A stretch of 64,000 bases of DNA from NCBI RefSeq assembly GCF_009831625.1, contig NZ_WUUS01000007.1, positions 186,001 through 250,000 of the forward strand, given 5' to 3'. The notes under the pieces were generated by a model, which was not told the DNA's origin, searched no databases, and was given only the letters and a program-made list of their open reading frames with translations. This document shows positions 1-64,000 of this stretch, one piece after another (the stretch's first letter is position 1; every line of letters begins with the position of its first letter). This DNA is from Halobaculum saliterrae (GTDB lineage: Archaea > Halobacteriota > Halobacteria > Halobacteriales > Haloferacaceae). Both the position numbers and the translations under genes were made by a program.

Positions 1-244
1 CGTCGTAGTCGGTCTCGCGGTCCAGCTCGACGTTCACCTCGACGACGGCGCTGACGCGTTCCTCGTCGGTGGCGTCCCAGTCGACGATCGCCGTGTAGCC
101 GCGTAGAGCCCCCGACTCCTCCAACTCGCCGAGCCGCTCCTCGACGGCCGCCTCGTCCAGACCGGTCTGGCGGGCGAGGTCGGCGGTGGACTCGCGGGCG
201 TCCGCAACGAGCGCGTCGATCAGGGATCGGGTAGCCTCGTCCAT
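1..244 (-). CDS. Lrp/AsnC family transcriptional regulator (partial, N-terminal part)
   Basis: The reverse strand reads from an ATG at 242-244 off the left edge of the window, giving 81 residues. The visible part is a winged helix-turn-helix of the Lrp/AsnC type: a helix beginning LIDALVADARES, a turn and recognition helix (TADLARQTGLDEAAVEERL), and a wing ending in GALRGYTAIVDW. After that the first strand of the RAM ligand-binding domain begins (VSAVVEVNVELD) and is cut off. Such proteins bind DNA as dimers or octamers and sense amino acids. Ligand and target cannot be told from this fragment. The divergent neighbour is an EamA permease, a common partner of local regulators, but no shared operator was recognised. 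Confidence 0.85.
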   Translation of the reverse strand, partial: MDEATRSLIDALVADARESTADLARQTGLDEAAVEERLGELEESGALRGYTAIVDWDATDEERVSAVVEVNVELDRETDYD

Positions 245-383
245 ACGTCTCGACTCGTTCGCCCGGGCAAAGCGGTTTCGCCCGGCGCGATATCAGCGAA
301 CACGGCACACGATCCGCGCCGAAGGTCGAACGCCTCCGTCCGGATTCGAACCTCTCAAAGCCGAGAGTCACTCACGGACAGCC

Positions 384-809
384 ATGAACTACATCGCCTG
401 GTCGGTGCTGGCGCTGGCGGCGTACTCGTTCGTCGCGCCGCTGATGCGGCTGGCGACCGCCGGGGAGGGTGCGATCCCGAGCACGGTCGCCGCGTTCGTC
501 GCCAACTCCGTGTTGGTCGTCGCGACCCTCGCGGTCATCGGCCTCACCGGGGACGGGATCGTCGAGCACCTCGCGGACCCACGGATGCGGTACGTGCTCG
601 CGGCGGGCGCGTGCCTCGCGGTCGGCATCCTCGCGTACTACCGCGCGCTCGCGGTCGGCCGCGTGTCGATCGTCGCCCCCATCTTCGCCATGTTCTTCGT
701 CCTCTCCTCTGCGGTCGGCGTCGTGCTCCTCGACGAACCCGTCACCGCCCGAAAGCTCCTCGGCGTCGGCTTCGCCATGGTCGCCGTCGTCCTCGTCGCC
801 GGGGAGTGA
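384..809 (+). CDS. EamA/DMT family permease, single-domain
   Basis: A 141-residue, almost wholly hydrophobic protein with five predicted membrane helices. It matches one EamA repeat of the drug/metabolite transporter superfamily: an opening helix (AWSVLALAAYSFVAPLM), a central AYYRALAVGRVSIVAPIFAM segment typical of the repeat, and the end LLDEPVTARKLLGVGFAMV. Two-repeat DMT proteins have ten helices, so this single repeat would have to work as a dimer, as small EamA proteins do. The start is the ATG at 384; in-frame codons upstream of it encode a non-hydrophobic, Arg-rich stretch and were rejected. Substrate unknown. Confidence 0.85.
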   Translation: MNYIAWSVLALAAYSFVAPLMRLATAGEGAIPSTVAAFVANSVLVVATLAVIGLTGDGIVEHLADPRMRYVLAAGACLAVGILAYYRALAVGRVSIVAPIFAMFFVLSSAVGVVLLDEPVTARKLLGVGFAMVAVVLVAGE

Positions 810-896
810 CCCCGTCGGCGCGGGTCCGACGAACCCGTCCGCGTCGACGCCGCGTTCGCCTCCACTTCCGTCGCCGTCCCCGTCGTGGCCGCGAAC

Positions 897-903
897 GTTT
901 ATC
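897..903 (+). promoter_or_regulatory. Candidate TATA-type promoter box for the 930 gene
   Basis: GTTTATC stands in a GC-rich context and is centred about 30 bases before the ATG at 930, the distance expected for leaderless archaeal transcription. It is the main support for calling the weakly conserved gene that follows. Confidence 0.45.
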
Positions 904-929
904 GCCGATAGCGACACAGACGCCCCCGA

Positions 930-1343
930 ATGTCCGAGTCGGGACGGAACCCGGGGAGGGAGGACGGGAAGGGCGAGCGAACCCGTCGACGGTCGGTGCA
1001 GTGTCGACGGGCCGCCGCCCGCGTTCCCGATCCACCGCCCGGTACACGCCGAGGAACGGGGGAGGCCGGAGGCGACACATGGCCGGTCGAGGCGGTCGGC
1101 GTTGCTGTCGTGGTCGTCGTCGCCGCAGTCGTCGTCGCGGTCGCCGCTCAGGCGGCCGCCGCGGGTGCCGACGCGACCGTCGCCGCGTTCGCCCCGACGA
1201 CGCTGGAGTCGCTCGGCATCCGTGACTGGCTCGAATGGGTGGCGGCTGCGGGGACGGCGACGGCCGTCGTGAGCGGGCTGGTCGCCGTCGCGGTCGTCGC
1301 GTACGGCGTCGCACTGGCGGTCGTACGGGTCGCGGTCGCGTAG
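930..1343 (+). CDS. Hypothetical small membrane protein
   Basis: A 137-residue protein of unknown function. The first 45 residues are polar and Arg-rich (including TRRRSVQCRRAAARVPD), followed by two hydrophobic helices: one around residues 52-80 (VEAVGVAVVVVVAAVVVAVAA) and one at the C-terminus (residues about 103-137) separated by a short loop with LESLGIRDWLEW. This fits a two-helix membrane protein with a basic N-terminus. No family was recognised. A TATA-like box at 897-903 supports the ATG at 930. The low-complexity Ala/Val composition means a random high-GC open frame is a real alternative. Confidence 0.5.
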   Translation: MSESGRNPGREDGKGERTRRRSVQCRRAAARVPDPPPGTRRGTGEAGGDTWPVEAVGVAVVVVVAAVVVAVAAQAAAAGADATVAAFAPTTLESLGIRDWLEWVAAAGTATAVVSGLVAVAVVAYGVALAVVRVAVA

Positions 1344-1356
1344 CCTTTCAGCGGCC

Positions 1357-1363
1357 TTTTGTA
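1357..1363 (+). promoter_or_regulatory. Candidate leaderless promoter for the 1386 gene
   Basis: TTTTGTA is centred about 26 bases before ATG 1386. This placement favours 1386 over the in-frame ATG at 1359, which would overlap the box. Confidence 0.5.
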
Positions 1364-1385
1364 CGGTCGTGTCGATGTTCGAGAC

Positions 1386-1592
1386 ATGACCGACTTCGAG
1401 AAGGACGACAACGTCGTGCTGCACGACGAGCACAGCGAGTTCGACGGCGAGACCGGCACCGTGACGCAGGTGATGGAGACGATGTTCGGCGACGCGACCT
1501 ACACGATCAGCTTCGAGGAGGGCCAGGAGCAGGGCGTCCCCGCCGACGCGCTGGAGGCGGCCGACGGCGACGCGGACGACGACGAGGAGTAA
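1386..1592 (+). CDS. Small acidic KOW/SH3-like protein
   Basis: A 68-residue acidic protein. The core reads as a small beta-barrel of the KOW/DUF1918 style: KDDNVVLHDEHSEFDGETGTVTQV, then a second strand pair (DATYTISFEEGQEQGVPADALE), and an Asp/Glu-rich tail. Such barrels often bind RNA or protein, but no function can be assigned. The start at 1386 is supported by a promoter box at 1357-1363. It is a compact, stand-alone gene between the two-helix membrane protein and the RNA-binding protein. Confidence 0.75.
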   Translation: MTDFEKDDNVVLHDEHSEFDGETGTVTQVMETMFGDATYTISFEEGQEQGVPADALEAADGDADDDEE

Positions 1593-1777
1593 CCGACGCC
1601 TTCTGCGGTCGCGCTTCGCCGACGCCGTGGGAGTTCCCGCTCGACAGCGACGCCGGTGCCCCGACGATCAGGGGAGACCGGTTCGCGCCAGGAGGGGAAC
1701 GGAAGACGTCCCGGTTCGGTCCACGGCACCTCCGATGGGAGTCCAACGCTTTTCACCCCGACCCGCCTACCGGGAGT

Positions 1778-2257
1778 ATGAGCTCCGTTCCCTTCCACTA
1801 CGTCGATCTGCGGGCCTTCTGCTACGCCACGGAGGACGAGAAGCGCGTCACGGGCGCGTTGCGGACGTTCCTCCCCGAGGAGTTCGAGATCGAGCGCGTC
1901 GTCAACGCCGGCCACCACGGCGACCACATCGTCGTGCTCTCGGCGCGCGTCGAGCGCGCCGACGACGTTCGCCACGTGCTCTCGAAGCTGTCCGACCTGG
2001 CGGAGTGGGACCGCGTGCTCGCCGAGATCGACGAGCGGGTCGACGACAACAACTCGCTGTTCCTCCGCCTCGACAAGCAGGCCGCGTTCAAGGGTCGCGC
2101 CGAACTCGGGCAGGGGATCACCCTCCGTGCGAAGGTGGAGGCGTACCCCGCCAAACACGAGAAGGCCGTCGAGAACGCCCGCGAGACGTTCGCGGAGTTG
2201 GCCGAGGAGGCGGGCGAGGCCGACGATTCCGGCGGGTCCGGCGGCGAGGCGGCCTGA
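1778..2257 (+). CDS. COG1325-type RNA-binding protein (predicted exosome-associated)
   Basis: A 159-residue protein of the archaeal RNA-binding family COG1325/PF01877, predicted to work with the exosome or ribosome. Family hallmarks are the opening FHYVDLRAFCYATEDEKRV, the GHHGDHIVVLSARVE strand region and the DNNSLFLRLDKQAAFKG segment. The last 25 residues are an acidic Gly/Ser tail with no domain. The ATG at 1778 has a CTTTTCA box centred about 26 bases upstream (1749-1755), so the transcript is probably leaderless. Longer in-frame starts encode Arg-rich sequence unlike the family. The exact RNA target is unknown. Confidence 0.85.
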   Translation: MSSVPFHYVDLRAFCYATEDEKRVTGALRTFLPEEFEIERVVNAGHHGDHIVVLSARVERADDVRHVLSKLSDLAEWDRVLAEIDERVDDNNSLFLRLDKQAAFKGRAELGQGITLRAKVEAYPAKHEKAVENARETFAELAEEAGEADDSGGSGGEAA

Positions 2258-2299
2258 TAGGTCACGCCGGAGGAGTCGGATCGCCGCCCGCTCGCGCGC

Positions 2300-2860
2300 T
2301 CAGGGCCACTTGATCGAACAGCCGCGGCTCGGGCCCGGTTCGACCGCCACGTCCTCGCCGGCGAGCACGGTGTCGATCGCGTCCTCCATGTAGTACTCGG
2401 TCGCCTCGTCGTCGGGATTGAGCGCGTCGTCGAGGCGGCCGTGGTACGCGATCGTGAACTCGCCGTCGCCCTCGTTGCGGAGGAGGAACGGATCCGGCGT
2501 GCAGACCGCGCCGTACGCCTCGGCCACCTCCGCGGTCTCGTCGCGGAGGTACGCGTCGTAGGCGATCTCGCCCGAGTCGACGTACTCCCGCATCCGCTCG
2601 ACGGAGTCCTCGGGGTACTCGCCGTCGTCGTTGGGGTTGATCCCGACGACCGCGCAGTCGTCGTGCTCGGCGGCGATGCGGTTCAGAAGGTCGAACTTCG
2701 CCTGTGCGTACGGGCAGTGGTTGCAGGTGAACACCACCAACACGGCGCCGTAGTCGGCGAAGTCGGCGAGGGTGTGAGTGTCGTCGTCGACGCCGGGGAG
2801 TTCGAAGTCGGGCGCGGCGTCGCCGATGGCGAGGTCTGAGTCGGAGTCGGTCTGGACCAT
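2300..2860 (-). CDS. Thioredoxin-like redoxin (AhpC/TSA family)
   Basis: A 186-residue cytosolic thioredoxin-fold protein. After an acidic start it has the redoxin strand AIGDAAPDFELPGVDDD, then VVFTCNHCPYAQAKFDLL, which carries a CNHC redox motif at the position of the thioredoxin CxxC. The cis-Pro region lies near CTPDPFLLRN, and the tail ends EPGPSRGCSIKWP, a conserved ending in this subfamily. It probably reduces peroxides or protein disulfides; the electron donor is unknown. The start is the ATG at 2858-2860. It is transcribed with the same orientation as the upstream squalene/phytoene synthase, with a gap of about 107 bases. Confidence 0.88.
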   Translation of the reverse strand: MVQTDSDSDLAIGDAAPDFELPGVDDDTHTLADFADYGAVLVVFTCNHCPYAQAKFDLLNRIAAEHDDCAVVGINPNDDGEYPEDSVERMREYVDSGEIAYDAYLRDETAEVAEAYGAVCTPDPFLLRNEGDGEFTIAYHGRLDDALNPDDEATEYYMEDAIDTVLAGEDVAVEPGPSRGCSIKWP

Positions 2861-2967
2861 GGCGAACGAGGGTCGGACCGCGTGAGAGAAAACGGTTCGG
2901 CCGGCCTCCCCACCCCGCCCGGCGACTGTCGACCGCACCGACGACGTAGCGCGGGTCGAGGCGCCCG

Positions 2968-4047
2968 TCAATCCGCCGCCGACGGCGCCGTGTGGAACGG
3001 CTGTGCGGCGATCGACTCCCGCAGGCGCGGCAGCGCGTCGCGGCCGTGCTCGTGGGCCGCCGTCACGACCGCGAACACCTCCTCGCGGCTCACCTTCACG
3101 CCCTCGCCGGTGACGGCGCGTTCGGGGTGCTCGGACAGTTCCCGGAGCGTCCCCACCGCCAGCAGGTACGGGATGGTCCACGCCGCGAGCGTGTTGCCCT
3201 CGACCAGCGGGACGTGTTCGAGGTACGTCTGTGCGCCGTCGAGGAAGCCGCGGGCGTAGCCGGCGGTCCGGGAGACGACGGTCGCGGTGTCCTCGCGGTG
3301 CTCCGGCGCGATGACCTCCTCCTGGGGGACGCCCTCCTCCGCGAGCCACTCGGCGGGGAGGTAGACGTTGTTCTCCTCGGTGTAGTCGTCGTGGACGTCC
3401 TTCGCGACGTTGACGAGCTGCAAGAGGAGGCCGAACTCCTCGGCGACCTCGTACAGGCGCTCCGTCCGCTCGTCGTCGACGGTACCCAGCGTCGTGACGA
3501 GGTTCGTGATGAGGGTTCCCACGGTGCCGGCGACGTAGTAGCAGTACTCCTCCAGTTCGCCGCGGGTCTCGATGCGGAGGCCGCCCTCGTCGGCGTATCG
3601 CTCGACGAAGTCGGCCATCCCGGTGGCCATCTCGCGGGCGGGCGGGACGACCGCGCGGCGGACCTCCGGCGGAAGCCCCTCGAAAGTGGCGAACACGCGC
3701 TCCACCTCCGCGACGACCTCCCAGTCGGCCGACCGCTCGTCGGCCGGCGGGAGATGGCGATCGACGGAGGCGCGGAACTCGCCCGCGTCGGTGTCGTCGT
3801 CGGGGTCGAGCGCGGCGTCGAACTCCCGAAGGAGGGCCGCCTGTTCGTCGGGGGCGATGTGATCGGCGTCCTCGACGGTGTCGGCGATCCGACAGACGAG
3901 ATAGCCGAGACAGATGTACGACGACATCGGCTCGTCGAGGGTGTCGACAGTCAACGCAAAGGTGCGCGACACTCCCTGCACGGCCTCGTGGCACCACGCG
4001 AGGTCGGCGCCGGGATGTGTCGCGTCGGGGCGTTCGGCGTCGGGCAT
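2968..4047 (-). CDS. Squalene/phytoene synthase family protein
   Basis: A 359-residue trans-isoprenyl diphosphate synthase that joins two prenyl diphosphates head to head. The first Asp-rich motif is CRIADTVEDAD near residue 52-62 and the second is NVAKDVHDDYTEENNVYLP near residues 214-232; both bind Mg-diphosphate. The YLP after the second motif resembles squalene synthases, and haloarchaea make large amounts of squalene, so farnesyl diphosphate to squalene is the more likely reaction. Phytoene synthase remains possible. No carotenoid genes lie next to it. An A/T-rich TTTTTAA stretch lies just upstream of the ATG. Confidence 0.88.
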   Translation of the reverse strand: MPDAERPDATHPGADLAWCHEAVQGVSRTFALTVDTLDEPMSSYICLGYLVCRIADTVEDADHIAPDEQAALLREFDAALDPDDDTDAGEFRASVDRHLPPADERSADWEVVAEVERVFATFEGLPPEVRRAVVPPAREMATGMADFVERYADEGGLRIETRGELEEYCYYVAGTVGTLITNLVTTLGTVDDERTERLYEVAEEFGLLLQLVNVAKDVHDDYTEENNVYLPAEWLAEEGVPQEEVIAPEHREDTATVVSRTAGYARGFLDGAQTYLEHVPLVEGNTLAAWTIPYLLAVGTLRELSEHPERAVTGEGVKVSREEVFAVVTAAHEHGRDALPRLRESIAAQPFHTAPSAAD

Positions 4048-4268
4048 TCAGTTGGAGTGGCCTATGGTAGGAGGGTTAAAAAGTACTGTGTGGTGTTTGT
4101 CGCGAGGCTGTCACGCTTGCGCCCCCGAATCACGTCGCCGATTCCGTCGATCGTGTCACCGCTCCCGCCCTCGCTCCGGCCTCCGACCCGTTCGTCGAAC
4201 CGGCCCTCGATCACGTCGCCGCCGGCGAGACCGCAAAGATTGAAGCCGCACAACTCACAGGAACGACC

Positions 4269-5462
4269 ATGGACTTCGGGCTGACCACCGAACAACGACA
4301 GATCCGCGACATGGTCGCGGAGTTCGTCGACGAGGAGATCGTGCCGCGGGCCGCCGAGATCGACGAGGAGGACGAGTTCCCCCGCGACATCGTCGACCAG
4401 ATGGCCGAGCTCGGCCTGATGGGGATGCCGTTCCCCGAGGAGTACGGCGGCGCCGACCTCGACTACCACAGCTACGCGCTCGGGCTCTCGGAGATCGCCC
4501 GCGGCTCGGGCGGCCTCGGCACCGTCGTCGCCGCACACATCTCGCTGGCGGGCAACATGCTGTACGCCTTCGGCGACGAGGAGCAGAAACAGGAGTACCT
4601 CACGCCGCTCGCGGAGGGCGAGGACATCGGCGCGTTCGCGCTCTCGGAGGCGGGCGCCGGCTCCGACGTGCCGGCGATGGAGACCACGGCCGAGAAGAGC
4701 GAGGCGCGAAGCGCCTCGGAACGGAGCGGCGCAGCCGCGGAGAAGGACGGCGACGGCTACGTCGTCGACGGCGGGAAGCTGTGGATCTCGAACGGCTCGG
4801 TCGCCGACACGGTCACGCTGTTCGCCAAGACCGATCCGGACGCCGGCAACAAGGGGATCTCCTCGTTCGTCGTGCGCCCCGAGGAGGACGACGGCTTCAT
4901 CGTCGAGGGAACCGAACACAAGCTCGGCGACAAGGGCTGTCCCACGGCGGAGCTCCGGTTCGACGACATGTACCTCCCCGAGGACCGCCTACTCGGCGAG
5001 GAGGGCGACGGCTTCGTGCAGGCGCTGAAGACGCTCAACGGCGGCCGGATCACCATCGCCGCCCGCGGCGTCGGGATCGCCCGCGCCGCCCTCGAGGAGG
5101 CCGCGGAGTACGCCACCGAGCGCGACCAGTTCGGCGGCCCCATCTCGCAGTTCCAGGCGATACAACACAAGATCGCCGACATGGACACGAAGCTGCAGGC
5201 CGCGGAGCTGCTGATGCACAAGGCCGCCGACCTGAAGATCAAGGGCGAGCCGTTCATCAAGGAGGCCGCGCAGGCGAAGCTGTACGCCAGCGAGATCAGC
5301 CGCGAGGTCGCCAATGAGGCGATCCAGATCCACGGCGGCTACGGCTACACGAAGGACTTCCCCGTCGAGCGCTACTACCGCGACGCGAAGCTCAACGAGA
5401 TCTACGAGGGGACCAGCGAGATCCTGCGCAACACGATCGCACAACAGGTCCTCGACGAGTAA
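4269..5462 (+). CDS. Acyl-CoA dehydrogenase (with in-frame insertion)
   Basis: A 397-residue flavoprotein of the acyl-CoA dehydrogenase family, which forms trans-2-enoyl-CoA from acyl-CoA. The order of domains is normal: N-terminal helical domain, middle beta domain with FALSEAGAGSDVPAM and LWISNGSVAD, and C-terminal helical domain with RDQFGGPISQFQAIQ, IQIHGGYGYTKDFPVER and the catalytic-base region YEGTSEILRNTIA. Between TTAE and KDGDGYVVDG there are 16 extra residues rich in Ser, Arg, Glu and Ala that ordinary members lack; they come from a palindromic 48-base insertion (separate entry). The protein is probably still functional because the extra loop is on the surface of the beta domain. 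Confidence 0.93.
   Translation: MDFGLTTEQRQIRDMVAEFVDEEIVPRAAEIDEEDEFPRDIVDQMAELGLMGMPFPEEYGGADLDYHSYALGLSEIARGSGGLGTVVAAHISLAGNMLYAFGDEEQKQEYLTPLAEGEDIGAFALSEAGAGSDVPAMETTAEKSEARSASERSGAAAEKDGDGYVVDGGKLWISNGSVADTVTLFAKTDPDAGNKGISSFVVRPEEDDGFIVEGTEHKLGDKGCPTAELRFDDMYLPEDRLLGEEGDGFVQALKTLNGGRITIAARGVGIARAALEEAAEYATERDQFGGPISQFQAIQHKIADMDTKLQAAELLMHKAADLKIKGEPFIKEAAQAKLYASEISREVANEAIQIHGGYGYTKDFPVERYYRDAKLNEIYEGTSEILRNTIAQQVLDE
4692..4745 (+). repeat. In-frame palindromic mini-insertion in acyl-CoA dehydrogenase
   Basis: The hexamer GAGAAG occurs at 4692-4697 and again at 4740-4745, exactly 48 bases apart. Between them lies a perfect hairpin, GAGGCGC-GAA-GCGCCTC (4701-4717), and a GC-rich tail. 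The unit adds exactly 16 codons without breaking the frame. Other acyl-CoA dehydrogenases, as I remember them, run straight through this point. The stem-GAA-stem design recurs in the intergenic hairpins at 23553-23635, so it may belong to the same class of small haloarchaeal palindromes. Confidence 0.6.
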
Positions 5463-5465
5463 CGC

Positions 5466-6989
5466 TCACTCGAGCGGTCCGAGCCCCGCGGGCGGACTGC
5501 GGGGGTCCGCGGAACGCTCGAACCCGGACGCGAGTTCGAACAGCCGGGGCTCGGCGAACGCCCGACCCAGCAGTTCGACGCCGACCGGCAGCCCCTCGTC
5601 GGTGGTGCCGGCGGGCACGACGATCGACGGCAGACCGGTGTGCGCCGACAGCTCGCAGTTCAGTTCCTCGAACGGCTGATGGGCCGGAATCTCGACCGGC
5701 GGGACGCGCGACGGGGGGTACAGCAGCGCGTCGAGGTCGTTCTCAACCATCGTCGCGAGCGTCTCCTCGCGCACCTCCTCCCGTCGGCGAAGCCGGCGCA
5801 GGTAGTCCGGATCGCCGCCGACCGCGGCGGGATCGACGTCGAGCGCGCCCGACTCCTCGATTCGGTCGGCGATCGGGTCGACGATCGACCCCGTCTCGAC
5901 CACGTCCGCGAGCGAGTCGTGCGGCGTCGCGTCACCGATCTCGGCGAGGTACCGGGCGAGGTCGCGGGCCCACTCGTACGTCAGGACCCGCGCGCTCTCC
6001 AGCTTCCCGAGGTCGACGACCTCGACGGGATCGACGACCGTCGCGCCCGCCGACTCGAACGTCGCGATCGCGTCGTCGACGACCGCGGTCACGGCCGCCG
6101 CGTCGGCCGTCCGGGTCCCGACCCCGTCGTCCGGGTCCTCTCGGGGCCCGAAGAACTGCCGCGCGACGCCGATCCGCGCGTCGGCGAGCCCGTCGGGGTC
6201 GAGGTGGGCGACGTAGCCGCCGTCGGGGACGGCGTCGGCCCCGCGAGCCGTGACCGGGTCGGCGGGGTCGTAGCCCGCCATCGCCTCCAGCATCCGGGCG
6301 GCGTCGCCGACGGTCCGGGTGATCGGTCCGGCGGTGTCCTGCGTCAGGCTCAGCGGGACGATTCCGGTCCGGCTGACCAGCCCACGCGTCGGACGGACGC
6401 CGACGCAGGCGTTGAACGCCGGTGGCGACCGGACCGACGAGCAGGTGTCCGACCCAGTGCCGAGCGTCGCCAGATTCGCGGCGACCGCGACCGCCGTGCC
6501 GCCGCTGGAGCCGGACGGTCTGTGCGAGCGGCTGTAGGCGTTGCGCGTCTCGCCGCCGAGCGAACTGATCGTGTCGACGCCGAACGACAGCTCCTGAAGG
6601 TTCGTCTTGCCGAGGATCACCGCCCCGGCGTCCCGGAGCCGCTCGACGACGGCCGCATCGCGCGGTGGCCGAGAGTCCGCGAGCGCGACGGAGCCGGCCG
6701 TCGTCGGCATGTCGACGGTGTCGTGGTTGTCCTTCACCAGTGTCGGCACGCCGTGGAGCGGGCCGACGGGGCCATCCGCCTCGTACTGCCGGTCGAGGTC
6801 GCGGGCCCGCTCGCGGGCGTCGGAGTTCAGCGTCAGAACGGCGTTCAGTTCGTCGTCGTAGCGGTCGATCCGGTCGAGGTAGCGGTCGACGAGCGCCTCC
6901 GCGGTCACCTCGCCCGCCTCCATCGCGGCGTGCACGTCGGCGACCGTCGCCTCGAGGAGATCGAACGAGTCCGGCGTCGCTGTCGTCAT
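5466..6989 (-). CDS. Amidase (amidase signature family)
   Basis: A 507-residue amidase signature enzyme that hydrolyses an amide bond to acid and ammonia or amine. The Ser-cisSer-Lys triad can be located: Lys86 in GVPTLVKDNHD, the cis-Ser in RPSGSSGGTA (residues 158-166), and the nucleophile at about Ser185 in GSDTCSSVRSPPAFNACVG, where the usual GGS is replaced by CSS. The full length matches the family. It is not GatA: it lacks tRNA-amidase context and gatB/gatC neighbours. The gene converges on the acyl-CoA dehydrogenase with only three bases between the stop codons. Substrate unknown. Confidence 0.9.
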   Translation of the reverse strand: MTTATPDSFDLLEATVADVHAAMEAGEVTAEALVDRYLDRIDRYDDELNAVLTLNSDARERARDLDRQYEADGPVGPLHGVPTLVKDNHDTVDMPTTAGSVALADSRPPRDAAVVERLRDAGAVILGKTNLQELSFGVDTISSLGGETRNAYSRSHRPSGSSGGTAVAVAANLATLGTGSDTCSSVRSPPAFNACVGVRPTRGLVSRTGIVPLSLTQDTAGPITRTVGDAARMLEAMAGYDPADPVTARGADAVPDGGYVAHLDPDGLADARIGVARQFFGPREDPDDGVGTRTADAAAVTAVVDDAIATFESAGATVVDPVEVVDLGKLESARVLTYEWARDLARYLAEIGDATPHDSLADVVETGSIVDPIADRIEESGALDVDPAAVGGDPDYLRRLRRREEVREETLATMVENDLDALLYPPSRVPPVEIPAHQPFEELNCELSAHTGLPSIVVPAGTTDEGLPVGVELLGRAFAEPRLFELASGFERSADPRSPPAGLGPLE

Positions 6990-7133
6990 CGGCTCTCGGC
7001 GGGAGCGGTGGCTGTGGTCATCGGACGCATGTCACACGTCAGCACGCGAACGAGCGCCCTGAATCTGTCGGCTGTCGCGTTCCGGACGACGGACCGAGCC
7101 GCGCGGGACCGAGCGCCTCCGCCTCCGTCGCCG

Positions 7134-8084
7134 TCAGTCGTCGCCGAGGGCCGCGCCGCCTTCCGCGGGGGTGTTGAGTTCCACGTTGCCCGAGAGGTCC
7201 CGCTGCGGGAACGGGATCTCGATCCCCTCCTCGTCGAAGCGCCGCTTCACGTTCGTCACGTACTCGCCGCGGATCTTCACGAAGTCCGCGCGCGAGGGGT
7301 TGTCGATCCAGATGCGGCTCTTGAGGCCGACGTAGCTGTCGGCGAGCTCCGTCAGGCGTACTGACGGCGCCGGGTCGCCGAGGATCCCGGGGTGGCGCTC
7401 GGCCTCCTCGACGATGATCTCGGTGGCGTGCTCGATGTCGTCCCCGTAGCCGATGCCGAAGAGGAACTGCAGGCGCAGGGTCTCCTTCGCCACGGGGTTC
7501 TTGATGACGTCGTCAGTGAGCTGGGAGTTCGGGACCGTCAACAGCTCGTTGTCGAAGGTCCGCACGCGGGTGACCCGGAAGGAGATGTCCTCGACGACGC
7601 CGGAGTGGTCGTCCCACTCGATCCAGTCGCCGATGCGGAACGGCTTGTCGGTGAAGATGAAGATGCCCGCGACGAAGTTCTTGATCACGTCCTGCATCGC
7701 GAAGCCGATCGCGAGCGTCGCCGCGGCGGCGATCGTCGCCAGCGACTGGAGGAAGTCCCCGTAGCCGGCGAACCCGAAGGCGACGGCGATACCGACGAAG
7801 ACCACGATCACGGTGGTCAACTTCTTCAGCGGCCGCTTCGCGTGCGTTTCGAGGCCCTGCGCGTCGAGGAGGCGGCTCACGAGCGGAACGACGAGCGCCC
7901 GTCCGCCCACCACGAACGCCGCCAGCACGACGAGGAACGTGATCGCGGCGCCCGCGGGGTCGGCGAACGTCGGGGGCACGCCGAGCCCCTCCAGGAGGTC
8001 GGCGACGAACGTCGCGGGGTTCCCCGTCTCGCCGCCGGTCTGGAGGACGGGCCTCGCGACGAGGGACGCGCTCCCCGGCGTCAT
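7134..8084 (-). CDS. mscS: MscS-type mechanosensitive channel
   Basis: A 316-residue small-conductance mechanosensitive channel. There are about three N-terminal membrane helices; the pore-lining helix is in the Gly/Ala-rich LQSLATIAAAATLAIGFAMQDVIKNFVAG region, followed by the beta domain (FIFTDKPFRIGDWIEWDDHSGVVEDISFRVTRVRTFDNELLTVPNS), which is diagnostic for MscS, and a C-terminal alpha/beta domain. It protects cells from osmotic downshock. Its first four bases overlap the end of the YhbY-like gene (8081-8084), so the two are co-transcribed and probably translationally coupled. Confidence 0.95.
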   Translation of the reverse strand: MTPGSASLVARPVLQTGGETGNPATFVADLLEGLGVPPTFADPAGAAITFLVVLAAFVVGGRALVVPLVSRLLDAQGLETHAKRPLKKLTTVIVVFVGIAVAFGFAGYGDFLQSLATIAAAATLAIGFAMQDVIKNFVAGIFIFTDKPFRIGDWIEWDDHSGVVEDISFRVTRVRTFDNELLTVPNSQLTDDVIKNPVAKETLRLQFLFGIGYGDDIEHATEIIVEEAERHPGILGDPAPSVRLTELADSYVGLKSRIWIDNPSRADFVKIRGEYVTNVKRRFDEEGIEIPFPQRDLSGNVELNTPAEGGAALGDD

Positions 8085-8329
8085 CGATGCAGCACGGCCG
8101 TGTGTCCGCGCGTCTCGATCAGGTCGGCCGACACCCGCTCCGACAGGTCGGCGGCGAGTTCGTCCACGTCGGTCCCCGCCTGTGCCGAGCGATGGAACTT
8201 CACCTTCACGAGGTCGCGCTCCGTCAGCTGGTCGTCGAGCTCGTCGACGACCGCCGAGACGCCCTTCTTGCCGACCCAGACGGTCACGTCGAGGTCGTGG
8301 GCCTGCTTTCGCAGATCTTGGTCAGTCAT
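8081..8329 (-). CDS. YhbY/CRM-domain RNA-binding protein
   Basis: An 82-residue single CRM domain. The sequence begins LRKQAHDLDVTVWVGKKGVSAVVDELDDQL, containing the GKKG (GxxG) loop that contacts RNA, and ends ADLIETRGHTAVLHR. YhbY proteins bind pre-ribosomal RNA. It sits between the RNase P component gene rnp4 (about 100 bases upstream) and mscS, with which it overlaps by four bases. The link to rnp4 makes a role in RNA processing plausible. Confidence 0.9.
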   Translation of the reverse strand: MTDQDLRKQAHDLDVTVWVGKKGVSAVVDELDDQLTERDLVKVKFHRSAQAGTDVDELAADLSERVSADLIETRGHTAVLHR

Positions 8330-8431
8330 ACGGCTCGCTAGCCGTGGACGCGGTTTGAAGGTTCCCGTTCGCAGCCCAGAAATCGGCGCTCCCAGCGCGT
8401 CGCAGCCGCGTTCGCCGTCTCCGGGTGGGGG

Positions 8432-8722
8432 TCACTCCCGGTACGGATACCGCTCGGTGGCGCCGCAGTCACAGCGGACCACCACGTGACTCCCCTCCTG
8501 CAACCTGACCCGTGCGGTGCGACCGGGAAGGAGGTACGCGTCGCACGCGTCGCAGGTGAAGCGGTCGAACCGCCGGGGGAGTCCGCAGCGGTGTCGCTCC
8601 GCGATCCGTCGGGCGAGCCTGACGGCCTCGCGCGCCCGCTCGTCGTCGCCCGCACGGGCCAGCCGGCGAGCGAACTCCGCGAGGCGGTCGATCCGCTCCT
8701 CGGCGATCGATGCGTCGTTCAT
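8432..8722 (-). CDS. rnp4: Ribonuclease P protein component 4 (Rpp21 homologue)
   Basis: A 96-residue zinc-binding subunit of archaeal RNase P, which trims the 5' end of pre-tRNA. It starts with a basic helical part (IAEERIDRLAEFARRLA, RLARRIAERHRCGLPRRFDRFTC) and ends with a zinc ribbon: CDAC followed by CDCGATERYPYRE. Four Cys ligands are in place (Cys-x2-Cys and Cys-x-Cys). Length and layout match Rnp4. It heads a likely rnp4-yhbY-mscS transcription unit. Confidence 0.93.
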   Translation of the reverse strand: MNDASIAEERIDRLAEFARRLARAGDDERAREAVRLARRIAERHRCGLPRRFDRFTCDACDAYLLPGRTARVRLQEGSHVVVRCDCGATERYPYRE

Positions 8723-8821
8723 CGGGAACCGTAGCGGATCGTCGACGACGCCCGCGGATAGCGGTTTCGGGTGTGTTCCCGCGGACGGGGCGCCCCCCGG
8801 GGAACGCTGGCGGGCCAGCCG

Positions 8822-10210
8822 TCAACCGTCGCTCGCGGGCTCGGCCCCGCCCTCCGTCGCGTCGCCGCGAGCGCCGTTCTCGACCGGATCGAGCGACCGT
8901 TCGAGCCACAGCAACGCCACGACGACGAGCCCGCACACCGCGACGAGCGTCGGCCACAGCAGGCCGGACAGGCCGAGATCGAAGAACAGTCCGCCCGCGA
9001 ACGAGCCGAACCCGATGCCGAGGCGCTTGGCGACCTCGAGCATCGACAGTTGCGTCCCGCGCTCGGCCGCGCTCCCGAGGTCAGACATCAGCGCGGACGC
9101 CAGCGGGGAGTGGAGCACCTCCCCGACCGTCCGGAGGAAGAGGTGGCCGCCGACGAGCGCGACGCCCAGCAGCACCGCCGGCGCGGCGATCCCGGCGCCG
9201 TCGGGCGCGGGGAGGAGATCCGCCCCCCACGCCGCGAGCATCGCGACGGCCCAGAAGCACGCCGAGACGGCGAGCCCCCGGGTGCGGCGCCAGCCCCCGA
9301 CGGCGTCGACCAGCGGGATCTGCAGGAGCACGATGGTGGCCGGGTTCACGACGTACAGCGTGCCGAGCTGTGCGGCCGTGAGTCCCAAGCCCTCCTTGGC
9401 GACGACGGGAACGGTCGTCTGCATCTGCGCGTACATCACCGCGAAGCCGACGTTGACGCCGGCCAACGCGAGCACCCGAGGCCGGGTCGCCGCCCGCCAC
9501 CAAGCCGCGAGCGCGCCGGCGTTCGGGGCGGCTTCACCGCCCGAGGCGGCCGGCCGCTCCGCGTCGTCGTCCCCGCCCGCGCTGCGCGGCACGAACAGGA
9601 GGATCACCAGCGCGACGACCGCGGAGGTGGCGCCGTCGGCGACGAAGACGGCGACCGAGGCGACCGAGTAGAGGGCGCCGCCGACGACGAAGCCGGCGCC
9701 GAAGCCGACGTTGTTCGCGACCTTCAGGAGGGCGTACCCGCGGTCGCGCTCGGACGCGTCGGTGAGGTCCGCCGTCATCGCGTGACTCGCGGGCGTGTAC
9801 AGCCCGCGGACGAACCCCGAGGCGACGCAGACGCCGACGAACGCGACACCGAGCGCGGAGACCCCGGTCGCGGCCTGAACCGACCCGGGCACGACGCCGG
9901 CGATCTCGGGGACGAACGCGAACGCCGCGAGCGCGACCGCCGACAGCGCCATCGACGCGACCATCACGGGCTTGCGGCCGACCACGTCGGCGAGGAGTCC
10001 GCCCGCGGCCGTCCCCGCGGCCGTCGTCACGCTCTTGGCGCCGAGCCCGAGCCCGACGACCGACAGCGCGATCCCGACCTGCAGGTGGAAGTGAACCGTC
10101 GCGAACGGGTAGACGAGCCCGCCGCCGAAGACGTTGATCAGCTGCCCCAACGCGACGACGTAGACGGCGCGGTCGAAGCCGCGGACGGCATCGAGCGACG
10201 GTCGGTGCAC
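8822..10210 (-). CDS. Major facilitator superfamily transporter
   Basis: A 462-residue MFS permease with about twelve membrane helices in two halves. The first half has the MFS signature area after helix 2 (GGLLADVVGRKPVMVASMAL, the loop 2-3 motif G-x-x-x-D-x-x-G-R). A polar, Asp-rich cytoplasmic loop (RSAGGDDDAERPAASGGEA) separates the halves. The second half ends with an Asp/Glu-rich tail. Substrate is not apparent; drug or sugar efflux are both possible. It is divergent from the RHH regulator at 10403, with about 190 bases between. Confidence 0.88.
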   Translation of the reverse strand: MHRPSLDAVRGFDRAVYVVALGQLINVFGGGLVYPFATVHFHLQVGIALSVVGLGLGAKSVTTAAGTAAGGLLADVVGRKPVMVASMALSAVALAAFAFVPEIAGVVPGSVQAATGVSALGVAFVGVCVASGFVRGLYTPASHAMTADLTDASERDRGYALLKVANNVGFGAGFVVGGALYSVASVAVFVADGATSAVVALVILLFVPRSAGGDDDAERPAASGGEAAPNAGALAAWWRAATRPRVLALAGVNVGFAVMYAQMQTTVPVVAKEGLGLTAAQLGTLYVVNPATIVLLQIPLVDAVGGWRRTRGLAVSACFWAVAMLAAWGADLLPAPDGAGIAAPAVLLGVALVGGHLFLRTVGEVLHSPLASALMSDLGSAAERGTQLSMLEVAKRLGIGFGSFAGGLFFDLGLSGLLWPTLVAVCGLVVVALLWLERSLDPVENGARGDATEGGAEPASDG

Positions 10211-10389
10211 GCCGCGGCCTTCGACGAACGGACAGGTGAACCGTACGGTTCGACCCGGGGTATTGAATGTCGACTCTGCGTATCAAACCCAGTATTCGGT
10301 TGGCATGGGGCTTCTACGGCCCGTTTTCCCGATCGAGTCTGTCAAGTAACCAAAAGACTCTATACGGTTCGCCATAAGCCTCTCACGAA

Positions 10390-10394
10390 GGAGG
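10390..10394 (+). promoter_or_regulatory. Strong Shine-Dalgarno site (GGAGG)
   Basis: GGAGG lies eight bases before the ATG at 10403. Most genes in this window lack a ribosome binding site and look leaderless, so this full anti-16S match is an exception and fixes the start of the RHH regulator. It implies a 5' leader, with a possible promoter in the A/T-rich stretch around 10345-10365. Confidence 0.75.
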
Positions 10395-10402
10395 AACTCG
10401 GA

Positions 10403-10807
10403 ATGGCCAAAGACACCGTTCGGTACCCGGACGAGGTCGTCGACGAGATCGACACGCTCGTCGACGACGGCGTCTTCGAGAGCAAGTCCGAGTTCTACCG
10501 CTTCTCCGCGGAGTACGTGCTCGCGCTCGTCAGCGACGACTGGGAGCCGGAGACGTTCAACTACGGCGAGATCCGCGACGAACTCGACCTCCAGGAGGAG
10601 CCCGTGCTCATCGGCGCCGACGGCGGTCGCGACTTCCTCAACGCGGTCATCACCGTCCGCCAACTCGGCCTGCGCAACGACTTCGACGAGGCCGAGCAGT
10701 TCATCGACGAGAACTACGAGACGACCGACCGCTCGGGGATGATCCTCGAGGAACTGCTCCGCGTCTACCGCGATCGCGCCGAGAACGGCTCGACCTCCGG
10801 CGTCTGA
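10403..10807 (+). CDS. Ribbon-helix-helix (CopG-like) regulator with C-terminal extension
   Basis: A 134-residue protein. Residues 1-48 form a ribbon-helix-helix DNA-binding domain (KDTVRYPDEVVDEIDTLVDDG, then FESKSEFYRFSAEYVLAL), which dimerises through its beta strand. The remaining 85 residues are acidic, with YGEIRDELDLQEEPVLIGADGGRD, and unlike minimal CopG proteins. Haloarchaea use RHH proteins such as CdrS/CdrL to control cell division genes, but no ftsZ gene is adjacent, so that role is not claimed. A strong Shine-Dalgarno site decides the start. Confidence 0.85.
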   Translation: MAKDTVRYPDEVVDEIDTLVDDGVFESKSEFYRFSAEYVLALVSDDWEPETFNYGEIRDELDLQEEPVLIGADGGRDFLNAVITVRQLGLRNDFDEAEQFIDENYETTDRSGMILEELLRVYRDRAENGSTSGV

Positions 10808-10973
10808 TCCGCCCCGTTCCGTCCTGTTCCGTTCCGTCCGGCTGCCGCCCACTCGGCGTTGTGCTCCCGGTTCGTCCGCGATCCGTCAGCCTCGACGGCG
10901 GCGACCCGTTCGTGGGCCCGGTCGAACGTGTTCGGGAACACCGTTAGTCCCCGCCGCGGCGTGTACCCCACGG

Positions 10974-11282
10974 ATGCGGAAGAACGAGCTCGTCCATCTC
11001 CACGCGCTCCTCCGGATAGCGGCCGGCTACCTCTCCACGCGCGGCGAGCTTCCGGACGACGCTCTCCAAGCCTACGAGTCGCTCGGGGTCACGCCGATGT
11101 CGATGCGGGCCGACCGCGAGGACCACGAGGCCGCGGTGCTCGCGCTCGCGACGGCGCTCGCGGCGACGACAGGCGGGAGCGACGACGGGGCCGAGGAGTC
11201 CGGTGGGGTGCCGAACGCCGCCCCCTCGGAGGCGTCGACGCGGGCGATCGAGGAGTCGCCGCCGGGGTCGTCGCCCGAGTGA
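10974..11282 (+). CDS. UPF0058 family protein
   Basis: A 102-residue protein of the archaeal UPF0058 family, recognised from the start MRKNELVHLHALLRIAAGYL and the YESLGVTPMSMRADREDHEAAVLAL segment. The His-rich first helix and the RADREDHEAA helix probably bind a metal, as inferred for the family. The last 35 residues are a Ser/Glu/Gly-rich acidic tail without structure. Function unknown. A GTTAG box centred about 29 bases upstream supports the start. It is followed after 58 bases by the MutS-like gene. Confidence 0.85.
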   Translation: MRKNELVHLHALLRIAAGYLSTRGELPDDALQAYESLGVTPMSMRADREDHEAAVLALATALAATTGGSDDGAEESGGVPNAAPSEASTRAIEESPPGSSPE

Positions 11283-11340
11283 GCGGTCCCGACGGGTCGC
11301 GACCGGTACCGTCTACACCCCTCCGTCCACACGGGCCCGT

Positions 11341-13080
11341 ATGCGACTGGAACAGTACTGGGGCGTCGGGCCGAAGACTGCGGAGACGCTCCGGGGGTCT
11401 CTCGGCGAGGAAGCCGCGATCGCCGCCATCGAGGCCGCGGACGTACGCGCGCTCGTCGACGCCGGCGTTCCCCGCGGTCGCGCGACCCGCGTGCTCCGCC
11501 GGGCCAACGGCAAGGAGGCGATGGACCTCTTCGGGACGCGCGACGCCCGCGAGGTGTACGACGACCTGCTCGACATCGCCGCGAGCTACGCCGTCACCGA
11601 ACACGCCGCCGACCGCGTCCGCGTGCTCACGCCGCTCACGAGCGACGAACGGCGCGAGGAGCGCCTCGACGACGTCCTTGAGGCCCGCGACGCGTGGGCC
11701 GACCTGAGCGAGGCCGACCGCGAGGCGGTGCTGTCGGCGTTCGCCGAGTACGACGAGGCGGGGGGAACCGACCGCGCGGCCGTCGAGTGCGCGCTCGCGC
11801 TCCGGGAGGCGGGGCTTCGCGGGGGGACCTTCGCCGCGCTCGACGGCGTCGACGAGGAGGGGCTCCGGGAGGCGGCCGACGCGCTGGCCGCGCTCACCGA
11901 GGACGGCGTCGCCGCCGGCGCCGACGAGAGGCTCGACCGACTGCGCGAGCGCGCGACGGCCGCCCGCGACCTCGCGGACTCGGCGTTCGACGTCGTCGAG
12001 ACGGTGCGCGAGCGCGGCGCCCGCGACGCCGACGCGTTCCGCTCCGCGGTCGTCGAGTACGTCGCCGAGGAGACGGGCCTCACGCGCGGTCGCGTCGAGT
12101 CCGCCGGACCCGAGGGCGCCGTCGACGGCGCGGACTTCGTCGGCGCGACGCTGCGCACGCTCGCGGACGAACTGGAGAGCGAGGCCGACGAGCGCGCCGC
12201 CGAGGTGCGCGCGGAGCTGGAGGCGGACGTCGAGGCCGGCGGCGCCGACGTCGACGCCGTCGCCTCGGCCGTCGGCACCATCGCGTTCCTGCTCTCGCTG
12301 GCGCGGTTCGCCGTCGCCCACGACCTCGCCCGACCCGTCCTCGGGGGCGACGGCGTCGCGATCACGAACGCCCGCAACCTGTTCCTCTCGGGCGACGTCC
12401 AGCCGGTCACCTACGCCGTCGGCGACCACGACCTCGATATCGAGGCCCCCCACGGGAACCGCGTCGCCGTCCTGACGGGCGCGAACTCCGGGGGGAAGAC
12501 GACGCTGTTGGAGACGGTCTGTCAGGTCGTGGTCCTCGCCTCGATGGGACTGCCCGTCCCCGCCGACGCCGCCGATGTCGGCCGGTTCGACACCGTCGTG
12601 TTCCACCGCCGGCACGCCTCGTTCAACGCCGGCGTGCTGGAGTCGACGCTGAAGTCGGTCGTCCCGCCGCTGGTGAGCGAGGGTCGGACCCTGATGCTCG
12701 TCGACGAGTTCGAGGCGATCACCGAGCCCGGCCGCGCGGCGGACCTGCTCAACGGACTCGTGGAGCTCACGGTCGACCGCGGCGCGGTCGGCGTCTACGT
12801 CACCCACCTCGCGGAGGACCTCTCGCCGCTGCCCGACGCCGCACGCGTCGACGGCATCTTCGCCGAGGGCCTGACGAACGATCTGGACCTGCTCGTCGAC
12901 TACCAGCCACGGTTCGGCGTCGTCGGCAAGTCGACGCCGGAGTTCATCGTCTCGCGGCTCGTCGCCAACGCCGGCGACCGCGCGGTCCGTCAGGGGTTCG
13001 AGGAGCTCGCGTCCGCCGTCGGCGAGGAGGCCGTCCAGCGGACGCTCTCGGACGCGGAGTGGGCGCACGGCGAGGAGTAG
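11341..13080 (+). CDS. MutS-family ATPase with N-terminal helix-hairpin-helix
   Basis: A 579-residue archaeal MutS-related ATPase. The N-terminus is a helix-hairpin-helix DNA-binding domain (GVGPKTAETLRGSLGEEAAIAAIEAADVRALVDAGV). A long helical lever region follows, rich in Ala, Glu and Arg. The ABC-type ATPase has Walker A at residues 380-388 (GANSGGKTT), Walker B in LMLVDEFEAITEPG, and a His-containing switch in YVTHLAEDL. There is no mismatch-recognition domain and no Smr nuclease, so this is not classical MutS1 or bacterial MutS2. A role at branched DNA or stalled ribosomes is possible; neither is shown here. The ATG at 11341 was chosen because upstream codons encode non-conserved Arg-rich sequence. 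Confidence 0.88.
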   Translation: MRLEQYWGVGPKTAETLRGSLGEEAAIAAIEAADVRALVDAGVPRGRATRVLRRANGKEAMDLFGTRDAREVYDDLLDIAASYAVTEHAADRVRVLTPLTSDERREERLDDVLEARDAWADLSEADREAVLSAFAEYDEAGGTDRAAVECALALREAGLRGGTFAALDGVDEEGLREAADALAALTEDGVAAGADERLDRLRERATAARDLADSAFDVVETVRERGARDADAFRSAVVEYVAEETGLTRGRVESAGPEGAVDGADFVGATLRTLADELESEADERAAEVRAELEADVEAGGADVDAVASAVGTIAFLLSLARFAVAHDLARPVLGGDGVAITNARNLFLSGDVQPVTYAVGDHDLDIEAPHGNRVAVLTGANSGGKTTLLETVCQVVVLASMGLPVPADAADVGRFDTVVFHRRHASFNAGVLESTLKSVVPPLVSEGRTLMLVDEFEAITEPGRAADLLNGLVELTVDRGAVGVYVTHLAEDLSPLPDAARVDGIFAEGLTNDLDLLVDYQPRFGVVGKSTPEFIVSRLVANAGDRAVRQGFEELASAVGEEAVQRTLSDAEWAHGEE

Positions 13081-13147
13081 TTCGGTCGCGCTCGGAGGCG
13101 TTCGAGCGCGGACTGCCGGTCTGTGCGAGCCCCTCGGACCGATCGCG

Positions 13148-13918
13148 TCAGTCCGCGGTCGCGACGGGGGAGTCGCGGCCGGAGTCGTCAGCGTCGCGGT
13201 CGACGGCGACCGCGTCCCGCTCGTGCCGGAAGATCCCGCGATGCTCGTGGACGACCCACGTGTACGGCACCTTCGCTGCCACGTCCATGAACGTCACGAG
13301 CATGGCCGTGCCGAGCGTGGAGACGAGCCCGAATCCGACGGGGCTCGCCAGCCAGATGACGGGGTACAGCAGCCAGAGGACGCCGACCTGATTGCGGAGG
13401 CGGAGGAACAGCCGCTTCCGCTCGGGCGACGTCGCCCTCGCCCGCCGCGGGTACTGGACGAACAGCACGTACAGCATGAGCAGGAACGCCAGCGTGGAGA
13501 CGGTGAACGCCCCCCACCGGAGCGTCCCCGCGGTGGTCGTCGCGACGAAGCCCGTCAGGATCATCGTCGCGTCGAGGCCGACGGCGCCGAGGACGACCGA
13601 GCGGTCGACGTCGACGACGTGGCCGGCGTAGCCGACGAGCACGGGCGTCGTGACGAGCCAGTCGAGATAGCGCACCCCCTCGACCTCGTAGCCGTTGATC
13701 GAGATCACGCCGATACCGAGGGTCATGCCGGCGTACGACAGCCCCGCGAACGCCGGGATGATCATCAGGTACCGGAACTTCCCGGCCTCGGCGTCGAGAT
13801 CGCCGTCGCGCAGCAGCCACGTCACGACGACGACGCCGACCAGCATTCCGAGCGTGCCGACGCCGTAGACGACGGAGTCGACGCCGCCGAGCGACGGCGA
13901 GAGGAGATCGCCGATCAT
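13148..13918 (-). CDS. sopI: Sensory rhodopsin I-like photoreceptor
   Basis: A 256-residue seven-helix microbial rhodopsin. Lys216 in FMDVAAKVPY is the retinal Schiff base lysine, Asp212 and Asp86 (RYLDWLVTTP) form the counterion pair, and Arg83 is conserved. The position of the proton donor of bacteriorhodopsin is Tyr97 (VLVGYAGH), as in sensory rhodopsin I, so this is a sensor and not a pump. Helix B (IIPAFAGLSYAGM) also matches SopI. Gln177 stands where H. salinarum SopI has the signalling His166 (compared from memory). A 25-residue hydrophilic acidic tail follows helix G. The gene overlaps the end of the transducer gene by four bases, so receptor and transducer are made together. Confidence 0.93.
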   Translation of the reverse strand: MIGDLLSPSLGGVDSVVYGVGTLGMLVGVVVVTWLLRDGDLDAEAGKFRYLMIIPAFAGLSYAGMTLGIGVISINGYEVEGVRYLDWLVTTPVLVGYAGHVVDVDRSVVLGAVGLDATMILTGFVATTTAGTLRWGAFTVSTLAFLLMLYVLFVQYPRRARATSPERKRLFLRLRNQVGVLWLLYPVIWLASPVGFGLVSTLGTAMLVTFMDVAAKVPYTWVVHEHRGIFRHERDAVAVDRDADDSGRDSPVATAD

Positions 13919-15498
13919 CGGTGCTCACCTCCGTGGACGGCGTCGCCGCCGTCGCTCATCGCCGGTCTGCCGGCCCCGCCCCGGCCGCCGGACCCGGAGG
14001 CCGTCGGCGTCTCCTCGGCGGCCGACTCCCGGACCTCGAACTCCGAGAGCACGTCGAGCAGGTCGTCCGAGCGCGCTCGGAACGTCTCCGACTCCTCGAC
14101 GACCGCGTCGACGGCGGCCGACTGCTCGCTGGCGGCGGCGTCCGCCTCGGCCGCGCGGTCGGCCGTTCGGTCGCTGTTCTCGGCGAGGTCGTCGATCGTC
14201 TCGGAGACGCCCGCGGCGGCCGACGCCTGCTCGCCGGTCGCGTCGCTGATCTCGCGGACGCCCTGATCGAGGTCGTCGACGGCCTCCGCGATGTCGTCGA
14301 GGCGGTCGACGGCCTCGGCCACGGTCGTCGAGCCGTCGCTCACCTGCTCGCTGGTCCGTCGGATCGCCTCGACCGCGCGCTCGGTCTCGGTGCGCACCTC
14401 GTCGATCATCTCCGCGATCGCGTCGGCTCGGTCACCGGTGTCCTCGGCGAGCCCCTTGACCTCCTCGGCGACGACCGCGAAGCCGTCGCCGGCGTTGCCG
14501 GCGTCGCTGCCGGCGCGGGCGGCCTCGATGCTCGCGTTCAACGCGAGCATGTTCGTCTGCTCGGCGATGTCGCGGATGAGCTCGGCCGCCTCCGTGATCT
14601 CGGCGGTCGCGTCGTCGAGCGTCTCGATCCGGTCGACCGCCTCGCTCATCGTCTCGTCCACGTCGCCCATCGTCTCGATGGCGTCGCCGGCGGCCGTGCG
14701 GGCCTCCTCGGAGGCGTCCGCCGCCTCGTCGGTCGTCTCGACGAGCGACTCGGTCGTCGCCGCCACCTCCTCGGCGGTCGCCGAGAGGTCGGCCGTCTCC
14801 TCGGCGCCCGTCCGGGCGGTCGCGCGCTGCTCGTCGGTCGCGGCGTCGATGTCGTCGGTCGCCGCGAGCACGTCGTCCGTCCGGTCGTCGATCTGTTCGG
14901 CGGCCGCGCGGACGTCGGCGGCCCCGTCGGCCACGTCGCCGGCGAACGTGTCGACGCGTGCGAGGGCGGCCTCCAGCTCGTCGACGGCGTCGTTGAACGC
15001 CGTCCCGACCGTCTCCATCGCCTCGTGCTCGTGGTCGACGTCGACCCGACGGCGTAGGTCGCCGTCCGCGACCGCGCGCATCGTCCCGGCGTAGTCGGTC
15101 GCCGTCCGCTGGTAGTCCTCGGCGAGCGACTGGGCGCGCGACTCCGCGGCCTCCGCCTCCGCCCGCGCCTCGTCGGCCTCCTCGATCCGGTCGGCCAGCG
15201 AGCGACGCATCCGGTCGACGGAGCTGTACACGCGGCCGAGTTCGTCGATCCGGGACGTCCGGACCTCCACGTCGAGGTCGCCGTCCGCGATCGCTTCGGT
15301 CTGTTCCTCCAGCGTCCGCATGGAGACGACGGTGTTGGTGCCCAGATACGCTCCCAACACCACCTGTCCCGCGGTCGCCATCAGTATCGTCCCCACGACG
15401 TTCCGCGTCACGAGCCCGTAGCCGACGGTCGCGCCCGTCGTGAGCGCGAACCCGACCAGGAGCTTCGCCGCGAAACTTCGTCGGAGTAGTTGTACCAT
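13915..15498 (-). CDS. htrI: Sensory rhodopsin I transducer, methyl-accepting
   Basis: A 527-residue methyl-accepting phototaxis transducer. Two membrane helices (residues about 11-30 and 36-54) are joined by a very short outside loop, as in HtrI and unlike transducers with a large ligand domain. A HAMP region follows (about 55-105) and a second HAMP-like segment around DVDHEHEAMETVGTAFN. The signalling hairpin tip is at residues 313-330 (EQTNMLALNASIEAARAG) and AVVAEEVKGLAE (341-352). It docks to the rhodopsin in the membrane and controls CheA. The Gly-rich C-terminus is unconserved. The ATG at 15496-15498 directly precedes the first helix. Confidence 0.93.
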   Translation of the reverse strand: MVQLLRRSFAAKLLVGFALTTGATVGYGLVTRNVVGTILMATAGQVVLGAYLGTNTVVSMRTLEEQTEAIADGDLDVEVRTSRIDELGRVYSSVDRMRRSLADRIEEADEARAEAEAAESRAQSLAEDYQRTATDYAGTMRAVADGDLRRRVDVDHEHEAMETVGTAFNDAVDELEAALARVDTFAGDVADGAADVRAAAEQIDDRTDDVLAATDDIDAATDEQRATARTGAEETADLSATAEEVAATTESLVETTDEAADASEEARTAAGDAIETMGDVDETMSEAVDRIETLDDATAEITEAAELIRDIAEQTNMLALNASIEAARAGSDAGNAGDGFAVVAEEVKGLAEDTGDRADAIAEMIDEVRTETERAVEAIRRTSEQVSDGSTTVAEAVDRLDDIAEAVDDLDQGVREISDATGEQASAAAGVSETIDDLAENSDRTADRAAEADAAASEQSAAVDAVVEESETFRARSDDLLDVLSEFEVRESAAEETPTASGSGGRGGAGRPAMSDGGDAVHGGEHR

Positions 15499-15616
15499 TC
15501 TATCCGCGTGCTCGGACTGATGGCATATCAAGGCGGCCCGCAAAATATCGAATGTGAAGTCTATACCGGGAACGGCGCGTGGGCGGCGCCGCGTTCCGGA
15601 GCGTCGATCGCCGTCG

Positions 15617-16516
15617 CTATCCGAACGAGCCCAGGCTCGACTGGCGTGCGGGCTCGCCCTCGCCCTCGACGACCTCGTACCCGACGAGGTCGCGAACGTC
15701 GACGGCGTACGTCGTGCCGCCGTTCTCCAGCACGAGGACCCGCCCCTTGGTGCCGACGACGGTGCCCGAGGCGAGCGTCTCGGCGACCGGCCGCCCGACG
15801 AGGTCGAGGCCGTAGTCGAACGCGAACGACGCCTCGTAGTCGACGCCGGCGAGCAGCGTCGACCAGGCGTCCTCGTCGACGGTCGCCCCGAGGCCGTCGA
15901 CCTTCGTCGGCACGCGGACGCGATCGGGGAGGCCGTCGGTGTCCGGCGAGCCGTTCCCGGCGGCCGCGGCGCTGTCGCCCGTCCGATCACCGTCGACGCG
16001 CTCCAGCCCGTGCGCGGCGATCCCGGCCTCGATCTCGCGGGCGATCCGGCCGTTCTCGACGGTCCGCAGGTGGACCGCTCGGTCGGCCCCCTGCTCGCGG
16101 AGGCGGGTGTCGAGTCGCCAGTCCCTCGTCACGCCCACTTTGAACGTGTCCGGGGCGAACGCGGCGACGTAGATCGCGTGGTCGTCGAAACAGTCCATCT
16201 CGTCCTTGAGACACGCCCCGGTACACCGCGCGCACACCCACGTCGACCGGTGGTCCTCACAGTACGGCGCGGTCTCGTTCCCGCAGGCGACGTGTCCCCC
16301 GTCGTGGACCGTGCCCGCACAGCGTCGATCGCCGAGGCGCCACGACAGCTCCGTTCCGGCGTCCAGGGCGACTCGGTCGACCTCGCCGGTCGCGGCTCCG
16401 GGCGGGGCGTCCGGATCCGGGGCGCCGTCGCTGACGAACAGCGCGCCCGCCGGCGTCTCGTAGCCCACGATCTGCACGAGGCGACGTAGCCGGCCGGGCG
16501 ATAAATCGGTGTCCAT
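15617..16516 (-). CDS. DUF2797 protein with zinc-binding cysteines
   Basis: A 299-residue DUF2797 protein. The centre has paired cysteines suited to zinc: CAGTVHDGGHVACGNE, PYCEDHRSTWVCARCTGACLKDEMDC. After this comes a GIY-YIG-like strand pattern (AIYVAAFAPDTFKVGVTRDWRLDTRLREQGA), which is typical of the family and suggests a link to GIY-YIG nucleases. The C-terminal third is a small beta domain (LVGRPVAETLASGTVVGTKGRVLVLENGG). Function unknown. It is transcribed in the same direction as htrI, with about 118 bases between them. Confidence 0.85.
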   Translation of the reverse strand: MDTDLSPGRLRRLVQIVGYETPAGALFVSDGAPDPDAPPGAATGEVDRVALDAGTELSWRLGDRRCAGTVHDGGHVACGNETAPYCEDHRSTWVCARCTGACLKDEMDCFDDHAIYVAAFAPDTFKVGVTRDWRLDTRLREQGADRAVHLRTVENGRIAREIEAGIAAHGLERVDGDRTGDSAAAAGNGSPDTDGLPDRVRVPTKVDGLGATVDEDAWSTLLAGVDYEASFAFDYGLDLVGRPVAETLASGTVVGTKGRVLVLENGGTTYAVDVRDLVGYEVVEGEGEPARQSSLGSFG

Positions 16517-16598
16517 CGTCCCCGAACCACACTCTGACCTCCATTCCCGACCGTCGATCGGCCCCCAGTTCCCGATCCGCCGTCCGATACCGGACGCG

Positions 16599-16653
16599 AT
16601 TCTATATCTGCTTTATCACATAATACCAATATCTATAAGATAGAATTTTATAG
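16599..16653 (+). promoter_or_regulatory. AT-rich palindromic promoter region of the halolysin gene
   Basis: About 60 bases of A/T-rich DNA stand out against the 70 percent GC surroundings. TTTTATAG (16646-16653) is centred about 28 bases before ATG 16678, so the transcript is probably leaderless. Upstream there is an inverted repeat ATTCTAT (16599-16605) / ATAGAAT (16640-16646), and inside it TATCT-ATA-AGATA, a perfect palindrome (16630-16642). These are plausible operator sites for a regulator of protease expression. Confidence 0.55.
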
Positions 16654-16677
16654 GTATGCGTACCGTGTACATGTGGC

Positions 16678-17880
16678 ATGGAACGGGACGGCTGCAAGTT
16701 CAGACGTGACGTACTGAGGGGGGTCGGCGCGGCGGTCGCGGGCACTGGACTCGTCGGAGTGGCGAGCGCCGGTGGCCCGGAAACCGTCGAGGTCAACGTG
16801 GGGTACTCGGCCCCGAGCGGACTGCGGGCGGCACGGGCGGAGGCGGCGGCGGTGGTCCGCGAGTTCGCGTTCGACGCGCTCACGATCCGCGTGAGCGAGA
16901 ACGCGATCGCGGGGCTACGCCAGCGTCCGGACGTCCGCTACGTCGAGGCCAACGGAACGATGCACGCGATCCACCACCGCGACGGCCACGACGGCGGCCC
17001 CGGTGGCGGCGACGACGGCGGTTCGACGAGTCAGACGCTCCCGTGGGGAGTCGATCGGGTCGACGCCGAGACGGCCCACGCCAACGGCGACACCGGCGCC
17101 GGGGCGGACGTGGCGATCATCGACACCGGTATCGACTCCGACCACCCGGACCTGCAGGCGAACCTCGGGGAGGGGAAGGCGTTCGTGAAATGCAAGGGCG
17201 GGGACTGCAACGTCGCCTGGGACGACGACAACGACCACGGCACACACTGTGCGGGCATCGCGGACGCCGACGACAACGACGAGGGCGTCGTCGGCGTCTC
17301 CACGGAGGCGACGCTCCACGCGGTGAAGGTCCTCGACAAGCGCGGCTCCGGGAGCTTCTCCGACATCGCCGCCGGCATCGAGTACACCGCCGACCAGGGG
17401 TGGGACGTCGGCTCGCTCAGTCTCGGTGCCTCCTCCGGCTCCCAGACCGTGAAGGACGCCTGCACGTACGCCCACGACAGGGGTGTGCTCCTCGTCGCCG
17501 CGGCGGGTAACGACGGACCCTGTACGGACTGCGTGGGCTACCCCGCCGCCTACAGCGAGTGCATCGCGGTGGCCTCCTCCGCGAGCGACGACACGCTCTC
17601 GGACTTCTCCTCGACGGGTTCGGAGGTCGAGCTGATCGCTCCCGGGACCGACATCTACTCCACGATCCCGGGCGGCTACGACACCTTCTCGGGCACGTCG
17701 ATGGCCTGTCCGCACGTCTCGGGCGCGGCCACACACCTCATGGCGAACGGCTACACCAACGAGGAGGCCCGATCTCGGCTCAAGAGTACGGCCGAGGACG
17801 TCGGGCTCGCCGACAACGAGCAGGGAAGCGGGCTGCTCGACGCCGCCACGGCGCTGGGCTACGACTCCGGCGACGACTGA
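16678..17880 (+). CDS. Tat-exported subtilisin-like serine protease (halolysin-like, S8)
   Basis: A 400-residue secreted protease. The N-terminus has a twin-arginine signal (FRRDVLRGVGAAVAGTGLV, cleavage near residue 32), then an I9-type propeptide (about residues 36-95) and a His/Gly/Asp-rich linker. The catalytic triad is complete: Asp149 in AIIDTGIDSDHPDL, His187 in DHGTHCAG and Ser341 in SGTSMACP; Asn278 of the oxyanion hole is in AAAGNDG. Several Cys could form disulfides. Classical halolysins carry an extra C-terminal domain of over 100 residues; here the protein ends right after the catalytic domain. The next gene encodes a protease inhibitor-like protein. Confidence 0.94.
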   Translation: MERDGCKFRRDVLRGVGAAVAGTGLVGVASAGGPETVEVNVGYSAPSGLRAARAEAAAVVREFAFDALTIRVSENAIAGLRQRPDVRYVEANGTMHAIHHRDGHDGGPGGGDDGGSTSQTLPWGVDRVDAETAHANGDTGAGADVAIIDTGIDSDHPDLQANLGEGKAFVKCKGGDCNVAWDDDNDHGTHCAGIADADDNDEGVVGVSTEATLHAVKVLDKRGSGSFSDIAAGIEYTADQGWDVGSLSLGASSGSQTVKDACTYAHDRGVLLVAAAGNDGPCTDCVGYPAAYSECIAVASSASDDTLSDFSSTGSEVELIAPGTDIYSTIPGGYDTFSGTSMACPHVSGAATHLMANGYTNEEARSRLKSTAEDVGLADNEQGSGLLDAATALGYDSGDD

Positions 17881-17935
17881 CGGGCGGTCCGGCGACGACC
17901 CGTGGTTTCTTTTCGCGGCATACTGACTCGAAGGC

Positions 17936-18301
17936 ATGGCAGAAACGCTCGACGCGACGCTGACTGTCGCGCCGTCCGAGGACGGACTGACCCTCACACT
18001 GACGGTCGAGAACGTCGGGGACGGGGACGTCGACCTGTCGTTCCCGGACGGCCAACGAGCCGAGTTCGTCGCGGTCGACGCCGCCGGCGACGGCGACGGC
18101 GACGAGGTCTGGCGCTGGAGCGGGGGGAGGGCGTTCGCGATGGCGCTCGGGAGCGAGACGCTCGAACCCGGAGAGGCGGTGAACTACGAGGGGAACTGGG
18201 CGTCGCCGCCGCCGGGGGAGTACGAGGTAACCGGGTCGCTGGCGTCGACAGGCGCCGACGCCGACGCGTCGATGACCGTGGTCGTGCCGGACGGCGCATA
18301 A
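17936..18301 (+). CDS. BsuPI-type proteinase inhibitor-like protein
   Basis: A 121-residue all-beta protein that resembles the BsuPI (intracellular proteinase inhibitor) domain: LDATLTVAPSEDGLTLTLTVENVGDGDVDLSFPDGQRAEFVAVD, then EVWRWSGGRAFAMALGSETLEPGEAVNYEGNW and PPPGEYEVTGSLAS. BsuPI inhibits subtilisin inside Bacillus cells. This gene starts 55 bases after the halolysin stop codon on the same strand, so a role in keeping the protease inactive before export is an attractive inference. There is no signal peptide, so it acts in the cytoplasm. A TTTCTTTTCG stretch about 27 bases before the ATG suggests it also has its own promoter. Confidence 0.78.
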   Translation: MAETLDATLTVAPSEDGLTLTLTVENVGDGDVDLSFPDGQRAEFVAVDAAGDGDGDEVWRWSGGRAFAMALGSETLEPGEAVNYEGNWASPPPGEYEVTGSLASTGADADASMTVVVPDGA

Positions 18302-18336
18302 CGCGAGGGGTCCGTTCGAGCGCGGCTCGTGCGTCC

Positions 18337-18438
18337 TCAGTTGTTGCCGGCGGGCCGACCCAGCGAGACGTCGCGGTCGTTGATCCGGCGGATCGAGTCG
18401 GCTGCGTCTGCGTAGGCTGTCTGGCGGTACTGGTTCAT
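18337..18438 (-). CDS. 33-residue microprotein
   Basis: A short frame on the minus strand reads MNQYRQTAYADAADSIRRI, followed by a hydrophilic end with NDRDVSLGRP and NN. An A/T-rich box CTATTTCTTG (on the coding strand, 18461-18470) is centred about 27 bases before the ATG, as for other leaderless genes here. The helix-forming composition (AADSIRRI) and use of normal codons also favour a real gene. No family is known to me. It lies between the BsuPI gene and the epimerase gene, and has its own promoter. Confidence 0.5.
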   Translation of the reverse strand: MNQYRQTAYADAADSIRRINDRDVSLGRPAGNN

Positions 18439-18460
18439 ACTAACGTCTACGACCTCCGAC

Positions 18461-18470
18461 AAGAAATAGT
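18461..18470 (-). promoter_or_regulatory. Candidate promoter for the 33-residue microprotein
   Basis: CTATTTCTTG on the minus strand lies 23-32 bases before the ATG at 18438, inside a 40-base A/T-rich stretch between the epimerase stop codon and the microprotein. Confidence 0.45.
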
Positions 18471-18513
18471 TTTTCCACTAACGAGTAAATAGTTCATGCT
18501 CGATATCGAGCCC

Positions 18514-19449
18514 TCAACGCAGCTCTTCGAGCAGGTCCCGCGTCGCGGCGCGGACGGCGTCGTCGCTGGAGGCGGGCGGCTCCCAGCCGAGCGCGGCGAG
18601 CTTCTCGACGGAGAGGCGCATCTTGGGCACGTCGCCGGTCCAGCCGCGGTCGCCGCCGGTGTAGCTGTACTCGGGGTCGAGGCCCATCTCCTCGGCGACG
18701 ATGTCGGCGATGCGGTTGACCGATGTCGTGGTGCGCGAGCCGAGGTTGTACGTGTTGAGGTCGCGCTCGCCGTGCTCGACGACGTGGCACATCGCGTCGA
18801 CGCAGTCGGTGACGTGGAGGTACGACTTCTCCTGGCGGCCGTCGCCGAGGATCTCCAGTTCGTCGGGGTCGGCCTGCAGCTTCTGGATGAAGTCGGGGAC
18901 GACGTTGCCGCGCTGGTACGGGCCGACGATGTTCGCGAAGCGGTACACCCACGCGGTGAACCCGTAGCTCTTCGCGTACGTCGAGATGAGCGCCTCGTCG
19001 GCCAGCTTCGAGGAGCCGTAGATGCTGATCGGCTCCAGCGGGGCGTAGTCCTCCGGGGTGGGGCGGGGGGCCTCGCCGTAGACGGTCGAGGAGGAGGTGA
19101 ACGCGAGGTTCGAGACCCCGGCGGCCTCCATCGCCTCCAGGACGTTGTACGTCATCTCGGCGTTCTCCTCGAACAGCCGGCGGTCGTCGTCGAAGTTCGT
19201 GTCCGTGTACGCCGCGAGGTGGAACACGACGTCGAGGTCGGCCGTCACCGCCCCGCGCGTCTCCGCCTCGTCGGTCAGGTCGGCCTCGATCACGTCGACG
19301 CCGTCGGGGATCCGATCGCGATCGCCCTTCGAGAAGTCGTCGGCGACGCGCACGTCGGCGCCGTACTCGGACTGGAGGTGTCCCGCGAGGTGCGAGCCGA
19401 TCAGGCCGCCGCCGCCGGTGACGAGCGCGGCGGTTCCGGTCAAGTCCAT
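18514..19449 (-). CDS. NAD-dependent nucleotide-sugar epimerase/dehydratase
   Basis: A 311-residue extended short-chain dehydrogenase of the GalE/RmlB type. The Rossmann motif is TGGGGLIGSHLAGHL near the N-terminus, the catalytic Tyr-Lys is in IYGSSKLADE, with upstream Ser/Thr in FTSSSTVYGE, and substrate-binding parts include NIVGPYQRGNVVPDFI and the Asp-rich RGWTGDVPKMRLSVEKLAALGW typical of UDP-glucose epimerases. It interconverts nucleotide sugars for glycosylation of surface proteins or lipids. The exact sugar is not clear. It is a single gene in its strand context, ending 75 bases before the microprotein start. Confidence 0.9.
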   Translation of the reverse strand: MDLTGTAALVTGGGGLIGSHLAGHLQSEYGADVRVADDFSKGDRDRIPDGVDVIEADLTDEAETRGAVTADLDVVFHLAAYTDTNFDDDRRLFEENAEMTYNVLEAMEAAGVSNLAFTSSSTVYGEAPRPTPEDYAPLEPISIYGSSKLADEALISTYAKSYGFTAWVYRFANIVGPYQRGNVVPDFIQKLQADPDELEILGDGRQEKSYLHVTDCVDAMCHVVEHGERDLNTYNLGSRTTTSVNRIADIVAEEMGLDPEYSYTGGDRGWTGDVPKMRLSVEKLAALGWEPPASSDDAVRAATRDLLEELR

Positions 19450-19539
19450 GACGTTCTCGGGGTGAGCGCGCTGAAAAGGTCTTGCGGTCCGAGGTCCCGA
19501 CCGCGGTCGGGCGGACGGTTCGATCCCCCGTGCGGCCGG

Positions 19540-20472
19540 TCAGATCTCGTCGGCCGCAAGGGCTGCCAGCGGCTCGTCGATCCCGAGCAACTCGGCGCTG
19601 CGTTCCCACAGGCGGCGCTGTGCGCGCGGGTCCTGCGCCTCCGTGGAGGGCTTCTTCTCGCGACAGTCGGCGAAGTACCGCCCCGTCGCGTCCGCGACGT
19701 CGTCGGCGACCGCGAGGTACACCGCCGTCGCGGCGCCCTCCGCGGGCGTCGTCGCGAAGGGGAGCCGACCGAGCGCGCGGGCGACCCGCGAGAGCGGCCC
19801 CGGGAGGTCCCGGAGGAATCCCGATCCGGGGATCGCGCCGGGGTGGAAGCTGTTCGAGGTGACCTCGCGGTCGGAGGCGCGGAGGCGGCGGGCGAGCTCG
19901 GCGGCGAACTGCGCGTTCGCCAGCTTCGAGCGCTGGTAGGCGCCCCACGAGGAGAAGTCATCGACCGACTCGACCGCGTCGAGGTCGATCCGGTCCCCGC
20001 GGTGCGCCTCGGAGGAGGTGGTGACAACCCGGGCGTCGTCGGTCAGATCGTCGAGCAGCTCGGCGGTGAGCTGGTACGGCGCGAGGTGGTTCACGTGGAA
20101 CGTGTACTCGACGCCGAGGTCGGTGAGTCGCGCGTCGCGGAAGTAGCCGCCCGCGTTGTTGAGTAGGAGGTCGAGCCCGTCGTCGCCCGCGGCGTGTCGC
20201 GTCGCGTCCGCAAGTGCGCTCACCTCCTCGAGCTCGGCGAAGTCGGCGGCGACGAACTCGGCGGTGCCCTCGTTGACGCCGGCCTCGATCTCGTCGACCA
20301 CCGCCGACCCGGCCTCCCCGTCGCGGCCGTGAACGATCACGTGCGCCCCGAGCCGTCCCAGCGAGAGGGCCGCCTCCTTTCCGATCCCGCTGGTCGACCC
20401 GGTCACCAGCGCCGTCCTCCCGACCAGTCGTTCGTCGCCGACGCCGGCGATGTCCTCGGGGTAGTTGCGCAT
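19540..20472 (-). CDS. Short-chain dehydrogenase/reductase
   Basis: A 310-residue classical SDR, close in layout to retinol dehydrogenase/WW-domain oxidoreductase relatives. It has the cofactor motif TGSTSGIGKEAA, LLLNNAGGYF, catalytic Ser in VVTTSSEAHRG and the Tyr-Lys pair in YQRSKLANAQFAAEL. The residue after the second strand is Arg (HGRDGE), so NADP(H) is more likely than NAD(H). The start ATG at 20470-20472 gives a short lead-in before the first strand. Substrate unknown. Confidence 0.9.
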   Translation of the reverse strand: MRNYPEDIAGVGDERLVGRTALVTGSTSGIGKEAALSLGRLGAHVIVHGRDGEAGSAVVDEIEAGVNEGTAEFVAADFAELEEVSALADATRHAAGDDGLDLLLNNAGGYFRDARLTDLGVEYTFHVNHLAPYQLTAELLDDLTDDARVVTTSSEAHRGDRIDLDAVESVDDFSSWGAYQRSKLANAQFAAELARRLRASDREVTSNSFHPGAIPGSGFLRDLPGPLSRVARALGRLPFATTPAEGAATAVYLAVADDVADATGRYFADCREKKPSTEAQDPRAQRRLWERSAELLGIDEPLAALAADEI

Positions 20473-20520
20473 GTGCGTCAGAAGTGGCTCGGGTCGGAAA
20501 GCGCCATCGGCGGCGGTGAC

Positions 20521-20640
20521 GGGTCGGAGGGCTCGCTGCGCTCGGCGTTACGGGCCCTCTCTGCGGCTCGCCCACAAGCTCGGCGCACCTGTTCCGAGGG
20601 CTCGCTGCGCTCGCCCTCGCATGCGAAAGCGAACCGCCCT
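20521..20640. repeat. Intergenic GC-rich repeat cluster
   Basis: The 18-mer GAGGGCTCGCTGCGCTCG occurs twice, at 20527-20544 and 20596-20613, in the gap between two divergent genes. The second copy is flanked by CGAGGG and CCCTCG, which can pair. Its 13-base core is the exact reverse complement of a sequence at 23524-23536. Such small repeats are common between haloarchaeal genes and may act as terminators or as remnants of tiny mobile repeats. The cluster ends just before the promoter box of trm56. Confidence 0.65.
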
Positions 20641-20665
20641 TACGCGGGCGCGTCGTTCCCCACGT

Positions 20666-21256
20666 ATGAACGACGACGTCGTCGTCCTCCGGTACGGCCA
20701 CCGCCCCGGCCGGGACGACCGGATGACGACCCACGTGGGGCTCACGGCGCGTGCGCTCGGGGCCGATCGCGTGATCCTCCCGGACAACGCCGGACAGTCC
20801 GCCGAGACGATCCGCGACATCACGGACCGTTTCGGCGGGCCCTTCGCCGTCGAGTTGCGCGACGACCAGCGCGCGCTCACGCGCGACTGGGCGGGAACGG
20901 TCGTCCACCTCACGATGTACGGCGAGCGGGTACAGGACGTCGAGGCTGAGATCCGCGCGGACTCCGTCGACGATGGGACGCCCCTCCTCGTCGTGGTCGG
21001 CGGCGAGAAGGTCCCGTTCGACTTCTACGACGAGGCCGACTACAACGTCGGGGTGACGAACCAGCCCCACTCGGAGGTCGCCGGCCTCGCCGTCTTCCTC
21101 GACCGACTCTTCGAGGGCGAGGAGCTGGATCGGGAGTGGGCGAACGCCGAGCAGGTGGTGGTTCCGCAGGAGACCGGGAAGCGTGTGGTCGACCCCGAGG
21201 CGGCCGACGCGGAGCGCGTCGGGGACGGCGACGAGGACCGGGAAACCGAGACGTAG
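20666..21256 (+). CDS. trm56: tRNA (cytidine(56)-2'-O)-methyltransferase
   Basis: A 196-residue SPOUT-class enzyme (COG1303) that methylates the ribose of C56 in the T-loop of archaeal tRNA, using S-adenosylmethionine. Recognisable parts are the start VVVLRYGHRPGRDDRMTTHVGLTARALGA, VHLTMYGERVQD, and the SAM-binding trefoil knot LLVVVGGEKVPFDFYDEADYNVGVTNQPHSEVAGLAVFLDRLF. The acidic tail of about 30 residues is not conserved. A CCTTACG box centred about 26 bases before the ATG supports the start. Archaea use either this protein or a C/D-guide RNA for the same modification. Confidence 0.93.
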   Translation: MNDDVVVLRYGHRPGRDDRMTTHVGLTARALGADRVILPDNAGQSAETIRDITDRFGGPFAVELRDDQRALTRDWAGTVVHLTMYGERVQDVEAEIRADSVDDGTPLLVVVGGEKVPFDFYDEADYNVGVTNQPHSEVAGLAVFLDRLFEGEELDREWANAEQVVVPQETGKRVVDPEAADAERVGDGDEDRETET

Positions 21257-21333
21257 GTTCGGGAGAGACAGGGTCGGGAACCGTGAGAGGAACGCGAGTC
21301 CGCAGAACCGTTATCGCCGCCGCGACCGCCGAT

Positions 21334-21660
21334 TCAGTGGTCGTCCTCGCGCCACTTGTGGTCGCACTCGGTGCACGTGAAGAAGCGCGTCTCGGATTCG
21401 TCGGCCGAACGTATCTGCTTCATCTCGTAGCGCACGGTCTGCACCTCGTCGCACTCGGGACACTTCTGTTCGACCGTCGGCCCGATCTCGGACTGGTCCA
21501 TCTCGGAGACGTCGACGACGGTGCTACCCTCCTGTCCCTGGGTCGTCGTCATCGCCGCCTCGGTCGCCTCGTCCCGGAGCTCCTCGTACCCGCACGAGCC
21601 GCACACCCACGTGTCGCCGTCCGCCTTCATCATCGATCCGCACTCGTCGCAGAATTGCAT
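21334..21660 (-). CDS. tfs: Transcription factor S (TFS, TFIIS-like)
   Basis: A 108-residue RNA polymerase cleavage factor that rescues backtracked complexes. It has two zinc ribbons: N-terminal FCDECGSMMKADGDTWVCGSCGYE (like RpoM/RPB9) and C-terminal CPECDEVQTVRYEMKQIRSADESETRFFTCTECDHKW. The acidic hairpin Asp-Glu needed for cleavage is present as ADESE. The start was set at 21660 because the promoter box CTTAAG (21686-21691) is 28 bases upstream and because family members start MQFCDECGSMM; the in-frame ATG at 21684 would lie within the promoter. Confidence 0.94.
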   Translation of the reverse strand: MQFCDECGSMMKADGDTWVCGSCGYEELRDEATEAAMTTTQGQEGSTVVDVSEMDQSEIGPTVEQKCPECDEVQTVRYEMKQIRSADESETRFFTCTECDHKWREDDH

Positions 21661-21685
21661 GTCTCCGTGGTCCGCCGTCTTCATA

Positions 21686-21691
21686 CTTAAG
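21686..21691 (-). promoter_or_regulatory. TATA-type box of tfs
   Basis: CTTAAG, reading toward tfs, is centred 28 bases before ATG 21660. It shows that the tfs mRNA is probably leaderless and rules out the start at 21684. Confidence 0.55.
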
Positions 21692-21789
21692 CCCCGGGGT
21701 CTCCCCGGAAGGGCCTCGGACGCGACTATCGCCGGCCGAACGGCGACCGGCGACGCCGACCCGATCGGACGGCGAGCGCTCCCGTCCGG

Positions 21790-22044
21790 TCAGCCGTCCC
21801 CCTCGGACTGTCCGGGCTCACCGACGGCTTCGACCGGGAGGACGTTGTTGAGGTCGGCGTACAGGTCCTCGGGCGAGTCGAACGTCTCGCTGGGGCACTC
21901 GGCGACGTACTCGCCGAGGTTCCCGTCGCCGTCCGAGAACCGGAGCGTCACGTCGGAGAACCGCTCCGCCGCGTGATCCCGGGCGACGGGGTAGGTCAGT
22001 TCCTCGAACAGCGACTCCACCCGCGACAGTCTGACTGTCGTCAT
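21790..22044 (-). CDS. DUF5789-like small haloarchaeal protein
   Basis: An 84-residue acidic protein: VRLSRVESLFEELTYPVARDHAAERFSDVTLRFSDGDGNLGEYVAECPSE and a C-terminal helix (DLYADLNNVLPVEAVG). The compact alpha/beta layout with FEELTYPVAR and LRFSDGDGNLGE recalls the haloarchaeal family DUF5789. Function unknown. The ATG at 22042-22044 is used; the longer in-frame extension to 22266 runs into the low-GC region and is not protein-like. Confidence 0.75.
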   Translation of the reverse strand: MTTVRLSRVESLFEELTYPVARDHAAERFSDVTLRFSDGDGNLGEYVAECPSETFDSPEDLYADLNNVLPVEAVGEPGQSEGDG

Positions 22045-22587
22045 GTACGCCGTTACTACGTCGTCGGTGGATATCACTGTGGTGTCGGATCCCGGTCGTT
22101 CTGTAATCGGTCGGCGCTCGCTGGAGATTCGACTGATCTCACCCGTTCGAGGGAACGGTGCGCCGGCTACTCGATCGGTCGGTACCGTCGCTACGGACAG
22201 GGGACTCACGTATCGCTCAACACGGGAGAGCGACGTACCAGCACGATCCGAACCTACCAACTCCATGGCATAGAGAACGTGATGAATACGGGGGAGTCTT
22301 CATCCGCTGCTGCCCGAACGCGTCCTGCTGTAGGATGCATTGAGCAGCGAACCGCCCGATAACCTCGTCGCTTCGGGAAGCGGGAACGTGTCCGTCGTCG
22401 ACCGCGGCGACTAGGTCCTCGAACGGGGATGCGGTGGGGGGTCTCTTGCCCACGCCATCGCCGACAGTGAGGCGAGTTTCCAGCGAGACTCGGATACGGC
22501 CCATACGACCCTCGAACGGCGGTCGACCTCGACGGAGGTATACAATCCAGTGTCGTTGTCACGGACACCGATCCGTCATCGACCGGG

Positions 22588-23075
22588 TCACTTGAGACGA
22601 ACCGACGGACGGCTATCGAGGGCATCCATCATGCGCCTGTGGCTGACGTATCCGTCGTCGGAACGATCAAGCACTCGGTTGATCCTCTCCATCGCCTCCC
22701 ATAACCGCTCATTGGCGTCCTCGCGACAGCCGGCGGTGTCGAATCGATCGGTAGTCGAGAACTCATCCATCCCCGTCTTCAGCCTGAGTACCCATATCGG
22801 ATCGACTGGCCTGCCGGGACAGGCTCGCCTGCCGGAAACTCGGACAGGCTTGGTCTCCGCCCCGTACTCGGCCAACCGCTTGTACTCGATCCGTGAATCG
22901 GTCTGTTCGGTGATGCTCCACGATGTCGGCGGAAGTTCGGGCTTGAGTTCGTACACCAGTCGTCTCCCCTGATCGCCGCTCCTTGCGTTCAAGCACGGTA
23001 CAGCATGGCGTGTCTCGGCGATATCTCCGGGGACATATCCCCGATCTCGCGTTGTACTTTAGTGATATCTGACAT
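22588..23075 (-). pseudogene. Frameshifted remnant of an unknown protein gene
   Basis: Reading from ATG 23073-23075 gives a 28-residue start (MSDITKVQREIGDMSPEISP...) that stops at a TGA. Continuing in another frame from the same point gives a protein-like sequence to 22588, including LVYELKPELPPTSWSITEQ, SRIEYKRLAEYGAETKPV and WEAMERINRVLDRSDDGYVS. Neither part has a recognised domain. A single frameshift near 22985 would join them. Two overlapping small genes are an alternative reading. Confidence 0.35.
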
Positions 23076-23519
23076 CTGTAGTTCCCAGTGTGAGCGTATC
23101 ATCCTTTCCACCCCATCTGTTCCGTTCCGTGCTCAGGGAGAACCTGGTCGACGGCGTCACTGTTCTCTGATAGGTTCCCGTGTCTTCATGATGTCCTTCG
23201 GGACCGCTACACAGCCCAGCACAGCGATCGTAGTACCGATCACAGGAGTTGCGACTCGAGTCGAGAGTACCCGGACCACCACGGCGAGGATCGTCCGATC
23301 CGAACTCTCACGAGCCCACCCACGGAGTCAACACCGTATTCTGTTTGGGCCAGACTGAGCGGGGGATCGGATCACATGCTTCGGTGGCGACCCCCGTTTG
23401 GGGATCACAAATATCCGACGCTGAACTGGGTACTATCCGTTCCGGCGACGGTGTCTCGGTTACTCGGTAGCCGTACGGATGGTGAGTAGTTTCGCTAAGA
23501 ACGGGGAGTCTATCCACCG

Positions 23520-23655
23520 CGAGCGAGCGCAGCGAGCGAGCGGGCCAAGGAACCCTCGAAGCGCGGCGAAGCCACGCTGAGGGGGTGACGCGGTGCTTTT
23601 GATCCACATTTTGCAAGCGAGGAGCCGAAGGCTCCGAGCGCAGCAAAAGGTGGAT
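23520..23655. repeat. Cluster of hairpin-forming repeats
   Basis: Three structures follow each other. First, CGAGCGCAGCGAG (23524-23536) is the reverse complement of the core of the repeats at 20532-20544 and 20601-20613. Second, a hairpin from CCCTC (23553) to GAGGG (about 23583) has the inner stem GGC-GAA-GCC. Third, a nested hairpin spans 23602-23655: the outer arms ATCCACATTTTGC and GCAAAAGGTGGAT pair with one mismatch, and the inner stem GGAGCC-GAA-GGCTCC is perfect. The GAA loop recurs in the insertion at 4701-4717. This may be a small non-coding mobile repeat or a structured RNA. Confidence 0.6.
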
Positions 23656-23746
23656 GGTCAGACCCACCTACCGGCTGTTTCGGTCGAAGAACCGTCGGAT
23701 CGATCGAACTCCCACGGTGTCAACTGTTCCGCTCCGCCGTCGCGAC

Positions 23747-24523
23747 CTACTCGAAGTCGGGGTCCCGCTTGTTCACGAACGCGTCCATCCCCTCGCGCTG
23801 CTCCGGCGTTCCGAACAGTCCCGAGAAGACGCGCTGCTCGTACTCCAACCCCGCACCCAGCCCGGTCTCGTAGGACTGGTTGATCGCCTCCTTGGCCGCC
23901 GCGACGGCGAACTTCGGCTGGGCCGCGAGATCCGCGGTCAGGTCGGCGATCCGCGACTCCAGTTGGTCGTGAGCGACGACCTCTCCCACCATGCCGTACT
24001 CGTGGGCGTCGGTCGCGTCGATGCGGTCGCCGAAGAGGATCAGCCGCCGGGCGACCTCGTCGTTGACGAGTCGGGGGAGCCGCTGGGTACCGCCCCAGCC
24101 GGGGACGATCCCGAGGTCGATCTCGGTCTGGCCGAAGACGGCGTTCTCGGCGGCGACGCGGAGGTCACACGCGAGCGCGAGCTCGCAGCCGCCGCCGAAG
24201 GCGTAGCCGTTGACCGCGGCGATGGTGGGCGCGGGGAACGTCTCCAGCGAGCGCGCGATGTCGTGACCCAGTTCCGCGTACGCCTGCGCCTCGGGCGTGC
24301 CGAGGTCCTTCATGTAGCTGATGTCGGCGCCGGCGATGAACGCCTCATCGCCCGCGCCGGTGAGCACGAGCGCGCGCACGTCGGCGTCCTCCGCCTCCGC
24401 GACGGCGGACCGAAGCGCCTCCAACGTCTCGACGTTCAGGGCGTTGAGTTTGTCCGGACGGTCGATCGTGATCGTCGCGATCTCGTCGTCGATGTCGAGG
24501 ATGACGGTGTCTGATTCGGGCAC
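23747..24523 (-). CDS. Enoyl-CoA hydratase/isomerase (crotonase family)
   Basis: A 258-residue crotonase-fold enzyme that adds water to enoyl-CoA. The oxyanion-hole regions are FIAGADISYMKDLG and NGYAFGGGCELALACDLRVAAENAVFGQTEIDLGIVPGWGGTQRLPRLV; the glutamates in ELALACD and QTEIDLG sit at the usual catalytic positions. The C-terminal helix EYEQRVFSGLFGTPEQREGMDAFVNKRDPDF is typical. The start is taken as the GTG at 24521-24523, because the upstream in-frame stretch is Arg-rich and not conserved. It likely acts with the two acyl-CoA dehydrogenases of this window in beta-oxidation. Confidence 0.92.
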   Translation of the reverse strand: MPESDTVILDIDDEIATITIDRPDKLNALNVETLEALRSAVAEAEDADVRALVLTGAGDEAFIAGADISYMKDLGTPEAQAYAELGHDIARSLETFPAPTIAAVNGYAFGGGCELALACDLRVAAENAVFGQTEIDLGIVPGWGGTQRLPRLVNDEVARRLILFGDRIDATDAHEYGMVGEVVAHDQLESRIADLTADLAAQPKFAVAAAKEAINQSYETGLGAGLEYEQRVFSGLFGTPEQREGMDAFVNKRDPDFE

Positions 24524-24633
24524 GCCAGTCGCGTCGCGGCGTCGCGACCTAATCGTTTCCCCGGCGGCACCTCGCGGGGTCGCGTGCGCCGCAACCGGGA
24601 GGCCCAAATACTCCCGCTGGGAACTCCTCGGCG

Positions 24634-25149
24634 ATGAGCGACCTCACCGACGAGGAACTGGAGCGGCTCGCCGACGTGGTGCGGCTCCAGCCGACGAAGA
24701 ACAGCGAACTCGGTGACCGGTGGGGGATGGACAGCGGCAGCGACGTGCACAGCTATCTGGAGGCCCACCTGACGGACTACTACTACCGGGACGACAACAG
24801 CCTCATCCGCGCGACCGCCGAGGCCGCCGACCTCACCGGCGCCGAACCCGGCGTCGTCGACGACGAGGACGACCCGAACGCGGTGCCCGAGCGGATCACG
24901 GTCCCCGAACTCCACGAGCAGGTGTTCCGCGTCGTCGCCGACCACGACGAGCGCTCGGAGTCGGTCGTCTCCGTGCTGAACAAGGTCCGCGAGGAGTACG
25001 GCGTCGACCCCGAGGCCGGCGACGTGCGCCGCGCGCTCCAGAGCCTCCGCCGCAAGAACGTCGTCGAGGTGATCTACCGGACGGTGCCGACGTTCAGGTT
25101 GGCCGTGCCGCGCGAGGAGGTCGAGGTCGTCGTGGCCGCCGACGCCTGA
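24634..25149 (+). CDS. DUF5797-like haloarchaeal protein
   Basis: A 171-residue acidic protein with two helix-turn-helix-like parts: ELERLADVVRLQPTKNSELGDRWGMDSGSDVHSYLEAHL near the start and VVSVLNKVREEYGVDPEAGDVRRALQSLRRKNVVEVIYR near the end. The second looks like a winged helix ending in a beta wing (VEVIYRTVPTFRLAV). A role in DNA or RNA binding is inferred from this. I associate the family with DUF5797. An AAATAC box about 26 bases before the ATG supports the start. Confidence 0.75.
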   Translation: MSDLTDEELERLADVVRLQPTKNSELGDRWGMDSGSDVHSYLEAHLTDYYYRDDNSLIRATAEAADLTGAEPGVVDDEDDPNAVPERITVPELHEQVFRVVADHDERSESVVSVLNKVREEYGVDPEAGDVRRALQSLRRKNVVEVIYRTVPTFRLAVPREEVEVVVAADA

Positions 25150-25221
25150 CGCGACTCGCCGATCGTCGACCGGCCGCAGCTCGGCGCGTCGACCTCTCAC
25201 CGCCACACGGGCATCGACCTC

Positions 25222-26208
25222 TCACCCGGCCCTCCCCGCTCGCTCGTGCTCCCGCTCCCGGCGCCGTTCCAACAACTCCCGGATCCCCTTCCCCGGACCG
25301 CCGTCGATCGGCCACCCCTTCGTCCGCCACTGCGGCGGCTCCGGGGAGAACTCCGGACAGCCGCCCTTGCACTCGGCGGCCGTCGGCACCCGTCCTTTCG
25401 CGGCGCAGTGCGGGACGAGCGCGCGCCCCTCCCGGCGCAACTCGAAGTGTCGGCAGTCGGGCCGCATCGTCTCTCGGAACGAGCGCCAGCCCTTGCCGTA
25501 GGCGCGCTCGGCCAACAGCAACCGGGTTCGTGAGTCGCCGTCGGCGTCGAGCGCGGTGGGATGCCAGACGACCTCCCCCGCGTCGGCGTGGACGCCGTCC
25601 GAGAAGTCGAACTCGAGGACGCCGACCTCCACGGGGATGTCCTCCAACAGCGCCGGCGACACCCGGTCGCCGGTCGCGGAGGTGGCGACCCACACCTCGT
25701 CGGCGAGGCCCGACTCCACGTCGTGGCGGAGCTGATCCGACAGGGCGGCCGCGGCGCTGGCGTCCAGATCCGGCTTGTTCTCGATCGCGATCACCCGCTC
25801 GACCCACTCGGGGTACTCGCGCAGGCGCCGGAACTCGATCCGGCCGTTCGTCCCGCGTCGCTTCTCGATCAGGTCGCGGCCGGCCGCGCGGTGGACGGCC
25901 TCGCGCACGTAGCGCCACGGGAACCCCGGATCGTCGAGGGCGTCGCGGTACCACGCGTACTCCCGGGGCGCCCCGCGGACGACTCGCAGGAGGTCCGAAT
26001 CGAGGGTCCGGTCGCCGAACGCGCGTCGCGCCGCCAGCGCGACGGGGTCGACCTCCAGCACGACGGTGTCCCAGCGACGCTCGCGAGTGCCGAGCTGCCG
26101 CGCGACGACGACGGACCGGTCGCCCTCGGCGGGGTGCCAGGCGAGTTCGGCCCACCGGCTGACGAGCAGCTCGAAGGCGAACTCGCTGTCGCCGGCGCCC
26201 CGAAACAT
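25222..26208 (-). CDS. DUF5787-like protein with nuclease-like core and four-Cys cluster
   Basis: A 328-residue haloarchaeal protein that I associate with DUF5787. The pattern Glu9 (EFAFELLVSRWAELAWH), Asp47 (RWDTVVLEVDP) and Glu143-x-Lys145 (ERVIAIENKPDLD) resembles the core of PD-(D/E)XK nucleases. A winged-helix-like region (WRYVREAVHRAAGRDLIEKRRG) lies between Asp47 and Glu143. Four cysteines at 252, 268, 280 and 284 could bind zinc or an iron-sulfur cluster, as in Cas4/AddB-type nucleases. No nuclease activity is known to me; this is inference from motif order. It stands alone between the DUF5797 and Nudix genes. Confidence 0.72.
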   Translation of the reverse strand: MFRGAGDSEFAFELLVSRWAELAWHPAEGDRSVVVARQLGTRERRWDTVVLEVDPVALAARRAFGDRTLDSDLLRVVRGAPREYAWYRDALDDPGFPWRYVREAVHRAAGRDLIEKRRGTNGRIEFRRLREYPEWVERVIAIENKPDLDASAAAALSDQLRHDVESGLADEVWVATSATGDRVSPALLEDIPVEVGVLEFDFSDGVHADAGEVVWHPTALDADGDSRTRLLLAERAYGKGWRSFRETMRPDCRHFELRREGRALVPHCAAKGRVPTAAECKGGCPEFSPEPPQWRTKGWPIDGGPGKGIRELLERRREREHERAGRAG

Positions 26209-26270
26209 ACCCGCAGGTGGCGCGGACGCGAACTAACCGGTTTCGGTGTCCCCGGTGGGCCGCCGTGCGG

Positions 26271-26732
26271 TCAGCTCTCGGGTCCGAGGAGGTAGCCGTC
26301 GGCCTCGGTCGCCTCGAGCTCGTCCAGATAGTCGTGGGCCTGCTCGAGGATCTCGCGGGGACCGTCCTGCGTGATCGTGTTGAGCGCCTGCTCGTAGTCG
26401 CGCCACTGCAGGTCGCGGTGTTCGGTCGACAGCTCCGCGGAGGCCTCGAACGAGTGGGCGATGAACAGGTGCACCGTCTTGTGGATGGTGTCGCCGCCCG
26501 CCTCGAACACGTAGTCGTACTCCTCGCGGAAGCCGTCGATGAGGCGGAAGTCCTCGACCCCCGCCTCCTCGGTCACTTCCCTGATCGCCGTCTGCTGGAG
26601 CTCCTCCTCCCCTTCGACCCCGCCCTTGGGAAACTCCCAGTCCCCGGGTCGGCTCTTCAGGAGCAAGTACTCCCTGCAGCCGCGGGTGTCGCGGAAGAGG
26701 ATGGCTCCAGCGCTAGTCGCTTCGACCGGCAT
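26271..26732 (-). CDS. Nudix hydrolase (Ap4A hydrolase type)
   Basis: A 153-residue Nudix protein. The Nudix box lies at residues 37-59, with Gly37, Glu43 and the REVTEEAGV end (51-59), so all metal-binding glutamates are present. The preceding SAGAILFRDTRGCREYLLLKSRPGDWEFPKGG is typical of bis(5'-nucleosyl)-tetraphosphatases, so Ap4A and related dinucleotides are the likely substrates. The start is taken as the ATG at 26730-26732; an ATG six codons further upstream (26750) is also possible. Confidence 0.9.
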   Translation of the reverse strand: MPVEATSAGAILFRDTRGCREYLLLKSRPGDWEFPKGGVEGEEELQQTAIREVTEEAGVEDFRLIDGFREEYDYVFEAGGDTIHKTVHLFIAHSFEASAELSTEHRDLQWRDYEQALNTITQDGPREILEQAHDYLDELEATEADGYLLGPES

Positions 26733-26987
26733 TGGCGAAAGGTAAGCCACCCCGGTTCAAGAGTATGTCGGAGCGGAGACCGCCCCATCGACCGGAACGA
26801 CGCCTGTGCGGCGCCCAGCAACGGCGAAGCCGACTTCGGTCGCCCGCGTTTGAACGTTCGTCCCCATGCTCGCGTCCAGACGGCCACAGGGCGGCTCAGC
26901 CGGATCCGTGTGATCCCCACGCGTGCCGCTCCGCGGGTAGATGCGCTTTTGCCGCTCCGGCGAGACGGAGTGGGTAGACCCCAACTC

Positions 26988-27320
26988 ATGACCTTCGTAA
27001 CCAAGCTCCGGTTCCAAAGCGGGGACCGAGCCGCGCTCGACGACACCGTCAACGGGCTCCGCGAGATGCTGGAACGAAAGGGCGCCGAGTGCAAGGGCCC
27101 ACATACGGAACCCTCCGAACGCATCCGCGTGCCGCTGTACGAGGGTCTCTCCTCCGGCGACGAGCTCGACGACTGGACGTTCGAGGTGTTCGCGCGCCGC
27201 CTCGAGATCCACGGGAACGACCACATCGCCCGCGAGGTCGGTCACATGGACTTCCCCGACTCCGTCCACGTCGAGATCGAGCTCGAACAGAAGAAGCCGC
27301 TCGGCCACCGACAGAACTGA
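26988..27320 (+). CDS. uS10/mL48-like ribosomal protein family member
   Basis: A 110-residue protein with the S10-like alpha/beta fold: FVTKLRFQSGDRAALDDTVNGLREMLERKGAECKGPHTEPSERIRVPLYE, then WTFEVFARRLEIHGNDHIAREVGHMDFPDSVHVEIELEQKKPLG. It resembles ribosomal protein S10 with FARRLEIHG in the place of the S10 signature, but is not the canonical rpsJ found next to EF-1 alpha. The function of this second S10-like protein is unknown; a role in ribosome assembly is possible. It is followed after 27 bases by arfC in the same direction. Confidence 0.85.
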   Translation: MTFVTKLRFQSGDRAALDDTVNGLREMLERKGAECKGPHTEPSERIRVPLYEGLSSGDELDDWTFEVFARRLEIHGNDHIAREVGHMDFPDSVHVEIELEQKKPLGHRQN

Positions 27321-27347
27321 GGCGACTGACGACGGATCCTCGCTCCC

Positions 27348-28013
27348 GTGTACGTCCACGTCAACGCCGCCGTCTCCGTCGACGGGAAGCTCTCCTCGCG
27401 CCGCCGCGAACAGGTTAGAATCAGCGGCGCGGACGACTTCGACCGCGTCGACCGGATCCGCGCGGCCGCCGACGCCGTGCTCGTCGGCGTCGGCACCGTC
27501 CTCGCGGACGACCCGCACCTCACGCTCGATGAGGAGGACCGCCGGGTCCAGCGCCTTCGGGACGGCCGTTCCGGGAACCCCACCCGCGTCGTCGTCGACT
27601 CCCGGGCTCGGACCCCGACGGACGCCCGGGTCCTCGACGACGAGGCGACGACGTACCTGCTCGTGAGCGACGAGGCCGACCGCGACCGGCTGGCCGACCT
27701 CCGCGACGCCGGCGCGGAGGTCATCGTCGCAGGCGGCGACGACGGCCGCGTCGACCTCCGGACGGCCCTCGACGCGCTCGAACGCGAGGGGATCGAGCGA
27801 GTCATGGTGGAGGGCGGCGGCGAGGTGATCGCCTCGCTGTTCGACGAGGACCTGGTCGACGAACTCACCCTCTACGTCGGCTCGCTCGTGATCGGCGGCC
27901 GCGACGCGCCGACGCTCGCTGACGGCGAGGGGTTCGTCGAGGACTTCCCGCGGCTGGATCTGGTCGACGTCGCGCGCGTCGACGACGGCGTGTTGCTCTC
28001 GTACGAGACTTGA
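27348..28013 (+). CDS. arfC: 2,5-diamino-6-ribosylamino-pyrimidinone 5'-phosphate reductase
   Basis: A 221-residue RibD-C/dihydrofolate reductase-like enzyme of archaeal riboflavin synthesis; it reduces the ribosyl group of the pyrimidine intermediate with NADPH. Motifs are AAVSVDGKLSSRRREQVRISGADDF, VGVGTVLADDPHLTL, NPTRVVVDSRARTP and RVMVEGGGEVIASLF. The start is the GTG at 27348, which directly precedes YVHVNAAVSVDG. No other riboflavin gene is nearby. It probably shares a transcript with the S10-like gene, as the gap is only 27 bases. Confidence 0.92.
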   Translation: MYVHVNAAVSVDGKLSSRRREQVRISGADDFDRVDRIRAAADAVLVGVGTVLADDPHLTLDEEDRRVQRLRDGRSGNPTRVVVDSRARTPTDARVLDDEATTYLLVSDEADRDRLADLRDAGAEVIVAGGDDGRVDLRTALDALEREGIERVMVEGGGEVIASLFDEDLVDELTLYVGSLVIGGRDAPTLADGEGFVEDFPRLDLVDVARVDDGVLLSYET

Positions 28014-28021
28014 AATACGGT

Positions 28022-28038
28022 GACGGGGCCACCCCGTC
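28022..28038 (+). terminator. Hairpin after arfC
   Basis: A perfect 7-base stem, GACGGGG-CCA-CCCCGTC, starts eight bases after the arfC stop codon. It lacks a T-tract, so its role in stopping transcription is uncertain; it could instead protect the mRNA 3' end. Confidence 0.3.
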
Positions 28039-28222
28039 GCATGCGCTGACCCCTCACCGTCCGTCGCTCGGCGGGTGCGCGACTCACCGACGGACGCGAC
28101 CGTGCCCCGAGTCGCCTGTTCGCTCTCCTCGACAGCGACGGCGTTCGCGATGACGAGGGACGGTCTCGGGGGCACGTCCCGCGGGTTCGCGGTCGTGCGC
28201 GACGTCGACATTCGAGTGGAAC

Positions 28223-28230
28223 GGTTAACA
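28223..28230 (+). promoter_or_regulatory. Candidate promoter of the thioredoxin gene
   Basis: GGTTAACA is centred about 27 bases before ATG 28254, which points to a leaderless transcript. The remaining 185 bases upstream, back to the arfC hairpin, show nothing recognisable. Confidence 0.5.
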
Positions 28231-28253
28231 CGCCAACTCGCCAATCGAACGGT

Positions 28254-28589
28254 ATGAGCAGCAAGACTGCCGCCGGAGAACCCGTTCACGTCGAGAGCGA
28301 GGACCAGTTCGCGGAGCTGACGGGCGAGGGGCTCGTGCTCGTCGACTACCACGCCGACTGGTGTGGCCCGTGTAAGATGCTGGAGCCGACGGTCGAGGAG
28401 CTCGCGGCCGAGGTCGACGGGCTGACCGTGCTCAAGGTCGACGTGGACGAGTTCCAGGGGCTCGCCGCCGACGCGGGGGTACGCGGCATTCCCGCGCTGC
28501 AGTTCTACGCCGACGGCGAGGAGGCCGAGCGCCTCGTCGGCGTGCAGGAGAAGGACTCGCTCCTGCAGGTCATCGACCGACTGCAGTAG
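28254..28589 (+). CDS. trxA: Thioredoxin
   Basis: A 111-residue thioredoxin with the redox motif WCGPCK (in DYHADWCGPCKMLEP) and the cis-proline in GIPALQFYADGEE. It reduces protein disulfides in the cytoplasm, fed by thioredoxin reductase. The N-terminal 18 residues before the fold (SSKTAAGEPVHVESEDQF) are usual for haloarchaea. A promoter box at 28223-28230 supports a monocistronic transcript. Confidence 0.95.
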   Translation: MSSKTAAGEPVHVESEDQFAELTGEGLVLVDYHADWCGPCKMLEPTVEELAAEVDGLTVLKVDVDEFQGLAADAGVRGIPALQFYADGEEAERLVGVQEKDSLLQVIDRLQ

Positions 28590-28653
28590 GCGACCCCGAG
28601 GACGCGGATCGAAGCCACCGGCTCGCACCCGACTGCATTCTCCGGCGCCTCGA

Positions 28654-29469
28654 TCACTTCGTCGGCTCGAACGCGTCGACGAGCGCGTCGTGGGCCTCGC
28701 CGTTCGAGGCGATCAGCCCCTGCGATCCCGGGCGCCAGCGATCGCCGTTCACGTCGGTCGCGCGGCCGCCCGCCCGCCGTATCAGGTGGACGCCGGCGGC
28801 GGTGTCCCATGGGTTGAGCTCGACCGTCGAGACGACGGCGTCGAGCTCGCCGGTCGCGACGCCCGACAGCGCCGCCTGCGCGCAGCCGAAGCGTCGCAGA
28901 TCGCCGAACTCCGCGAGGACTGTGTCGACTGCGTCCGTCAGGCTCCGTCGGTGGGACCGGGACACGCCGAACACGGGGTTGACGAGGAACGCCTTCGGGT
29001 CGTCGGTATCGCTCACCGTCACGGGGTCGTCGTTCCGGCGTGCTGCGTCGTCGCCGGCGACGTACAGGTCGCCGGTCGCCGGGGCGTAGTTCGCCGCCGC
29101 GACGGGTTCCCCGTCGCGACAGACGGCGACGCTCGTCATCCAGACGCGGTTCCCCTTCGCGTAGTTGACAGTCCCGTCGATGGGGTCGACGACCCAGGCG
29201 AGTCCCGTCTCCGGCACGGACTTCAGCGCGTCGTCCTCCTCGCCGACGACCGCGTCGTCGGGGTACGCCTCGCCGACGTACTCGATGACGCGCTTCTGGA
29301 CCGCACGGTCGACGGCGGTGACGGCGTCCATCGGCCCGTCCGCCTTCGTCTCCACCTCGAGCGGCGAGCGAAACGCGTCGAAGGCGACGCTTCCGCCGCG
29401 TTCCGCCGCGGCGACGGCGGTCTCGACTCGTCCGTCGGTCCCGGCCGGCGGGGACGGCTGATCGGTCAT
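28654..29469 (-). CDS. Inositol monophosphatase family protein
   Basis: A 271-residue sugar phosphatase of the IMPase/FBPase superfamily. Metal-binding motifs are VVGEEDDA, WVVDPIDGTVNYAKG and the C-terminal NPWDTAAGVHLIRRAGG. In archaea such enzymes can act on inositol phosphate or on fructose 1,6-bisphosphate; the sequence alone does not separate these. The ATG at 29467-29469 gives a 20-residue Pro-rich lead-in before the first helix. It converges on the thioredoxin gene. Confidence 0.92.
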   Translation of the reverse strand: MTDQPSPPAGTDGRVETAVAAAERGGSVAFDAFRSPLEVETKADGPMDAVTAVDRAVQKRVIEYVGEAYPDDAVVGEEDDALKSVPETGLAWVVDPIDGTVNYAKGNRVWMTSVAVCRDGEPVAAANYAPATGDLYVAGDDAARRNDDPVTVSDTDDPKAFLVNPVFGVSRSHRRSLTDAVDTVLAEFGDLRRFGCAQAALSGVATGELDAVVSTVELNPWDTAAGVHLIRRAGGRATDVNGDRWRPGSQGLIASNGEAHDALVDAFEPTK

Positions 29470-29564
29470 ACGTGTCGGTCGGGCTCCGGGTACAAGCCTC
29501 GGTCGATCCGGCGACCGGTTGGGCGACCGTCCACGACCGCCGCGGTCGGTCCGGCGACCCGCGA

Positions 29565-29705
29565 TCAGTCCACGCGGCCGACCGCCACGTCGTGACCCGC
29601 GGCGTTCTCGTGGTCGGCGGCGAGACGGGCCGCGTCGCGCTCGGTGTCGCTCAGGTGTTCGGTGGGGCAGTCGTGACAGACGACGTGGAACGTGTGCTGG
29701 CGCAT
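29565..29705 (-). CDS. 46-residue putative zinc-finger microprotein
   Basis: A tiny protein, MRQHTFHVVCHDCPTEHLSDTERDAARLAADHENAAGHDVAVGRVD in outline: a CHDC pair near residue 10 and two histidines (DHENAAGH) near residue 36 make a C2H2-like zinc site. Haloarchaea encode many such single-finger microproteins, several with roles in biofilm, swarming or stress. No role can be given to this one. It sits just downstream of hflX on the same strand, 104 bases away. Confidence 0.72.
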   Translation of the reverse strand: MRQHTFHVVCHDCPTEHLSDTERDAARLAADHENAAGHDVAVGRVD

Positions 29706-29809
29706 CTCGGGAGCGGCGTCGGACGGGAGCGTGTTAGGTATCCGCGGGCTAACGGCGCTGAAAGAGCCGAAAAACGGGACTCCGTGCGTGTGTTCACCTC
29801 CAGCAACGA

Positions 29810-31036
29810 CTACGGGGACTCGACCGACTCCGGCGGTCCTTCCCGGTCGAGGTCGGCCGCACGCGAACGAACTTGTTCGACGACGGACGGCGGGGCTTCG
29901 AACTCCAGGTCGACCTGTGTGGCGTCGTACTCCTCGCGCTCGACGTGCCCGTTGTCGTGCACCCACGAGACGAGGCTCATCGCGTCGTCGGACAGGGGGA
30001 GCAGCAGCCGCTCGCGTTTCCAGTCGGGGAGCTCCGCCTCGACCCGCTCGCGCAGTTCCTCGACCCTGTCCCCGGTCAGTCCCGAGACACACACGGGGGT
30101 CGGCGCCAACGCGGACAGCGCCTCGCGCTTGCGACGGAGTTCGGCGTCGTCGAGGCGGTCGACCTTGTTGAACACGGTGACGATGGGCGCCTCGTTGCGC
30201 TCGTACAGCGTGTCGTGGGAGGTGACGAGCTTCTCACGCATCTCCTCGACGGGCTCGCTGGCGTCGACGACGAGGAGCACGAGGTCCGCGTGATACACCG
30301 ACTGCAGGGTCGACTCGAACGACTCCACCAGCCAGTGGGGCAGGTCGGAGATGAACCCGACCGTGTCGGTGAGCAGCACGTCGCGCTTGCCCGTGTTCGC
30401 GCGGCGGGTCGTCGTCCCGAGCGTCGTGAACAGCTGGTTCCGTGACTCCGCCGTCGAGTCGATGTCCGGGTGCCGCTCCGCGTTCTCGTCGACGTCGAGG
30501 TCGTCGGCGAGGCGGCGAAGCAGCGTCGACTTGCCCGCGTTGGTGTACCCCGCCAGCGCGACCAGATCGAAGCCGGACTCGCGGCGCTGCTCGCGACGCT
30601 TCTCCTCGGTCTCCGCGATGGAGTCGAGCTCGTCCCTGATCCGACTGATCTGGGCCTTGATGTCGCGCTCGCGCGACTCGTCGTACTCGCCCAGTCCCAT
30701 GAACCCGGGGCGCTCGTCGCGCTTCGCGAGGCTCGCCTTCACCTCGGCGCGCGGGAGCTCGTAGCGCAGCTCCGCGAGCTCGACCTGGAGCTGTGCCTTG
30801 CGCGTCTGCGCGCGCTGACCGAAGATGTCGAGGATGAGCGTGAAGCGGTCGATCACCTCGGCCCCCTCGGGGAGCTTCGACCCGATGTTGAACGTCTGGT
30901 ACGGGCCGACCTCGTTGTCGATGATGACCACGTCCGCGTCCTCGCGCGCGACGAGGCGCGCGAGCTCGTCCGCCTTTCCTTCCCCGAAGTGGTAGGCGGC
31001 GTCCTGATCCCGGGTCTGCGTCAGCGATCCGGCCAC
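29810..31036 (-). CDS. hflX: GTPase HflX (in-frame part, start uncertain)
   Basis: A ribosome-binding GTPase of the HflX family. The open frame from the GTG at 31034-31036 gives 408 residues: N-terminal HflX domain (ADELARLVAREDADVVIIDNEVGPYQTFNIG), coiled coil, and the G domain with GYTNAGKST (G1), DTVGFISDLPHWLVESF (G3) and FNKVD (G4), plus a C-terminal domain. Conserved sequence continues upstream of the GTG in the same frame (TAIVAKRVDRGRADLTEI) to about 31150, but no ATG, GTG or TTG precedes it before a stop. The true start is probably ATG 31196 after a +1 frameshift, described separately. Confidence 0.9.
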   Translation of the reverse strand: MAGSLTQTRDQDAAYHFGEGKADELARLVAREDADVVIIDNEVGPYQTFNIGSKLPEGAEVIDRFTLILDIFGQRAQTRKAQLQVELAELRYELPRAEVKASLAKRDERPGFMGLGEYDESRERDIKAQISRIRDELDSIAETEEKRREQRRESGFDLVALAGYTNAGKSTLLRRLADDLDVDENAERHPDIDSTAESRNQLFTTLGTTTRRANTGKRDVLLTDTVGFISDLPHWLVESFESTLQSVYHADLVLLVVDASEPVEEMREKLVTSHDTLYERNEAPIVTVFNKVDRLDDAELRRKREALSALAPTPVCVSGLTGDRVEELRERVEAELPDWKRERLLLPLSDDAMSLVSWVHDNGHVEREEYDATQVDLEFEAPPSVVEQVRSRAADLDREGPPESVESP

Positions 31037-31196
31037 CTCGTACCCCGCCGCGGCCGCGAGGTCGGTGATCTCGGTCAGGTCGGCGCGTCCGCGGTCGACG
31101 CGCTTCGCGACGATCGCCGTCGGCGCCTCCCCGGTGTGGCGGTCAGGGATGGCTGTCCCCCACCTCGCGGTTCGGACGGTGCGGCTGAGTGTGCAT
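31037..31196 (-). other. hflX: N-terminal part of hflX reached by an apparent +1 frameshift
   Basis: From ATG 31194-31196 the minus strand encodes MHTQPHRPNREVGDSHP and then meets the stop TGA at codon CCC-TGA (about 31145-31150). Shifting forward one base at CCC puts the reading into DRHTGEAPTAIVAKRVD, which joins the normal HflX domain without a break. The layout CCC TGA C is like the classic +1 sites of bacterial release factor 2 and of antizyme, where a slippery codon precedes TGA. A one-base error or a real mutation in the C-run is the plain alternative. Confidence 0.5.
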
Positions 31197-31427
31197 ACGC
31201 GCGAGTACGCGGTCGGAGGACTTCAATTCCGCGCCGGTTCCGTCCGGCGACCACCGATCGCGTCGTGCGATCGCCACCGCGACCGATCCGGGTCCGCCGC
31301 GCTCTCCGGTCTCGGCGTCGCCGTGACTGTCGGTGCCGGCGTGGCCGCCGTGTCGCCGCCGGCGTGGCTGTCGTGTCATCGGGTGATGAGTTGATCGCGA
31401 GCGTGTAGCTGTCCGGCCCACAAACGA

Positions 31428-31434
31428 CTTAACC
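31428..31434 (+). promoter_or_regulatory. Candidate promoter of the FUN14 gene
   Basis: CTTAACC is centred about 25 bases before ATG 31456, consistent with a leaderless transcript. Confidence 0.5.
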
Positions 31435-31455
31435 GGTGACGGCCCACACGGCGGT

Positions 31456-31797
31456 ATGCCAGTACCGGAACTGCTCGTACAGTTGGATATCGACCCCCGA
31501 CAGCTCGGGTTCGAACTCGGGACGGGGGCGGTCATCGGGGGGATCATCGGGTTCGCGGCGAAGAAGGTCGCGAAGCTGATCGCGGTGATCGTCGGGCTGG
31601 AGCTCGCGCTGTTCAAGTTCCTCGAGTCGCGGGAGGTGTTGACGGTGAACTGGAGCAAGCTTGGCGGGACGTTCGAGTCGCTCGGGTCGGCCGCGACCGC
31701 CGAGACGCCCCCGACGTGGGTCGAGACGATCCTCTCGACGCTGTCGGTGTCCGCCGGGTTCACCGGCGGCTTCTTCGTCGGATTCAAGCGGGGGTAA
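31456..31797 (+). CDS. FUN14 family membrane protein
   Basis: A 113-residue membrane protein of the FUN14 family. It has a Gly-rich helix GTGAVIGGIIGFAAKKVAKLIAVIVGLELALFKFLES and a second one near the end (SAGFTGGFFVGFKRG); the Gly-rich start and the GFFVGFKRG end are typical. Eukaryotic FUNDC1 works in mitophagy; the archaeal role is unknown. It converges with the SBDS gene, with about 40 bases between the stop codons. Confidence 0.88.
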   Translation: MPVPELLVQLDIDPRQLGFELGTGAVIGGIIGFAAKKVAKLIAVIVGLELALFKFLESREVLTVNWSKLGGTFESLGSAATAETPPTWVETILSTLSVSAGFTGGFFVGFKRG

Positions 31798-31836
31798 CCG
31801 TCTCGGGGTCGGTCCGTCCCCCGTCGCACCGAGCCG

Positions 31837-32562
31837 CTATCGGCGGCTGATCTCGTCTTGCTCCTTCACGACGCGCGTCTCCGCCTCCCCGCTGGACACC
31901 TCGTTCGCGAGGTCGTAGAAGTCGTTCTGGAGTCCCGCGGGGAACGTGACGACGCCGACCCACGAGCCGTCGTTCTGCCACTCCTCGCGCTCCAGATCGC
32001 CGAACTCGCGTACCTTCGCCTGCCCGGAGCCGGCGTAGTCGGCCGGGAGCTGGACCGCGACCGTCACCTCGTCGAACCGGATCGGAATGACGGGCCGTAG
32101 CGCCTCCAGCGCCTCGTCGATCTGGTTCTCCACCGGCTCCATCGGGTCGACGGTGAACCCAGCCTCCTCGAGTGCCCGCTCGATCCGCTCGGGCGGATGG
32201 GGCGCGTCGTCCATCTGTGGGTTCACCGCGTTGCGCGTGATCCGGTTGACGAGCTGTTTGTGCTTCTGCTCCAGCATCTCCTTGCGCTGTTCGGCGGTGA
32301 TCTGGATCTCCCCGCGCTCGACGACCTCGGGAATGATCTCCAGCGGATCGGTCGTGCCGAAGACCTCCTCGACGTCCTCCTCGGGCGGTCGGTCGCCGCG
32401 GGAGGCGTTCTCGAACACGTCCTCGGCGGCGATCACGTCCTCCAACTCGCCGTCGAACTCGCCGCGCTTGATCTCCAGGGCGGCGTCCGGGTCGATGAGC
32501 ACCTCGAAGCGCGTACCGTGGGATTCCAGCCGGGCGGTGACGGCTTCGTCGAGTGATATCAT
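31837..32562 (-). CDS. Ribosome assembly factor SBDS
   Basis: A 241-residue archaeal SBDS/Sdo1 protein, needed for the late maturation of the large ribosomal subunit. Domain I includes DEAVTARLESHGTRFEVLIDPDAALEIKRG; domain II contains ITAEQRKEMLEQKHKQLVNRITRNAVNPQM, the family's best-known segment; domain III is the ferredoxin-like end (PVIPIRFDEVTVAVQLPADY). Length matches the family. The ATG at 32560-32562 precedes the first helix directly. It follows moaC in the same direction with a gap of 75 bases. Confidence 0.95.
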   Translation of the reverse strand: MISLDEAVTARLESHGTRFEVLIDPDAALEIKRGEFDGELEDVIAAEDVFENASRGDRPPEEDVEEVFGTTDPLEIIPEVVERGEIQITAEQRKEMLEQKHKQLVNRITRNAVNPQMDDAPHPPERIERALEEAGFTVDPMEPVENQIDEALEALRPVIPIRFDEVTVAVQLPADYAGSGQAKVREFGDLEREEWQNDGSWVGVVTFPAGLQNDFYDLANEVSSGEAETRVVKEQDEISRR

Positions 32563-32637
32563 GGGTGGTGGTTCCGCGGCCGTGATTAAAAGGTATCCGG
32601 CGGACGCAACCGGCCCGGCGCGATCCCCGTCGTCAGA

Positions 32638-33177
32638 TCACTCCAGCACGGTCTTCTCCTTCGTCACGACCTCCACGTCCGTGATCCGGGTGCTCGGATA
32701 CCCGCCCGTCGCGTCCTTCTCGGCGGCCTTCACCATGTCCCAGACGACGTTCAGGCCGGTCGTGACGCCCTCCAACGCCTCCATCTCGCAGCCCGTCTTC
32801 CCGGTCGTCTCGACGGCGACCTCCAGGTCGATGCGGTCGTCGAACACCGAGAAGTCGGTGTCGACGTTCGTGATCGGGATCTGATGACACATCGGGATCG
32901 TCTCCCAGGTGTGTTTCACCGCCTGCACCGCGCCGACCCGGGCGGTCGCGAGCACGTCGCCCTTCTTCACCCCGTTGCCGCGGACGGCCTCGACGGTCGA
33001 CTCGGTGAGGTGGATCGTGCCGCGCGCCACTGCCCGGCGGGAGGAGTCGGGCTTGTCGCCGACGTTCACCATCTGTACGTCGCCGGCGTCGTCGGTGTGG
33101 GTGAGATCGTCGTCCGCGTCGTGGTCGTCATGGGCGTCGTCCTCGTCGCGGTCGTCATGGGCGTCGTCGTCGCTCAT
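32638..33177 (-). CDS. moaC: Cyclic pyranopterin monophosphate synthase (MoaC)
   Basis: A 179-residue enzyme of molybdenum cofactor synthesis. Family motifs are MVNVGDKPDSSRRAVARGTI, WETIPMCHQIPITNVDTDF, and KTGCEMEALEGVTTGLNVVWDMVKAAEKD with the catalytic Lys/Asp region. It has an extra N-terminal stretch of about 35 Asp/His residues (DDDAHDDRDEDDAHDDHDADDD) not found in bacterial MoaC; it may bind metal ions. It lies one base after the nnr stop codon, so the two genes form an operon. Confidence 0.94.
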   Translation of the reverse strand: MSDDDAHDDRDEDDAHDDHDADDDLTHTDDAGDVQMVNVGDKPDSSRRAVARGTIHLTESTVEAVRGNGVKKGDVLATARVGAVQAVKHTWETIPMCHQIPITNVDTDFSVFDDRIDLEVAVETTGKTGCEMEALEGVTTGLNVVWDMVKAAEKDATGGYPSTRITDVEVVTKEKTVLE

Positions 33178-33178
33178 G

Positions 33179-34624
33179 TCACACCCCTTCGTCGCGGAGG
33201 GCTTGTGGGATCCGGTCCGGGAGATCCGACGCCGCGAGGCCGTCGCCGAACTCGTCGGCGGCCGAGTCGCCGGCGCGACCGTTCGCCCACGCCGCGAGCG
33301 CGGCCGCCCGCAGCGGCGACTGGATCTGCGCGGCGAGCGCGCCCGTCATCCCGGCAAGCACGTCGCCGGTGCCGCCGACGGTCATCCCCGGGTTGCCGGT
33401 CCGCCCGACCCGGGTGTCCGTCCCGTCGCTGATCACGTCGTAGCGGCCCTTCACGAGGAGCGTGTGGCCCATATCCCCCGCGAACTCCGTGACGAGGTCG
33501 GCGCGTTCGCGCCAGTCACGGGCGGTCTCGCCACCCATCTTCCGTAGTTCGCCCTGATGGGGCGTACAGATCAGTTCGGCGTCGGTGTCGACCTCGGGGA
33601 CGACCTGCAGCGCGTCGGCGTCGACGACCGCGCGGCCGTCGTAGCCGGCGAGGAACTCGACGACGGCGTCGAGCGTCGCGTCGTCGCTGCCGAGTCCGGG
33701 ACCGAAGACCACCGTGTCTTGGTCGGCCGCGCGGTCGAGCAGGTCGTCGACGTGCCGCGGGGAGAGGTGGTCGCCGTCGAACGCGCGAACGATGAGGTCG
33801 GGACCGTACCCCTGGATCTCGCGGGCGACGGGCTCGGGGCAGGCGACTCGGACGAGGTCGGCGCCGGCGCGGAGCGCGGCGCGGGCGGCCAGCGCGGGCG
33901 CGCCGGTGTATGGTCCCCCGCCGACGACGAGCACCTCGCCGTTGTCGCCCTTGTGGGAGTCGGCGTCGCGGCCAAGCGCCAGCAGGTCGCCCGGGCCGAC
34001 GAACGTCTCGGCGGCGTCGGGGATGCCGATGTCCGCGACCGTCACGTCGGCGTCGAGACCCGTGAGTCCCGGCTTGTCGTCGTGGAAGGTGACGACGGCG
34101 TCGGCGTCGACGGCCACCCCCGTGGCCTCCCCGGTGTCGGCGTCGACGCCGGACGGCACGTCGACCGAGAGCACCGGCACGTCGGCGGCGTTGAGCCGGC
34201 GTGTGACGGTCGCCTCCGGCTCGCGAAGCGCGCCGGTCACGCCGGTTCCGAGCATCGCATCGACGACGAGGTCCGGGGCGATCTCGCCGAGGTCGAATCC
34301 GCGGGAGTCGGCGACGCTTCGGGTAGGCAGGTCGCTCGCGACGAGCGCGTCCCAGTTCTCGCGGGCGATGTCGGTGCGGATCGTCCCCGGCCGGCCCAGC
34401 AGGAGGGTCTCGACCTCGAACTCGTCGAGGAATCGCGCGGCGACCATCGCGTCGCCGCCGTTGTTCCCGCGGCCGCAGATCAGGTGGACTCGGTCGCCGG
34501 CGTCGACCCGATCGCGGACCGCGCGGGCGACGGCGTTGCCCGACGACTCCATCAGCTGTTTCGTCGAGACGCCGAGCGCCGCGGCGTTGCGGTCGACCAT
34601 CGCCATCCGCTCGGAGGAGATCAT
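33179..34624 (-). CDS. nnr: Bifunctional NAD(P)H-hydrate epimerase / dehydratase
   Basis: A 481-residue repair enzyme for hydrated NAD(P)H. The N-terminal YjeF domain (about residues 1-210) epimerises NAD(P)HX and contains HLICGRGNNGGDAMVAARFL and VLSVDVPSGVDADTGE. The C-terminal kinase-like domain dehydrates it and contains GEVLVVGGGPYTGAPALAARAALRAGADLV, VFGPGLGSDD and NPGMTVGGTGDVLAGMTGAL with the catalytic Asp. Both halves are complete. The start is the ATG at 34622-34624. It is followed by moaC with one base between. Confidence 0.94.
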   Translation of the reverse strand: MISSERMAMVDRNAAALGVSTKQLMESSGNAVARAVRDRVDAGDRVHLICGRGNNGGDAMVAARFLDEFEVETLLLGRPGTIRTDIARENWDALVASDLPTRSVADSRGFDLGEIAPDLVVDAMLGTGVTGALREPEATVTRRLNAADVPVLSVDVPSGVDADTGEATGVAVDADAVVTFHDDKPGLTGLDADVTVADIGIPDAAETFVGPGDLLALGRDADSHKGDNGEVLVVGGGPYTGAPALAARAALRAGADLVRVACPEPVAREIQGYGPDLIVRAFDGDHLSPRHVDDLLDRAADQDTVVFGPGLGSDDATLDAVVEFLAGYDGRAVVDADALQVVPEVDTDAELICTPHQGELRKMGGETARDWRERADLVTEFAGDMGHTLLVKGRYDVISDGTDTRVGRTGNPGMTVGGTGDVLAGMTGALAAQIQSPLRAAALAAWANGRAGDSAADEFGDGLAASDLPDRIPQALRDEGV

Positions 34625-34777
34625 GTGTCGGCTCGGCGTTCGACGGGCAGGGGGTAAAGCGCGGGGGTGAGATCACCGACAGGGAGTCCGCTCCGGGCGC
34701 TCCGGGCGTTCGAACGGCCGTACCCGGGGGGATACGTGTCGCGGATCGATCGGCGACGGCACGCTCCGCCGGGCTGC

Positions 34778-35002
34778 TCACTGATCGAGCAGGTGGTCGG
34801 CCTTGTACAGCAACACGGGGAGAAAGATCATCGCCAACGTGAGCAGCGCGAGTTCGAGCAGGAACTCGTTGTACCGGTTCGCGTCGAGGAGGATCTGCGT
34901 CTCCCCGTGGGCCCACATCGTCCCGAACAGCCCCCACAGTATCGTCAGAGAGGCGATCGCGGCGGTGAGAACCCCGGCCGCGACGAGTCGCGTGAGATCC
35001 AT
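34778..35002 (-). CDS. Small two-helix membrane protein
   Basis: A 74-residue protein with two membrane helices: residues about 5-28 (RLVAAGVLTAAIASLTILWGL) and 47-66 (FLLELALLTLAMIFLPVLLY), joined by a short polar loop (HGETQILLDANRYN). No family was recognised. It lies 153 bases upstream of nnr on the same strand. The 270 bases above it, up to the acyl-CoA dehydrogenase at 35273, contain no gene or clear signal. Confidence 0.65.
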   Translation of the reverse strand: MDLTRLVAAGVLTAAIASLTILWGLFGTMWAHGETQILLDANRYNEFLLELALLTLAMIFLPVLLYKADHLLDQ

Positions 35003-35272
35003 CGATTCAGGCGACGCCTCCCCCGGATGTGCGACGGACGGCGTCGTGGGCGAGTCGGATCCGTCGGAGTGTACGCATGGGTATCGACTGAGACGTTACT
35101 CACGAGTGCCATTGTTATGATGGCTGTACGAACGGTTCATCGCCTCCTGACCCGCCGCAGAAGGGCCGCCCGCCGGCGTTCGCAGAACCCGCCGGTGGGC
35201 TCGGGATCGATCGACGATCCGTCCCGATCCGCTCGATCGGAACCTCGAAGCACTCGGTTCGACCGGCGGACT

Positions 35273-36433
35273 CTACTGCGACTGCCGGTACACGAGGTTG
35301 CGCTGCACCTCGCTTGCGCCCTCGTAGATCACGGGGATACGCACGTCGCGGTAGACCCGGGCGATGCGGCGCTCTGTGAGGATCGAGCGACCGCCGTGGA
35401 GCTGCATCCCGCGCTCGGCGCAGTCGACGGCCGTCTCCGTCGACTTGAGCTTCGCCATCGCGGCCCACAGCCCGGCGTTCTCGCCCTCGTGGAGCTTCTC
35501 GGCGGCGCGCCAGTTGAGCGAGCGCGCGGCCTCGAACTCGGTGCGCATGTCGGCCAGGTCGTGCTGGACCGACTGGAACTCCGAGATGTTCCGGCTGAAC
35601 GCCTCACGGTTGTGGACGAAGTCCCACGCCTCCTCGATGGCCGCCGCGGCGAGGCCGATGCCGTGGCCCCCGACGACGACGCGGCCGTGGTTGAAGAAGT
35701 CCGCGAGCATGTAGAAGCCGCCGCCCTCGGCGCCGATCAGGTTCTCCTCGGGAACGAAGCAGTCCTCCATGACGATGTGTCCCTGCTTGGACGCGCGCAT
35801 CCCCATCTTCTCGGGGATGTGCTCGGCCTCGTAGCCGTCGCGGTCCGTCTCGACGATGAACAGCGAGTAGTTGCCGTAGCGGTCGTCGGAGTCGCCGGTC
35901 TTCGCGTAGACGGTGAGCCAGTCGCCCTCGACGGCGTTGCCGACCCAGTACTTCTCGCCGGTGATCTCGTAGCCGCCGTCGACCTTCTCGGCCTTCGTCG
36001 TCATTCCCGCGAGGTCCGAGCCGGTCTGCGGCTCCGACACGGCGAGCCCGGAGATCTGGTCGCCCTCGGCGACGGGGCGGACGTACTCCTCGCACTGCTC
36101 GTCGGTGCCGTAGTCGTAGACGAGCTCGTTGCCGAACGACGCGAGCATCATCGTCAGCCCGATGCCGGCGTCCGCGCGGTAGAACTCCTCGGCCATCGCG
36201 AGCATCTGGTAGATGTCGAGCCCGCGGCCGCCGTACTCCTCGGGAATGTCCTGCCCGACCAACCCCGCCTCCTGGCCGGCCTCGAGCACCTCCCACGGGT
36301 AGTCGTCGGCCTCGAAGTGCTCCTCCGCGACCGGCGCGATGTGTTCCTCCGCGAACTCGCGAGCCTCCCGCTTCACGTCACGCGCGTGTTCCGGAACCAG
36401 CGACTCGTCCAGCAGACCGAGGTCCGTGTTCAT
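35273..36433 (-). CDS. Acyl-CoA dehydrogenase (second copy in window)
   Basis: A 386-residue acyl-CoA dehydrogenase with the usual three domains: N-terminal helices (EFAEEHIAPVAEEHFEADDYPWEVLEAGQ), middle beta domain with GLAVSEPQTGSDLAGM and YWVGNAVEGDWLTVYAKTG, and C-terminal helices with VVVGGHGIGLAAAAIEEAWDF, GMQLHGGRSILTERRIARVYRD and IYEGASEVQRNLVYRQ. It is clearly a different subfamily from the one at 4269 and has no inserted loop. The start is taken as the ATG at 36431-36433. Substrate chain length unknown. Confidence 0.93.
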   Translation of the reverse strand: MNTDLGLLDESLVPEHARDVKREAREFAEEHIAPVAEEHFEADDYPWEVLEAGQEAGLVGQDIPEEYGGRGLDIYQMLAMAEEFYRADAGIGLTMMLASFGNELVYDYGTDEQCEEYVRPVAEGDQISGLAVSEPQTGSDLAGMTTKAEKVDGGYEITGEKYWVGNAVEGDWLTVYAKTGDSDDRYGNYSLFIVETDRDGYEAEHIPEKMGMRASKQGHIVMEDCFVPEENLIGAEGGGFYMLADFFNHGRVVVGGHGIGLAAAAIEEAWDFVHNREAFSRNISEFQSVQHDLADMRTEFEAARSLNWRAAEKLHEGENAGLWAAMAKLKSTETAVDCAERGMQLHGGRSILTERRIARVYRDVRIPVIYEGASEVQRNLVYRQSQ

Positions 36434-36508
36434 GTGTGTTACACGGGAACGCCCGAACATAACGTCGGTGGAACTTCCGACCCGAGGTTCCGCGTTTACC
36501 GGACGGGA

Positions 36509-38485
36509 TCACTCCTCGTCGTCGGGGACCTCGTCCGTCCCCTCCGCCGTGTCGACAGCGTCGGGATCGCCGGAACCGTCGGCACCGTTGGGGCCCCCGG
36601 TGCCGTCCCCACCGTCCGCATCGTCCTCGCTGTCCGTGCTGTCCGCGCTGTCCGCACCGTCCCCGGCGCCTTCGGATCGGGCCGTCCTCCTCTCGGGGTC
36701 GGCGATCTCGCCGGCGTCGTCCGGATCGGCCGCTCCGCGGTCGGCGTCGCGGGCGCGTTCGAGTCGGTCCCGCACGGCCGGTCGCTCGACGGTGCCGGAC
36801 ACGGTCCGGGGAAGCGCCTCGGCGAACGCGATCGTGCGCGGGATCTTGAACCCCGCCAGGCGTTCGCGGCAGAACGACTCGATGGCCGCGGCCGTCGGGC
36901 GGTCCTCGGCCGTCGCGGCCTGCTCGGCGGGGACGACGAGCGCGGCGACGCGCTCGCCCCACTCCTCGTCCGGCAGGCCCGCGACCGCGACGTCCTCGAC
37001 GCCGGGATGCTCGCGGATCGCCGCCGCTACCTCGCCGGGATCGACGTTCTCGCCGCCGGAGATGATCCGGTCGTCGACGCGGTTGAGGACGTACACGTAG
37101 CCGTCCTCGTCGCGGTAGCCCACGTCGCCCGTCCGGAGCGCGCCGTCCTCGGTCACCGCCGCGTCGGTCGCGTCCGCGTCGCCGTAGTACTCCGCGGCGA
37201 TCGACGGCCCGGAGACCACGAGTTCTCCCGTCTCGCCCGCCGGAAGCCTCGCCCCGTTCTCGTCGCGGACGGTCACGTCGGCCCACAGCAACGGTCGTCC
37301 CACGGTGCCGAGCCGGTCGAACGCCTCCCGGGGGCGCGCGGTCGCGATCTGGGAGGCGGCCTCGGTCATCCCCCACGTCGGGTGGACCGGAACCGAGAAG
37401 TCGCGACAGCGCTCGATCAGCGCGTCGGACGCGGGCGCCCCGCCGAGCAGGACCGCCCGCAGCGAGTCGGGGAGGGTGCCGCGCGCGTCGAGCATCCGCG
37501 AGAGCATCGTCGGGACGAGCGAGACGCCGGTCACGTCGTAGCGTCGGATGTCGTCGACGGCGGCGCCGGCGTCGAACGTCTCACGGAGGACGACGCTCGT
37601 GCCGTACAGCGTCGCCCGGTACAGCGGCATGATCCCGCCGGTGTGGTGCAGCGACAGCGTCGCGAGATAGCGGTCGTCGGGGAGCACGCCCAGTCGGAAC
37701 GCCGAGGCGGTCGCCGACGCCAGCACGTTCCCCATCGACAGCGGAACGAGCTTCGGCTTCCCGGTCGATCCGGACGTGAACAGCATGACGAGAGCGTCGC
37801 CGCGACCCCACCGAACCGATGGCACGTCCCCCTCGGGTGCGGCGTCGATGTCGACCACGCGGTCGTCGTCGGGGTCGTCGACGGAGACGACCGGGACCGT
37901 CGACGCGGTCGCCTCCTCGCCCGGCGCGTCCGCACGGACCTCCCCGGGCACGTCGGTCACGGTCCCCGTGTCCGCCCCGTCGCCGTCCTCGCCGGGGATG
38001 TCGGCGTCGACGTCGGCGGGCTCGAAGCCGGCGACGGACCGCCAGCCCGTCGGCGTCGTGGCGTCGTCGTCATCCCCGCCGGCGCCCTCGTCGGGGTCGC
38101 CCCCGTCGGCGTCGCTCCCGTCGGTCCCGCCGCCGAGGGCCGCCGCGACGGCGACGGCCTCGGTGTCGTCCCCGCAGACGAGCGCCGTCGCGTCGGCGGC
38201 GGCGAGTTGGGGTTCGAGTTCCGCGGCGGTGAGTCGGTCCGAACAGGGGACGAGCCGCACGCCCAGCCGCATCGCGGCGTGGACGAGGGCCACGTACTCC
38301 GTCCGGTTGCCGAGGACGACCGCGAGGTGGTCTCCCGGTTCGATTCCCAGCCCGGCCAGTCGGGCCGACAGCGCCTCCACGTGGGCGTCGAGATCCGCGT
38401 ACGTCAGCGACTCCCCCGAGGCCGCCAGCACGAGCGCTTCCGCGTCCGGGGTGGCGGCGACTCGGTGGGAGAGCCAATCGCGCAT
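36509..38485 (-). CDS. menE: MenE-like acyl-CoA ligase with acidic insertions
   Basis: A 658-residue ANL-superfamily enzyme, most like o-succinylbenzoate-CoA ligase of menaquinone synthesis. It has the AMP-binding loop FTSGSTGKPKLVP (about residues 236-248), HPTWGMTEAASQ, and TGDVGYRDEDGYVYVLNRVDDRIISGGENV. Two features are unusual. An acidic low-complexity insertion of about 105 residues (118-225) lies before the AMP loop, and an acidic tail of about 80 residues follows the C-terminal domain; MenE is normally about 480 residues. In the A10 motif (LPRTVSGTVER) Thr replaces the catalytic Lys normally seen as GK. No other men genes are adjacent, so substrate is uncertain. Confidence 0.78.
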   Translation of the reverse strand: MRDWLSHRVAATPDAEALVLAASGESLTYADLDAHVEALSARLAGLGIEPGDHLAVVLGNRTEYVALVHAAMRLGVRLVPCSDRLTAAELEPQLAAADATALVCGDDTEAVAVAAALGGGTDGSDADGGDPDEGAGGDDDDATTPTGWRSVAGFEPADVDADIPGEDGDGADTGTVTDVPGEVRADAPGEEATASTVPVVSVDDPDDDRVVDIDAAPEGDVPSVRWGRGDALVMLFTSGSTGKPKLVPLSMGNVLASATASAFRLGVLPDDRYLATLSLHHTGGIMPLYRATLYGTSVVLRETFDAGAAVDDIRRYDVTGVSLVPTMLSRMLDARGTLPDSLRAVLLGGAPASDALIERCRDFSVPVHPTWGMTEAASQIATARPREAFDRLGTVGRPLLWADVTVRDENGARLPAGETGELVVSGPSIAAEYYGDADATDAAVTEDGALRTGDVGYRDEDGYVYVLNRVDDRIISGGENVDPGEVAAAIREHPGVEDVAVAGLPDEEWGERVAALVVPAEQAATAEDRPTAAAIESFCRERLAGFKIPRTIAFAEALPRTVSGTVERPAVRDRLERARDADRGAADPDDAGEIADPERRTARSEGAGDGADSADSTDSEDDADGGDGTGGPNGADGSGDPDAVDTAEGTDEVPDDEE

Positions 38486-38599
38486 GGAGTCGGGATGACC
38501 CCGGTCCCACTACGCTCTTTCCATCGCCGCGGGGACCGGACGGCGATGGCTGGCGTCACCCGCGAACGTGACGCCGGGACGAGCCGGTTCGGAGCCGGC

Positions 38600-40840
38600 T
38601 CAGTCGAACAGGACCGCCGCCAGCGAGTCCGCCCCGCCGTCCTCGCCGCGACCGCGGCCGTTCCCGTTGCCGTTCCCGTTCCCGTTGCCGTTCCCGTTCC
38701 CGTTGCCGTTCCCCTTCTCGTTGCTTCCGCCCGCACCCTTGCCGTTTCCGCGTCCGCGCTCGCTGCCGAGGAGCGGCGGGGTCACCTCCACGTCGGTCGT
38801 GACGGGGAGATCCGGGCGCCCGGCGTTGGCCGAGGCGTCGTCGACGGCGCCGTCGGCCAGCGCCAGATCGGCGCCGAGGGCGTCGAGCAGGTCGTTCACG
38901 CGCTCGCGGTCGGCCGCGCGCCCGGCGAGCACGACGACCGCGCCGCCGCCGCGGGCGTAGCGACGCAGCGCCGCCAGCTCCGCGTCGTCGTAGTCCTGGG
39001 TCGGCGCGGAAACGACGACCGCGCGTCCGCGGGTCAGCTTCCGCATCGACGCGAGGTCGTTGTACTGCGTGAACCCCGTGTCGAGTCCCTCCAGGTATCG
39101 CTGGAAGTAGGCGGCGTCCTCGGCGCTGACCGACTCCTCGGCGGCGAACTGCCCGTGGCCGCCGTCGATCAGCACCTCGCCGGCGCGCGCGGTGAGGTCG
39201 TCCACGACGCCCGCGGTGAACTGGTAGGCGTCGTACGCCACCGGGTCGTCGACCGGCGCGTCGGGGCCGTCGTAGTCCTCCGCGATCGTCTGGGCGCCCA
39301 CGAGCGCGACGCTCGCGCCCTCGTCGACGGCCGAAAGCGGCGCGCCCGGCATCGAGGCGGACTCGCCCGCACGGGCGACGATCTCGGCCCCCTCGCCGGC
39401 CTCGACGGGCGCCGCACGCGGGAACAGCACGCGCTCGACGCGAGAGGGACGGGTCGACGTGGACGCGCGCACGTCGCTGGACTCCCACACGCCGAGACCG
39501 CGCTTGCGGGCCTTCCGCTCGACCTCGATGAACTCGTCGTGGCGCGTGAGTCCCGAGTCGTACACCCGAGCGTACCCGCGCTCGAGGACGCGCCGGTTGA
39601 ACAGGTCAGCGCGCGACCCGTCGCCGTCGGCGTCGTACCGGACGTAACACAGGAGCCGCCCGAACCCGCCACGAACGCCCTCCTCCGGGTCGAACGAGAG
39701 GTCGACCGTCGCGTCCGAGAGTTCGCCGACGGCCCACTCGGCGGACTCGCGGCCCCCCTCGAGGAGGGAGTCGTAGGAGTCGATCCCCTCCCACTCCTCC
39801 GCGAGTTCGGGGCTCTCCTCCGGGGTGGTCTCGGTCGGGTCGTACGTCTCGGGCGTGTCGAAGCCGAGCAGGCGGACCGTGTCGAAGTAGTCGGGCGCGT
39901 TCTCGCGGGGGATCCGAACGTCGACGGTGTCGCCGTCGGTCACGCTCACGACCTCAGCCGTGTACGTCCGGGAGGGGTCGACCTCGAAGCCGAGCCCCTG
40001 CCGGTCGGCGAACAGGTCGGCGTAGTCGTCGTCGAACCGGGTCGTCGTCGGGACGAACCCGATGCCGTCGTTGTTCTCCTCGTCGAGAACCTGGTCGTCG
40101 TTGAACCGGAACGCCAGTTCGAGCGCCTCCGCGATCTCGTTGAGGTTGTCCGTCGCGTCGAAGTTCCGGAAGTCCGACTGGTCGAACAGGAGCAGCCCGC
40201 CGCCGTCGGCGACGAACGCCGCGATCGCGTCGCGCTCGGCCGCGGTGAACCCCTCGCTGGGCGAGGTGACGACCGCGGCGTCGGCGTCCGAGAGCGCGGC
40301 GACGAGGTCGCCGTCGGTGCCCGTCGCCTCGAACGCGTAGCCGTTGGTCTCGGCGTACTCGATGAACGCGGCGTGGGCGTCGGCGTCGTAGAACTGCCCG
40401 TGCGTCTCGTCGAACGCGACCGTGCCCGACCCGGCGACGCGGTCGAGCGCGTTCAGGACGACCTCCTCGTTTCCGAACAGGAAGTCCGTGCCGTTCTGGA
40501 CGATCGGCGCGCCGAAGGCGACGACGCCGTCGTCGACGCCCACCAGCGGGATCGGTCGGTCATCCGGGTACTCGACGGCGTCGCCGTTGCCGTCCTCGTC
40601 GGCGTTCGTCGCCGTCGGCTCCGCGCGCACCGCGACGAAGTCGGCGTCGGCGGCCGCCGGCTCGCCGTCGGCGCCGAGGAGGCTCGCCGTCGAGTCGAAG
40701 AGGAGTTCGTCCACCCGATCGCTGTCCGTCGACTCCGCTCGTGCGCCGGTCGTGCCGAGGGCGAGCGCCCCAGCGCTCGCGCCGACGCCGGCCAGGAAAG
40801 ATCGTCGTCGCACGGGTGCATCCCACGACACTCGAACCAT
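38600..40840 (-). CDS. Tat-exported thermonuclease-like protein with duplicated flanking domains
   Basis: A 746-residue secreted protein. The start has a twin-arginine signal (VRRRSFLAGVGASAGALALG). A staphylococcal nuclease (SNase) domain lies at about residues 291-460: RTYTAEVVSVTDGDTVDVRIP, then VRLLGFDTPET with Arg323, Asp328 and Glu331, and GFGRLLCYV with Arg395, so the catalytic residues are present. Two related DUF4350-like domains flank it, one at about 138-222 (AFDETHGQF...GGGLLLFD) and one at about 560-660 (VLIDGGHGQF...GGGAVVVLAG). The C-terminus is a Gly-Asn repeat. It probably degrades DNA outside the cell; the flanking domains may bind sugar or nucleotide. Confidence 0.85.
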   Translation of the reverse strand: MVRVSWDAPVRRRSFLAGVGASAGALALGTTGARAESTDSDRVDELLFDSTASLLGADGEPAAADADFVAVRAEPTATNADEDGNGDAVEYPDDRPIPLVGVDDGVVAFGAPIVQNGTDFLFGNEEVVLNALDRVAGSGTVAFDETHGQFYDADAHAAFIEYAETNGYAFEATGTDGDLVAALSDADAAVVTSPSEGFTAAERDAIAAFVADGGGLLLFDQSDFRNFDATDNLNEIAEALELAFRFNDDQVLDEENNDGIGFVPTTTRFDDDYADLFADRQGLGFEVDPSRTYTAEVVSVTDGDTVDVRIPRENAPDYFDTVRLLGFDTPETYDPTETTPEESPELAEEWEGIDSYDSLLEGGRESAEWAVGELSDATVDLSFDPEEGVRGGFGRLLCYVRYDADGDGSRADLFNRRVLERGYARVYDSGLTRHDEFIEVERKARKRGLGVWESSDVRASTSTRPSRVERVLFPRAAPVEAGEGAEIVARAGESASMPGAPLSAVDEGASVALVGAQTIAEDYDGPDAPVDDPVAYDAYQFTAGVVDDLTARAGEVLIDGGHGQFAAEESVSAEDAAYFQRYLEGLDTGFTQYNDLASMRKLTRGRAVVVSAPTQDYDDAELAALRRYARGGGAVVVLAGRAADRERVNDLLDALGADLALADGAVDDASANAGRPDLPVTTDVEVTPPLLGSERGRGNGKGAGGSNEKGNGNGNGNGNGNGNGNGNGRGRGEDGGADSLAAVLFD
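38658..38711. repeat. Hexanucleotide tandem repeat encoding a Gly-Asn tract
   Basis: Nine copies of CCGTTC or CCGTTG in a row, in an 18-base higher-order pattern (C, G, C at the last base of successive units) repeated three times. On the coding strand it gives alternating Gly and Asn near the end of the SNase protein. Such repeats vary in length by slippage. Confidence 0.85.
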
Positions 40841-40909
40841 AATTCTATCGGGAGAATGGAACAAATTACTCCGGAGCGTTACTGTGACAACCGTCCACGT
40901 GGAGGTCGC

Positions 40910-41296
40910 TCAGTGCTCGACGAACTCCACGAGCACGCCGCCGGTGTCCCGCGGGTGCAGGAAGGCGACCTCGTGTCCCCACGCCCCCGGCCGCGGCTCC
41001 TCGTCGATCAGCTCGACCCCGAGGTCGCGAGCGCGGTCGAGCGCGCCCGCGATGTCGTCGGTCGCGAACGCCAGGTGATGGATCCCCGACCCGTTGCGGT
41101 CGAGGTAGCCGGCGATGGTCCCCTCGTCGCCGAGGGGTTCGAGGAGCTCGAGGTACGAGTCGCCCAGTTCGAGGAAGACGACCGCCATCCCGTCGAACTC
41201 CTCCTCGTGGGCGATCTCGCAGTCGAGGAGGTCCGCGTACAGCGCGGCGAGTTCGGCCGCGTCGTCGGTCGCGATCCCGGCGTGATCGAGGTGCAT
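40910..41296 (-). CDS. mce: Methylmalonyl-CoA epimerase
   Basis: A 128-residue glyoxalase-fold enzyme that converts (S)- to (R)-methylmalonyl-CoA. Metal ligands lie in HLDHAGIATDD, FLELGDSYLELLEPLGD, GIHHLAFATDDI and VLVEFVEH. It belongs with the mutase gene just upstream on the same strand (gap 82 bases), giving the two last steps of propionyl-CoA conversion to succinyl-CoA. Length matches the family. Confidence 0.95.
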   Translation of the reverse strand: MHLDHAGIATDDAAELAALYADLLDCEIAHEEEFDGMAVVFLELGDSYLELLEPLGDEGTIAGYLDRNGSGIHHLAFATDDIAGALDRARDLGVELIDEEPRPGAWGHEVAFLHPRDTGGVLVEFVEH

Positions 41297-41378
41297 ACGC
41301 GGCGGGTACAGTGCCGGGAGAATAAATCCGCCCGAACCCGGGTCGACAGCGGACGGGTCTCGGTTTCGGGTCCCGGGG

Positions 41379-43058
41379 CTACTGGCCGGGCTTGTACTCG
41401 CCGAACTCCTCGCGCATCACGTCGGAGATCTCGCCGACCGTCGCGTACGCCTTCACGGCGTCGACGATGTGCGGCATCACGTTCGCGTCTCCCCGGCAGG
41501 CGTCGCGAAGCCCCGCCAGCGCGTCCTCGACGGCCCCGGAGTCGCGGTCCTCCCTGAGCGCCTGTACGCGGTCGATCTGCGCCTGCTCCTCCTCCTCGGA
41601 CACGTCCTCGAGGTCGACGTGGCGGTCCTCCTCCTCGACCTCGAACTCGTTGACGCCGACGATGATCCGCTCGCCCTCCTCGATCTCGCGCTGGCGCTCG
41701 AAGGCGGTGTCCTGGATCTGTCGCTGGACCCACTGGCTCTTCACGGCGTCGAGCATCCCGCCGCGGCGGTCGACCTCCTCGAGGATCTCGAACGCCTCCT
41801 CCTCGATGCCGTCGGTGAGGCTCTCGACGTAGTAACTGCCCGCCAGCGGGTCGATCGTGTCGGCGGCCCCCGACTCGTGGGCGAGGATCTGCTGGGTCCG
41901 CAGGGCCGTCCGAACCGACTGCTCGGTCGGCAGCGACAGCGCCTCGTCCTTCCCGTTGGTGTGGAGGCTCTGGGTGCCCCCGAGCACCGCTGCGAGCGCC
42001 TGATACCCGACGCGGACGACGTTGTTCTCGATCTGCTGGGCGGTGAGCGTCGATCCCGCGGTCTGGGTGTGGAACTTCAGCTGCTTCGACTTGGGGTTCT
42101 CCGCGCCGAAGCGCTCCTCCATGATCACCGCCCACATTCGGCGGGCCGCGCGGAACTTCGCGACCTCCTCGAAGATGTTGTTGTGGGCGTTGAAGAAGAA
42201 GGAGAGCTGCGGCGCGAACTCGTCCACGTCGAGGCCGGCGTCGACGGCGGCCTGCACGTACTCGATGCCGTCGCCGAGGGTGAACGCGATCTCCTGGGCG
42301 GCGGTGGAGCCGGCCTCGCGGATGTGGTACCCCGAGATGGAGATGGTGTTGAAGCTGGGGACCTCCTCCGCGCAGAACTCGAAGATGTCCGTGATCAACC
42401 GCATCGACTGCTCCGGCGGGTAGATGTAGAGGTTGCGGGCGATGTACTCCTTCATGATGTCGTTCTGGATGGTGCCGCGCAGCTCCTCGCGGTCCACCCC
42501 CTGCCGGTCGCCGACGGCGATGTACATCGCCAGCAGGACGGCGGCGGGCGCGTTGATCGTCATCGAGGTGGACACCTCGTCCAGCGGGATGCCGTCGAAG
42601 ACGCGCTCGAAGTCCTCCAGCGAGTCGATGGCGACGCCGGACTTCCCGACCTCGCCGGCGGCCATGTCGGCGTCGGAGTCGTAGCCCATCTGCGTCGGGA
42701 GGTCGAACGCCATCGACAGCCCGGAGGAGCCCTGATCGATCAGGTACTGGAAGCGCTCGTTCGTCTCGGCGGCCGTGCCCATCCCGGCGTACTGGCGCAT
42801 GGTCCAGAGGCGGCCCCGGTGCATCGTCGGGTAGACGCCGCGCGTGTACGGCTCCTCCCCGGGGTACCCCACGTCGTCCTCGTAGTCGAGGTCGGCCACG
42901 TCCTCGGGGGTGTACAGCCGCTTCACGTCCTGCCCGCCGGTGTCGGTGGTGAACTCCTCCTCGCGCTCCCCGAAGCGGTCGAGGGTCGGGGAGAGGGTCT
43001 CCTCCTCCCACTCCCGCTTGCCCTCGCGGATGGCCTCGAGATCGTCGGGGTCGAACAT
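41379..43058 (-). CDS. mcmA1: Methylmalonyl-CoA mutase, large (substrate-binding) subunit
   Basis: A 559-residue TIM-barrel subunit that isomerises methylmalonyl-CoA to succinyl-CoA with cobalamin. Family motifs are [88 protein letters not shown] and GGTQSLHTN. It lacks the C-terminal B12-binding domain; archaea make that as a separate small subunit, whose gene is not in this window. The start ATG at 43056-43058 fits the family; the longer in-frame extension to 43202 is Arg/Gly-rich and was rejected. Confidence 0.96.
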
Positions 43059-43222
43059 GACCGATCCATCACGCGCCCCCGGCTTAAGCGGACTGGAGCC
43101 GAGGCCGTCGGGGCGGTCGAGCCGGAGACGGCGGCGTCCACGTTCGCGACCGCGGCGGACGGGCGTCGACCACGACTGCGCACCGGCGACCACGACGGTC
43201 ACGTCGCCGCGTCGTGTCGGGA

Positions 43223-43228
43223 TTTATG
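43223..43228 (+). promoter_or_regulatory. Candidate promoter of the 43253 gene
   Basis: TTTATG is centred about 27 bases before ATG 43253 and overlaps the upstream in-frame ATG (43226), so it favours the shorter protein. Confidence 0.45.
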
Positions 43229-43252
43229 TGGGTCCCGCCGCTGGAACTGTCC

Positions 43253-43714
43253 ATGCAAGTCGCTCCGATGCAGGCCGCGCTCACCGCGGCGTACGTGTTC
43301 CATACCCTGTTCGCCGGCCTCTGGGTCGGCGCGGTCGTCATCACCGCCTGGAAGGTGATCCCGCTCGCGAGGGACGGCGACGCGAGCTCGGAACTGCTCG
43401 GCGGCGTCGTCTCGGGCGTGTCGACGATCACACGGGTCGGCGCGCTCGTGTTCCTCGCGACGGGCGGCCACATGGCCGCGACAGTGTACGGCGCGGAGGG
43501 GCTGTTCGCGCCCCCGCGGGGCCACGTCGTGCTCACGATGCTGGCGCTGTGGGTCGTCATGACCGGACTCGTCGAGGTCGGCGGGAGCAAGGTTCGCTCG
43601 GCGCTCGAACAGAACAAGGTTCGAACCGCCGCCCGCGACGCCGGCACCTTCTACAACGCCGCCGCGGTCATCGGGTTCGTCCTGCTCGTGCTCGGCGGCT
43701 ACCTCTCGGTCTGA
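43253..43714 (+). CDS. Four-helix membrane protein (CopD-like)
   Basis: A 153-residue membrane protein with about four helices: AALTAAYVFHTLFAGLWVGAVVITAW, STITRVGALVFLATGGHMAATV, VVLTMLALWVVMTGLVEVGG and the C-terminal FYNAAAVIGFVLLVLGGYLSV. The conserved His residues in the first two helices (VFHTLFAG, GGHMAA) recall CopD/cytochrome b561-type proteins that bind copper or haem, but the match is loose. The promoter box at 43223-43228 fixes the start at 43253 (longer in-frame starts exist at 43214 and 43226). Confidence 0.72.
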   Translation: MQVAPMQAALTAAYVFHTLFAGLWVGAVVITAWKVIPLARDGDASSELLGGVVSGVSTITRVGALVFLATGGHMAATVYGAEGLFAPPRGHVVLTMLALWVVMTGLVEVGGSKVRSALEQNKVRTAARDAGTFYNAAAVIGFVLLVLGGYLSV

Positions 43715-43730
43715 CGGCGGTCCGCCCGGG

Positions 43731-44411
43731 TCACTCGCTCGCTCCCTTCTCGAACACCAGACAGTAGGAGTGATCGAACCCGTAGCCGTAGCTTCCGTCG
43801 GTGTCGTCGTAGCCGTCGCCCTCCCACTCGATCACGACCTCCCCGTCGAACCGAAACACCTCGCCCACGCGGTCGACCAGGTCGAACGCCAGCGGCGTGA
43901 CGTGCTCGCCCACGCGGACGTTCACCACGTCGACGACGACGGTTCCGCCGGGCGCCATCGCCGACGCGACGCCGCGGAACGCGGCCTCGACGTCGTCGAG
44001 GTAGTCGGCGTACGTGCTCTCGCCCTCGTAGTTCTCGAAGGGGTTCAGGTCGATGTTGTGGGTCATGAACGGCGGCGACGTGAAACAGTAGTCACACGGC
44101 GGGAACCACGACCCGTCGAGGTCGAGGACGTCGCCGTGGCGCACCTCGCCGCCGTGGTCGTCGCCGAGGCGGTCGCGGATCGCGGCGACGCGATCCGTCT
44201 CGTACTCGACGCCGATGGGAACCCGGCCCAGTCGTTCGGCCGCCAGTAGCGTCGTCCCGAACCCCGCGAACGGGTCGAGCACGCGGTCGCCGGGATCGGT
44301 GTGTTCCCGGAGGAACCGCTCGACCAGCACGTCCGGGGTTCGGACCTCGTCGGCGTGGCCGTCAGGGAGCGGGTCGCGGTGGCCGAACTCCAGCGTGAGG
44401 TGGGTGTCCAT
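43731..44411 (-). CDS. Orphan DNA methyltransferase (N4-C/N6-A type)
   Basis: A 226-residue methyltransferase of COG0863. The SAM motif DPFAGFGTTLLAAERLGR (46-63) comes before the catalytic TSPPF (111-115). In most beta-class enzymes the order is reversed, so this is a permuted layout. TSPP followed by an aromatic residue is typical of m4C enzymes, though m6A is possible. There is almost no room for a target recognition domain, and no restriction gene is adjacent. It may mark a haloarchaeal motif, or it may act on RNA. It converges on the membrane protein gene, with 16 bases between. Confidence 0.82.
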   Translation of the reverse strand: MDTHLTLEFGHRDPLPDGHADEVRTPDVLVERFLREHTDPGDRVLDPFAGFGTTLLAAERLGRVPIGVEYETDRVAAIRDRLGDDHGGEVRHGDVLDLDGSWFPPCDYCFTSPPFMTHNIDLNPFENYEGESTYADYLDDVEAAFRGVASAMAPGGTVVVDVVNVRVGEHVTPLAFDLVDRVGEVFRFDGEVVIEWEGDGYDDTDGSYGYGFDHSYCLVFEKGASE

Positions 44412-44533
44412 CGCGTCCGGAACCGCGCGAGCGAGCCCGATAAACCCCCGGCGGCCCGGGGGTTCCCCGCCTCCGTGACCGTACCGGCCACTTCGGCGTC
44501 GGGATACAAGTCGCCCGTCTCCGATCCGTCCCC

Positions 44534-45202
44534 ATGGTACTCACGGAAGCCGTCTCCCGGTTCCTCCGCGCGACCGGCCCCGAACACACCGACGTACAGG
44601 CGGAGATGGCCGCGTTCGCTGACGAACACGACTTCCCGAACATCGGTCCGGAGTCGGGCGCCGTTCTCCGCCTGCTCGCACGTCTCGCGGACGCGGACAC
44701 CGTCTTCGAGTTCGGCTCCGGGTTCGGCTACTCGGCGTCGTGGTTCCTCCGCGGCGGCGCCGAGCGGGTGATCCTCACGGAGTTCGACGCCGAGGAACTC
44801 GATCAGGGGCGGGAGTTCATGTGCGAGGCCGGCCTCGCGAACCGCTGCGTCTTCGAGGAGGGCGACGCCATGGATACTGTCGGGCGCTACGACGGGCCGT
44901 TCGACGTGGTGCTCGTCGACCACCAGAAGGAGCGGTACACGGACGCGTTCGACGCCGTCCGCGAGAAGGTCGCGCCGGGGGGCGTCGTCGCCGCGGACAA
45001 CGTGATGCGCGGCCCGATCGACTTCGACGCGCTCCTCGCGCACGCCGAGGGGGACGAGGACTCCGGGGGCGCGCTCGCGTCCGCGAACGACCAGACCCGC
45101 GGGATAGCCGACTACCTCGACGCCGTCCGCGACGACCCCGACTTCGAGACGGCGGTGCTCCCCGTTGGCTCCGGGCTCGCCGTGAGCACGAAGGCCGACT
45201 AG
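44534..45202 (+). CDS. O-methyltransferase (family 3)
   Basis: A 222-residue class I SAM methyltransferase of the catechol O-methyltransferase type (COG4122). SAM motifs are VFEFGSGFGYSASWFLRGGAERVILTEFDAE, FDVVLVDHQKERYTDAFDAV with the metal-binding Asp, and GGVVAADNVMRG (metal-binding Asp-Asn). The C-terminal part has NDQTRGIADYLDAVRDDPDF. Small phenolic or catechol compounds are the usual substrates. A GATACAAG box about 28 bases before the ATG supports the start. The next 188 bases (45203-45390) contain nothing recognisable. Confidence 0.9.
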   Translation: MVLTEAVSRFLRATGPEHTDVQAEMAAFADEHDFPNIGPESGAVLRLLARLADADTVFEFGSGFGYSASWFLRGGAERVILTEFDAEELDQGREFMCEAGLANRCVFEEGDAMDTVGRYDGPFDVVLVDHQKERYTDAFDAVREKVAPGGVVAADNVMRGPIDFDALLAHAEGDEDSGGALASANDQTRGIADYLDAVRDDPDFETAVLPVGSGLAVSTKAD

Positions 45203-45390
45203 CGGGGGTCCTGCCGGCGGCGAGAGTTCAAGTACGAATCCGGAACCACCTCCGGTATGCGCTGAGTACGGACCCGTCGCGGACAGCGGGTGTGCGACAC
45301 ACCGCGACGGGAAGGGGCCTCGGATCGTCGGACTGACAGCCGGGGGTGCGTCTCGGACGACGGACCGGGCCGCGCGTGTCGCCTGTTCGC

Positions 45391-46152
45391 CTACGAAACC
45401 CGGAGCTCGACGCTCCCGAGGGACGCGAACGTCGCCGTCGCGGTCTCCCCGGCCGCGACGGGTACCGGCTCCGTCAGCGATCCCGTCGTGACGAGCGTGC
45501 CGGCCGGGAGTCCGTCGACGGCCTCCGCCAGCCACGCCAGCGCCGCGAGCGGGTGCCCCAGCACGTCAGCGCCGACGCCCGAGTCGACACGCTCGCCGTC
45601 GACTCGAAGCGTCACGGCCTCCTGATCCAGCGAGCGATCGTCGATGGCGGTTCCGGCTCCGAGCACGAGTCCCGCGTCGAGGCAGTTGTCCGCCACCGCC
45701 AGCGGCGCGTCGAAGGTCCACCCCGTCCGGCTGTCGACCAGTTCGATCGCGGGGTGAACCGTCGCCACCGCGTCGCGAGTACGAGCGCGCGACGGTTCGG
45801 CGGAAAGGTCGTCGTCGAGCCGGAACGCGATCTCCGGCTCGACCCGGAGGCCGACGTACTCCGCGGCGGCGACGGTCGCGGGCGGGTCGACGACCGTCGC
45901 CTCGAGGAGTCGGCCGTATCCGGGTTCCTCGACACCGAGATCCGCCTGAACGCGATCGTTGGTGAACCCGATCTTGTACCCGACCGGGGCGCCGCGGTCG
46001 GCGGCGAGCAGGTCGACGAGGCGCCCCTGTACGCGGTAGGCGTCGTCGATCGATCCCGGGACTCCGGGGGTCGACCCGTCGTCGGGATCGACCGGCGATG
46101 CGGTCCGGTGGGCCTCCGCGAGCGCTGCCGCCAGAGCGTCGGCGTCGGTCAT
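45391..46152 (-). CDS. 2-keto-4-pentenoate hydratase-like (FAA hydrolase family)
   Basis: A 253-residue protein of the MhpD/fumarylacetoacetase superfamily. Motifs are SIDDAYRVQGRLVDLL, GYKIGFTN, VEPEIAFRLDDDL with metal-binding glutamates, and HPLAALAWLAEAVDGLPAGTLVTTGSLTEPVPV. Such enzymes hydrate 2-hydroxypentadienoate in aromatic ring degradation, or decarboxylate related acids. The start is the ATG at 46150-46152, which overlaps the stop codon region of the creatininase gene by four bases; the two make an operon. Confidence 0.88.
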   Translation of the reverse strand: MTDADALAAALAEAHRTASPVDPDDGSTPGVPGSIDDAYRVQGRLVDLLAADRGAPVGYKIGFTNDRVQADLGVEEPGYGRLLEATVVDPPATVAAAEYVGLRVEPEIAFRLDDDLSAEPSRARTRDAVATVHPAIELVDSRTGWTFDAPLAVADNCLDAGLVLGAGTAIDDRSLDQEAVTLRVDGERVDSGVGADVLGHPLAALAWLAEAVDGLPAGTLVTTGSLTEPVPVAAGETATATFASLGSVELRVS

Positions 46153-47003
46153 CGCCGGCTTCCGGGCTGCGGATCGACGTGCGGCTCGGGCATGAGGTCC
46201 GCGAACGGCTGGGAGTCGATCCACTCGAGGAGGTGCACGAGCTGGTCGGTCGCCGCCTCGAACAGCTCCTCGCCCGTCTCGGGCGTCGCGTCGGTCTGGT
46301 CGCCGAAGACGCCGTTGTCGGAGTTGTCAGCGGAGTCGTAGAACGTCCGCGCGCCGAACTCTCGGGGGTTCGCATCCGGGAGGTCGACGATGCCGCCGTC
46401 ACGAGCGGACTCCAGTCGGTCGGTCCGCACCAGCTCCTCGGCGATGTGCATGACCATCGCGGTCTCCTTCGGGCCACCGTGCGGGCCGTTGTGCTCGAAG
46501 ATCTCCGAGACGAGATCGGGGATCGACTCGTCCCACATCCACTCCACCGCGTACGCCGTCTCGTCGCGTCGGAGGCGACGGCCGACCTCACGGAGATGTT
46601 GAGCGTTGCCGCCGTGGGCGTTCACGTACACGATGCGGTCGATCCCGTGGTACGCGAGGTTTCGCGAGAAGCTCTCGACGTAGTCGCGAAAGACCTCCGG
46701 TTCGACCCACATCGTCCCGTGGAACTGCCGGTGATGCTCGGAGACGGCGATCCGAACCGGCGGCGTACACAGGAAGCCGGTCCGATCGGTCGCCTCGCGC
46801 GCGAGCGCCTCGGCGATGAGGTAGTCCGTCGCCAGCGGCAGGTGCGGGCCGTGCTGCTCCGTGGAGCCCAGCGGGACGACCGCGACGGACTCCTCGGCGA
46901 CGTAGTCGCCCAAGTCGGGCCACGTCTGGTGGGAGAGGTACACGTGCCGCGGAACGGTCTCCGGGGAGATGAAACGCGGGGATGGCGGCTCGTCAGCGGA
47001 CAC
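46149..47003 (-). CDS. Creatininase family protein
   Basis: A 284-residue metal-dependent amidohydrolase of the creatininase/MftE superfamily. Metal ligands lie in [19 protein letters not shown] (Glu, His, Asp), the [15 protein letters not shown] segment and [14 protein letters not shown] with the conserved Glu. Known members act on creatinine, a riboflavin precursor formamide (ArfB) or a mycofactocin peptide. The gene upstream of the hydratase suggests a small-molecule catabolic unit. ArfB is possible in archaea, but ArfC lies 19 kb away, so it is not claimed. Confidence 0.88.
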
Positions 47004-47056
47004 GGGCGAACGCCGGGCTCCCTGCGACGGGTGCCGTCAGCGGCCGCTTCGCCACG

Positions 47057-47063
47057 CTTTTGC
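47057..47063 (+). promoter_or_regulatory. Candidate promoter of nac
   Basis: CTTTTGC is centred about 27 bases before ATG 47087 and supports this start over longer in-frame readings. Confidence 0.45.
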
Positions 47064-47086
47064 TCCGCGCGGCCGAGTTCACGAGT

Positions 47087-47476
47087 ATGTTCGGAGGCGG
47101 CGGGATGAACCCGCGCAAGATGCAGCAGATGATGAAGCAGATGGGCATCGACGTGACCGAGATCGACGCGGAGGAGGTCGTCATTCGGACGGCCGACGAA
47201 GAGCTCGTGTTCGACGGCGCACAGGTCACGCGGATGGACGCTCAGGGTCAGGAGACGTACCAGATCGTCGGCGAGCCGACGACCCGAGAACTCGGGAGCG
47301 GCGACGAGGACGCCGCGGACACGGCCGACGAGACCGAGGGCGGCGACGCCGGTGGGATCCCCGACGACGACGTCCAGCTCGTCGCGACCCGTGCGGGCGT
47401 AAGCGAGGCCGACGCCCGCGAGGCGCTGGAGGACGCCGACGGGGATCTCGCCGCGGCGATCTCCACCCTGGAGTGA
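47087..47476 (+). CDS. nac: Nascent polypeptide-associated complex protein
   Basis: A 129-residue archaeal NAC. It begins [21 protein letters not shown], continues with the NAC beta-barrel ([40 protein letters not shown]), an acidic linker, and a C-terminal UBA domain ([37 protein letters not shown]). It forms a homodimer that binds nascent chains at the ribosome exit. The stop codon overlaps the GTG start of the next gene (GTGA), so NAC and TrmI are translationally coupled. Confidence 0.95.
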
Positions 47477-48216
47477 GTTCGTACCTCCTCGTCCACGCCG
47501 ACTCGGACCGGGAGTACCTTCGGGGTCCCGGCGAGGAACTCCAGACCGACCTCGGCGTGCTGGAGGTACCCGACGACGTGGGCCACGGGGACGTTCTGGA
47601 GACGCATCTCGACGAGCCATTCCACGTCAGACGGCTTCGCGGGCCGGACCTGTTCAACCACTTCGAGCGCACCGGTGCACCGATGATGCCCCGCGATATC
47701 GGACTCGTGATCGGTCACACCGGAGCACAGTCGGGCGACCGAGTGCTCGACGCCGGCACCGGAACCGGGGTACTGTCGGGGTATCTCGGTCGGATCGGCG
47801 CCGACGTGACCACCTACGAGATCGACCCGGAGTTCGCCGATGTCGCTCGCGGGAACATGGAGATGGGCGGCGTGAGCGATCGCGTCGACGTCCGGGCGGG
47901 CGACCTCACCGACGAACTCGACGACCTCGTCGACGGCGAGCCGTTCGATCTGATAACCCTCGACACCGGCGACGCCGCCGCGGTCGTCGAGCGGGCTCAG
48001 GAACTGCTCGTTCCCGGCGGCCACGTTGCCGTCTACACGCCGTTCGTGGAGGACGCGCGCGACACCGAACTCGCCGCACGCGAGGCCGAACTCGGTGACG
48101 TGGAGACGCTGGAGACGATCCAGCGCGAACTCACCGTCGACGAGCGCGGCACTCGCCCGAGCACCGCGGGGGTCGGCCACACCGGCTACCTGCTGTTCGC
48201 TCGGCGCGTCGAGTGA
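47473..48216 (+). CDS. trmI: tRNA (adenine-N1)-methyltransferase, TrmI-like
   Basis: A 247-residue class I methyltransferase of the tRNA m1A57/58 family. The N-terminal barrel precedes [43 protein letters not shown] (SAM motif I), [21 protein letters not shown], and [11 protein letters not shown] (motif IV). It stabilises tRNA at high temperature or salt. The start is the GTG at 47473 that overlaps the nac stop codon; no other start fits the N-terminal barrel ([19 protein letters not shown]). Confidence 0.92.
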
Positions 48217-48272
48217 TAATCCAACGGCTACGATTCTGAAAACTGAAGTCGGAGGGCCTCACACGCCCCGAC

Positions 48273-49118
48273 ATGACGACACGTCCCCCCGAAGCGTTCG
48301 TCGATCGCGCGCTGGGCGCGGCCTCCGACGTTCTCCTCGTCGACCCGTCCCCCGAGCTCGTCCGGATCGTCGTCGGCGAGGTCGCCGTCGCCGACCGTTC
48401 CGGTGCCGACGGGTCGACCGAGGCGGGACCCCCGTCGCTGGTTCGGGTTCTGTGCACCGCCGAGACGGCGGACACGGCGTTCGACGATTTCCTGACAGCC
48501 ACCGCCGCGGTCGACGCGCGATCGGCCGACCGAGTGGCGGTTCGAACGGTCCCGGATCTCGGCGAGCGCCTGATGATCGCGGACGGGACCGTCCACGCGC
48601 ACCTGTCGGTCGGCGTCGACGGCACGAACCGACCCTCGGACCGCGGCCTCGCCTCCGGCGACGACGAGGCGTTGTGTGCGGCCGTCGAGGAGGAGTACGG
48701 CGCGCGATGGCGCGACGCCGACGAGTACGCGTTCGACGTCCCCGGTCGGGCGACGATCGTGGAGTCGTTCGCGAGCCGGTGGCCCGACGCCGCCGAGACG
48801 CTCGCCGACCTGTTCCGCGCGGCCGAGACGCTTCCGCGAACGGGCGCGTTCGATCCGGCGACGGTCTGCACGCTCGTCGGCGCGCGTCACGAGGTGTTGG
48901 CGATGGAGATCGGGGACTGGGCCGAGGAGGTCGGCCTCTCCAGTCGCACCGAGATCGCCCGCTCGAAGGCACGCCTCGTCGAGGCGGGACTCGTCGAAAC
49001 CGAGCGCGAGCCGGCCGGCGTCGGCCGTCCCCGACACCGACTCGTGCTCGCGAGCGGCGGTCCGACGGACCCGACGGGCGGGGAACTGCTCGACCGCGGG
49101 CGTGCGGCCCTGGAGTGA
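48273..49118 (+). CDS. tbsP: TbsP-like transcriptional regulator (DUF5821)
   Basis: A 281-residue protein of the haloarchaeal DUF5821 family, in which the Haloferax member TbsP regulates a glyceraldehyde-3-phosphate dehydrogenase gene together with TrmB. The first 200 residues are an alpha/beta domain beginning FVDRALGAASDVLLVDPSPELVRIVV. The end is a winged helix: WAEEVGLSSRTEIARSKARLVEAGLVETEREPAGVGRPRHRLVL. Effector and targets are not shown by this sequence. It may regulate sugar or gluconeogenic genes, by analogy. The ATG at 48273 follows a 56-base gap from trmI. Confidence 0.8.
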   Translation: MTTRPPEAFVDRALGAASDVLLVDPSPELVRIVVGEVAVADRSGADGSTEAGPPSLVRVLCTAETADTAFDDFLTATAAVDARSADRVAVRTVPDLGERLMIADGTVHAHLSVGVDGTNRPSDRGLASGDDEALCAAVEEEYGARWRDADEYAFDVPGRATIVESFASRWPDAAETLADLFRAAETLPRTGAFDPATVCTLVGARHEVLAMEIGDWAEEVGLSSRTEIARSKARLVEAGLVETEREPAGVGRPRHRLVLASGGPTDPTGGELLDRGRAALE

Positions 49119-49216
49119 CCCCGAGAGAGGGGACGCCGGCGGACACCGCGGACGTCGGTACGGCGATGGACCGGGGAACACCGATAAGTCGGTCGGAGTC
49201 CTTGGTGGGGACAGTG

Positions 49217-49450
49217 ATGAGCGCCGACGACACGTCCGAGGCCCGTCGAGGGGAGCCGACCACGTGGTCCGACTTCGGCATCGCCCTATACGAGCGGCTG
49301 ACGGGGCGGGGCGCCGAGATCAGCTACACCTTCGACGACCTGGAGGTCGACGTTCCGAGCAGCGCGGACGAGGACGCCGCGCACGCCCACTGGCGACTCA
49401 ACGGGACGCTGCGCGTCTCGTCGAGCGAGCACGGGGACCACGAGGAGTGA
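49217..49450 (+). CDS. Hypothetical protein, first of an overlapping pair
   Basis: A 77-residue acidic protein of unknown function: WSDFGIALYERLTGRGAEISYTFDDLEVDVP, then DEDAAHAHWRLNGTLRVSS. The sequence alternates one helix with beta strands. Its stop codon overlaps the GTG start of the following gene (GTGA), so the two are co-translated and probably act together. A GTG one codon upstream of the ATG is another possible start. No homologue comes to mind. Confidence 0.65.
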   Translation: MSADDTSEARRGEPTTWSDFGIALYERLTGRGAEISYTFDDLEVDVPSSADEDAAHAHWRLNGTLRVSSSEHGDHEE

Positions 49451-49833
49451 CCGATCGGTCGCCGCGCGAGGGCTCCGGACCGACCGGCGGCGACGGCGAA
49501 CCGGTCGCAGTCGGCGACCTTCTGGTCGAGGTCGACGTCGAGGCGACCGTCGACGGCGACCGACTCGCGGTCCGCTCGACCGACGGCCGGATCGACGTGT
49601 CGGCCGACAGCCTTCGGACGCTCGGACGGCTCGGATCGGTTCTGGATCGGCTGCCGGATCGGATCGGCGAGTCGGTCGACCGCGTCCCGGTCGGCGTCCA
49701 CGTCGGCGACGTCGAGGTGGCTCGCGTCGACCCCGGCGTCCCGGCGGGGCCGCTCGCGCGTGCGCTCGGGGTCGCGCCCGCCCGTGTCGACGTGCGGGGC
49801 CTCGCCGGCGCGATGCTTCGCGGTCGCTGGTGA
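49447..49833 (+). CDS. Hypothetical protein, second of an overlapping pair
   Basis: A 128-residue protein of unknown function with a GTG start inside the stop codon of the preceding gene. After a polar lead (residues 1-20) it has beta-rich segments (VGDLLVEVDVEATVDGDRLAVRSTDGRIDVS), a helical stretch (LGRLGSVLDRLPDRIGESVD), then GVHVGDVEVARVDPGVPAGPLARALGVAPARVDVRGLAGAML. Both members of the pair share short beta motifs with alternating Val and Asp. No domain recognised; the coupling suggests a small heteromeric complex. Confidence 0.65.
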   Translation: MTDRSPREGSGPTGGDGEPVAVGDLLVEVDVEATVDGDRLAVRSTDGRIDVSADSLRTLGRLGSVLDRLPDRIGESVDRVPVGVHVGDVEVARVDPGVPAGPLARALGVAPARVDVRGLAGAMLRGRW

Positions 49834-49903
49834 CCGCGGCCCGGTGCCGAAGTCGTGATTCATCGCCGACCCGGCCTTCTCCGGGGTTCCGTCGCCGTCG
49901 ACC

Positions 49904-50506
49904 TCACTCCGTCGCACGCATCAACGAGAACAGTTCCTCGCGGAAGCCCTCGGGATCGAACGCCTCCGCGAGCGCGTCGTCCGTCCGCTCGTCGGGCGCG
50001 CTCCGGACGGCGGTGGGGTACGCTCCGCCGACGAGGAGGTACGCGCCGTCCACGGGCCGGACCGCCGCCCAACCGCGCGCCCGAACCCCGACGGCGTCGA
50101 GGCGGCACAGCGCGTCGTATCCTGCGACCCGCGAGTCGTCGCCGAGTGCGGCCTCGGTGGACTCGACGGCCTCGGGGTCGACCCGCCGAACGCCCTCGAA
50201 GCCGCGCTCCGTGAGCGTCTCCGCGAACCCGGCGTGTGCCCGGTCGGCGACGAGTCCCGTGAGCGCCCTCGACGGCCCGGTCGCGGGCGACACCGTGAGC
50301 CGACTCGCGACGAAGAAGCGCCACAGGCGATCCAACTCGGTCTCCTCGACGACTCGGTCGCGGAGCGTGCGGTCCTCGTACACGACCGTCGCCGCGTCGA
50401 CGGTGACGACGGCGGCGTCGAACTCCCTCGTCCGCCGGCGCTCGCGCTCGCACCATCCCCCCTCCGCGAGCGCGTCCGTGGGGACCGACGGGAACGTGTC
50501 CGGCAT
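49904..50506 (-). CDS. Hypothetical haloarchaeal protein
   Basis: A 200-residue protein without a recognised domain. It has EFDAAVVTVDAATVVYEDRTLRDRVVEETELDRLWRFFVASRL, then TGLVADRAHAGFAETLTERGFEGVRRVDPEAVE and a C-terminal strand-helix part (GWAAVRPVDGAYLLVGGAYPT, ending FREELFSLMRATE). The mixed alpha/beta layout is that of a soluble protein. The ATG at 50504-50506 was chosen over the longer frame to 50581, whose extra residues are Arg-rich. It is divergent from tfe with 270 bases between, which hold only the tfe promoter. Confidence 0.7.
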   Translation of the reverse strand: MPDTFPSVPTDALAEGGWCERERRRTREFDAAVVTVDAATVVYEDRTLRDRVVEETELDRLWRFFVASRLTVSPATGPSRALTGLVADRAHAGFAETLTERGFEGVRRVDPEAVESTEAALGDDSRVAGYDALCRLDAVGVRARGWAAVRPVDGAYLLVGGAYPTAVRSAPDERTDDALAEAFDPEGFREELFSLMRATE

Positions 50507-50744
50507 CCGTCGGGTGCCGGTGTCGGGGGCGACGGTGATAACTCCTCGTGACGGGCGCCGGCGATGGACGCGCGACCTCACGTCGTGGACGCTCGGGACG
50601 CGGGCGGTCGGGGAGCGCCCGAACTGACGAGCATCGGCCGGCGTCGACGGTGGGCATCGACTGGTCCCGCCAGCCGGCGTTCGTCGGCCTCGCCGGCGAG
50701 CGCCGTCCGCGCCTCGCCGGTCCGACGACCCGCCGAGTCGGTGA

Positions 50745-50752
50745 CTTTAACC
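50745..50752 (+). promoter_or_regulatory. TATA-type box of tfe
   Basis: CTTTAACC is centred 28 bases before ATG 50777, giving a leaderless tfe transcript and excluding the long in-frame extension upstream. Confidence 0.55.
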
Positions 50753-50776
50753 GACATCCTCCCCCATATTCTCCAA

Positions 50777-51316
50777 ATGGCTTTTGAGGACCTCCTGGAA
50801 GACCCAGTTATCCAGAAGTACCTCCACGAGCTCGTCGGTCCGACGGGGATGCCCGTCGCCGCGGCCCCGCCGGACGGCGAGGTCACCGACGAGGAACTCG
50901 CGGAGGAGATGGGACTGGAGTTGAACGACGTGCGGCGCGCGCTCTTCATCCTGTACGAGAACGACCTGGCGTCGTACCGCCGCGTGCGCGACGAGGACTC
51001 GGGGTGGCTGACCTACCTGTGGACGTTCCACTACGAGAACATCCCGGAGAACCTCCAGGAGGAGATGTACCGACTGCTCGAGGGCCTCGAGGAGCGTCGC
51101 TCGTACGAGTCCGACCACCAGTTCTACCTCTGTGAGGTGGACTCGATCCGCTTCGAGTTCGAGGAGGCGATGGAGTTCGGGTTCGAGTGCCCCGAGTGTG
51201 GGTCGCCGCTGGAGTCGATGGAGAACAGTCGCCTCGTGGAGGCGATGGAGTGGCGGATCGACCAGCTCGCGGACGAGCTCAACGTCGACCGCGAGGAAGC
51301 CGGGGCCGAGGCCTAG
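50777..51316 (+). CDS. tfe: Transcription initiation factor E (TFE alpha)
   Basis: A 179-residue archaeal TFE that helps TBP/TFB open the promoter. The N-terminal extended winged helix includes DPVIQKYLHELVGP, GEVTDEELAEEMGLELNDVRRALFILYENDLASYRRVRDEDSGWLTYLW; a long helix follows (ENLQEEMYRLLEGLEERRSYE), then the zinc ribbon FYLCEVDSIRFEFEEAMEFGFECPECGSPLE, where the first Cys and the CPEC pair are visible. DUF2110 starts on the very next base, a gene pairing widespread in archaea. Confidence 0.95.
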   Translation: MAFEDLLEDPVIQKYLHELVGPTGMPVAAAPPDGEVTDEELAEEMGLELNDVRRALFILYENDLASYRRVRDEDSGWLTYLWTFHYENIPENLQEEMYRLLEGLEERRSYESDHQFYLCEVDSIRFEFEEAMEFGFECPECGSPLESMENSRLVEAMEWRIDQLADELNVDREEAGAEA

Positions 51317-51991
51317 ATGGTCGTTCTCGCGACCAAGTGCTACGTCTCGGGCGACGCCCGCGAGCGTGCGCTCGACGGGATGACCTCGCTCGTCGCCAAC
51401 GACCTCGGCGAGCTGGACGTGGAGTTCGACGTGGGCGTTCGACACGACGACTTCGTCTCCGTGACCGTCTCCGGCGACGACGAGACGGTCGCCCGTAACG
51501 TCCTCCGCGAGGAGTGGGGGGAGATCACCGACCACTTCACCGACGGGGAGACGTACGTCGGCACGCTCGAGGGCTGGGACGACGACGGGTTCGTCCTCGA
51601 CGCCGGCACGGAGGTCCGGATCCCGGCCGACGGGCTCGGCCTCGGGACGGGCTCGCCGGAGCAGATCCGCGACCGCTTCGGCATCGTTCAGCACCTGTCC
51701 ATGCGGTTCGTGTACGACGAGGACGGCGACCACGAGCTCGCGGACGACGAACGCGACCGCCTGTACGACTGGACGCGCGGCCAGGGGCGCGTGAACGCCA
51801 ACTCCGCGACACGCGCGGAGGTGCGCGCGACCGTCAACCGGGCGGGCCACGCCAACGACATCGTCACCGTCGAGCGGCTCGGCCTGCTCGAACAGAGCGT
51901 CATCTGCCGCGAGAACACGGACGCCCCCGGCCTCCTGGCGTCCATCGGCGGCTACCTGCCCGCGGAACTGAAGGCCGTCATCCCGCAGTAG
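51317..51991 (+). CDS. DUF2110 family protein
   Basis: A 224-residue archaeal DUF2110 protein, starting directly after the tfe stop codon. It opens VVLATKCYVSGDARERALDGMTSLVANDLGELDVEF and has a small beta-barrel-like middle (GETYVGTLEGWDDDGFVLDAGTEVRIPADGLGLG). The C-terminal part (RGQGRVNANSATRAEVRATVNRAGHANDIVTVERLGLLEQSVICRENTDAPGLLASIGGYL) is the most conserved. Function unknown; the strict link to tfe suggests a role in transcription. The next gene starts two bases after its stop codon. Confidence 0.9.
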   Translation: MVVLATKCYVSGDARERALDGMTSLVANDLGELDVEFDVGVRHDDFVSVTVSGDDETVARNVLREEWGEITDHFTDGETYVGTLEGWDDDGFVLDAGTEVRIPADGLGLGTGSPEQIRDRFGIVQHLSMRFVYDEDGDHELADDERDRLYDWTRGQGRVNANSATRAEVRATVNRAGHANDIVTVERLGLLEQSVICRENTDAPGLLASIGGYLPAELKAVIPQ

Positions 51992-51992
51992 C

Positions 51993-52811
51993 ATGGCCCG
52001 ACGGAGACGACTCCTCGCGCTCGCGGCGGTGGTGGGGATGCTCACGCTGTCGGGCTGTCTCGGCTTCCTCGGCGGCGGCTCGGTCTCCGACGAGCGGCTC
52101 GACCAGTCGCCGCCGGGCGGCGAGTACGACTGGAACGCGAGCGTGGAGTCGGAGCTGGACGCCCACATCACGGTGCACGACGACGCGACGTTCTCGGCGG
52201 TGTACGCCGTCAACGGGAGCGAGATCGAGCTGTTCCGCCGCGACGGCCTCGGCGGCACGAACCCGCTGGAGGTGCGGGCGGTGCGCTACCGCTACCCCAA
52301 CGGAACCGTGATCAACGGCTCGGAGCTGGCCGATCGCGGCGCGGTCGACCGCACGCGCGACGTGGTTCGAATCGACCTCCCCGGCGAGAGCGACGTCGAG
52401 GGCGACCGGGTCGCGTTCACAGCCGGGTCGACGCCCAAGCGGTTCGCCCTCCCGACGTACGTGGACGGCTCCTACGAGGTCGTGCTCCCGCCGAACCGGC
52501 GCGCGTCGCTGCCGGTGTTCGGCGACGTGAGCCCCGGCGGCGCGACCACCTCCCTCGACGACGAGAACAGGCTGCACGTCCGCTGGGACGACGTACAGCG
52601 CGACTCGGTGATCGTCCAGTTCTACCTCCCGCAGGACATCCAGATCTTCGGGGGGGTGTTCGCCCTCCTCGCGGTCGTCGGCGGGGGCGGACTGCTGTAC
52701 TACCGGCGACAGATCGACGCGCTGCGCGAGCAGCGAGAGGAACTCGGTCTCGACGTCGACACCGAGGACGACGACCTCGGGGACGACGGGCCGCCCCCGG
52801 GGATGCGCTGA
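51993..52811 (+). CDS. DUF5803 membrane-anchored lipoprotein
   Basis: A 272-residue protein in the tfe operon. The signal peptide ends in a lipobox (MLTLSGC, Cys22), so it is probably lipid-anchored outside the cell. A beta-rich domain of about 190 residues follows (ELDAHITVHDDATFSAVYAVNGSEIELFRRDGLGG ... DVVRIDLPGESDVEGDRVAFTAG). Near the C-terminus there is a membrane helix (IFGGVFALLAVVGGGGLLYY) followed by a charged cytoplasmic tail (RRQIDALREQREELG). Having both a lipobox and a C-terminal helix is unusual. Function unknown. Confidence 0.85.
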   Translation: MARRRRLLALAAVVGMLTLSGCLGFLGGGSVSDERLDQSPPGGEYDWNASVESELDAHITVHDDATFSAVYAVNGSEIELFRRDGLGGTNPLEVRAVRYRYPNGTVINGSELADRGAVDRTRDVVRIDLPGESDVEGDRVAFTAGSTPKRFALPTYVDGSYEVVLPPNRRASLPVFGDVSPGGATTSLDDENRLHVRWDDVQRDSVIVQFYLPQDIQIFGGVFALLAVVGGGGLLYYRRQIDALREQREELGLDVDTEDDDLGDDGPPPGMR

Positions 52812-52893
52812 GACCCCCCGGGAACCGCCCGAGGTTCGACTCGCGACCCGCGGAACCGACGCGCCTTTTCGCTCGACTCCCCTTCGACCGTCA

Positions 52894-53619
52894 ATGACGA
52901 CCGATCCGTCCGCCGGCCTCGACATCCCCTCGGGTGCCGACCTCCCGCCGCTGGCGCTCGACATCGACGGGACGCTGACGACGCCGGAGCACACGCTCGA
53001 CCCGCGCGTGTTCCGGGTGCTTCCCGAGTGGCCCGCGCCGGTCGTGCTCGCGACGGGCAAGTCGTTCCCGTATCCGATCGCCCTCTGTCACTTCGCCGGG
53101 ATCCCGGAGCGGGTGATCGCGGAGAACGGCGGCGTCGTCTGCGTCGACGAGCGGGTGCGCATCGAGGGCGACGCCGAGCGCGTCGCCGCGGCGGCCGACG
53201 CCTTCCGCGAGCGCGGCGGGGAGCTGGGCTGGGGGGACGCCGACACGGTGAACCGCTGGCGCGAGACGGAGGTCGCCGCCCGCGTCACCGCCGACGAGGC
53301 GCTCCTGCGCGAGGTCGCCGAGGAGTTCGATCTCGCCTTCCTCGACACGGGGTACGCGTACCACCTCACCGACCCCGACGTGAGCAAGGGGAACGGACTC
53401 CGTGAGGCGGCGTCGGTCCTGGAGCGGGAGCCGTCGTCGTTCGTCGCCGTCGGCGACTCGATGAACGACGCCTCGACGTTCGCGGTCGCCGGCGAGAGCT
53501 ACGCGCTCGCGAACGCCGACGAGGTCGCGCGGGACGCCGCGGACGTGGTGCTGGATACGGGATACATGGACGGCACGCTGGCGGTGCTCGCGGACCTGAT
53601 CGAGCGCACCGAAGCCTGA
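52894..53619 (+). CDS. Phosphoglycolate phosphatase, archaeal HAD type
   Basis: A 241-residue HAD-superfamily phosphatase of the archaeal TA0175/Cof type. Motif I is ALDIDGTLTTPEH with the nucleophilic Asp, motif II is VLATGKSFPYPIAL, motif III is the Lys in DPDVSKGNGLRE and motif IV is VAVGDSMNDASTFAVAG. It likely hydrolyses 2-phosphoglycolate formed by DNA repair or oxygenation; related sugar phosphates are possible. A CTTTTCG box about 27 bases before the ATG supports the start. The first 15 residues are a polar lead-in. Confidence 0.9.
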   Translation: MTTDPSAGLDIPSGADLPPLALDIDGTLTTPEHTLDPRVFRVLPEWPAPVVLATGKSFPYPIALCHFAGIPERVIAENGGVVCVDERVRIEGDAERVAAAADAFRERGGELGWGDADTVNRWRETEVAARVTADEALLREVAEEFDLAFLDTGYAYHLTDPDVSKGNGLREAASVLEREPSSFVAVGDSMNDASTFAVAGESYALANADEVARDAADVVLDTGYMDGTLAVLADLIERTEA

Positions 53620-53713
53620 TCGAGGGGTCGGACCGACCCGTTCGAGATCCGGGCCGGGCGGACCGCGACCGGCGCGGACGCCGGGGCGGGGTCGGGGAAC
53701 GGGGGTGTCGCCG

Positions 53714-53896
53714 TCAGGCCTCGGTCGGGCCGTCCTCGAACGGAACGAACGAGCCGTTGATGTCCCACTCGTGGATGCAGTACACCTCGCCGGTGCCGTC
53801 GGCGACGACCCAGCTTCCTGTCGCATCGTCGAGTCGCTCCTCGCGACCGCACCGCTCGCAGGTGCGCGCTCTCGGACGACGGATACGGGCTGCCAT
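53714..53896 (-). CDS. HEWD family small zinc-ribbon protein
   Basis: A 60-residue protein with the motif CIHEWDINGSFVPF that names the haloarchaeal HEWD family. One zinc-ribbon-like CERCGREERLDDATGSW precedes it, and the Cys of CIHEWD may complete the site. Function unknown. The start is the ATG at 53894-53896; a CTTAAC box (coding strand GTTAAG, 53921-53926) about 27 bases upstream excludes the longer in-frame start at 54043. Confidence 0.88.
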   Translation of the reverse strand: MAARIRRPRARTCERCGREERLDDATGSWVVADGTGEVYCIHEWDINGSFVPFEDGPTEA

Positions 53897-53920
53897 ATCC
53901 CATCGTGGTCGGTGGACCAC

Positions 53921-53926
53921 CTTAAC
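53921..53926 (-). promoter_or_regulatory. Candidate promoter of the HEWD gene
   Basis: GTTAAG on the minus strand is centred about 27 bases before the HEWD start codon at 53896. Confidence 0.5.
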
Positions 53927-54092
53927 GCTCCCGGGGCCGTTGTCGACCCGCTCCGTCGTTCGATTCCTGGCGTCCGCCTCCGCGACGAGGAACTCGCCGT
54001 CCCCGTCGATGTGCCGACGGAGCGTCCGCGGTCGGCCGCTCAAACGCGCATGGGGGGACTCGTGGGACGGTGGCGACGAAACCGCCGGGGGT

Positions 54093-54099
54093 CTTTACA
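54093..54099 (+). promoter_or_regulatory. Candidate promoter of the 54122 methyltransferase
   Basis: CTTTACA is centred about 26 bases before ATG 54122, which fits a leaderless transcript and rejects longer in-frame starts. Confidence 0.5.
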
Positions 54100-54121
54100 T
54101 CCGGGTTCCTATCGACGGGCG

Positions 54122-54676
54122 ATGGGATTCCACACGTTCGACGTCGACCGCGCGGACAAGCTCGAGGACCCCGACCGGTTCCGGCACTGTTCCGCCGAGG
54201 AACTGCTCGCCGCGCTGGCGGTCCCGGGCGACGCGACCGTCGCGGACCTCGGCTCCGGGACCGGCTTCTACACCGACGTTGTCGCGTCGCACGTCGGCAC
54301 CTGCTACGCCGTCGACGTGCAGTCGGAGATGCACGACCTGTACGCCGAGAAGGGGATCCCGGAGGCAGTCGAGACGGTCACCGCCGGCGTGGAGGACCTC
54401 CCGCTGGCCGAGGACGCGCTCGACGCGGCGTTCTCGACGATGACGTACCACGAGTACGCGAGCGACGAGTCGCTGGCGGAACTCGCCCGGGTCGTCCGCC
54501 CCGGCGGCCGCGTCGTCACGGTCGACTGGACCGCCGACGGCCCCGGCGAGGCCGGACCGCCGCGCGAGGAGCGCTTCGGCGTCGGCGACGCCGCGAGCGC
54601 GTTCGAGGACGCCGGATTCACGGTCGAGCGCGCCGAGACGCGCACCGACACGTTCGTGCTGGTCGCGCGTCGCTGA
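54122..54676 (+). CDS. Class I SAM-dependent methyltransferase
   Basis: A 184-residue methyltransferase. It begins GFHTFDVDRADKLEDPDRFRHCSAEELLAAL, then the SAM motif VADLGSGTGFYTDVVASHVGTCYAVDVQSEMHDLY, AGVEDLPLAEDALDAAFSTMTYHEYASDESLAELARVVRPGGRVVTVDW and a final beta hairpin. This is the COG2226 (UbiE/arsenite methyltransferase-like) pattern. The substrate is unknown; the first segment with DKLEDPDRFRHCS recurs in archaeal members. The 182 bases downstream (54677-54858) hold no gene. Confidence 0.88.
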   Translation: MGFHTFDVDRADKLEDPDRFRHCSAEELLAALAVPGDATVADLGSGTGFYTDVVASHVGTCYAVDVQSEMHDLYAEKGIPEAVETVTAGVEDLPLAEDALDAAFSTMTYHEYASDESLAELARVVRPGGRVVTVDWTADGPGEAGPPREERFGVGDAASAFEDAGFTVERAETRTDTFVLVARR

Positions 54677-54858
54677 TCGTCGGCGCGGGGCCGAAGTCGA
54701 TCCCCGACACCCTACGGCGCCACGAGCGAGTGGCCCCAAGGCGAGAGGCGATCGAACAGCCGACGGGCGGGACTGAAAGGGGCCGGGAGCTTTCGCGGTG
54801 TTGTACGGTGTATCTGTCCCGGTGACCCTGCGGAGGGATCCGACGACGGTACCGAGCC

Positions 54859-57258
54859 CTACCGATGATCGTCCCAGAACCGCTCCAGTCCGAAGCGCAG
54901 CATGTCCGGGCTCACCGGGCTGAACTCCTCGCGCTCGTACTCGGGCAGGTACTCCCGAACCGCGTTCCACGACTCGCGGGCGTACCGCGCGTCCACCAGA
55001 CACCGCACGCCGACCTCGTCGCTGCCGCGGATCACCCGCCCGATCGCCTGCCGGGCCTTCCGAACTGCGGGGACCGTCAACGCGGTCTCGAATCCGTCCC
55101 CGAACTCCCGATCGTAGGCCGTCTTCACGGCGCGGGTCCGCGGCGACGACGTGTTGATGATCGGGACGCCGCAGACCACCGCCGCGGCGAGACGGTCCCC
55201 CTCGTAGTCGACGCCCTCGGTGAGGGTGCCGCGGATGCTCGTGACGAGCACCTTCGCGTCGCCGTCGAAGAAGTCCGCCTTGAGCGCCTCCGTCGCGGTG
55301 TCGTCGCTGGACTCGTCGATGAGGACCTCCTTGTCGATCCGCCCGTTCGCCTCCAACTCGCCCGCCATCCACTCCGCCTCCCCGTAGCTGGGCATTCCGA
55401 CGAGCACGTTGCCGGGCGTCGTCGCCGCCACCTCCGCGGCGGCGTCGGCGTGCGCCCGTCGGGTCTCGTTGGTCTCGCCGGGAGGTCCACGATTGGAGAA
55501 CGTGAACTTCGGCGCGTCGACCGCCAACGACGCCCGGTTCCCCTCGGGGAAGCCCAGCCCGTAGGTCCGCTCCTCGACGGGCCGCCCCTCGGATTCGAGG
55601 TAGTTGAGCCCCGTCACCTCCCGGAACACGTCGAGCGGCGCGAGCGTCGCCGACATGAGCACGCCGCCGCCGAAGTCGGCGAGGCGCTCCCCGATGGCGT
55701 CGGCAGGCACGCAGTTGTGCAGCGCGAGGCGCGCGTTGTACGCGCGGCGCCACGAGTCGGGCGGCTCGGTCTCGTCCCACGTGCGGAGCAGTTCGAGTTC
55801 CCGGAAGTACGTCTCGTGATCGCAACGGTACCAGGCGTTGAGCGTCCGCCCGACGCCCGGCACGGCGCGCTGGCGGTCCTCCTCCTCGGCCTCGTCCAGG
55901 ATCCGCGCGGCGACGGCACCCACCTGCTCGGCCCGAGCCCACACCTGCTCGCCGTAACCGGCGTCGCGGGCCCACTCGGTGATCTCGTCGACGCCGGGCT
56001 CCTCGGGGTCTCGAAGCGGGATCTCCTCGTCGTCGAGGTCGGTCGGGTTCTCGCGCCACCCCCGGCGCTCGGCGTCGAGGAACCCCTCGACGCGGCTGTC
56101 CAGTTCCTCGCGGAGGTCGCGGACGAACTCGACGAGCAGCTTCACCTCGTCGAGGCTCACCTCGGCGTCGGCCAGCTCGCCGCGAACGAGGTCGGCGTCG
56201 GTCGTCCCCTCGACCCGACGACCCGAGTCCTCGAACTGCACCGGCTGGAGGACGCGCGTCAGCTCGTTCTCGGCGTCGCGGAGGCTCGCGTCGGCGACGC
56301 CGTCGGAGACCAGGTCCCGCACTCGGGGTTCGAGCATGTGCGCCTCGTCGCAGACAACGAACGTCGAGTCGTCCACGAGCGCGCCGGTGAACCCGCCGAC
56401 CGTCGTCGGGTCGAACGCGTGGTAGTAGTTGCCGACGACGACCTCCACCTGCGGGAGGATCGCCCCCATCATCGAGTGCGGGCAGGTGCCGTGGCCCGCC
56501 GACAGCCGCACCAGCTCCTCGGCGTCGATGAGTCCCCGACCCGTGAAGTCGAACGGCACCGCCTCCGCGGCGTCGCCGTCCTCGGGAAGGTCGTCGAGAT
56601 ACTGCGCGTAGAAGGGGCAGTACTCGACCCCCTCCCTCGTCGCGCTTCCTCCGTGCTCGGGCATCTCGGGAAGGTACGGCGTCGGCTCACCTGCGGTTTC
56701 GAGGTAGCTCGCTCCGTCCTCGCCGGTGTCGGCGAGGCCGGTCTGTGCGCGACGGGCCTGTTCCGCGAGCGCGCCGGCGGTGGTCTCGCCGCCGTCGGCG
56801 TCGCCGACGAGGTCGCGGGTGCGCTCGCGCAGCCCCTCGCAGCGCTCGTACACGTTCGTCGTGTCGATTCCGCCGCGGTTCTCGCGGGCGTACGGACACA
56901 CGTCGGCCTTCCCGACGAGCGTCATGCCGGAGACGGGCCGCCAGTCGTCCGGGAGGTCGTCGTTGATCGTGCGGAGGTCGGCCTCGAACTGTCGGAGCTG
57001 TTGCTTGACGCTCGTGAGCACGAGCACGCGCTCGTAGTCGCTGTCGGGGTCGCGGACGAGGTCGATGCCGGCGGTCAGCGCGAGCATCGTCTTCCCGGTG
57101 CCGCATGCCCCCTCCAGCGCGAGGTATCCCCCGTCGTCGGCGACGGCGCGGGCGGCCTCGATCCCGTCCGCCTGTTCGGGGTACGGGTCCGGGTGCCCGA
57201 ACACGGTTCGCCACGGCTCGTCCGTCGCCTCGGTCACGGTGTAGTCGGCGGTTGCCAC
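54859..57258 (-). CDS. Rad3/XPD-like DNA helicase with iron-sulfur domain
   Basis: A 799-residue superfamily 2 helicase of the XPD/DinG type, unwinding DNA 5' to 3'. Walker A is in LALEGACGTGKTMLAL, the DEAH box is in FVVCDEAHMLEPRVRD, and the C-terminal motor has GNVLVGMPSYGEAEWMAGEL, SIRGTLTEGVDYEGDRLAAAVVCGVP and the motif VI KARQAIGRVIRGSDEVGVRCLVDAR. Cysteines in VCPYAREN, VYERCEG, EYCPFYAQ and GTCPHSM are placed to hold the 4Fe-4S cluster. The start is set at the GTG 57256-57258, next to ATADYTVTEATDEPW; the ATG at 57345 is possible. Confidence 0.93.
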   Translation of the reverse strand: MATADYTVTEATDEPWRTVFGHPDPYPEQADGIEAARAVADDGGYLALEGACGTGKTMLALTAGIDLVRDPDSDYERVLVLTSVKQQLRQFEADLRTINDDLPDDWRPVSGMTLVGKADVCPYARENRGGIDTTNVYERCEGLRERTRDLVGDADGGETTAGALAEQARRAQTGLADTGEDGASYLETAGEPTPYLPEMPEHGGSATREGVEYCPFYAQYLDDLPEDGDAAEAVPFDFTGRGLIDAEELVRLSAGHGTCPHSMMGAILPQVEVVVGNYYHAFDPTTVGGFTGALVDDSTFVVCDEAHMLEPRVRDLVSDGVADASLRDAENELTRVLQPVQFEDSGRRVEGTTDADLVRGELADAEVSLDEVKLLVEFVRDLREELDSRVEGFLDAERRGWRENPTDLDDEEIPLRDPEEPGVDEITEWARDAGYGEQVWARAEQVGAVAARILDEAEEEDRQRAVPGVGRTLNAWYRCDHETYFRELELLRTWDETEPPDSWRRAYNARLALHNCVPADAIGERLADFGGGVLMSATLAPLDVFREVTGLNYLESEGRPVEERTYGLGFPEGNRASLAVDAPKFTFSNRGPPGETNETRRAHADAAAEVAATTPGNVLVGMPSYGEAEWMAGELEANGRIDKEVLIDESSDDTATEALKADFFDGDAKVLVTSIRGTLTEGVDYEGDRLAAAVVCGVPIINTSSPRTRAVKTAYDREFGDGFETALTVPAVRKARQAIGRVIRGSDEVGVRCLVDARYARESWNAVREYLPEYEREEFSPVSPDMLRFGLERFWDDHR

Positions 57259-57364
57259 GGGTTTCAGTCCGTCGATGGTCCCGCTCTCGTACCTGAACCT
57301 TCGCCCCGGTGCACCGTGTTCGTCGCCGCCCGGACCACCCAACACGTCGCCGCCGCGGGGACCG

Positions 57365-57754
57365 TCACAGCAGGCTCTCGCCGAGCACGATCACCGAGAG
57401 GTTGTTGGCGAACAGCGCCAGCCCGGCGGCGACCAGCAGCCCCAGCCACACCTCGATGAGCAGGCCGTAGTAGGGACGAACCCGCGCCGGCGTCAGCCGG
57501 TAGGTCTCCATCAGCCCGCGGAAGACGACTGCCGCGAGCACGACCGCCCCGAGGTTCACCCCGACGAGCACGGACAGGGGCTGTCCCAACGCCCACCGCA
57601 TCAGCGGGTTCGCCTCCGCCTCCGGCCCGACGACCGCGGCGGCGTACATCGTCGTCAGGAGATCGACCGACACCAACAGGAACAGCGCGACCGCGGCCCA
57701 CTCCCAGTACTCCTCGACGCGCTCGGCGATCGCGGGCCCGCCGGGATCACTCAC
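57365..57754 (-). CDS. Small membrane protein (DUF5658-like)
   Basis: A 129-residue protein with about four membrane helices: WEWAAVALFLLVSVDLLTTMYAAAVVG, PLSVLVGVNLGAVVLAAVVFRGLM, and YGLLIEVWLGLLVAAGLALFANNLSVIVLG. The loop GPEAEANPLMRW with DLLTT before it is the hallmark of DUF5658, which has a conserved Asp and Asn-Pro pair. Function unknown. The start is taken as the GTG at 57752-57754; an ATG at 57805 would add 17 Arg-rich residues. Confidence 0.78.
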   Translation of the reverse strand: MSDPGGPAIAERVEEYWEWAAVALFLLVSVDLLTTMYAAAVVGPEAEANPLMRWALGQPLSVLVGVNLGAVVLAAVVFRGLMETYRLTPARVRPYYGLLIEVWLGLLVAAGLALFANNLSVIVLGESLL

Positions 57755-57823
57755 GGGTTCGTGGCGGCGGCGTGCCGCCCTGACGGGGTCGCCACGGTCA
57801 GGCACCGCGGGGGGTGAGGCGGG

Positions 57824-59221
57824 TCACGGACCGCGATACACCCACGACCCGTTGTCCGCGGTCCCGTCGCCGTCCGTCCGCTCCCCCACGTCGTCGCCCG
57901 CCCGGCTCCTCGCACCCGCGGCGGCGACCGCGGAGCCGGGATCGATCCGTCCGTCGACGGCGGTCCGGCGGAGCAGTCGCTCCGCCTCCGCGGGCGTGAG
58001 GTCGTCCTCGCCGGCGGCGACGCTCATCTCGGCGACGACGCCCGCGACGGCCGGCGCGGCGGCGGAGGTCCCCTCGAGGGTCCGTCCGTCCGGGAGCGCG
58101 ACCGTTCCCGCCGCTTGGACGTCCGTCGAGGCCGAGGAGTACGCCGCGAGGCGGCCGTCGGAGCCGACCGCCCCCACGGAGATGACACCGTCCGCGGTCG
58201 CGGGCGCGACCGCGCTCCCGGCGCCGGCCGCGTACGCGAGTCGGTGGCGCGCGGCGAACAGGTCAACGTGGCCGGCGCCGGGGTCTCGCACGTCGATCGC
58301 GACGTAGTAGGACCCCCGGGGGAGCACCGCGTCGATCGCCTCCGCGCTCCCCGACTCGCGGGTCGACTTCGCGACGACCTCGTCGGGACCGTCGACCACG
58401 TCGCGGTACAGGTACAGGTCGTAGTCGGCCGATCCCTCCCAGTACAGTCGAAGCGTCACGGCGCCCGAGATCCGTCCGTCGCCGAGGCGGTTCCCCTGCG
58501 TACCGTCGTCGCCGAACGCGAGCCAGCCCGGCTCGGTCGCCGCGCCGCGCCAGTGCCGCCTCGCAGTGTTGCCGCCGGAGGTGACGAAGACCGTCCCCCG
58601 GTCGGCCGCGCGCTCGGCGGCGGCCGAGATCCGGTCCATCCCGTCGGCCGTCCGCGGATAGTAGCTCCCCGAGTCGACGATCACGTCGACGTCGTGTTCC
58701 ACGAGCCAGTCGACGGCCCGGGCGTACTCCGCGGGCGTCGGCTCATGGCCGACCGAGGCGAGATACAGCGACGACTCCGGGGCGCGCTGTGCGACGACGC
58801 TCGCGACGGCGGCGTCGTGATCGCCGGCGCCCCCGTCGCCGACCGCCAGCCCGAAGCGGGAGGCCGTCACGCGCTCGCGTGCGACCACCCGGCCGTCGAC
58901 CTCCGCCGCGTCGCCGAAGGCGCTCCCGATGACGCCGACGCGGACCTCGTCGCCGCCGGCGTCACCGTCGGCGTCTGATCCGACGGCTCCGGTCGGCCCC
59001 CGCTCGATCCGCGCACGGTCAGTCGCTGGGTGAACGGACGACCCCGGGAGGACCGCGCCGGCGGTGACTCCCCCGAACAGTTGGCCGACGTGATCGGACT
59101 GTACGGCCGAGCCGCCTCCCTGGACCGCGGGGCCATCGCCGGCCACGTCGGCGCCGACGAGGCCGGCGCCGGCGCTCGCGACGACGATGACGACCGCGAG
59201 GAGCGCTGTCCTTCGGCCCAT
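57824..59221 (-). CDS. Aberrant subtilisin-like protein with nested PPC-like domain
   Basis: A 465-residue secreted S8-family protein. A Sec-type signal (TALLAVVIVVASAGAG) is followed by about 65 unstructured residues. The subtilase fold is clear: VRVGVIGSAFG aligns with the strand that normally ends in the catalytic Asp, but Gly99 stands there; His135 (GDHDAAVASVV), Asn218 (VTSGGNTA) and Ser386 (EGTSAAAPAVAG) are kept. Between Asn218 and Ser386 a domain of about 75 residues like PPC is inserted (VTLRLYWEGSADYDLYLYRD ... PRGSYYVAIDVRDPGAGHVDLFA). The protein may be inactive or use another Asp (Asp104). It lies six bases after the gene for a membrane-bound winged-helix protein. Confidence 0.85.
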   Translation of the reverse strand: MGRRTALLAVVIVVASAGAGLVGADVAGDGPAVQGGGSAVQSDHVGQLFGGVTAGAVLPGSSVHPATDRARIERGPTGAVGSDADGDAGGDEVRVGVIGSAFGDAAEVDGRVVARERVTASRFGLAVGDGGAGDHDAAVASVVAQRAPESSLYLASVGHEPTPAEYARAVDWLVEHDVDVIVDSGSYYPRTADGMDRISAAAERAADRGTVFVTSGGNTARRHWRGAATEPGWLAFGDDGTQGNRLGDGRISGAVTLRLYWEGSADYDLYLYRDVVDGPDEVVAKSTRESGSAEAIDAVLPRGSYYVAIDVRDPGAGHVDLFAARHRLAYAAGAGSAVAPATADGVISVGAVGSDGRLAAYSSASTDVQAAGTVALPDGRTLEGTSAAAPAVAGVVAEMSVAAGEDDLTPAEAERLLRRTAVDGRIDPGSAVAAAGARSRAGDDVGERTDGDGTADNGSWVYRGP

Positions 59222-59227
59222 AGGCTG

Positions 59228-60145
59228 TCACCGAGTCCGGACGCGATCGACGGCAACGAGCGTCGCGAGGACGAGCAGCCCGCCGGCGAGGAACGCCAGG
59301 CCGGGCGAGACCGTTCCGATGGTCGCGCCGCCGGTCGCCCCGACGGCGTCGCCGATCCGCGGCACCGTCTCCGGCCCCGAGAGCGTCGCCACCTCCGATC
59401 CGAACAGGGCCTGTACGAGAAGGCTCGCCCCGGCGAGCACGGCGACGGCGCTCAACAGCCCCCGAAGCGAGTCGAGCAGCGAGGAGCGCTCGGACTCGCC
59501 GCCGACGGCCACGACGACGCGGTCGTCCGCGGGACCGTACACGGTCATCTCTCGCCCCTTGACGGAGTATCGGGTGTCGACGGACTGGACCAGTCCGGCG
59601 TCCGTGAGCTTCGAGACGTGATGGCGGACGTTCTGGACGGAGGTATCGGCCGCGTCGGCCAGCTCCGAGGCCGTCCGTGGCTCCTCGTGAACCGCCCCGA
59701 GTATCGTCCTCGCCGTCCCCGGAGCGAGGGCGCCGATGAGGTCGTCCGCGCTCTCGTCGTCTATCCAGCAGACCCTGACGCTCTCGTCGGTGGTGTCGCC
59801 GGCATCGCCGTCGACGTCGTCGATCTGACCGGCGTGATCGTCGCGCTCGACCGCCCCTCGCTCTGTCGCGGTCGGGTCCGCACCCACCGGCGACGGATCG
59901 GCGTTCACGGTCGAGGATTCGGCGTCGGGCGACGGTTCGACGTCGGTCGACGCGGACGACGCCGTCCGCTCCGACGTGGCCGGGCGATTCGGAGACGCGG
60001 CGTCGGGATCGGCGGTACCGCCGTCCGGCCGTGTCCCGCTCGTCTCGTCCGCCCGTGCCCCGCTCGTTCCCTCCGGGGCGCGATCGCTCCCGTCCGACCC
60101 CTCGTCCTCGGGATCGTCCGGGCTCGACGGGAGCGTGCCTGACAT
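59228..60145 (-). CDS. Membrane-anchored winged-helix protein (ArsR-like)
   Basis: A 305-residue protein. The first 115 residues are an acidic, disordered Ser/Pro/Thr/Asp-rich stretch. A winged helix follows (LAPGTARTILGAVHEEPRTASELADAADTSVQNVRHHVSKLTDAGLVQSVDTRYSVKGREMTVYGPADDRVVV), close to ArsR-type domains. Two membrane helices end the protein: residues about 215-240 (LLDSLRGLLSAVAVLAGASLLVQALF) and 275-300 (GLAFLAGGLLVLATLVAVDR). So DNA binding would happen at the membrane. It is six bases from the start of the aberrant subtilase, and the two are one operon. The start is the ATG at 60143-60145. Confidence 0.82.
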   Translation of the reverse strand: MSGTLPSSPDDPEDEGSDGSDRAPEGTSGARADETSGTRPDGGTADPDAASPNRPATSERTASSASTDVEPSPDAESSTVNADPSPVGADPTATERGAVERDDHAGQIDDVDGDAGDTTDESVRVCWIDDESADDLIGALAPGTARTILGAVHEEPRTASELADAADTSVQNVRHHVSKLTDAGLVQSVDTRYSVKGREMTVYGPADDRVVVAVGGESERSSLLDSLRGLLSAVAVLAGASLLVQALFGSEVATLSGPETVPRIGDAVGATGGATIGTVSPGLAFLAGGLLVLATLVAVDRVRTR

Positions 60146-60239
60146 ACGGGGGAATATTTCACAGAAGAACAAAACGTTTCGGTCCAGATCGCTCCTCAGC
60201 GACGGGGAGCCGAAACGGACGGCCGCGGAGCCCGGACGG

Positions 60240-61469
60240 TCACTCGCCGGCCGGCCGATCGCCGCCGATCGGGGTCGGGAACCGCCCGACAGCGTACAAC
60301 AGCGCAGTGAGCACGAGCACCGCCGCGACCGCGGCGGCGAACAGCCGGAACACCTGGTCGAACCCGACGCCTGCGTCGGTCAGCGCGCCGACGACGCCCG
60401 ATCCGTTCGCCTCGAACAGCAGCGACGCGCCCGAGAAGACGGCGTACGCGCTGGCTCTATCGGGCGCGGGCAGCGTCGACAGCATGTACGTGTCGACGGC
60501 GGGGAACAGCGCGTGTGCGGCGTAGCCGATGACGGCCGAGACGAGGGCGAACGCCGCGAGCGATCCGGCGTACGTGAGCGCCACCAGCGACGCGACGAAC
60601 GCGGCGTTGAGCGCGAGCAGGTACGGCACCTTCGGGAGCCGGTCCGCGAGGCGTCCCCCGAGCCAGAACGCCGGGACGCCGGCCGCGAACGCGACGGTGA
60701 GCAGGAGGTTGGCGTTCGCGGGCGTCAACCCCTCCGAGAGCAGGTAGCTGACGTAGAAGTTGAACACGCCCTGCCAGGCGAACCCCGCGACCGCCACGAG
60801 CGACATTCCCGCGAGCACGATCCGCCAGTGCGACAGCGCAGACCGGAAGTCGCGGTCGGTTCCGTCGCCCGACGCCGGCCCGTCGCCCGCGGAGCGACGC
60901 ACCACGACCACGAGCGAGGCCGTGGAGACCGCGGCGCCGACGGCCAGCGCCCAGAACACGACCCGCCAGTCGCCGAGGCGGGCGATGGCCGCGAGGACGA
61001 GCGCCGGCGCGGCGACGCTCGCGACCTGGCTCGCGGTGCCGTGGATCCCCACGGCTCGCCCGGTCCGTTCGGGGTACAGCGTGCCGATGAGGGGGATGGC
61101 GGCGACGAAGTAGCCCCCGGTGGCGAGCCCGACGGCGAACGCGCCGATCTGCAGGGTATACAGCGAGTCCGCGGTCGCGGTGAGCGCCGCGGCGGCCGCC
61201 AGCGCGACGCCGGTGGCGAGGACGACCCGCTCGCGACGGACCCGCGTGAGCACCCAGCCGACCGGGATCCGCGGCGCGGCGGTGCCGAGCCACACGAGCG
61301 TCGTGACCGAGCCGACCGCGGCCGCCGAGAGCCCGAGCTCCCGCTGGAACTCCGGGACCAGCGGGGCGAACGCGACCCGCCCGAAGTTGACGAGGAAGAC
61401 CAGCCCGCAGAGGGTGGTGAAGAGGCGCTTCGTCACGTGACGGGTGTCGATTCGCGCGGCGGGAGTCAA
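60240..61469 (-). CDS. Major facilitator superfamily transporter
   Basis: A 409-residue MFS permease with about twelve helices. The loop 2-3 region reads PRIPVGWVLTRVRRERVVLA, helix 4-5 carries the Gly-rich GLATGGYFVAAIPLIGTLYPERTGRAVGIHGTASQVASVAAP, typical of nitrate/nitrite porters and related families, and a polar cytoplasmic loop (RRSAGDGPASGDGTDRDF) separates the halves. The substrate is unknown. The ATG at 61467-61469 is used; a GTG eleven codons downstream is another possible start. Confidence 0.88.
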   Translation of the reverse strand: MTPAARIDTRHVTKRLFTTLCGLVFLVNFGRVAFAPLVPEFQRELGLSAAAVGSVTTLVWLGTAAPRIPVGWVLTRVRRERVVLATGVALAAAAALTATADSLYTLQIGAFAVGLATGGYFVAAIPLIGTLYPERTGRAVGIHGTASQVASVAAPALVLAAIARLGDWRVVFWALAVGAAVSTASLVVVVRRSAGDGPASGDGTDRDFRSALSHWRIVLAGMSLVAVAGFAWQGVFNFYVSYLLSEGLTPANANLLLTVAFAAGVPAFWLGGRLADRLPKVPYLLALNAAFVASLVALTYAGSLAAFALVSAVIGYAAHALFPAVDTYMLSTLPAPDRASAYAVFSGASLLFEANGSGVVGALTDAGVGFDQVFRLFAAAVAAVLVLTALLYAVGRFPTPIGGDRPAGE

Positions 61470-61604
61470 GCGTTGCGGAAGCGGGGATCGGTCCCGTCGG
61501 TGGCCGCGGCCTCGGGTGCGGGAGTGAGGAGACCCGAATCGAACGCCGATCTCGGCACGCGTGGATACAGATTTTTGTTCCGTGGGAACCTATCGTAACG
61601 TGTC

Positions 61605-61703
61605 ATGTCACGGTCGAAACTCATCGCAGGTGTCGCGATCGTTGGTATCGTTGCTATCGCCCTCCGTCGTCGCGGTGGGGAGGAGGCGGAAGCGGACGAC
61701 TGA
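61605..61703 (+). CDS. 32-residue single-helix microprotein
   Basis: The frame from ATG 61605 encodes MSRSKLIAGVAIVGIVAIAL, then three Arg, Gly-Gly and an acidic end (EEAEADD). This is one membrane helix flanked by positive residues, followed by a charged tail. A TTTTTG box (61572-61577) lies about 30 bases before the ATG. Haloarchaea have many tiny proteins of this design; function unknown. It is too short for usual gene prediction. The 140 bases after it contain no other gene. Confidence 0.62.
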   Translation: MSRSKLIAGVAIVGIVAIALRRRGGEEAEADD

Positions 61704-61843
61704 TCCGGTCACGCGTCTCGATTCTCGCTGCCGTCCGTCGCTCGGATCCCGAAGGGCCCGTCCGACCGTAGCCGTCCCCTCGCCGACCGACCCGGATCCA
61801 GCACGCTCAAACCCCGACCCACCGAAGCCGCAGCCACCCGACC

Positions 61844-62914
61844 GTGCGCGTTCTCGACTACCTCGAACTCGACGCCCAACTCGACCGCGCGGGCATCGGC
61901 ACCGCCCACGACCAGCAGGTCGAGGCGCTGGACCGCGCCCGCGCGGCCGGCGCCGACGTGGAGGTCGTCACCTCGCCGTGGGCCGACGGCGACCCTCGAG
62001 CCGCCCTCCGCCGGGCCTTCTCCGGCCGCTCACCCCTCGCCGACGTGGACGTGATCCACCTGAACCTCATCGGTCCCGCCAGCGTCGCGCTCGCGCGCTA
62101 CGCGAGGGTGACGGACACGCCGCTGGTGCTCCACTGCCACGTCACCAGCGAGGACTTCCGCGAGAGCTTCCGCGGGTCGAACGCGGTGGCGCCCGCGCTT
62201 CGCCGGTACCTCCGGTGGTTCTACTCGGAGGCGGACCTGGTGCTCACGCCCTCCGAATACACCAAGCGGCAACTGCTTGAGTACCCCGTCGACGCGCCGA
62301 TCCGCGCGCTGTCGAACGGCATCGACCACGACTCCGTCGCCGGCCACGAGGCGTACCGCGAGGAGTACCGCGAACGGTTCGACCTCGACGGAGTCGTGAT
62401 GTTCGCGGTCGGCTCCGTCTTCGAGCGCAAGGGGCTCACCGACTTCTGTGAGGTGGCCAAGCGCACCGAGCACGACTTCGCGTGGTTCGGGACCGTCGAC
62501 TCCGGCCCGCAGGCGTCGCCGACGGTGACGCGATGGACCGGCGACCCCCCGGAGAACGTCACCTTCACCGGCTGGGTCGACGACAAGCCCGGCGCGTTCG
62601 GCGCTGGCGACGTGTTCTTCTTCCCGACGAAGGAGGAGAACCAGGGGATCGTCGTGCTGGAGGCCATGGCCTGCGGGAAGCCGTGCGTCCTCCGGGACAT
62701 CCCCGTGTTCCGCGAGTACTTCGAGGACGGTCACGACTGCCTGCTGTGTGACTCCCACGAGGAGTTCGTCGAGGCGCTGAACCGGCTCGCCGCGGACCCG
62801 GACCTCCGGGAGCGGCTCGGCGAGAACGCCCGCGAGACGGCGGCAGAGCACTCGCTGGAGCGCGTCGGTGAGGAGCTGGTCGAGACGTACGAGCAGCTCG
62901 TCGACGCGCGGTAG
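61844..62914 (+). CDS. Glycosyltransferase family 4
   Basis: A 356-residue GT-B glycosyltransferase. Motifs are VDVIHLNLIGPASVALARYA, LTPSEYTKRQLLEYPVDAPIRALSNGID, MFAVGSVFERKG, FTGWVDDKPGAFGAGDVFFFPTKEENQGIVVLEAMACGKPCVLRDIPVF. The nucleotide-sugar binding E-x7-E pattern is in KEENQGIVVLE. The start is the GTG at 61844. A second GT4 gene follows 95 bases later; such pairs build glycolipids or surface glycans in haloarchaea. The sugar donor is not clear. Confidence 0.92.
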   Translation: MRVLDYLELDAQLDRAGIGTAHDQQVEALDRARAAGADVEVVTSPWADGDPRAALRRAFSGRSPLADVDVIHLNLIGPASVALARYARVTDTPLVLHCHVTSEDFRESFRGSNAVAPALRRYLRWFYSEADLVLTPSEYTKRQLLEYPVDAPIRALSNGIDHDSVAGHEAYREEYRERFDLDGVVMFAVGSVFERKGLTDFCEVAKRTEHDFAWFGTVDSGPQASPTVTRWTGDPPENVTFTGWVDDKPGAFGAGDVFFFPTKEENQGIVVLEAMACGKPCVLRDIPVFREYFEDGHDCLLCDSHEEFVEALNRLAADPDLRERLGENARETAAEHSLERVGEELVETYEQLVDAR

Positions 62915-63009
62915 CTGGAGGCGCTCCGCGTCCTCCCGCCCAGCCGCGGGCGAGGGCGCCCGCGCCGAAGACGCAAGGCATTACCCCTCGCTCCGAAAAC
63001 CCCGGACGA

Positions 63010-64000
63010 ATGCAGACCGTCGCCGCGTTCACCGACACGTACCTGCCGACGGTGAACGGCGTCACCTACACCCTGGAGTCGTGGCGCGCGGAGTGGCGCG
63101 CGCGCGGCGGCCGGATGGACGTGGTGTTCCCCGACGCGCCCGGACACGACCCCACGGACGGCGAGCACACCACCCGAAGCGTCGGCTTCCCCTTCTACGA
63201 CGGCTTCCGGATGGGACTGCCGGGGATCCCCGACGCCGTCCGCGACGCGGACGTGGTCCACGCGCACACGCCCTTCGCGCTGGGCCTCTCGGGGTGGTAC
63301 CTCGCGCGCCGGATCGACGCGCCGCTGGTCGCCTCCTATCACACGCCGACCGCCGAGTACGCGGACTACCTCGCTGCCGGCCCGGCCGCCGCCGTCGTCG
63401 AGGGCGCCGCCCGACGCTACGAACGGCGGTACATGAACGCCGCCGCCGCGGTCGTCGTCCCCAGCGAACCCGCCGGCGAGCACCTCCGCGACATCGGCGT
63501 CCACACGCCCGTCGAGGTGGTGCCCAACGGCGTCGACACCGACTTCTTCGCGCCGCCGGACGCCCAGGTGCTCGCCGCCTTCCGAGACGAGTACGACCTG
63601 CCGGACCCGTCGGACGGGCCCCTCCTCGGCTACACCGGCCGCCACGGCTTCGAGAAGGAGCTGACCGAGATCCCGCCGGCGGTCGCGGCCGCCGACGCCG
63701 AGGCGACGCTCGTGTTCGGCGGCGACGGCCCCGCCCGCGGCGCGGTCGAGGCGGCCTGCGAGGAGGCCGGGGTCGACGCGCGCTTCCTCGGTTTCCTCCC
63801 CCGCGAGGACCTCCCGGCGCTGTACGCCAGCCTCGACGCCTTCGTGTTCCCCTCGCCGGTCGAGACGCAGGGGCTCGTCGCGCTGGAGGCCAACGCCTGC
63901 GGCACGCCGGTCGTCGGCGTCGGCGCCGGCGCGCTCGCGGACACCGTCGTCGACGGCGAGACGGGCTACAACTACCCCCGCGGCGACACCGCGGCCTTCG
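63010..64000 (+). CDS. Glycosyltransferase family 4 (partial, cut by window end)
   Basis: The frame from ATG 63010 runs off the window after 330 residues. It begins QTVAAFTDTYLPTVNGVTYTLESW, the mark of GT4 enzymes that add sugar to diacylglycerol or related lipids, then VVHAHTPFALGLSGWYLARRIDAPLVASYHTPT, VVPSEPAGEHLRDIGVHTPVEVVPNGVDTDFF, TLVFGGDGPARGAVE and PSPVETQGLVALEANACGTPVVGVG with the E-x7-E pair. The visible part is intact. With the gene before it, it probably makes glycolipids in the membrane. A GCATTACC box about 28 bases before the ATG fits a leaderless transcript of its own. Confidence 0.93.
   Translation, partial: MQTVAAFTDTYLPTVNGVTYTLESWRAEWRARGGRMDVVFPDAPGHDPTDGEHTTRSVGFPFYDGFRMGLPGIPDAVRDADVVHAHTPFALGLSGWYLARRIDAPLVASYHTPTAEYADYLAAGPAAAVVEGAARRYERRYMNAAAAVVVPSEPAGEHLRDIGVHTPVEVVPNGVDTDFFAPPDAQVLAAFRDEYDLPDPSDGPLLGYTGRHGFEKELTEIPPAVAAADAEATLVFGGDGPARGAVEAACEEAGVDARFLGFLPREDLPALYASLDAFVFPSPVETQGLVALEANACGTPVVGVGAGALADTVVDGETGYNYPRGDTAAF

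Follow-up and report, generated by a model that had tools for sequence, protein, structure and literature searches.

Among the closest described systems, the protein IPI of B. subtilis (BSU11130, structure 3ISY; PF12690, former MEROPS family I22) has been reported as an inhibitor of the protease Isp1 with a Ki of about 1e-9 M (PMC3901451). This inhibition is disputed and family I22 was dropped by MEROPS as uncertain; according to a survey of 2013, an IPI-family gene was located near a subtilisin gene in no completely sequenced species (PMC3901451). Staphostatins A and B (ScpB, SspC) of the staphopains, and Spi of SpeB, represent small cytosolic inhibitors encoded beside the gene of a secreted protease zymogen, and the staphostatins are thought to stop prematurely activated staphopain in the cytosol (PMC3462683, PMC4490255).

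According to PMC6085418, SptA, a halolysin exported by the Tat route, self-activates inside cells (citing Du et al. 2015), and its active form builds up inside ageing cells; when export is slowed, active enzyme appears within the cells and they die (again citing Du et al. 2015). This account agrees with the premise of the initial annotation of the DNA studied here, namely that a folded and active Tat-exported protease is dangerous in the cell. The Tat route exports folded cargo, a secreted protease could thus become active before leaving, and the question of how cells survive this has been raised by the SptA work. From the haloarchaeon Natrialba magadii an intracellular subtilisin inhibitor, NSI, was purified (Gimenez et al. 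2003, as related in PMC3403918), and its gene is described there as not assigned by 2012. In the window, as we call the whole stretch of 64,000 nucleotides analysed here, a Tat-type subtilase gene is followed by a gene of the BsuPI family, and the pair was compared with its counterparts in other haloarchaea.

The protease and BsuPI genes of the window

The protease ORF (16678..17880, forward strand) encodes a short S8 subtilase of the halolysin type with 400 residues, which matches PF00082 at residues 141-385 (E 5.4e-54) and aligns with pro-subtilisin E (3WHI) from residue 58 onward (E 4.3e-63). Its N-terminus, FRRDVLRGVG...VASA, reads as a Tat-type signal and predicts export; the signal peptide (residues 1-31; 16678..16770, forward strand) comprises the FRRDVLR motif, a hydrophobic stretch and ASA. 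The following region (residues 32-117; 16771..17028, forward strand) was assigned to prodomain and linker. The I9 prodomain match was weak and below cut-off (residues 62-96, E 0.052), and the assignment is backed in addition by the alignment to pro-subtilisin E and by that to the prodomain of Tk-subtilisin. The catalytic domain (residues 118-400; 17029..17877, forward strand) was delimited from alignment columns, its mature start at residue 118 being placed by the subtilisin alignment. The same columns, all on the forward strand, locate the catalytic residues D149 (17122-17124), H187 (17236-17238) and S341 (17698-17700) and the oxyanion residue N278 (17509-17511), all of which are intact, so that the signal motif and the full triad named in the initial annotation are both present. 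Just 59 residues lie beyond Ser341 and a C-terminal extension is absent, for which reason the protein is named here a short relative and not a classical halolysin. The absence of the extension had been pointed out before and stands; its supposed novelty does not, since Hou et al. 2022 (pmid 35435453) had reported a halolysin that lacks this extension.

The BsuPI gene (17936..18301, forward strand) starts 55 bases after the stop of the protease gene, with spacing, strand and coordinates of the pair exactly as first annotated, and is the only BsuPI copy in the genome. Its product of 121 residues, a proposed cytosolic subtilase inhibitor, matches PF12690 at residues 6-104 (E 4.8e-24; 84.7 bits against a cut-off of 22.9) and was related to IPI 3ISY by phmmer (E 3e-6). 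The AlphaFold2 model, built with 59 relatives, reached a pLDDT of 89 and superimposed best on IPI of B. subtilis (Z 16.1, rmsd 1.9 A, 113 residues aligned), with the runner-up chain at Z 9.2. According to the model, the protein adopts the IPI variant of the Ig fold, and the structure prediction on which the initial annotation had made its reading depend thus came out in its favour. No signal peptide was found for the protein, and no in-frame start upstream of 17936 could supply one; none was found either among the haloarchaeal BsuPI start regions examined. The description of the second protein as cytosolic and BsuPI-like is borne out by family match, predicted fold and the lack of a signal. 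In the BsuPI proteins of loci L020/L023 (G007) and L019/L024 (G022) a polar acidic insert directly precedes the conserved W-R loop and splits the Pfam match in two.

The IPI segment docked in the subtilisin active site comprises residues 62-68 with Gln as P1 (PMC3901451). Its counterpart in the alignment of the window protein to 3ISY is the loop GRAFAMAL (residues 64-71; 18125..18148, forward strand), with Met69 at the P1 position. Among 116 haloarchaeal BsuPI proteins, P1 is Gln in 105 and Met in 11, and residues 57-73 form the most conserved stretch, with a mean entropy of 1.19 versus 1.76-1.88 elsewhere. The wedge-loop pattern hydrophobic-hydrophobic-[T/A]-P1 occurs both in GRAFAMAL and in the GRMF[AT]Q of most relatives. 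Judged from these sequences, the conservation of the loop is consistent with active-site binding by BsuPI. It bears as well on the proposal, raised for IPI on the ground that casein relieves the inhibition (PMC3901451), that such a protein is no true inhibitor and acts as a competing substrate or decoy which slows proteolysis. A tight reversible inhibitor would, however, act alike (PMC3901451), and the strong conservation of the BsuPI loop argues against a decoy, which we consider very improbable.

A TATA-like box (TTTTATAG; 16646..16653, forward strand) lies 25-32 bases before the ATG of the protease gene and was read as a probable leaderless promoter, and a T-rich box (TTTCTTTT; 17906..17913, forward strand) 23-30 bases before the ATG of BsuPI may be a promoter of its own. 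Similar enrichment was observed across loci, the mean A+T content at -35..-22 being 77% for linked proteases (n=123) and 64% and 60% for linked and unlinked BsuPI, respectively, versus 28-32% in directly flanking stretches. Leaderless promoters are therefore likely for both genes; the proteases appear to have promoters of their own, and BsuPI probably does. Hence the two genes do not have to belong to one operon. A simple operon was set aside as unproven, since AT-rich boxes precede the proteases and BsuPI in linked and unlinked loci alike.

Linkage and co-occurrence across haloarchaea

Of 392 Halobacteriales genomes, 220 contain BsuPI, in almost all cases as a single copy. Comparison of its coordinates with those of homologues of the window protease (P0001) revealed a protease within 15 kb of BsuPI in 58 genomes, a number that undercounts the linkage since the best 4 protease candidates per genome were scored. 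All 91 close pairs found by coordinates lie on the same strand, and BsuPI is downstream in 85 of them. About 19 kb around each of 120 haloarchaeal BsuPI genes were searched again for subtilases, and subtilase genes were found at most 9.5 kb from BsuPI in 65 loci, which is not a frequency as the sample was partly picked for linkage. By group codes, the linked loci belong to 9 families and 25 genera; among loci with named records 27 of 80 are linked, e.g., those of Haloferax marinum, Halogranum amylolyticum, Halobium salinum, Haloprofundus marisrubri, Halostella pelagica, Halorussus ruber and Haladaptatus litoreus. The search confirmed that protease and BsuPI are paired across haloarchaea far beyond chance, and the conserved adjacency sought by the initial annotation in other genomes exists. 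Linkage as a general trait of the BsuPI family was rejected, as it was not seen in the fetched loci of Gemmatimonadota and other bacteria (flanks of up to 6 kb). Several of those bacterial loci encode BsuPI N-termini that resemble lipoprotein signals.

Many linked loci are tandem protease arrays that close with a single BsuPI gene on their 3' side. The longest of them (L086, 4846-18065, reverse strand) has ten short Tat-subtilase genes in a row and one BsuPI gene behind them. BsuPI is upstream of the proteases in few loci (L056, L060 and, mostly, L070). The Tat motif RRx[VILMFA][LIMVFA], predicting export, is carried by 131/131 linked proteases of 350-520 codons. A dead pseudoprotease as the nearest neighbour of BsuPI was considered and rejected, because D, H and S are kept in nearly all unbroken copies, with few split or truncated exceptions. 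In 16 array proteases, often at a similar position of the array, Gly replaces the Asn of the oxyanion hole and D/H/S are kept (L095, 8218-9423; L080, L085, L086, L088, L089, L161 and others); the activity of these enzymes may be lowered or altered.

Linkage is not obligatory, as an adjacent protease is missing in 55 of the 120 BsuPI loci examined and 60 short proteases among the matches listed lie far from BsuPI. Since many BsuPI genes adjoin no protease, BsuPI must either act in trans as well or serve some other purpose. Presence in the same genome is more general than adjacency: where a close protease homologue is present, 143 of 158 genomes have BsuPI, and where there is none, 77 of 234, counted with no correction for phylogeny. 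Likewise, a short homologue is listed for 99 genomes, of which 96 have BsuPI and 3 do not, versus 43 of 55 genomes that have BsuPI among those with long homologues only, again with no phylogenetic correction and with a 'long' class that may be overestimated since protease frame lengths were taken from stop to stop. Short proteases thus track BsuPI. Within the genus of the window, BsuPI adjoins the short protease in all six genomes that carry one; G009 has BsuPI and lacks the short protease, and G010 has a long halolysin and lacks BsuPI.

At the head of eight arrays (genus code g48, with named members of Haladaptatus) the first gene is an ORF of about 75-80 codons, mostly with a GTG start after a TTTAATAA-type box, whose product is 37-59% identical to protease prodomains and lacks both a protease domain and a signal peptide. 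Such stand-alone prodomain genes were located in L202 (488-712, forward strand), L224 (1519-1743), L252 (273-506) and L075, L076, L079, L081 and L084. A Foldseek search of the PDB with the model of the stand-alone prodomain gave modest E-values, each above 0.001, and most of the top matches were subtilisin prodomains. The window does not contain a gene of this kind; the prodomain of its protease is homologous to these products. Prodomains of the subtilisin type are known inhibitors of their own proteases. The stand-alone prodomains are therefore probably, as far as similarity can tell, a second cytosolic inhibitor unrelated to BsuPI, and would independently support containment of the proteases in the cytosol.

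The left border of the window locus, outside the pair, is a DUF2797 gene (15617..16516, reverse strand; PF10977, E 4.1e-19). Further to the left, a rhodopsin gene (PF01036; 13148-13918, reverse strand) overlaps a HAMP/MCP transducer gene (13915-15486, reverse strand) by four bases, an arrangement like that of sensory rhodopsin/transducer pairs. The usual site of haloarchaeal BsuPI is between DUF2797, on the opposite strand, and a group of Trm56, TFE and DUF2110 genes, with proteases optional in between, and DUF2797 adjoins BsuPI in 56 of the 65 loci with linkage and in 42 of the 55 with no linkage. In the sister species G009 (L166) the interval from DUF2797 to BsuPI is devoid of a protease, which points to BsuPI as the stable element of the locus and to the protease as the variable one.

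These identical flanks of linked and unlinked genes, together with the protease-free interval of G009 and the retention of BsuPI in many genomes with no neighbouring protease, could be taken as a sign that BsuPI is a general cytosolic housekeeping inhibitor or binder with no particular tie to this protease, next to which proteases inserted and duplicated by chance at a conserved DUF2797 - BsuPI - Trm56/TFE site. Such an origin of the adjacency appears quite unlikely to us, since in many genera the arrays expanded in precisely the DUF2797-BsuPI interval and on the same strand, short proteases are seldom found in genomes devoid of BsuPI, and linkage recurs outside the DUF2797/Trm56 site (L057, L061, L074, L087, L111). 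On the BsuPI tree, built from few columns, parsimony counts 19 changes of the linkage state, nine or more of them on well-supported branches. Both the linked pairs outside the usual context and the repeated changes argue against mere synteny inertia, which as a sole explanation is weakened.

Proposed containment of Tat-exported proteases

We consider it likely that protease and BsuPI form a containment pair, in which BsuPI, as a predicted inhibitor, guards the cell from its own protease. The protease precursor, bearing Tat signal and prodomain, would fold in the cytosol and leave the cell in the folded state. Part of the molecules would lose the prodomain by self-cleavage ahead of export; such prematurely active enzyme would be blocked by cytosolic BsuPI, whose conserved loop GRxF[AT][QM]x[LI] would occupy the active-site cleft. 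The exported protease would be beyond the reach of BsuPI; given proteases with Tat motifs and a BsuPI with no signal, the two would meet in the cytosol only. In favour of this reading stand the same-strand linkage, the arrays that close with one BsuPI, the co-occurrence in genomes, the linkage at other sites, the stand-alone prodomains, the harmful self-activation of SptA and the Ki reported for IPI. The analysis shows the identity of both genes, the catalytic residues and Tat motif of the protease, the fold of BsuPI and its lack of a signal, the wide linkage, the tie of short proteases to BsuPI and the conserved loop; self-activation of the window protease in the cytosol, its binding and inhibition by BsuPI and the protective role are what we infer.

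Several observations stand against containment. The prodomain alone could keep the protease silent, MEROPS removed the IPI family over doubted inhibition, linkage is not obligatory, and genomes with long halolysins and no BsuPI exist, including G010 in the genus of the window. The linkage and localization data would, moreover, fit a role of BsuPI as a Tat chaperone or quality-control partner, which keeps the precursor export-competent and hands it over to the translocase with no inhibition of the active site. Bacterial Tat substrates often have dedicated cytosolic chaperones encoded alongside. The nearest folds to IPI are, in addition, protein-binding Ig domains (PMC3901451). We nevertheless regard a chaperone as unlikely, since conservation peaks in the loop that docks in the subtilisin active site, which is no obvious binder of signal peptides, halolysin genomes devoid of BsuPI exist, and the stand-alone prodomains of the same arrays point to inhibition.

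Containment can be extended to a dedicated haloarchaeal system in which a single BsuPI would keep in check an array that can grow to as many as 10 separately promoted Tat-subtilases, sometimes together with a prodomain inhibitor. The BsuPI family would then consist of genuine subtilase inhibitors and might include the missing gene for NSI of Natrialba magadii. This wider picture is plausible and we hold it tentatively. The linkage offers a testable answer to how cells survive Tat-exported proteases, and co-expression of the inhibitor could aid the production of halophilic proteases.

Comparison with known systems

The pairing is a widespread association that had previously been denied, and from the sequences an inhibitory function of BsuPI is likely. 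The one survey of the IPI family, which also questioned whether its members inhibit proteases, saw no proximity to subtilisin genes (PMC3901451); this view no longer holds, being contradicted by present-day haloarchaeal genomes: IPI genes showed no such proximity in the survey of 2013, whereas for haloarchaeal BsuPI it is common. This reopens the question of whether the family dropped by MEROPS consists of genuine protease inhibitors. No paper on a haloarchaeal protease/BsuPI pairing was found in the open-access literature, subscription papers being outside the search, and to that extent the impression of the initial annotation that no such system had been described is confirmed. BsuPI genes occur in other Natrialba species (L193, L210, L212, L214, L220, L227), and the BsuPI of Natrialba is a candidate for NSI, which is only a suggestion.

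The halolysins 172P1, R4, Nep and SptA share with the window protease the Tat signal, the prodomain and an S8 domain with intact triad; the classical halolysins have a C-terminal extension, whereas the window protease has none. No description of a partner inhibitor gene for classical halolysins was found in the open-access literature. IPI of B. subtilis resembles the window BsuPI in family, predicted fold and aligned loop, and a subtilisin is the proposed target in both cases. The reported target of IPI, Isp1, is an intracellular protease, whereas the neighbour of the window BsuPI is a predicted Tat-exported subtilase. In its gene layout the pair resembles staphostatins with staphopains and Spi with SpeB, as a small putative inhibitor gene encoding no signal adjoins the gene of a secreted zymogen. 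The staphostatin/staphopain systems, in contrast, employ other inhibitor and protease families and co-transcribed genes, whereas here own promoters are likely for both genes and the predicted export route is Tat, with folded cargo.
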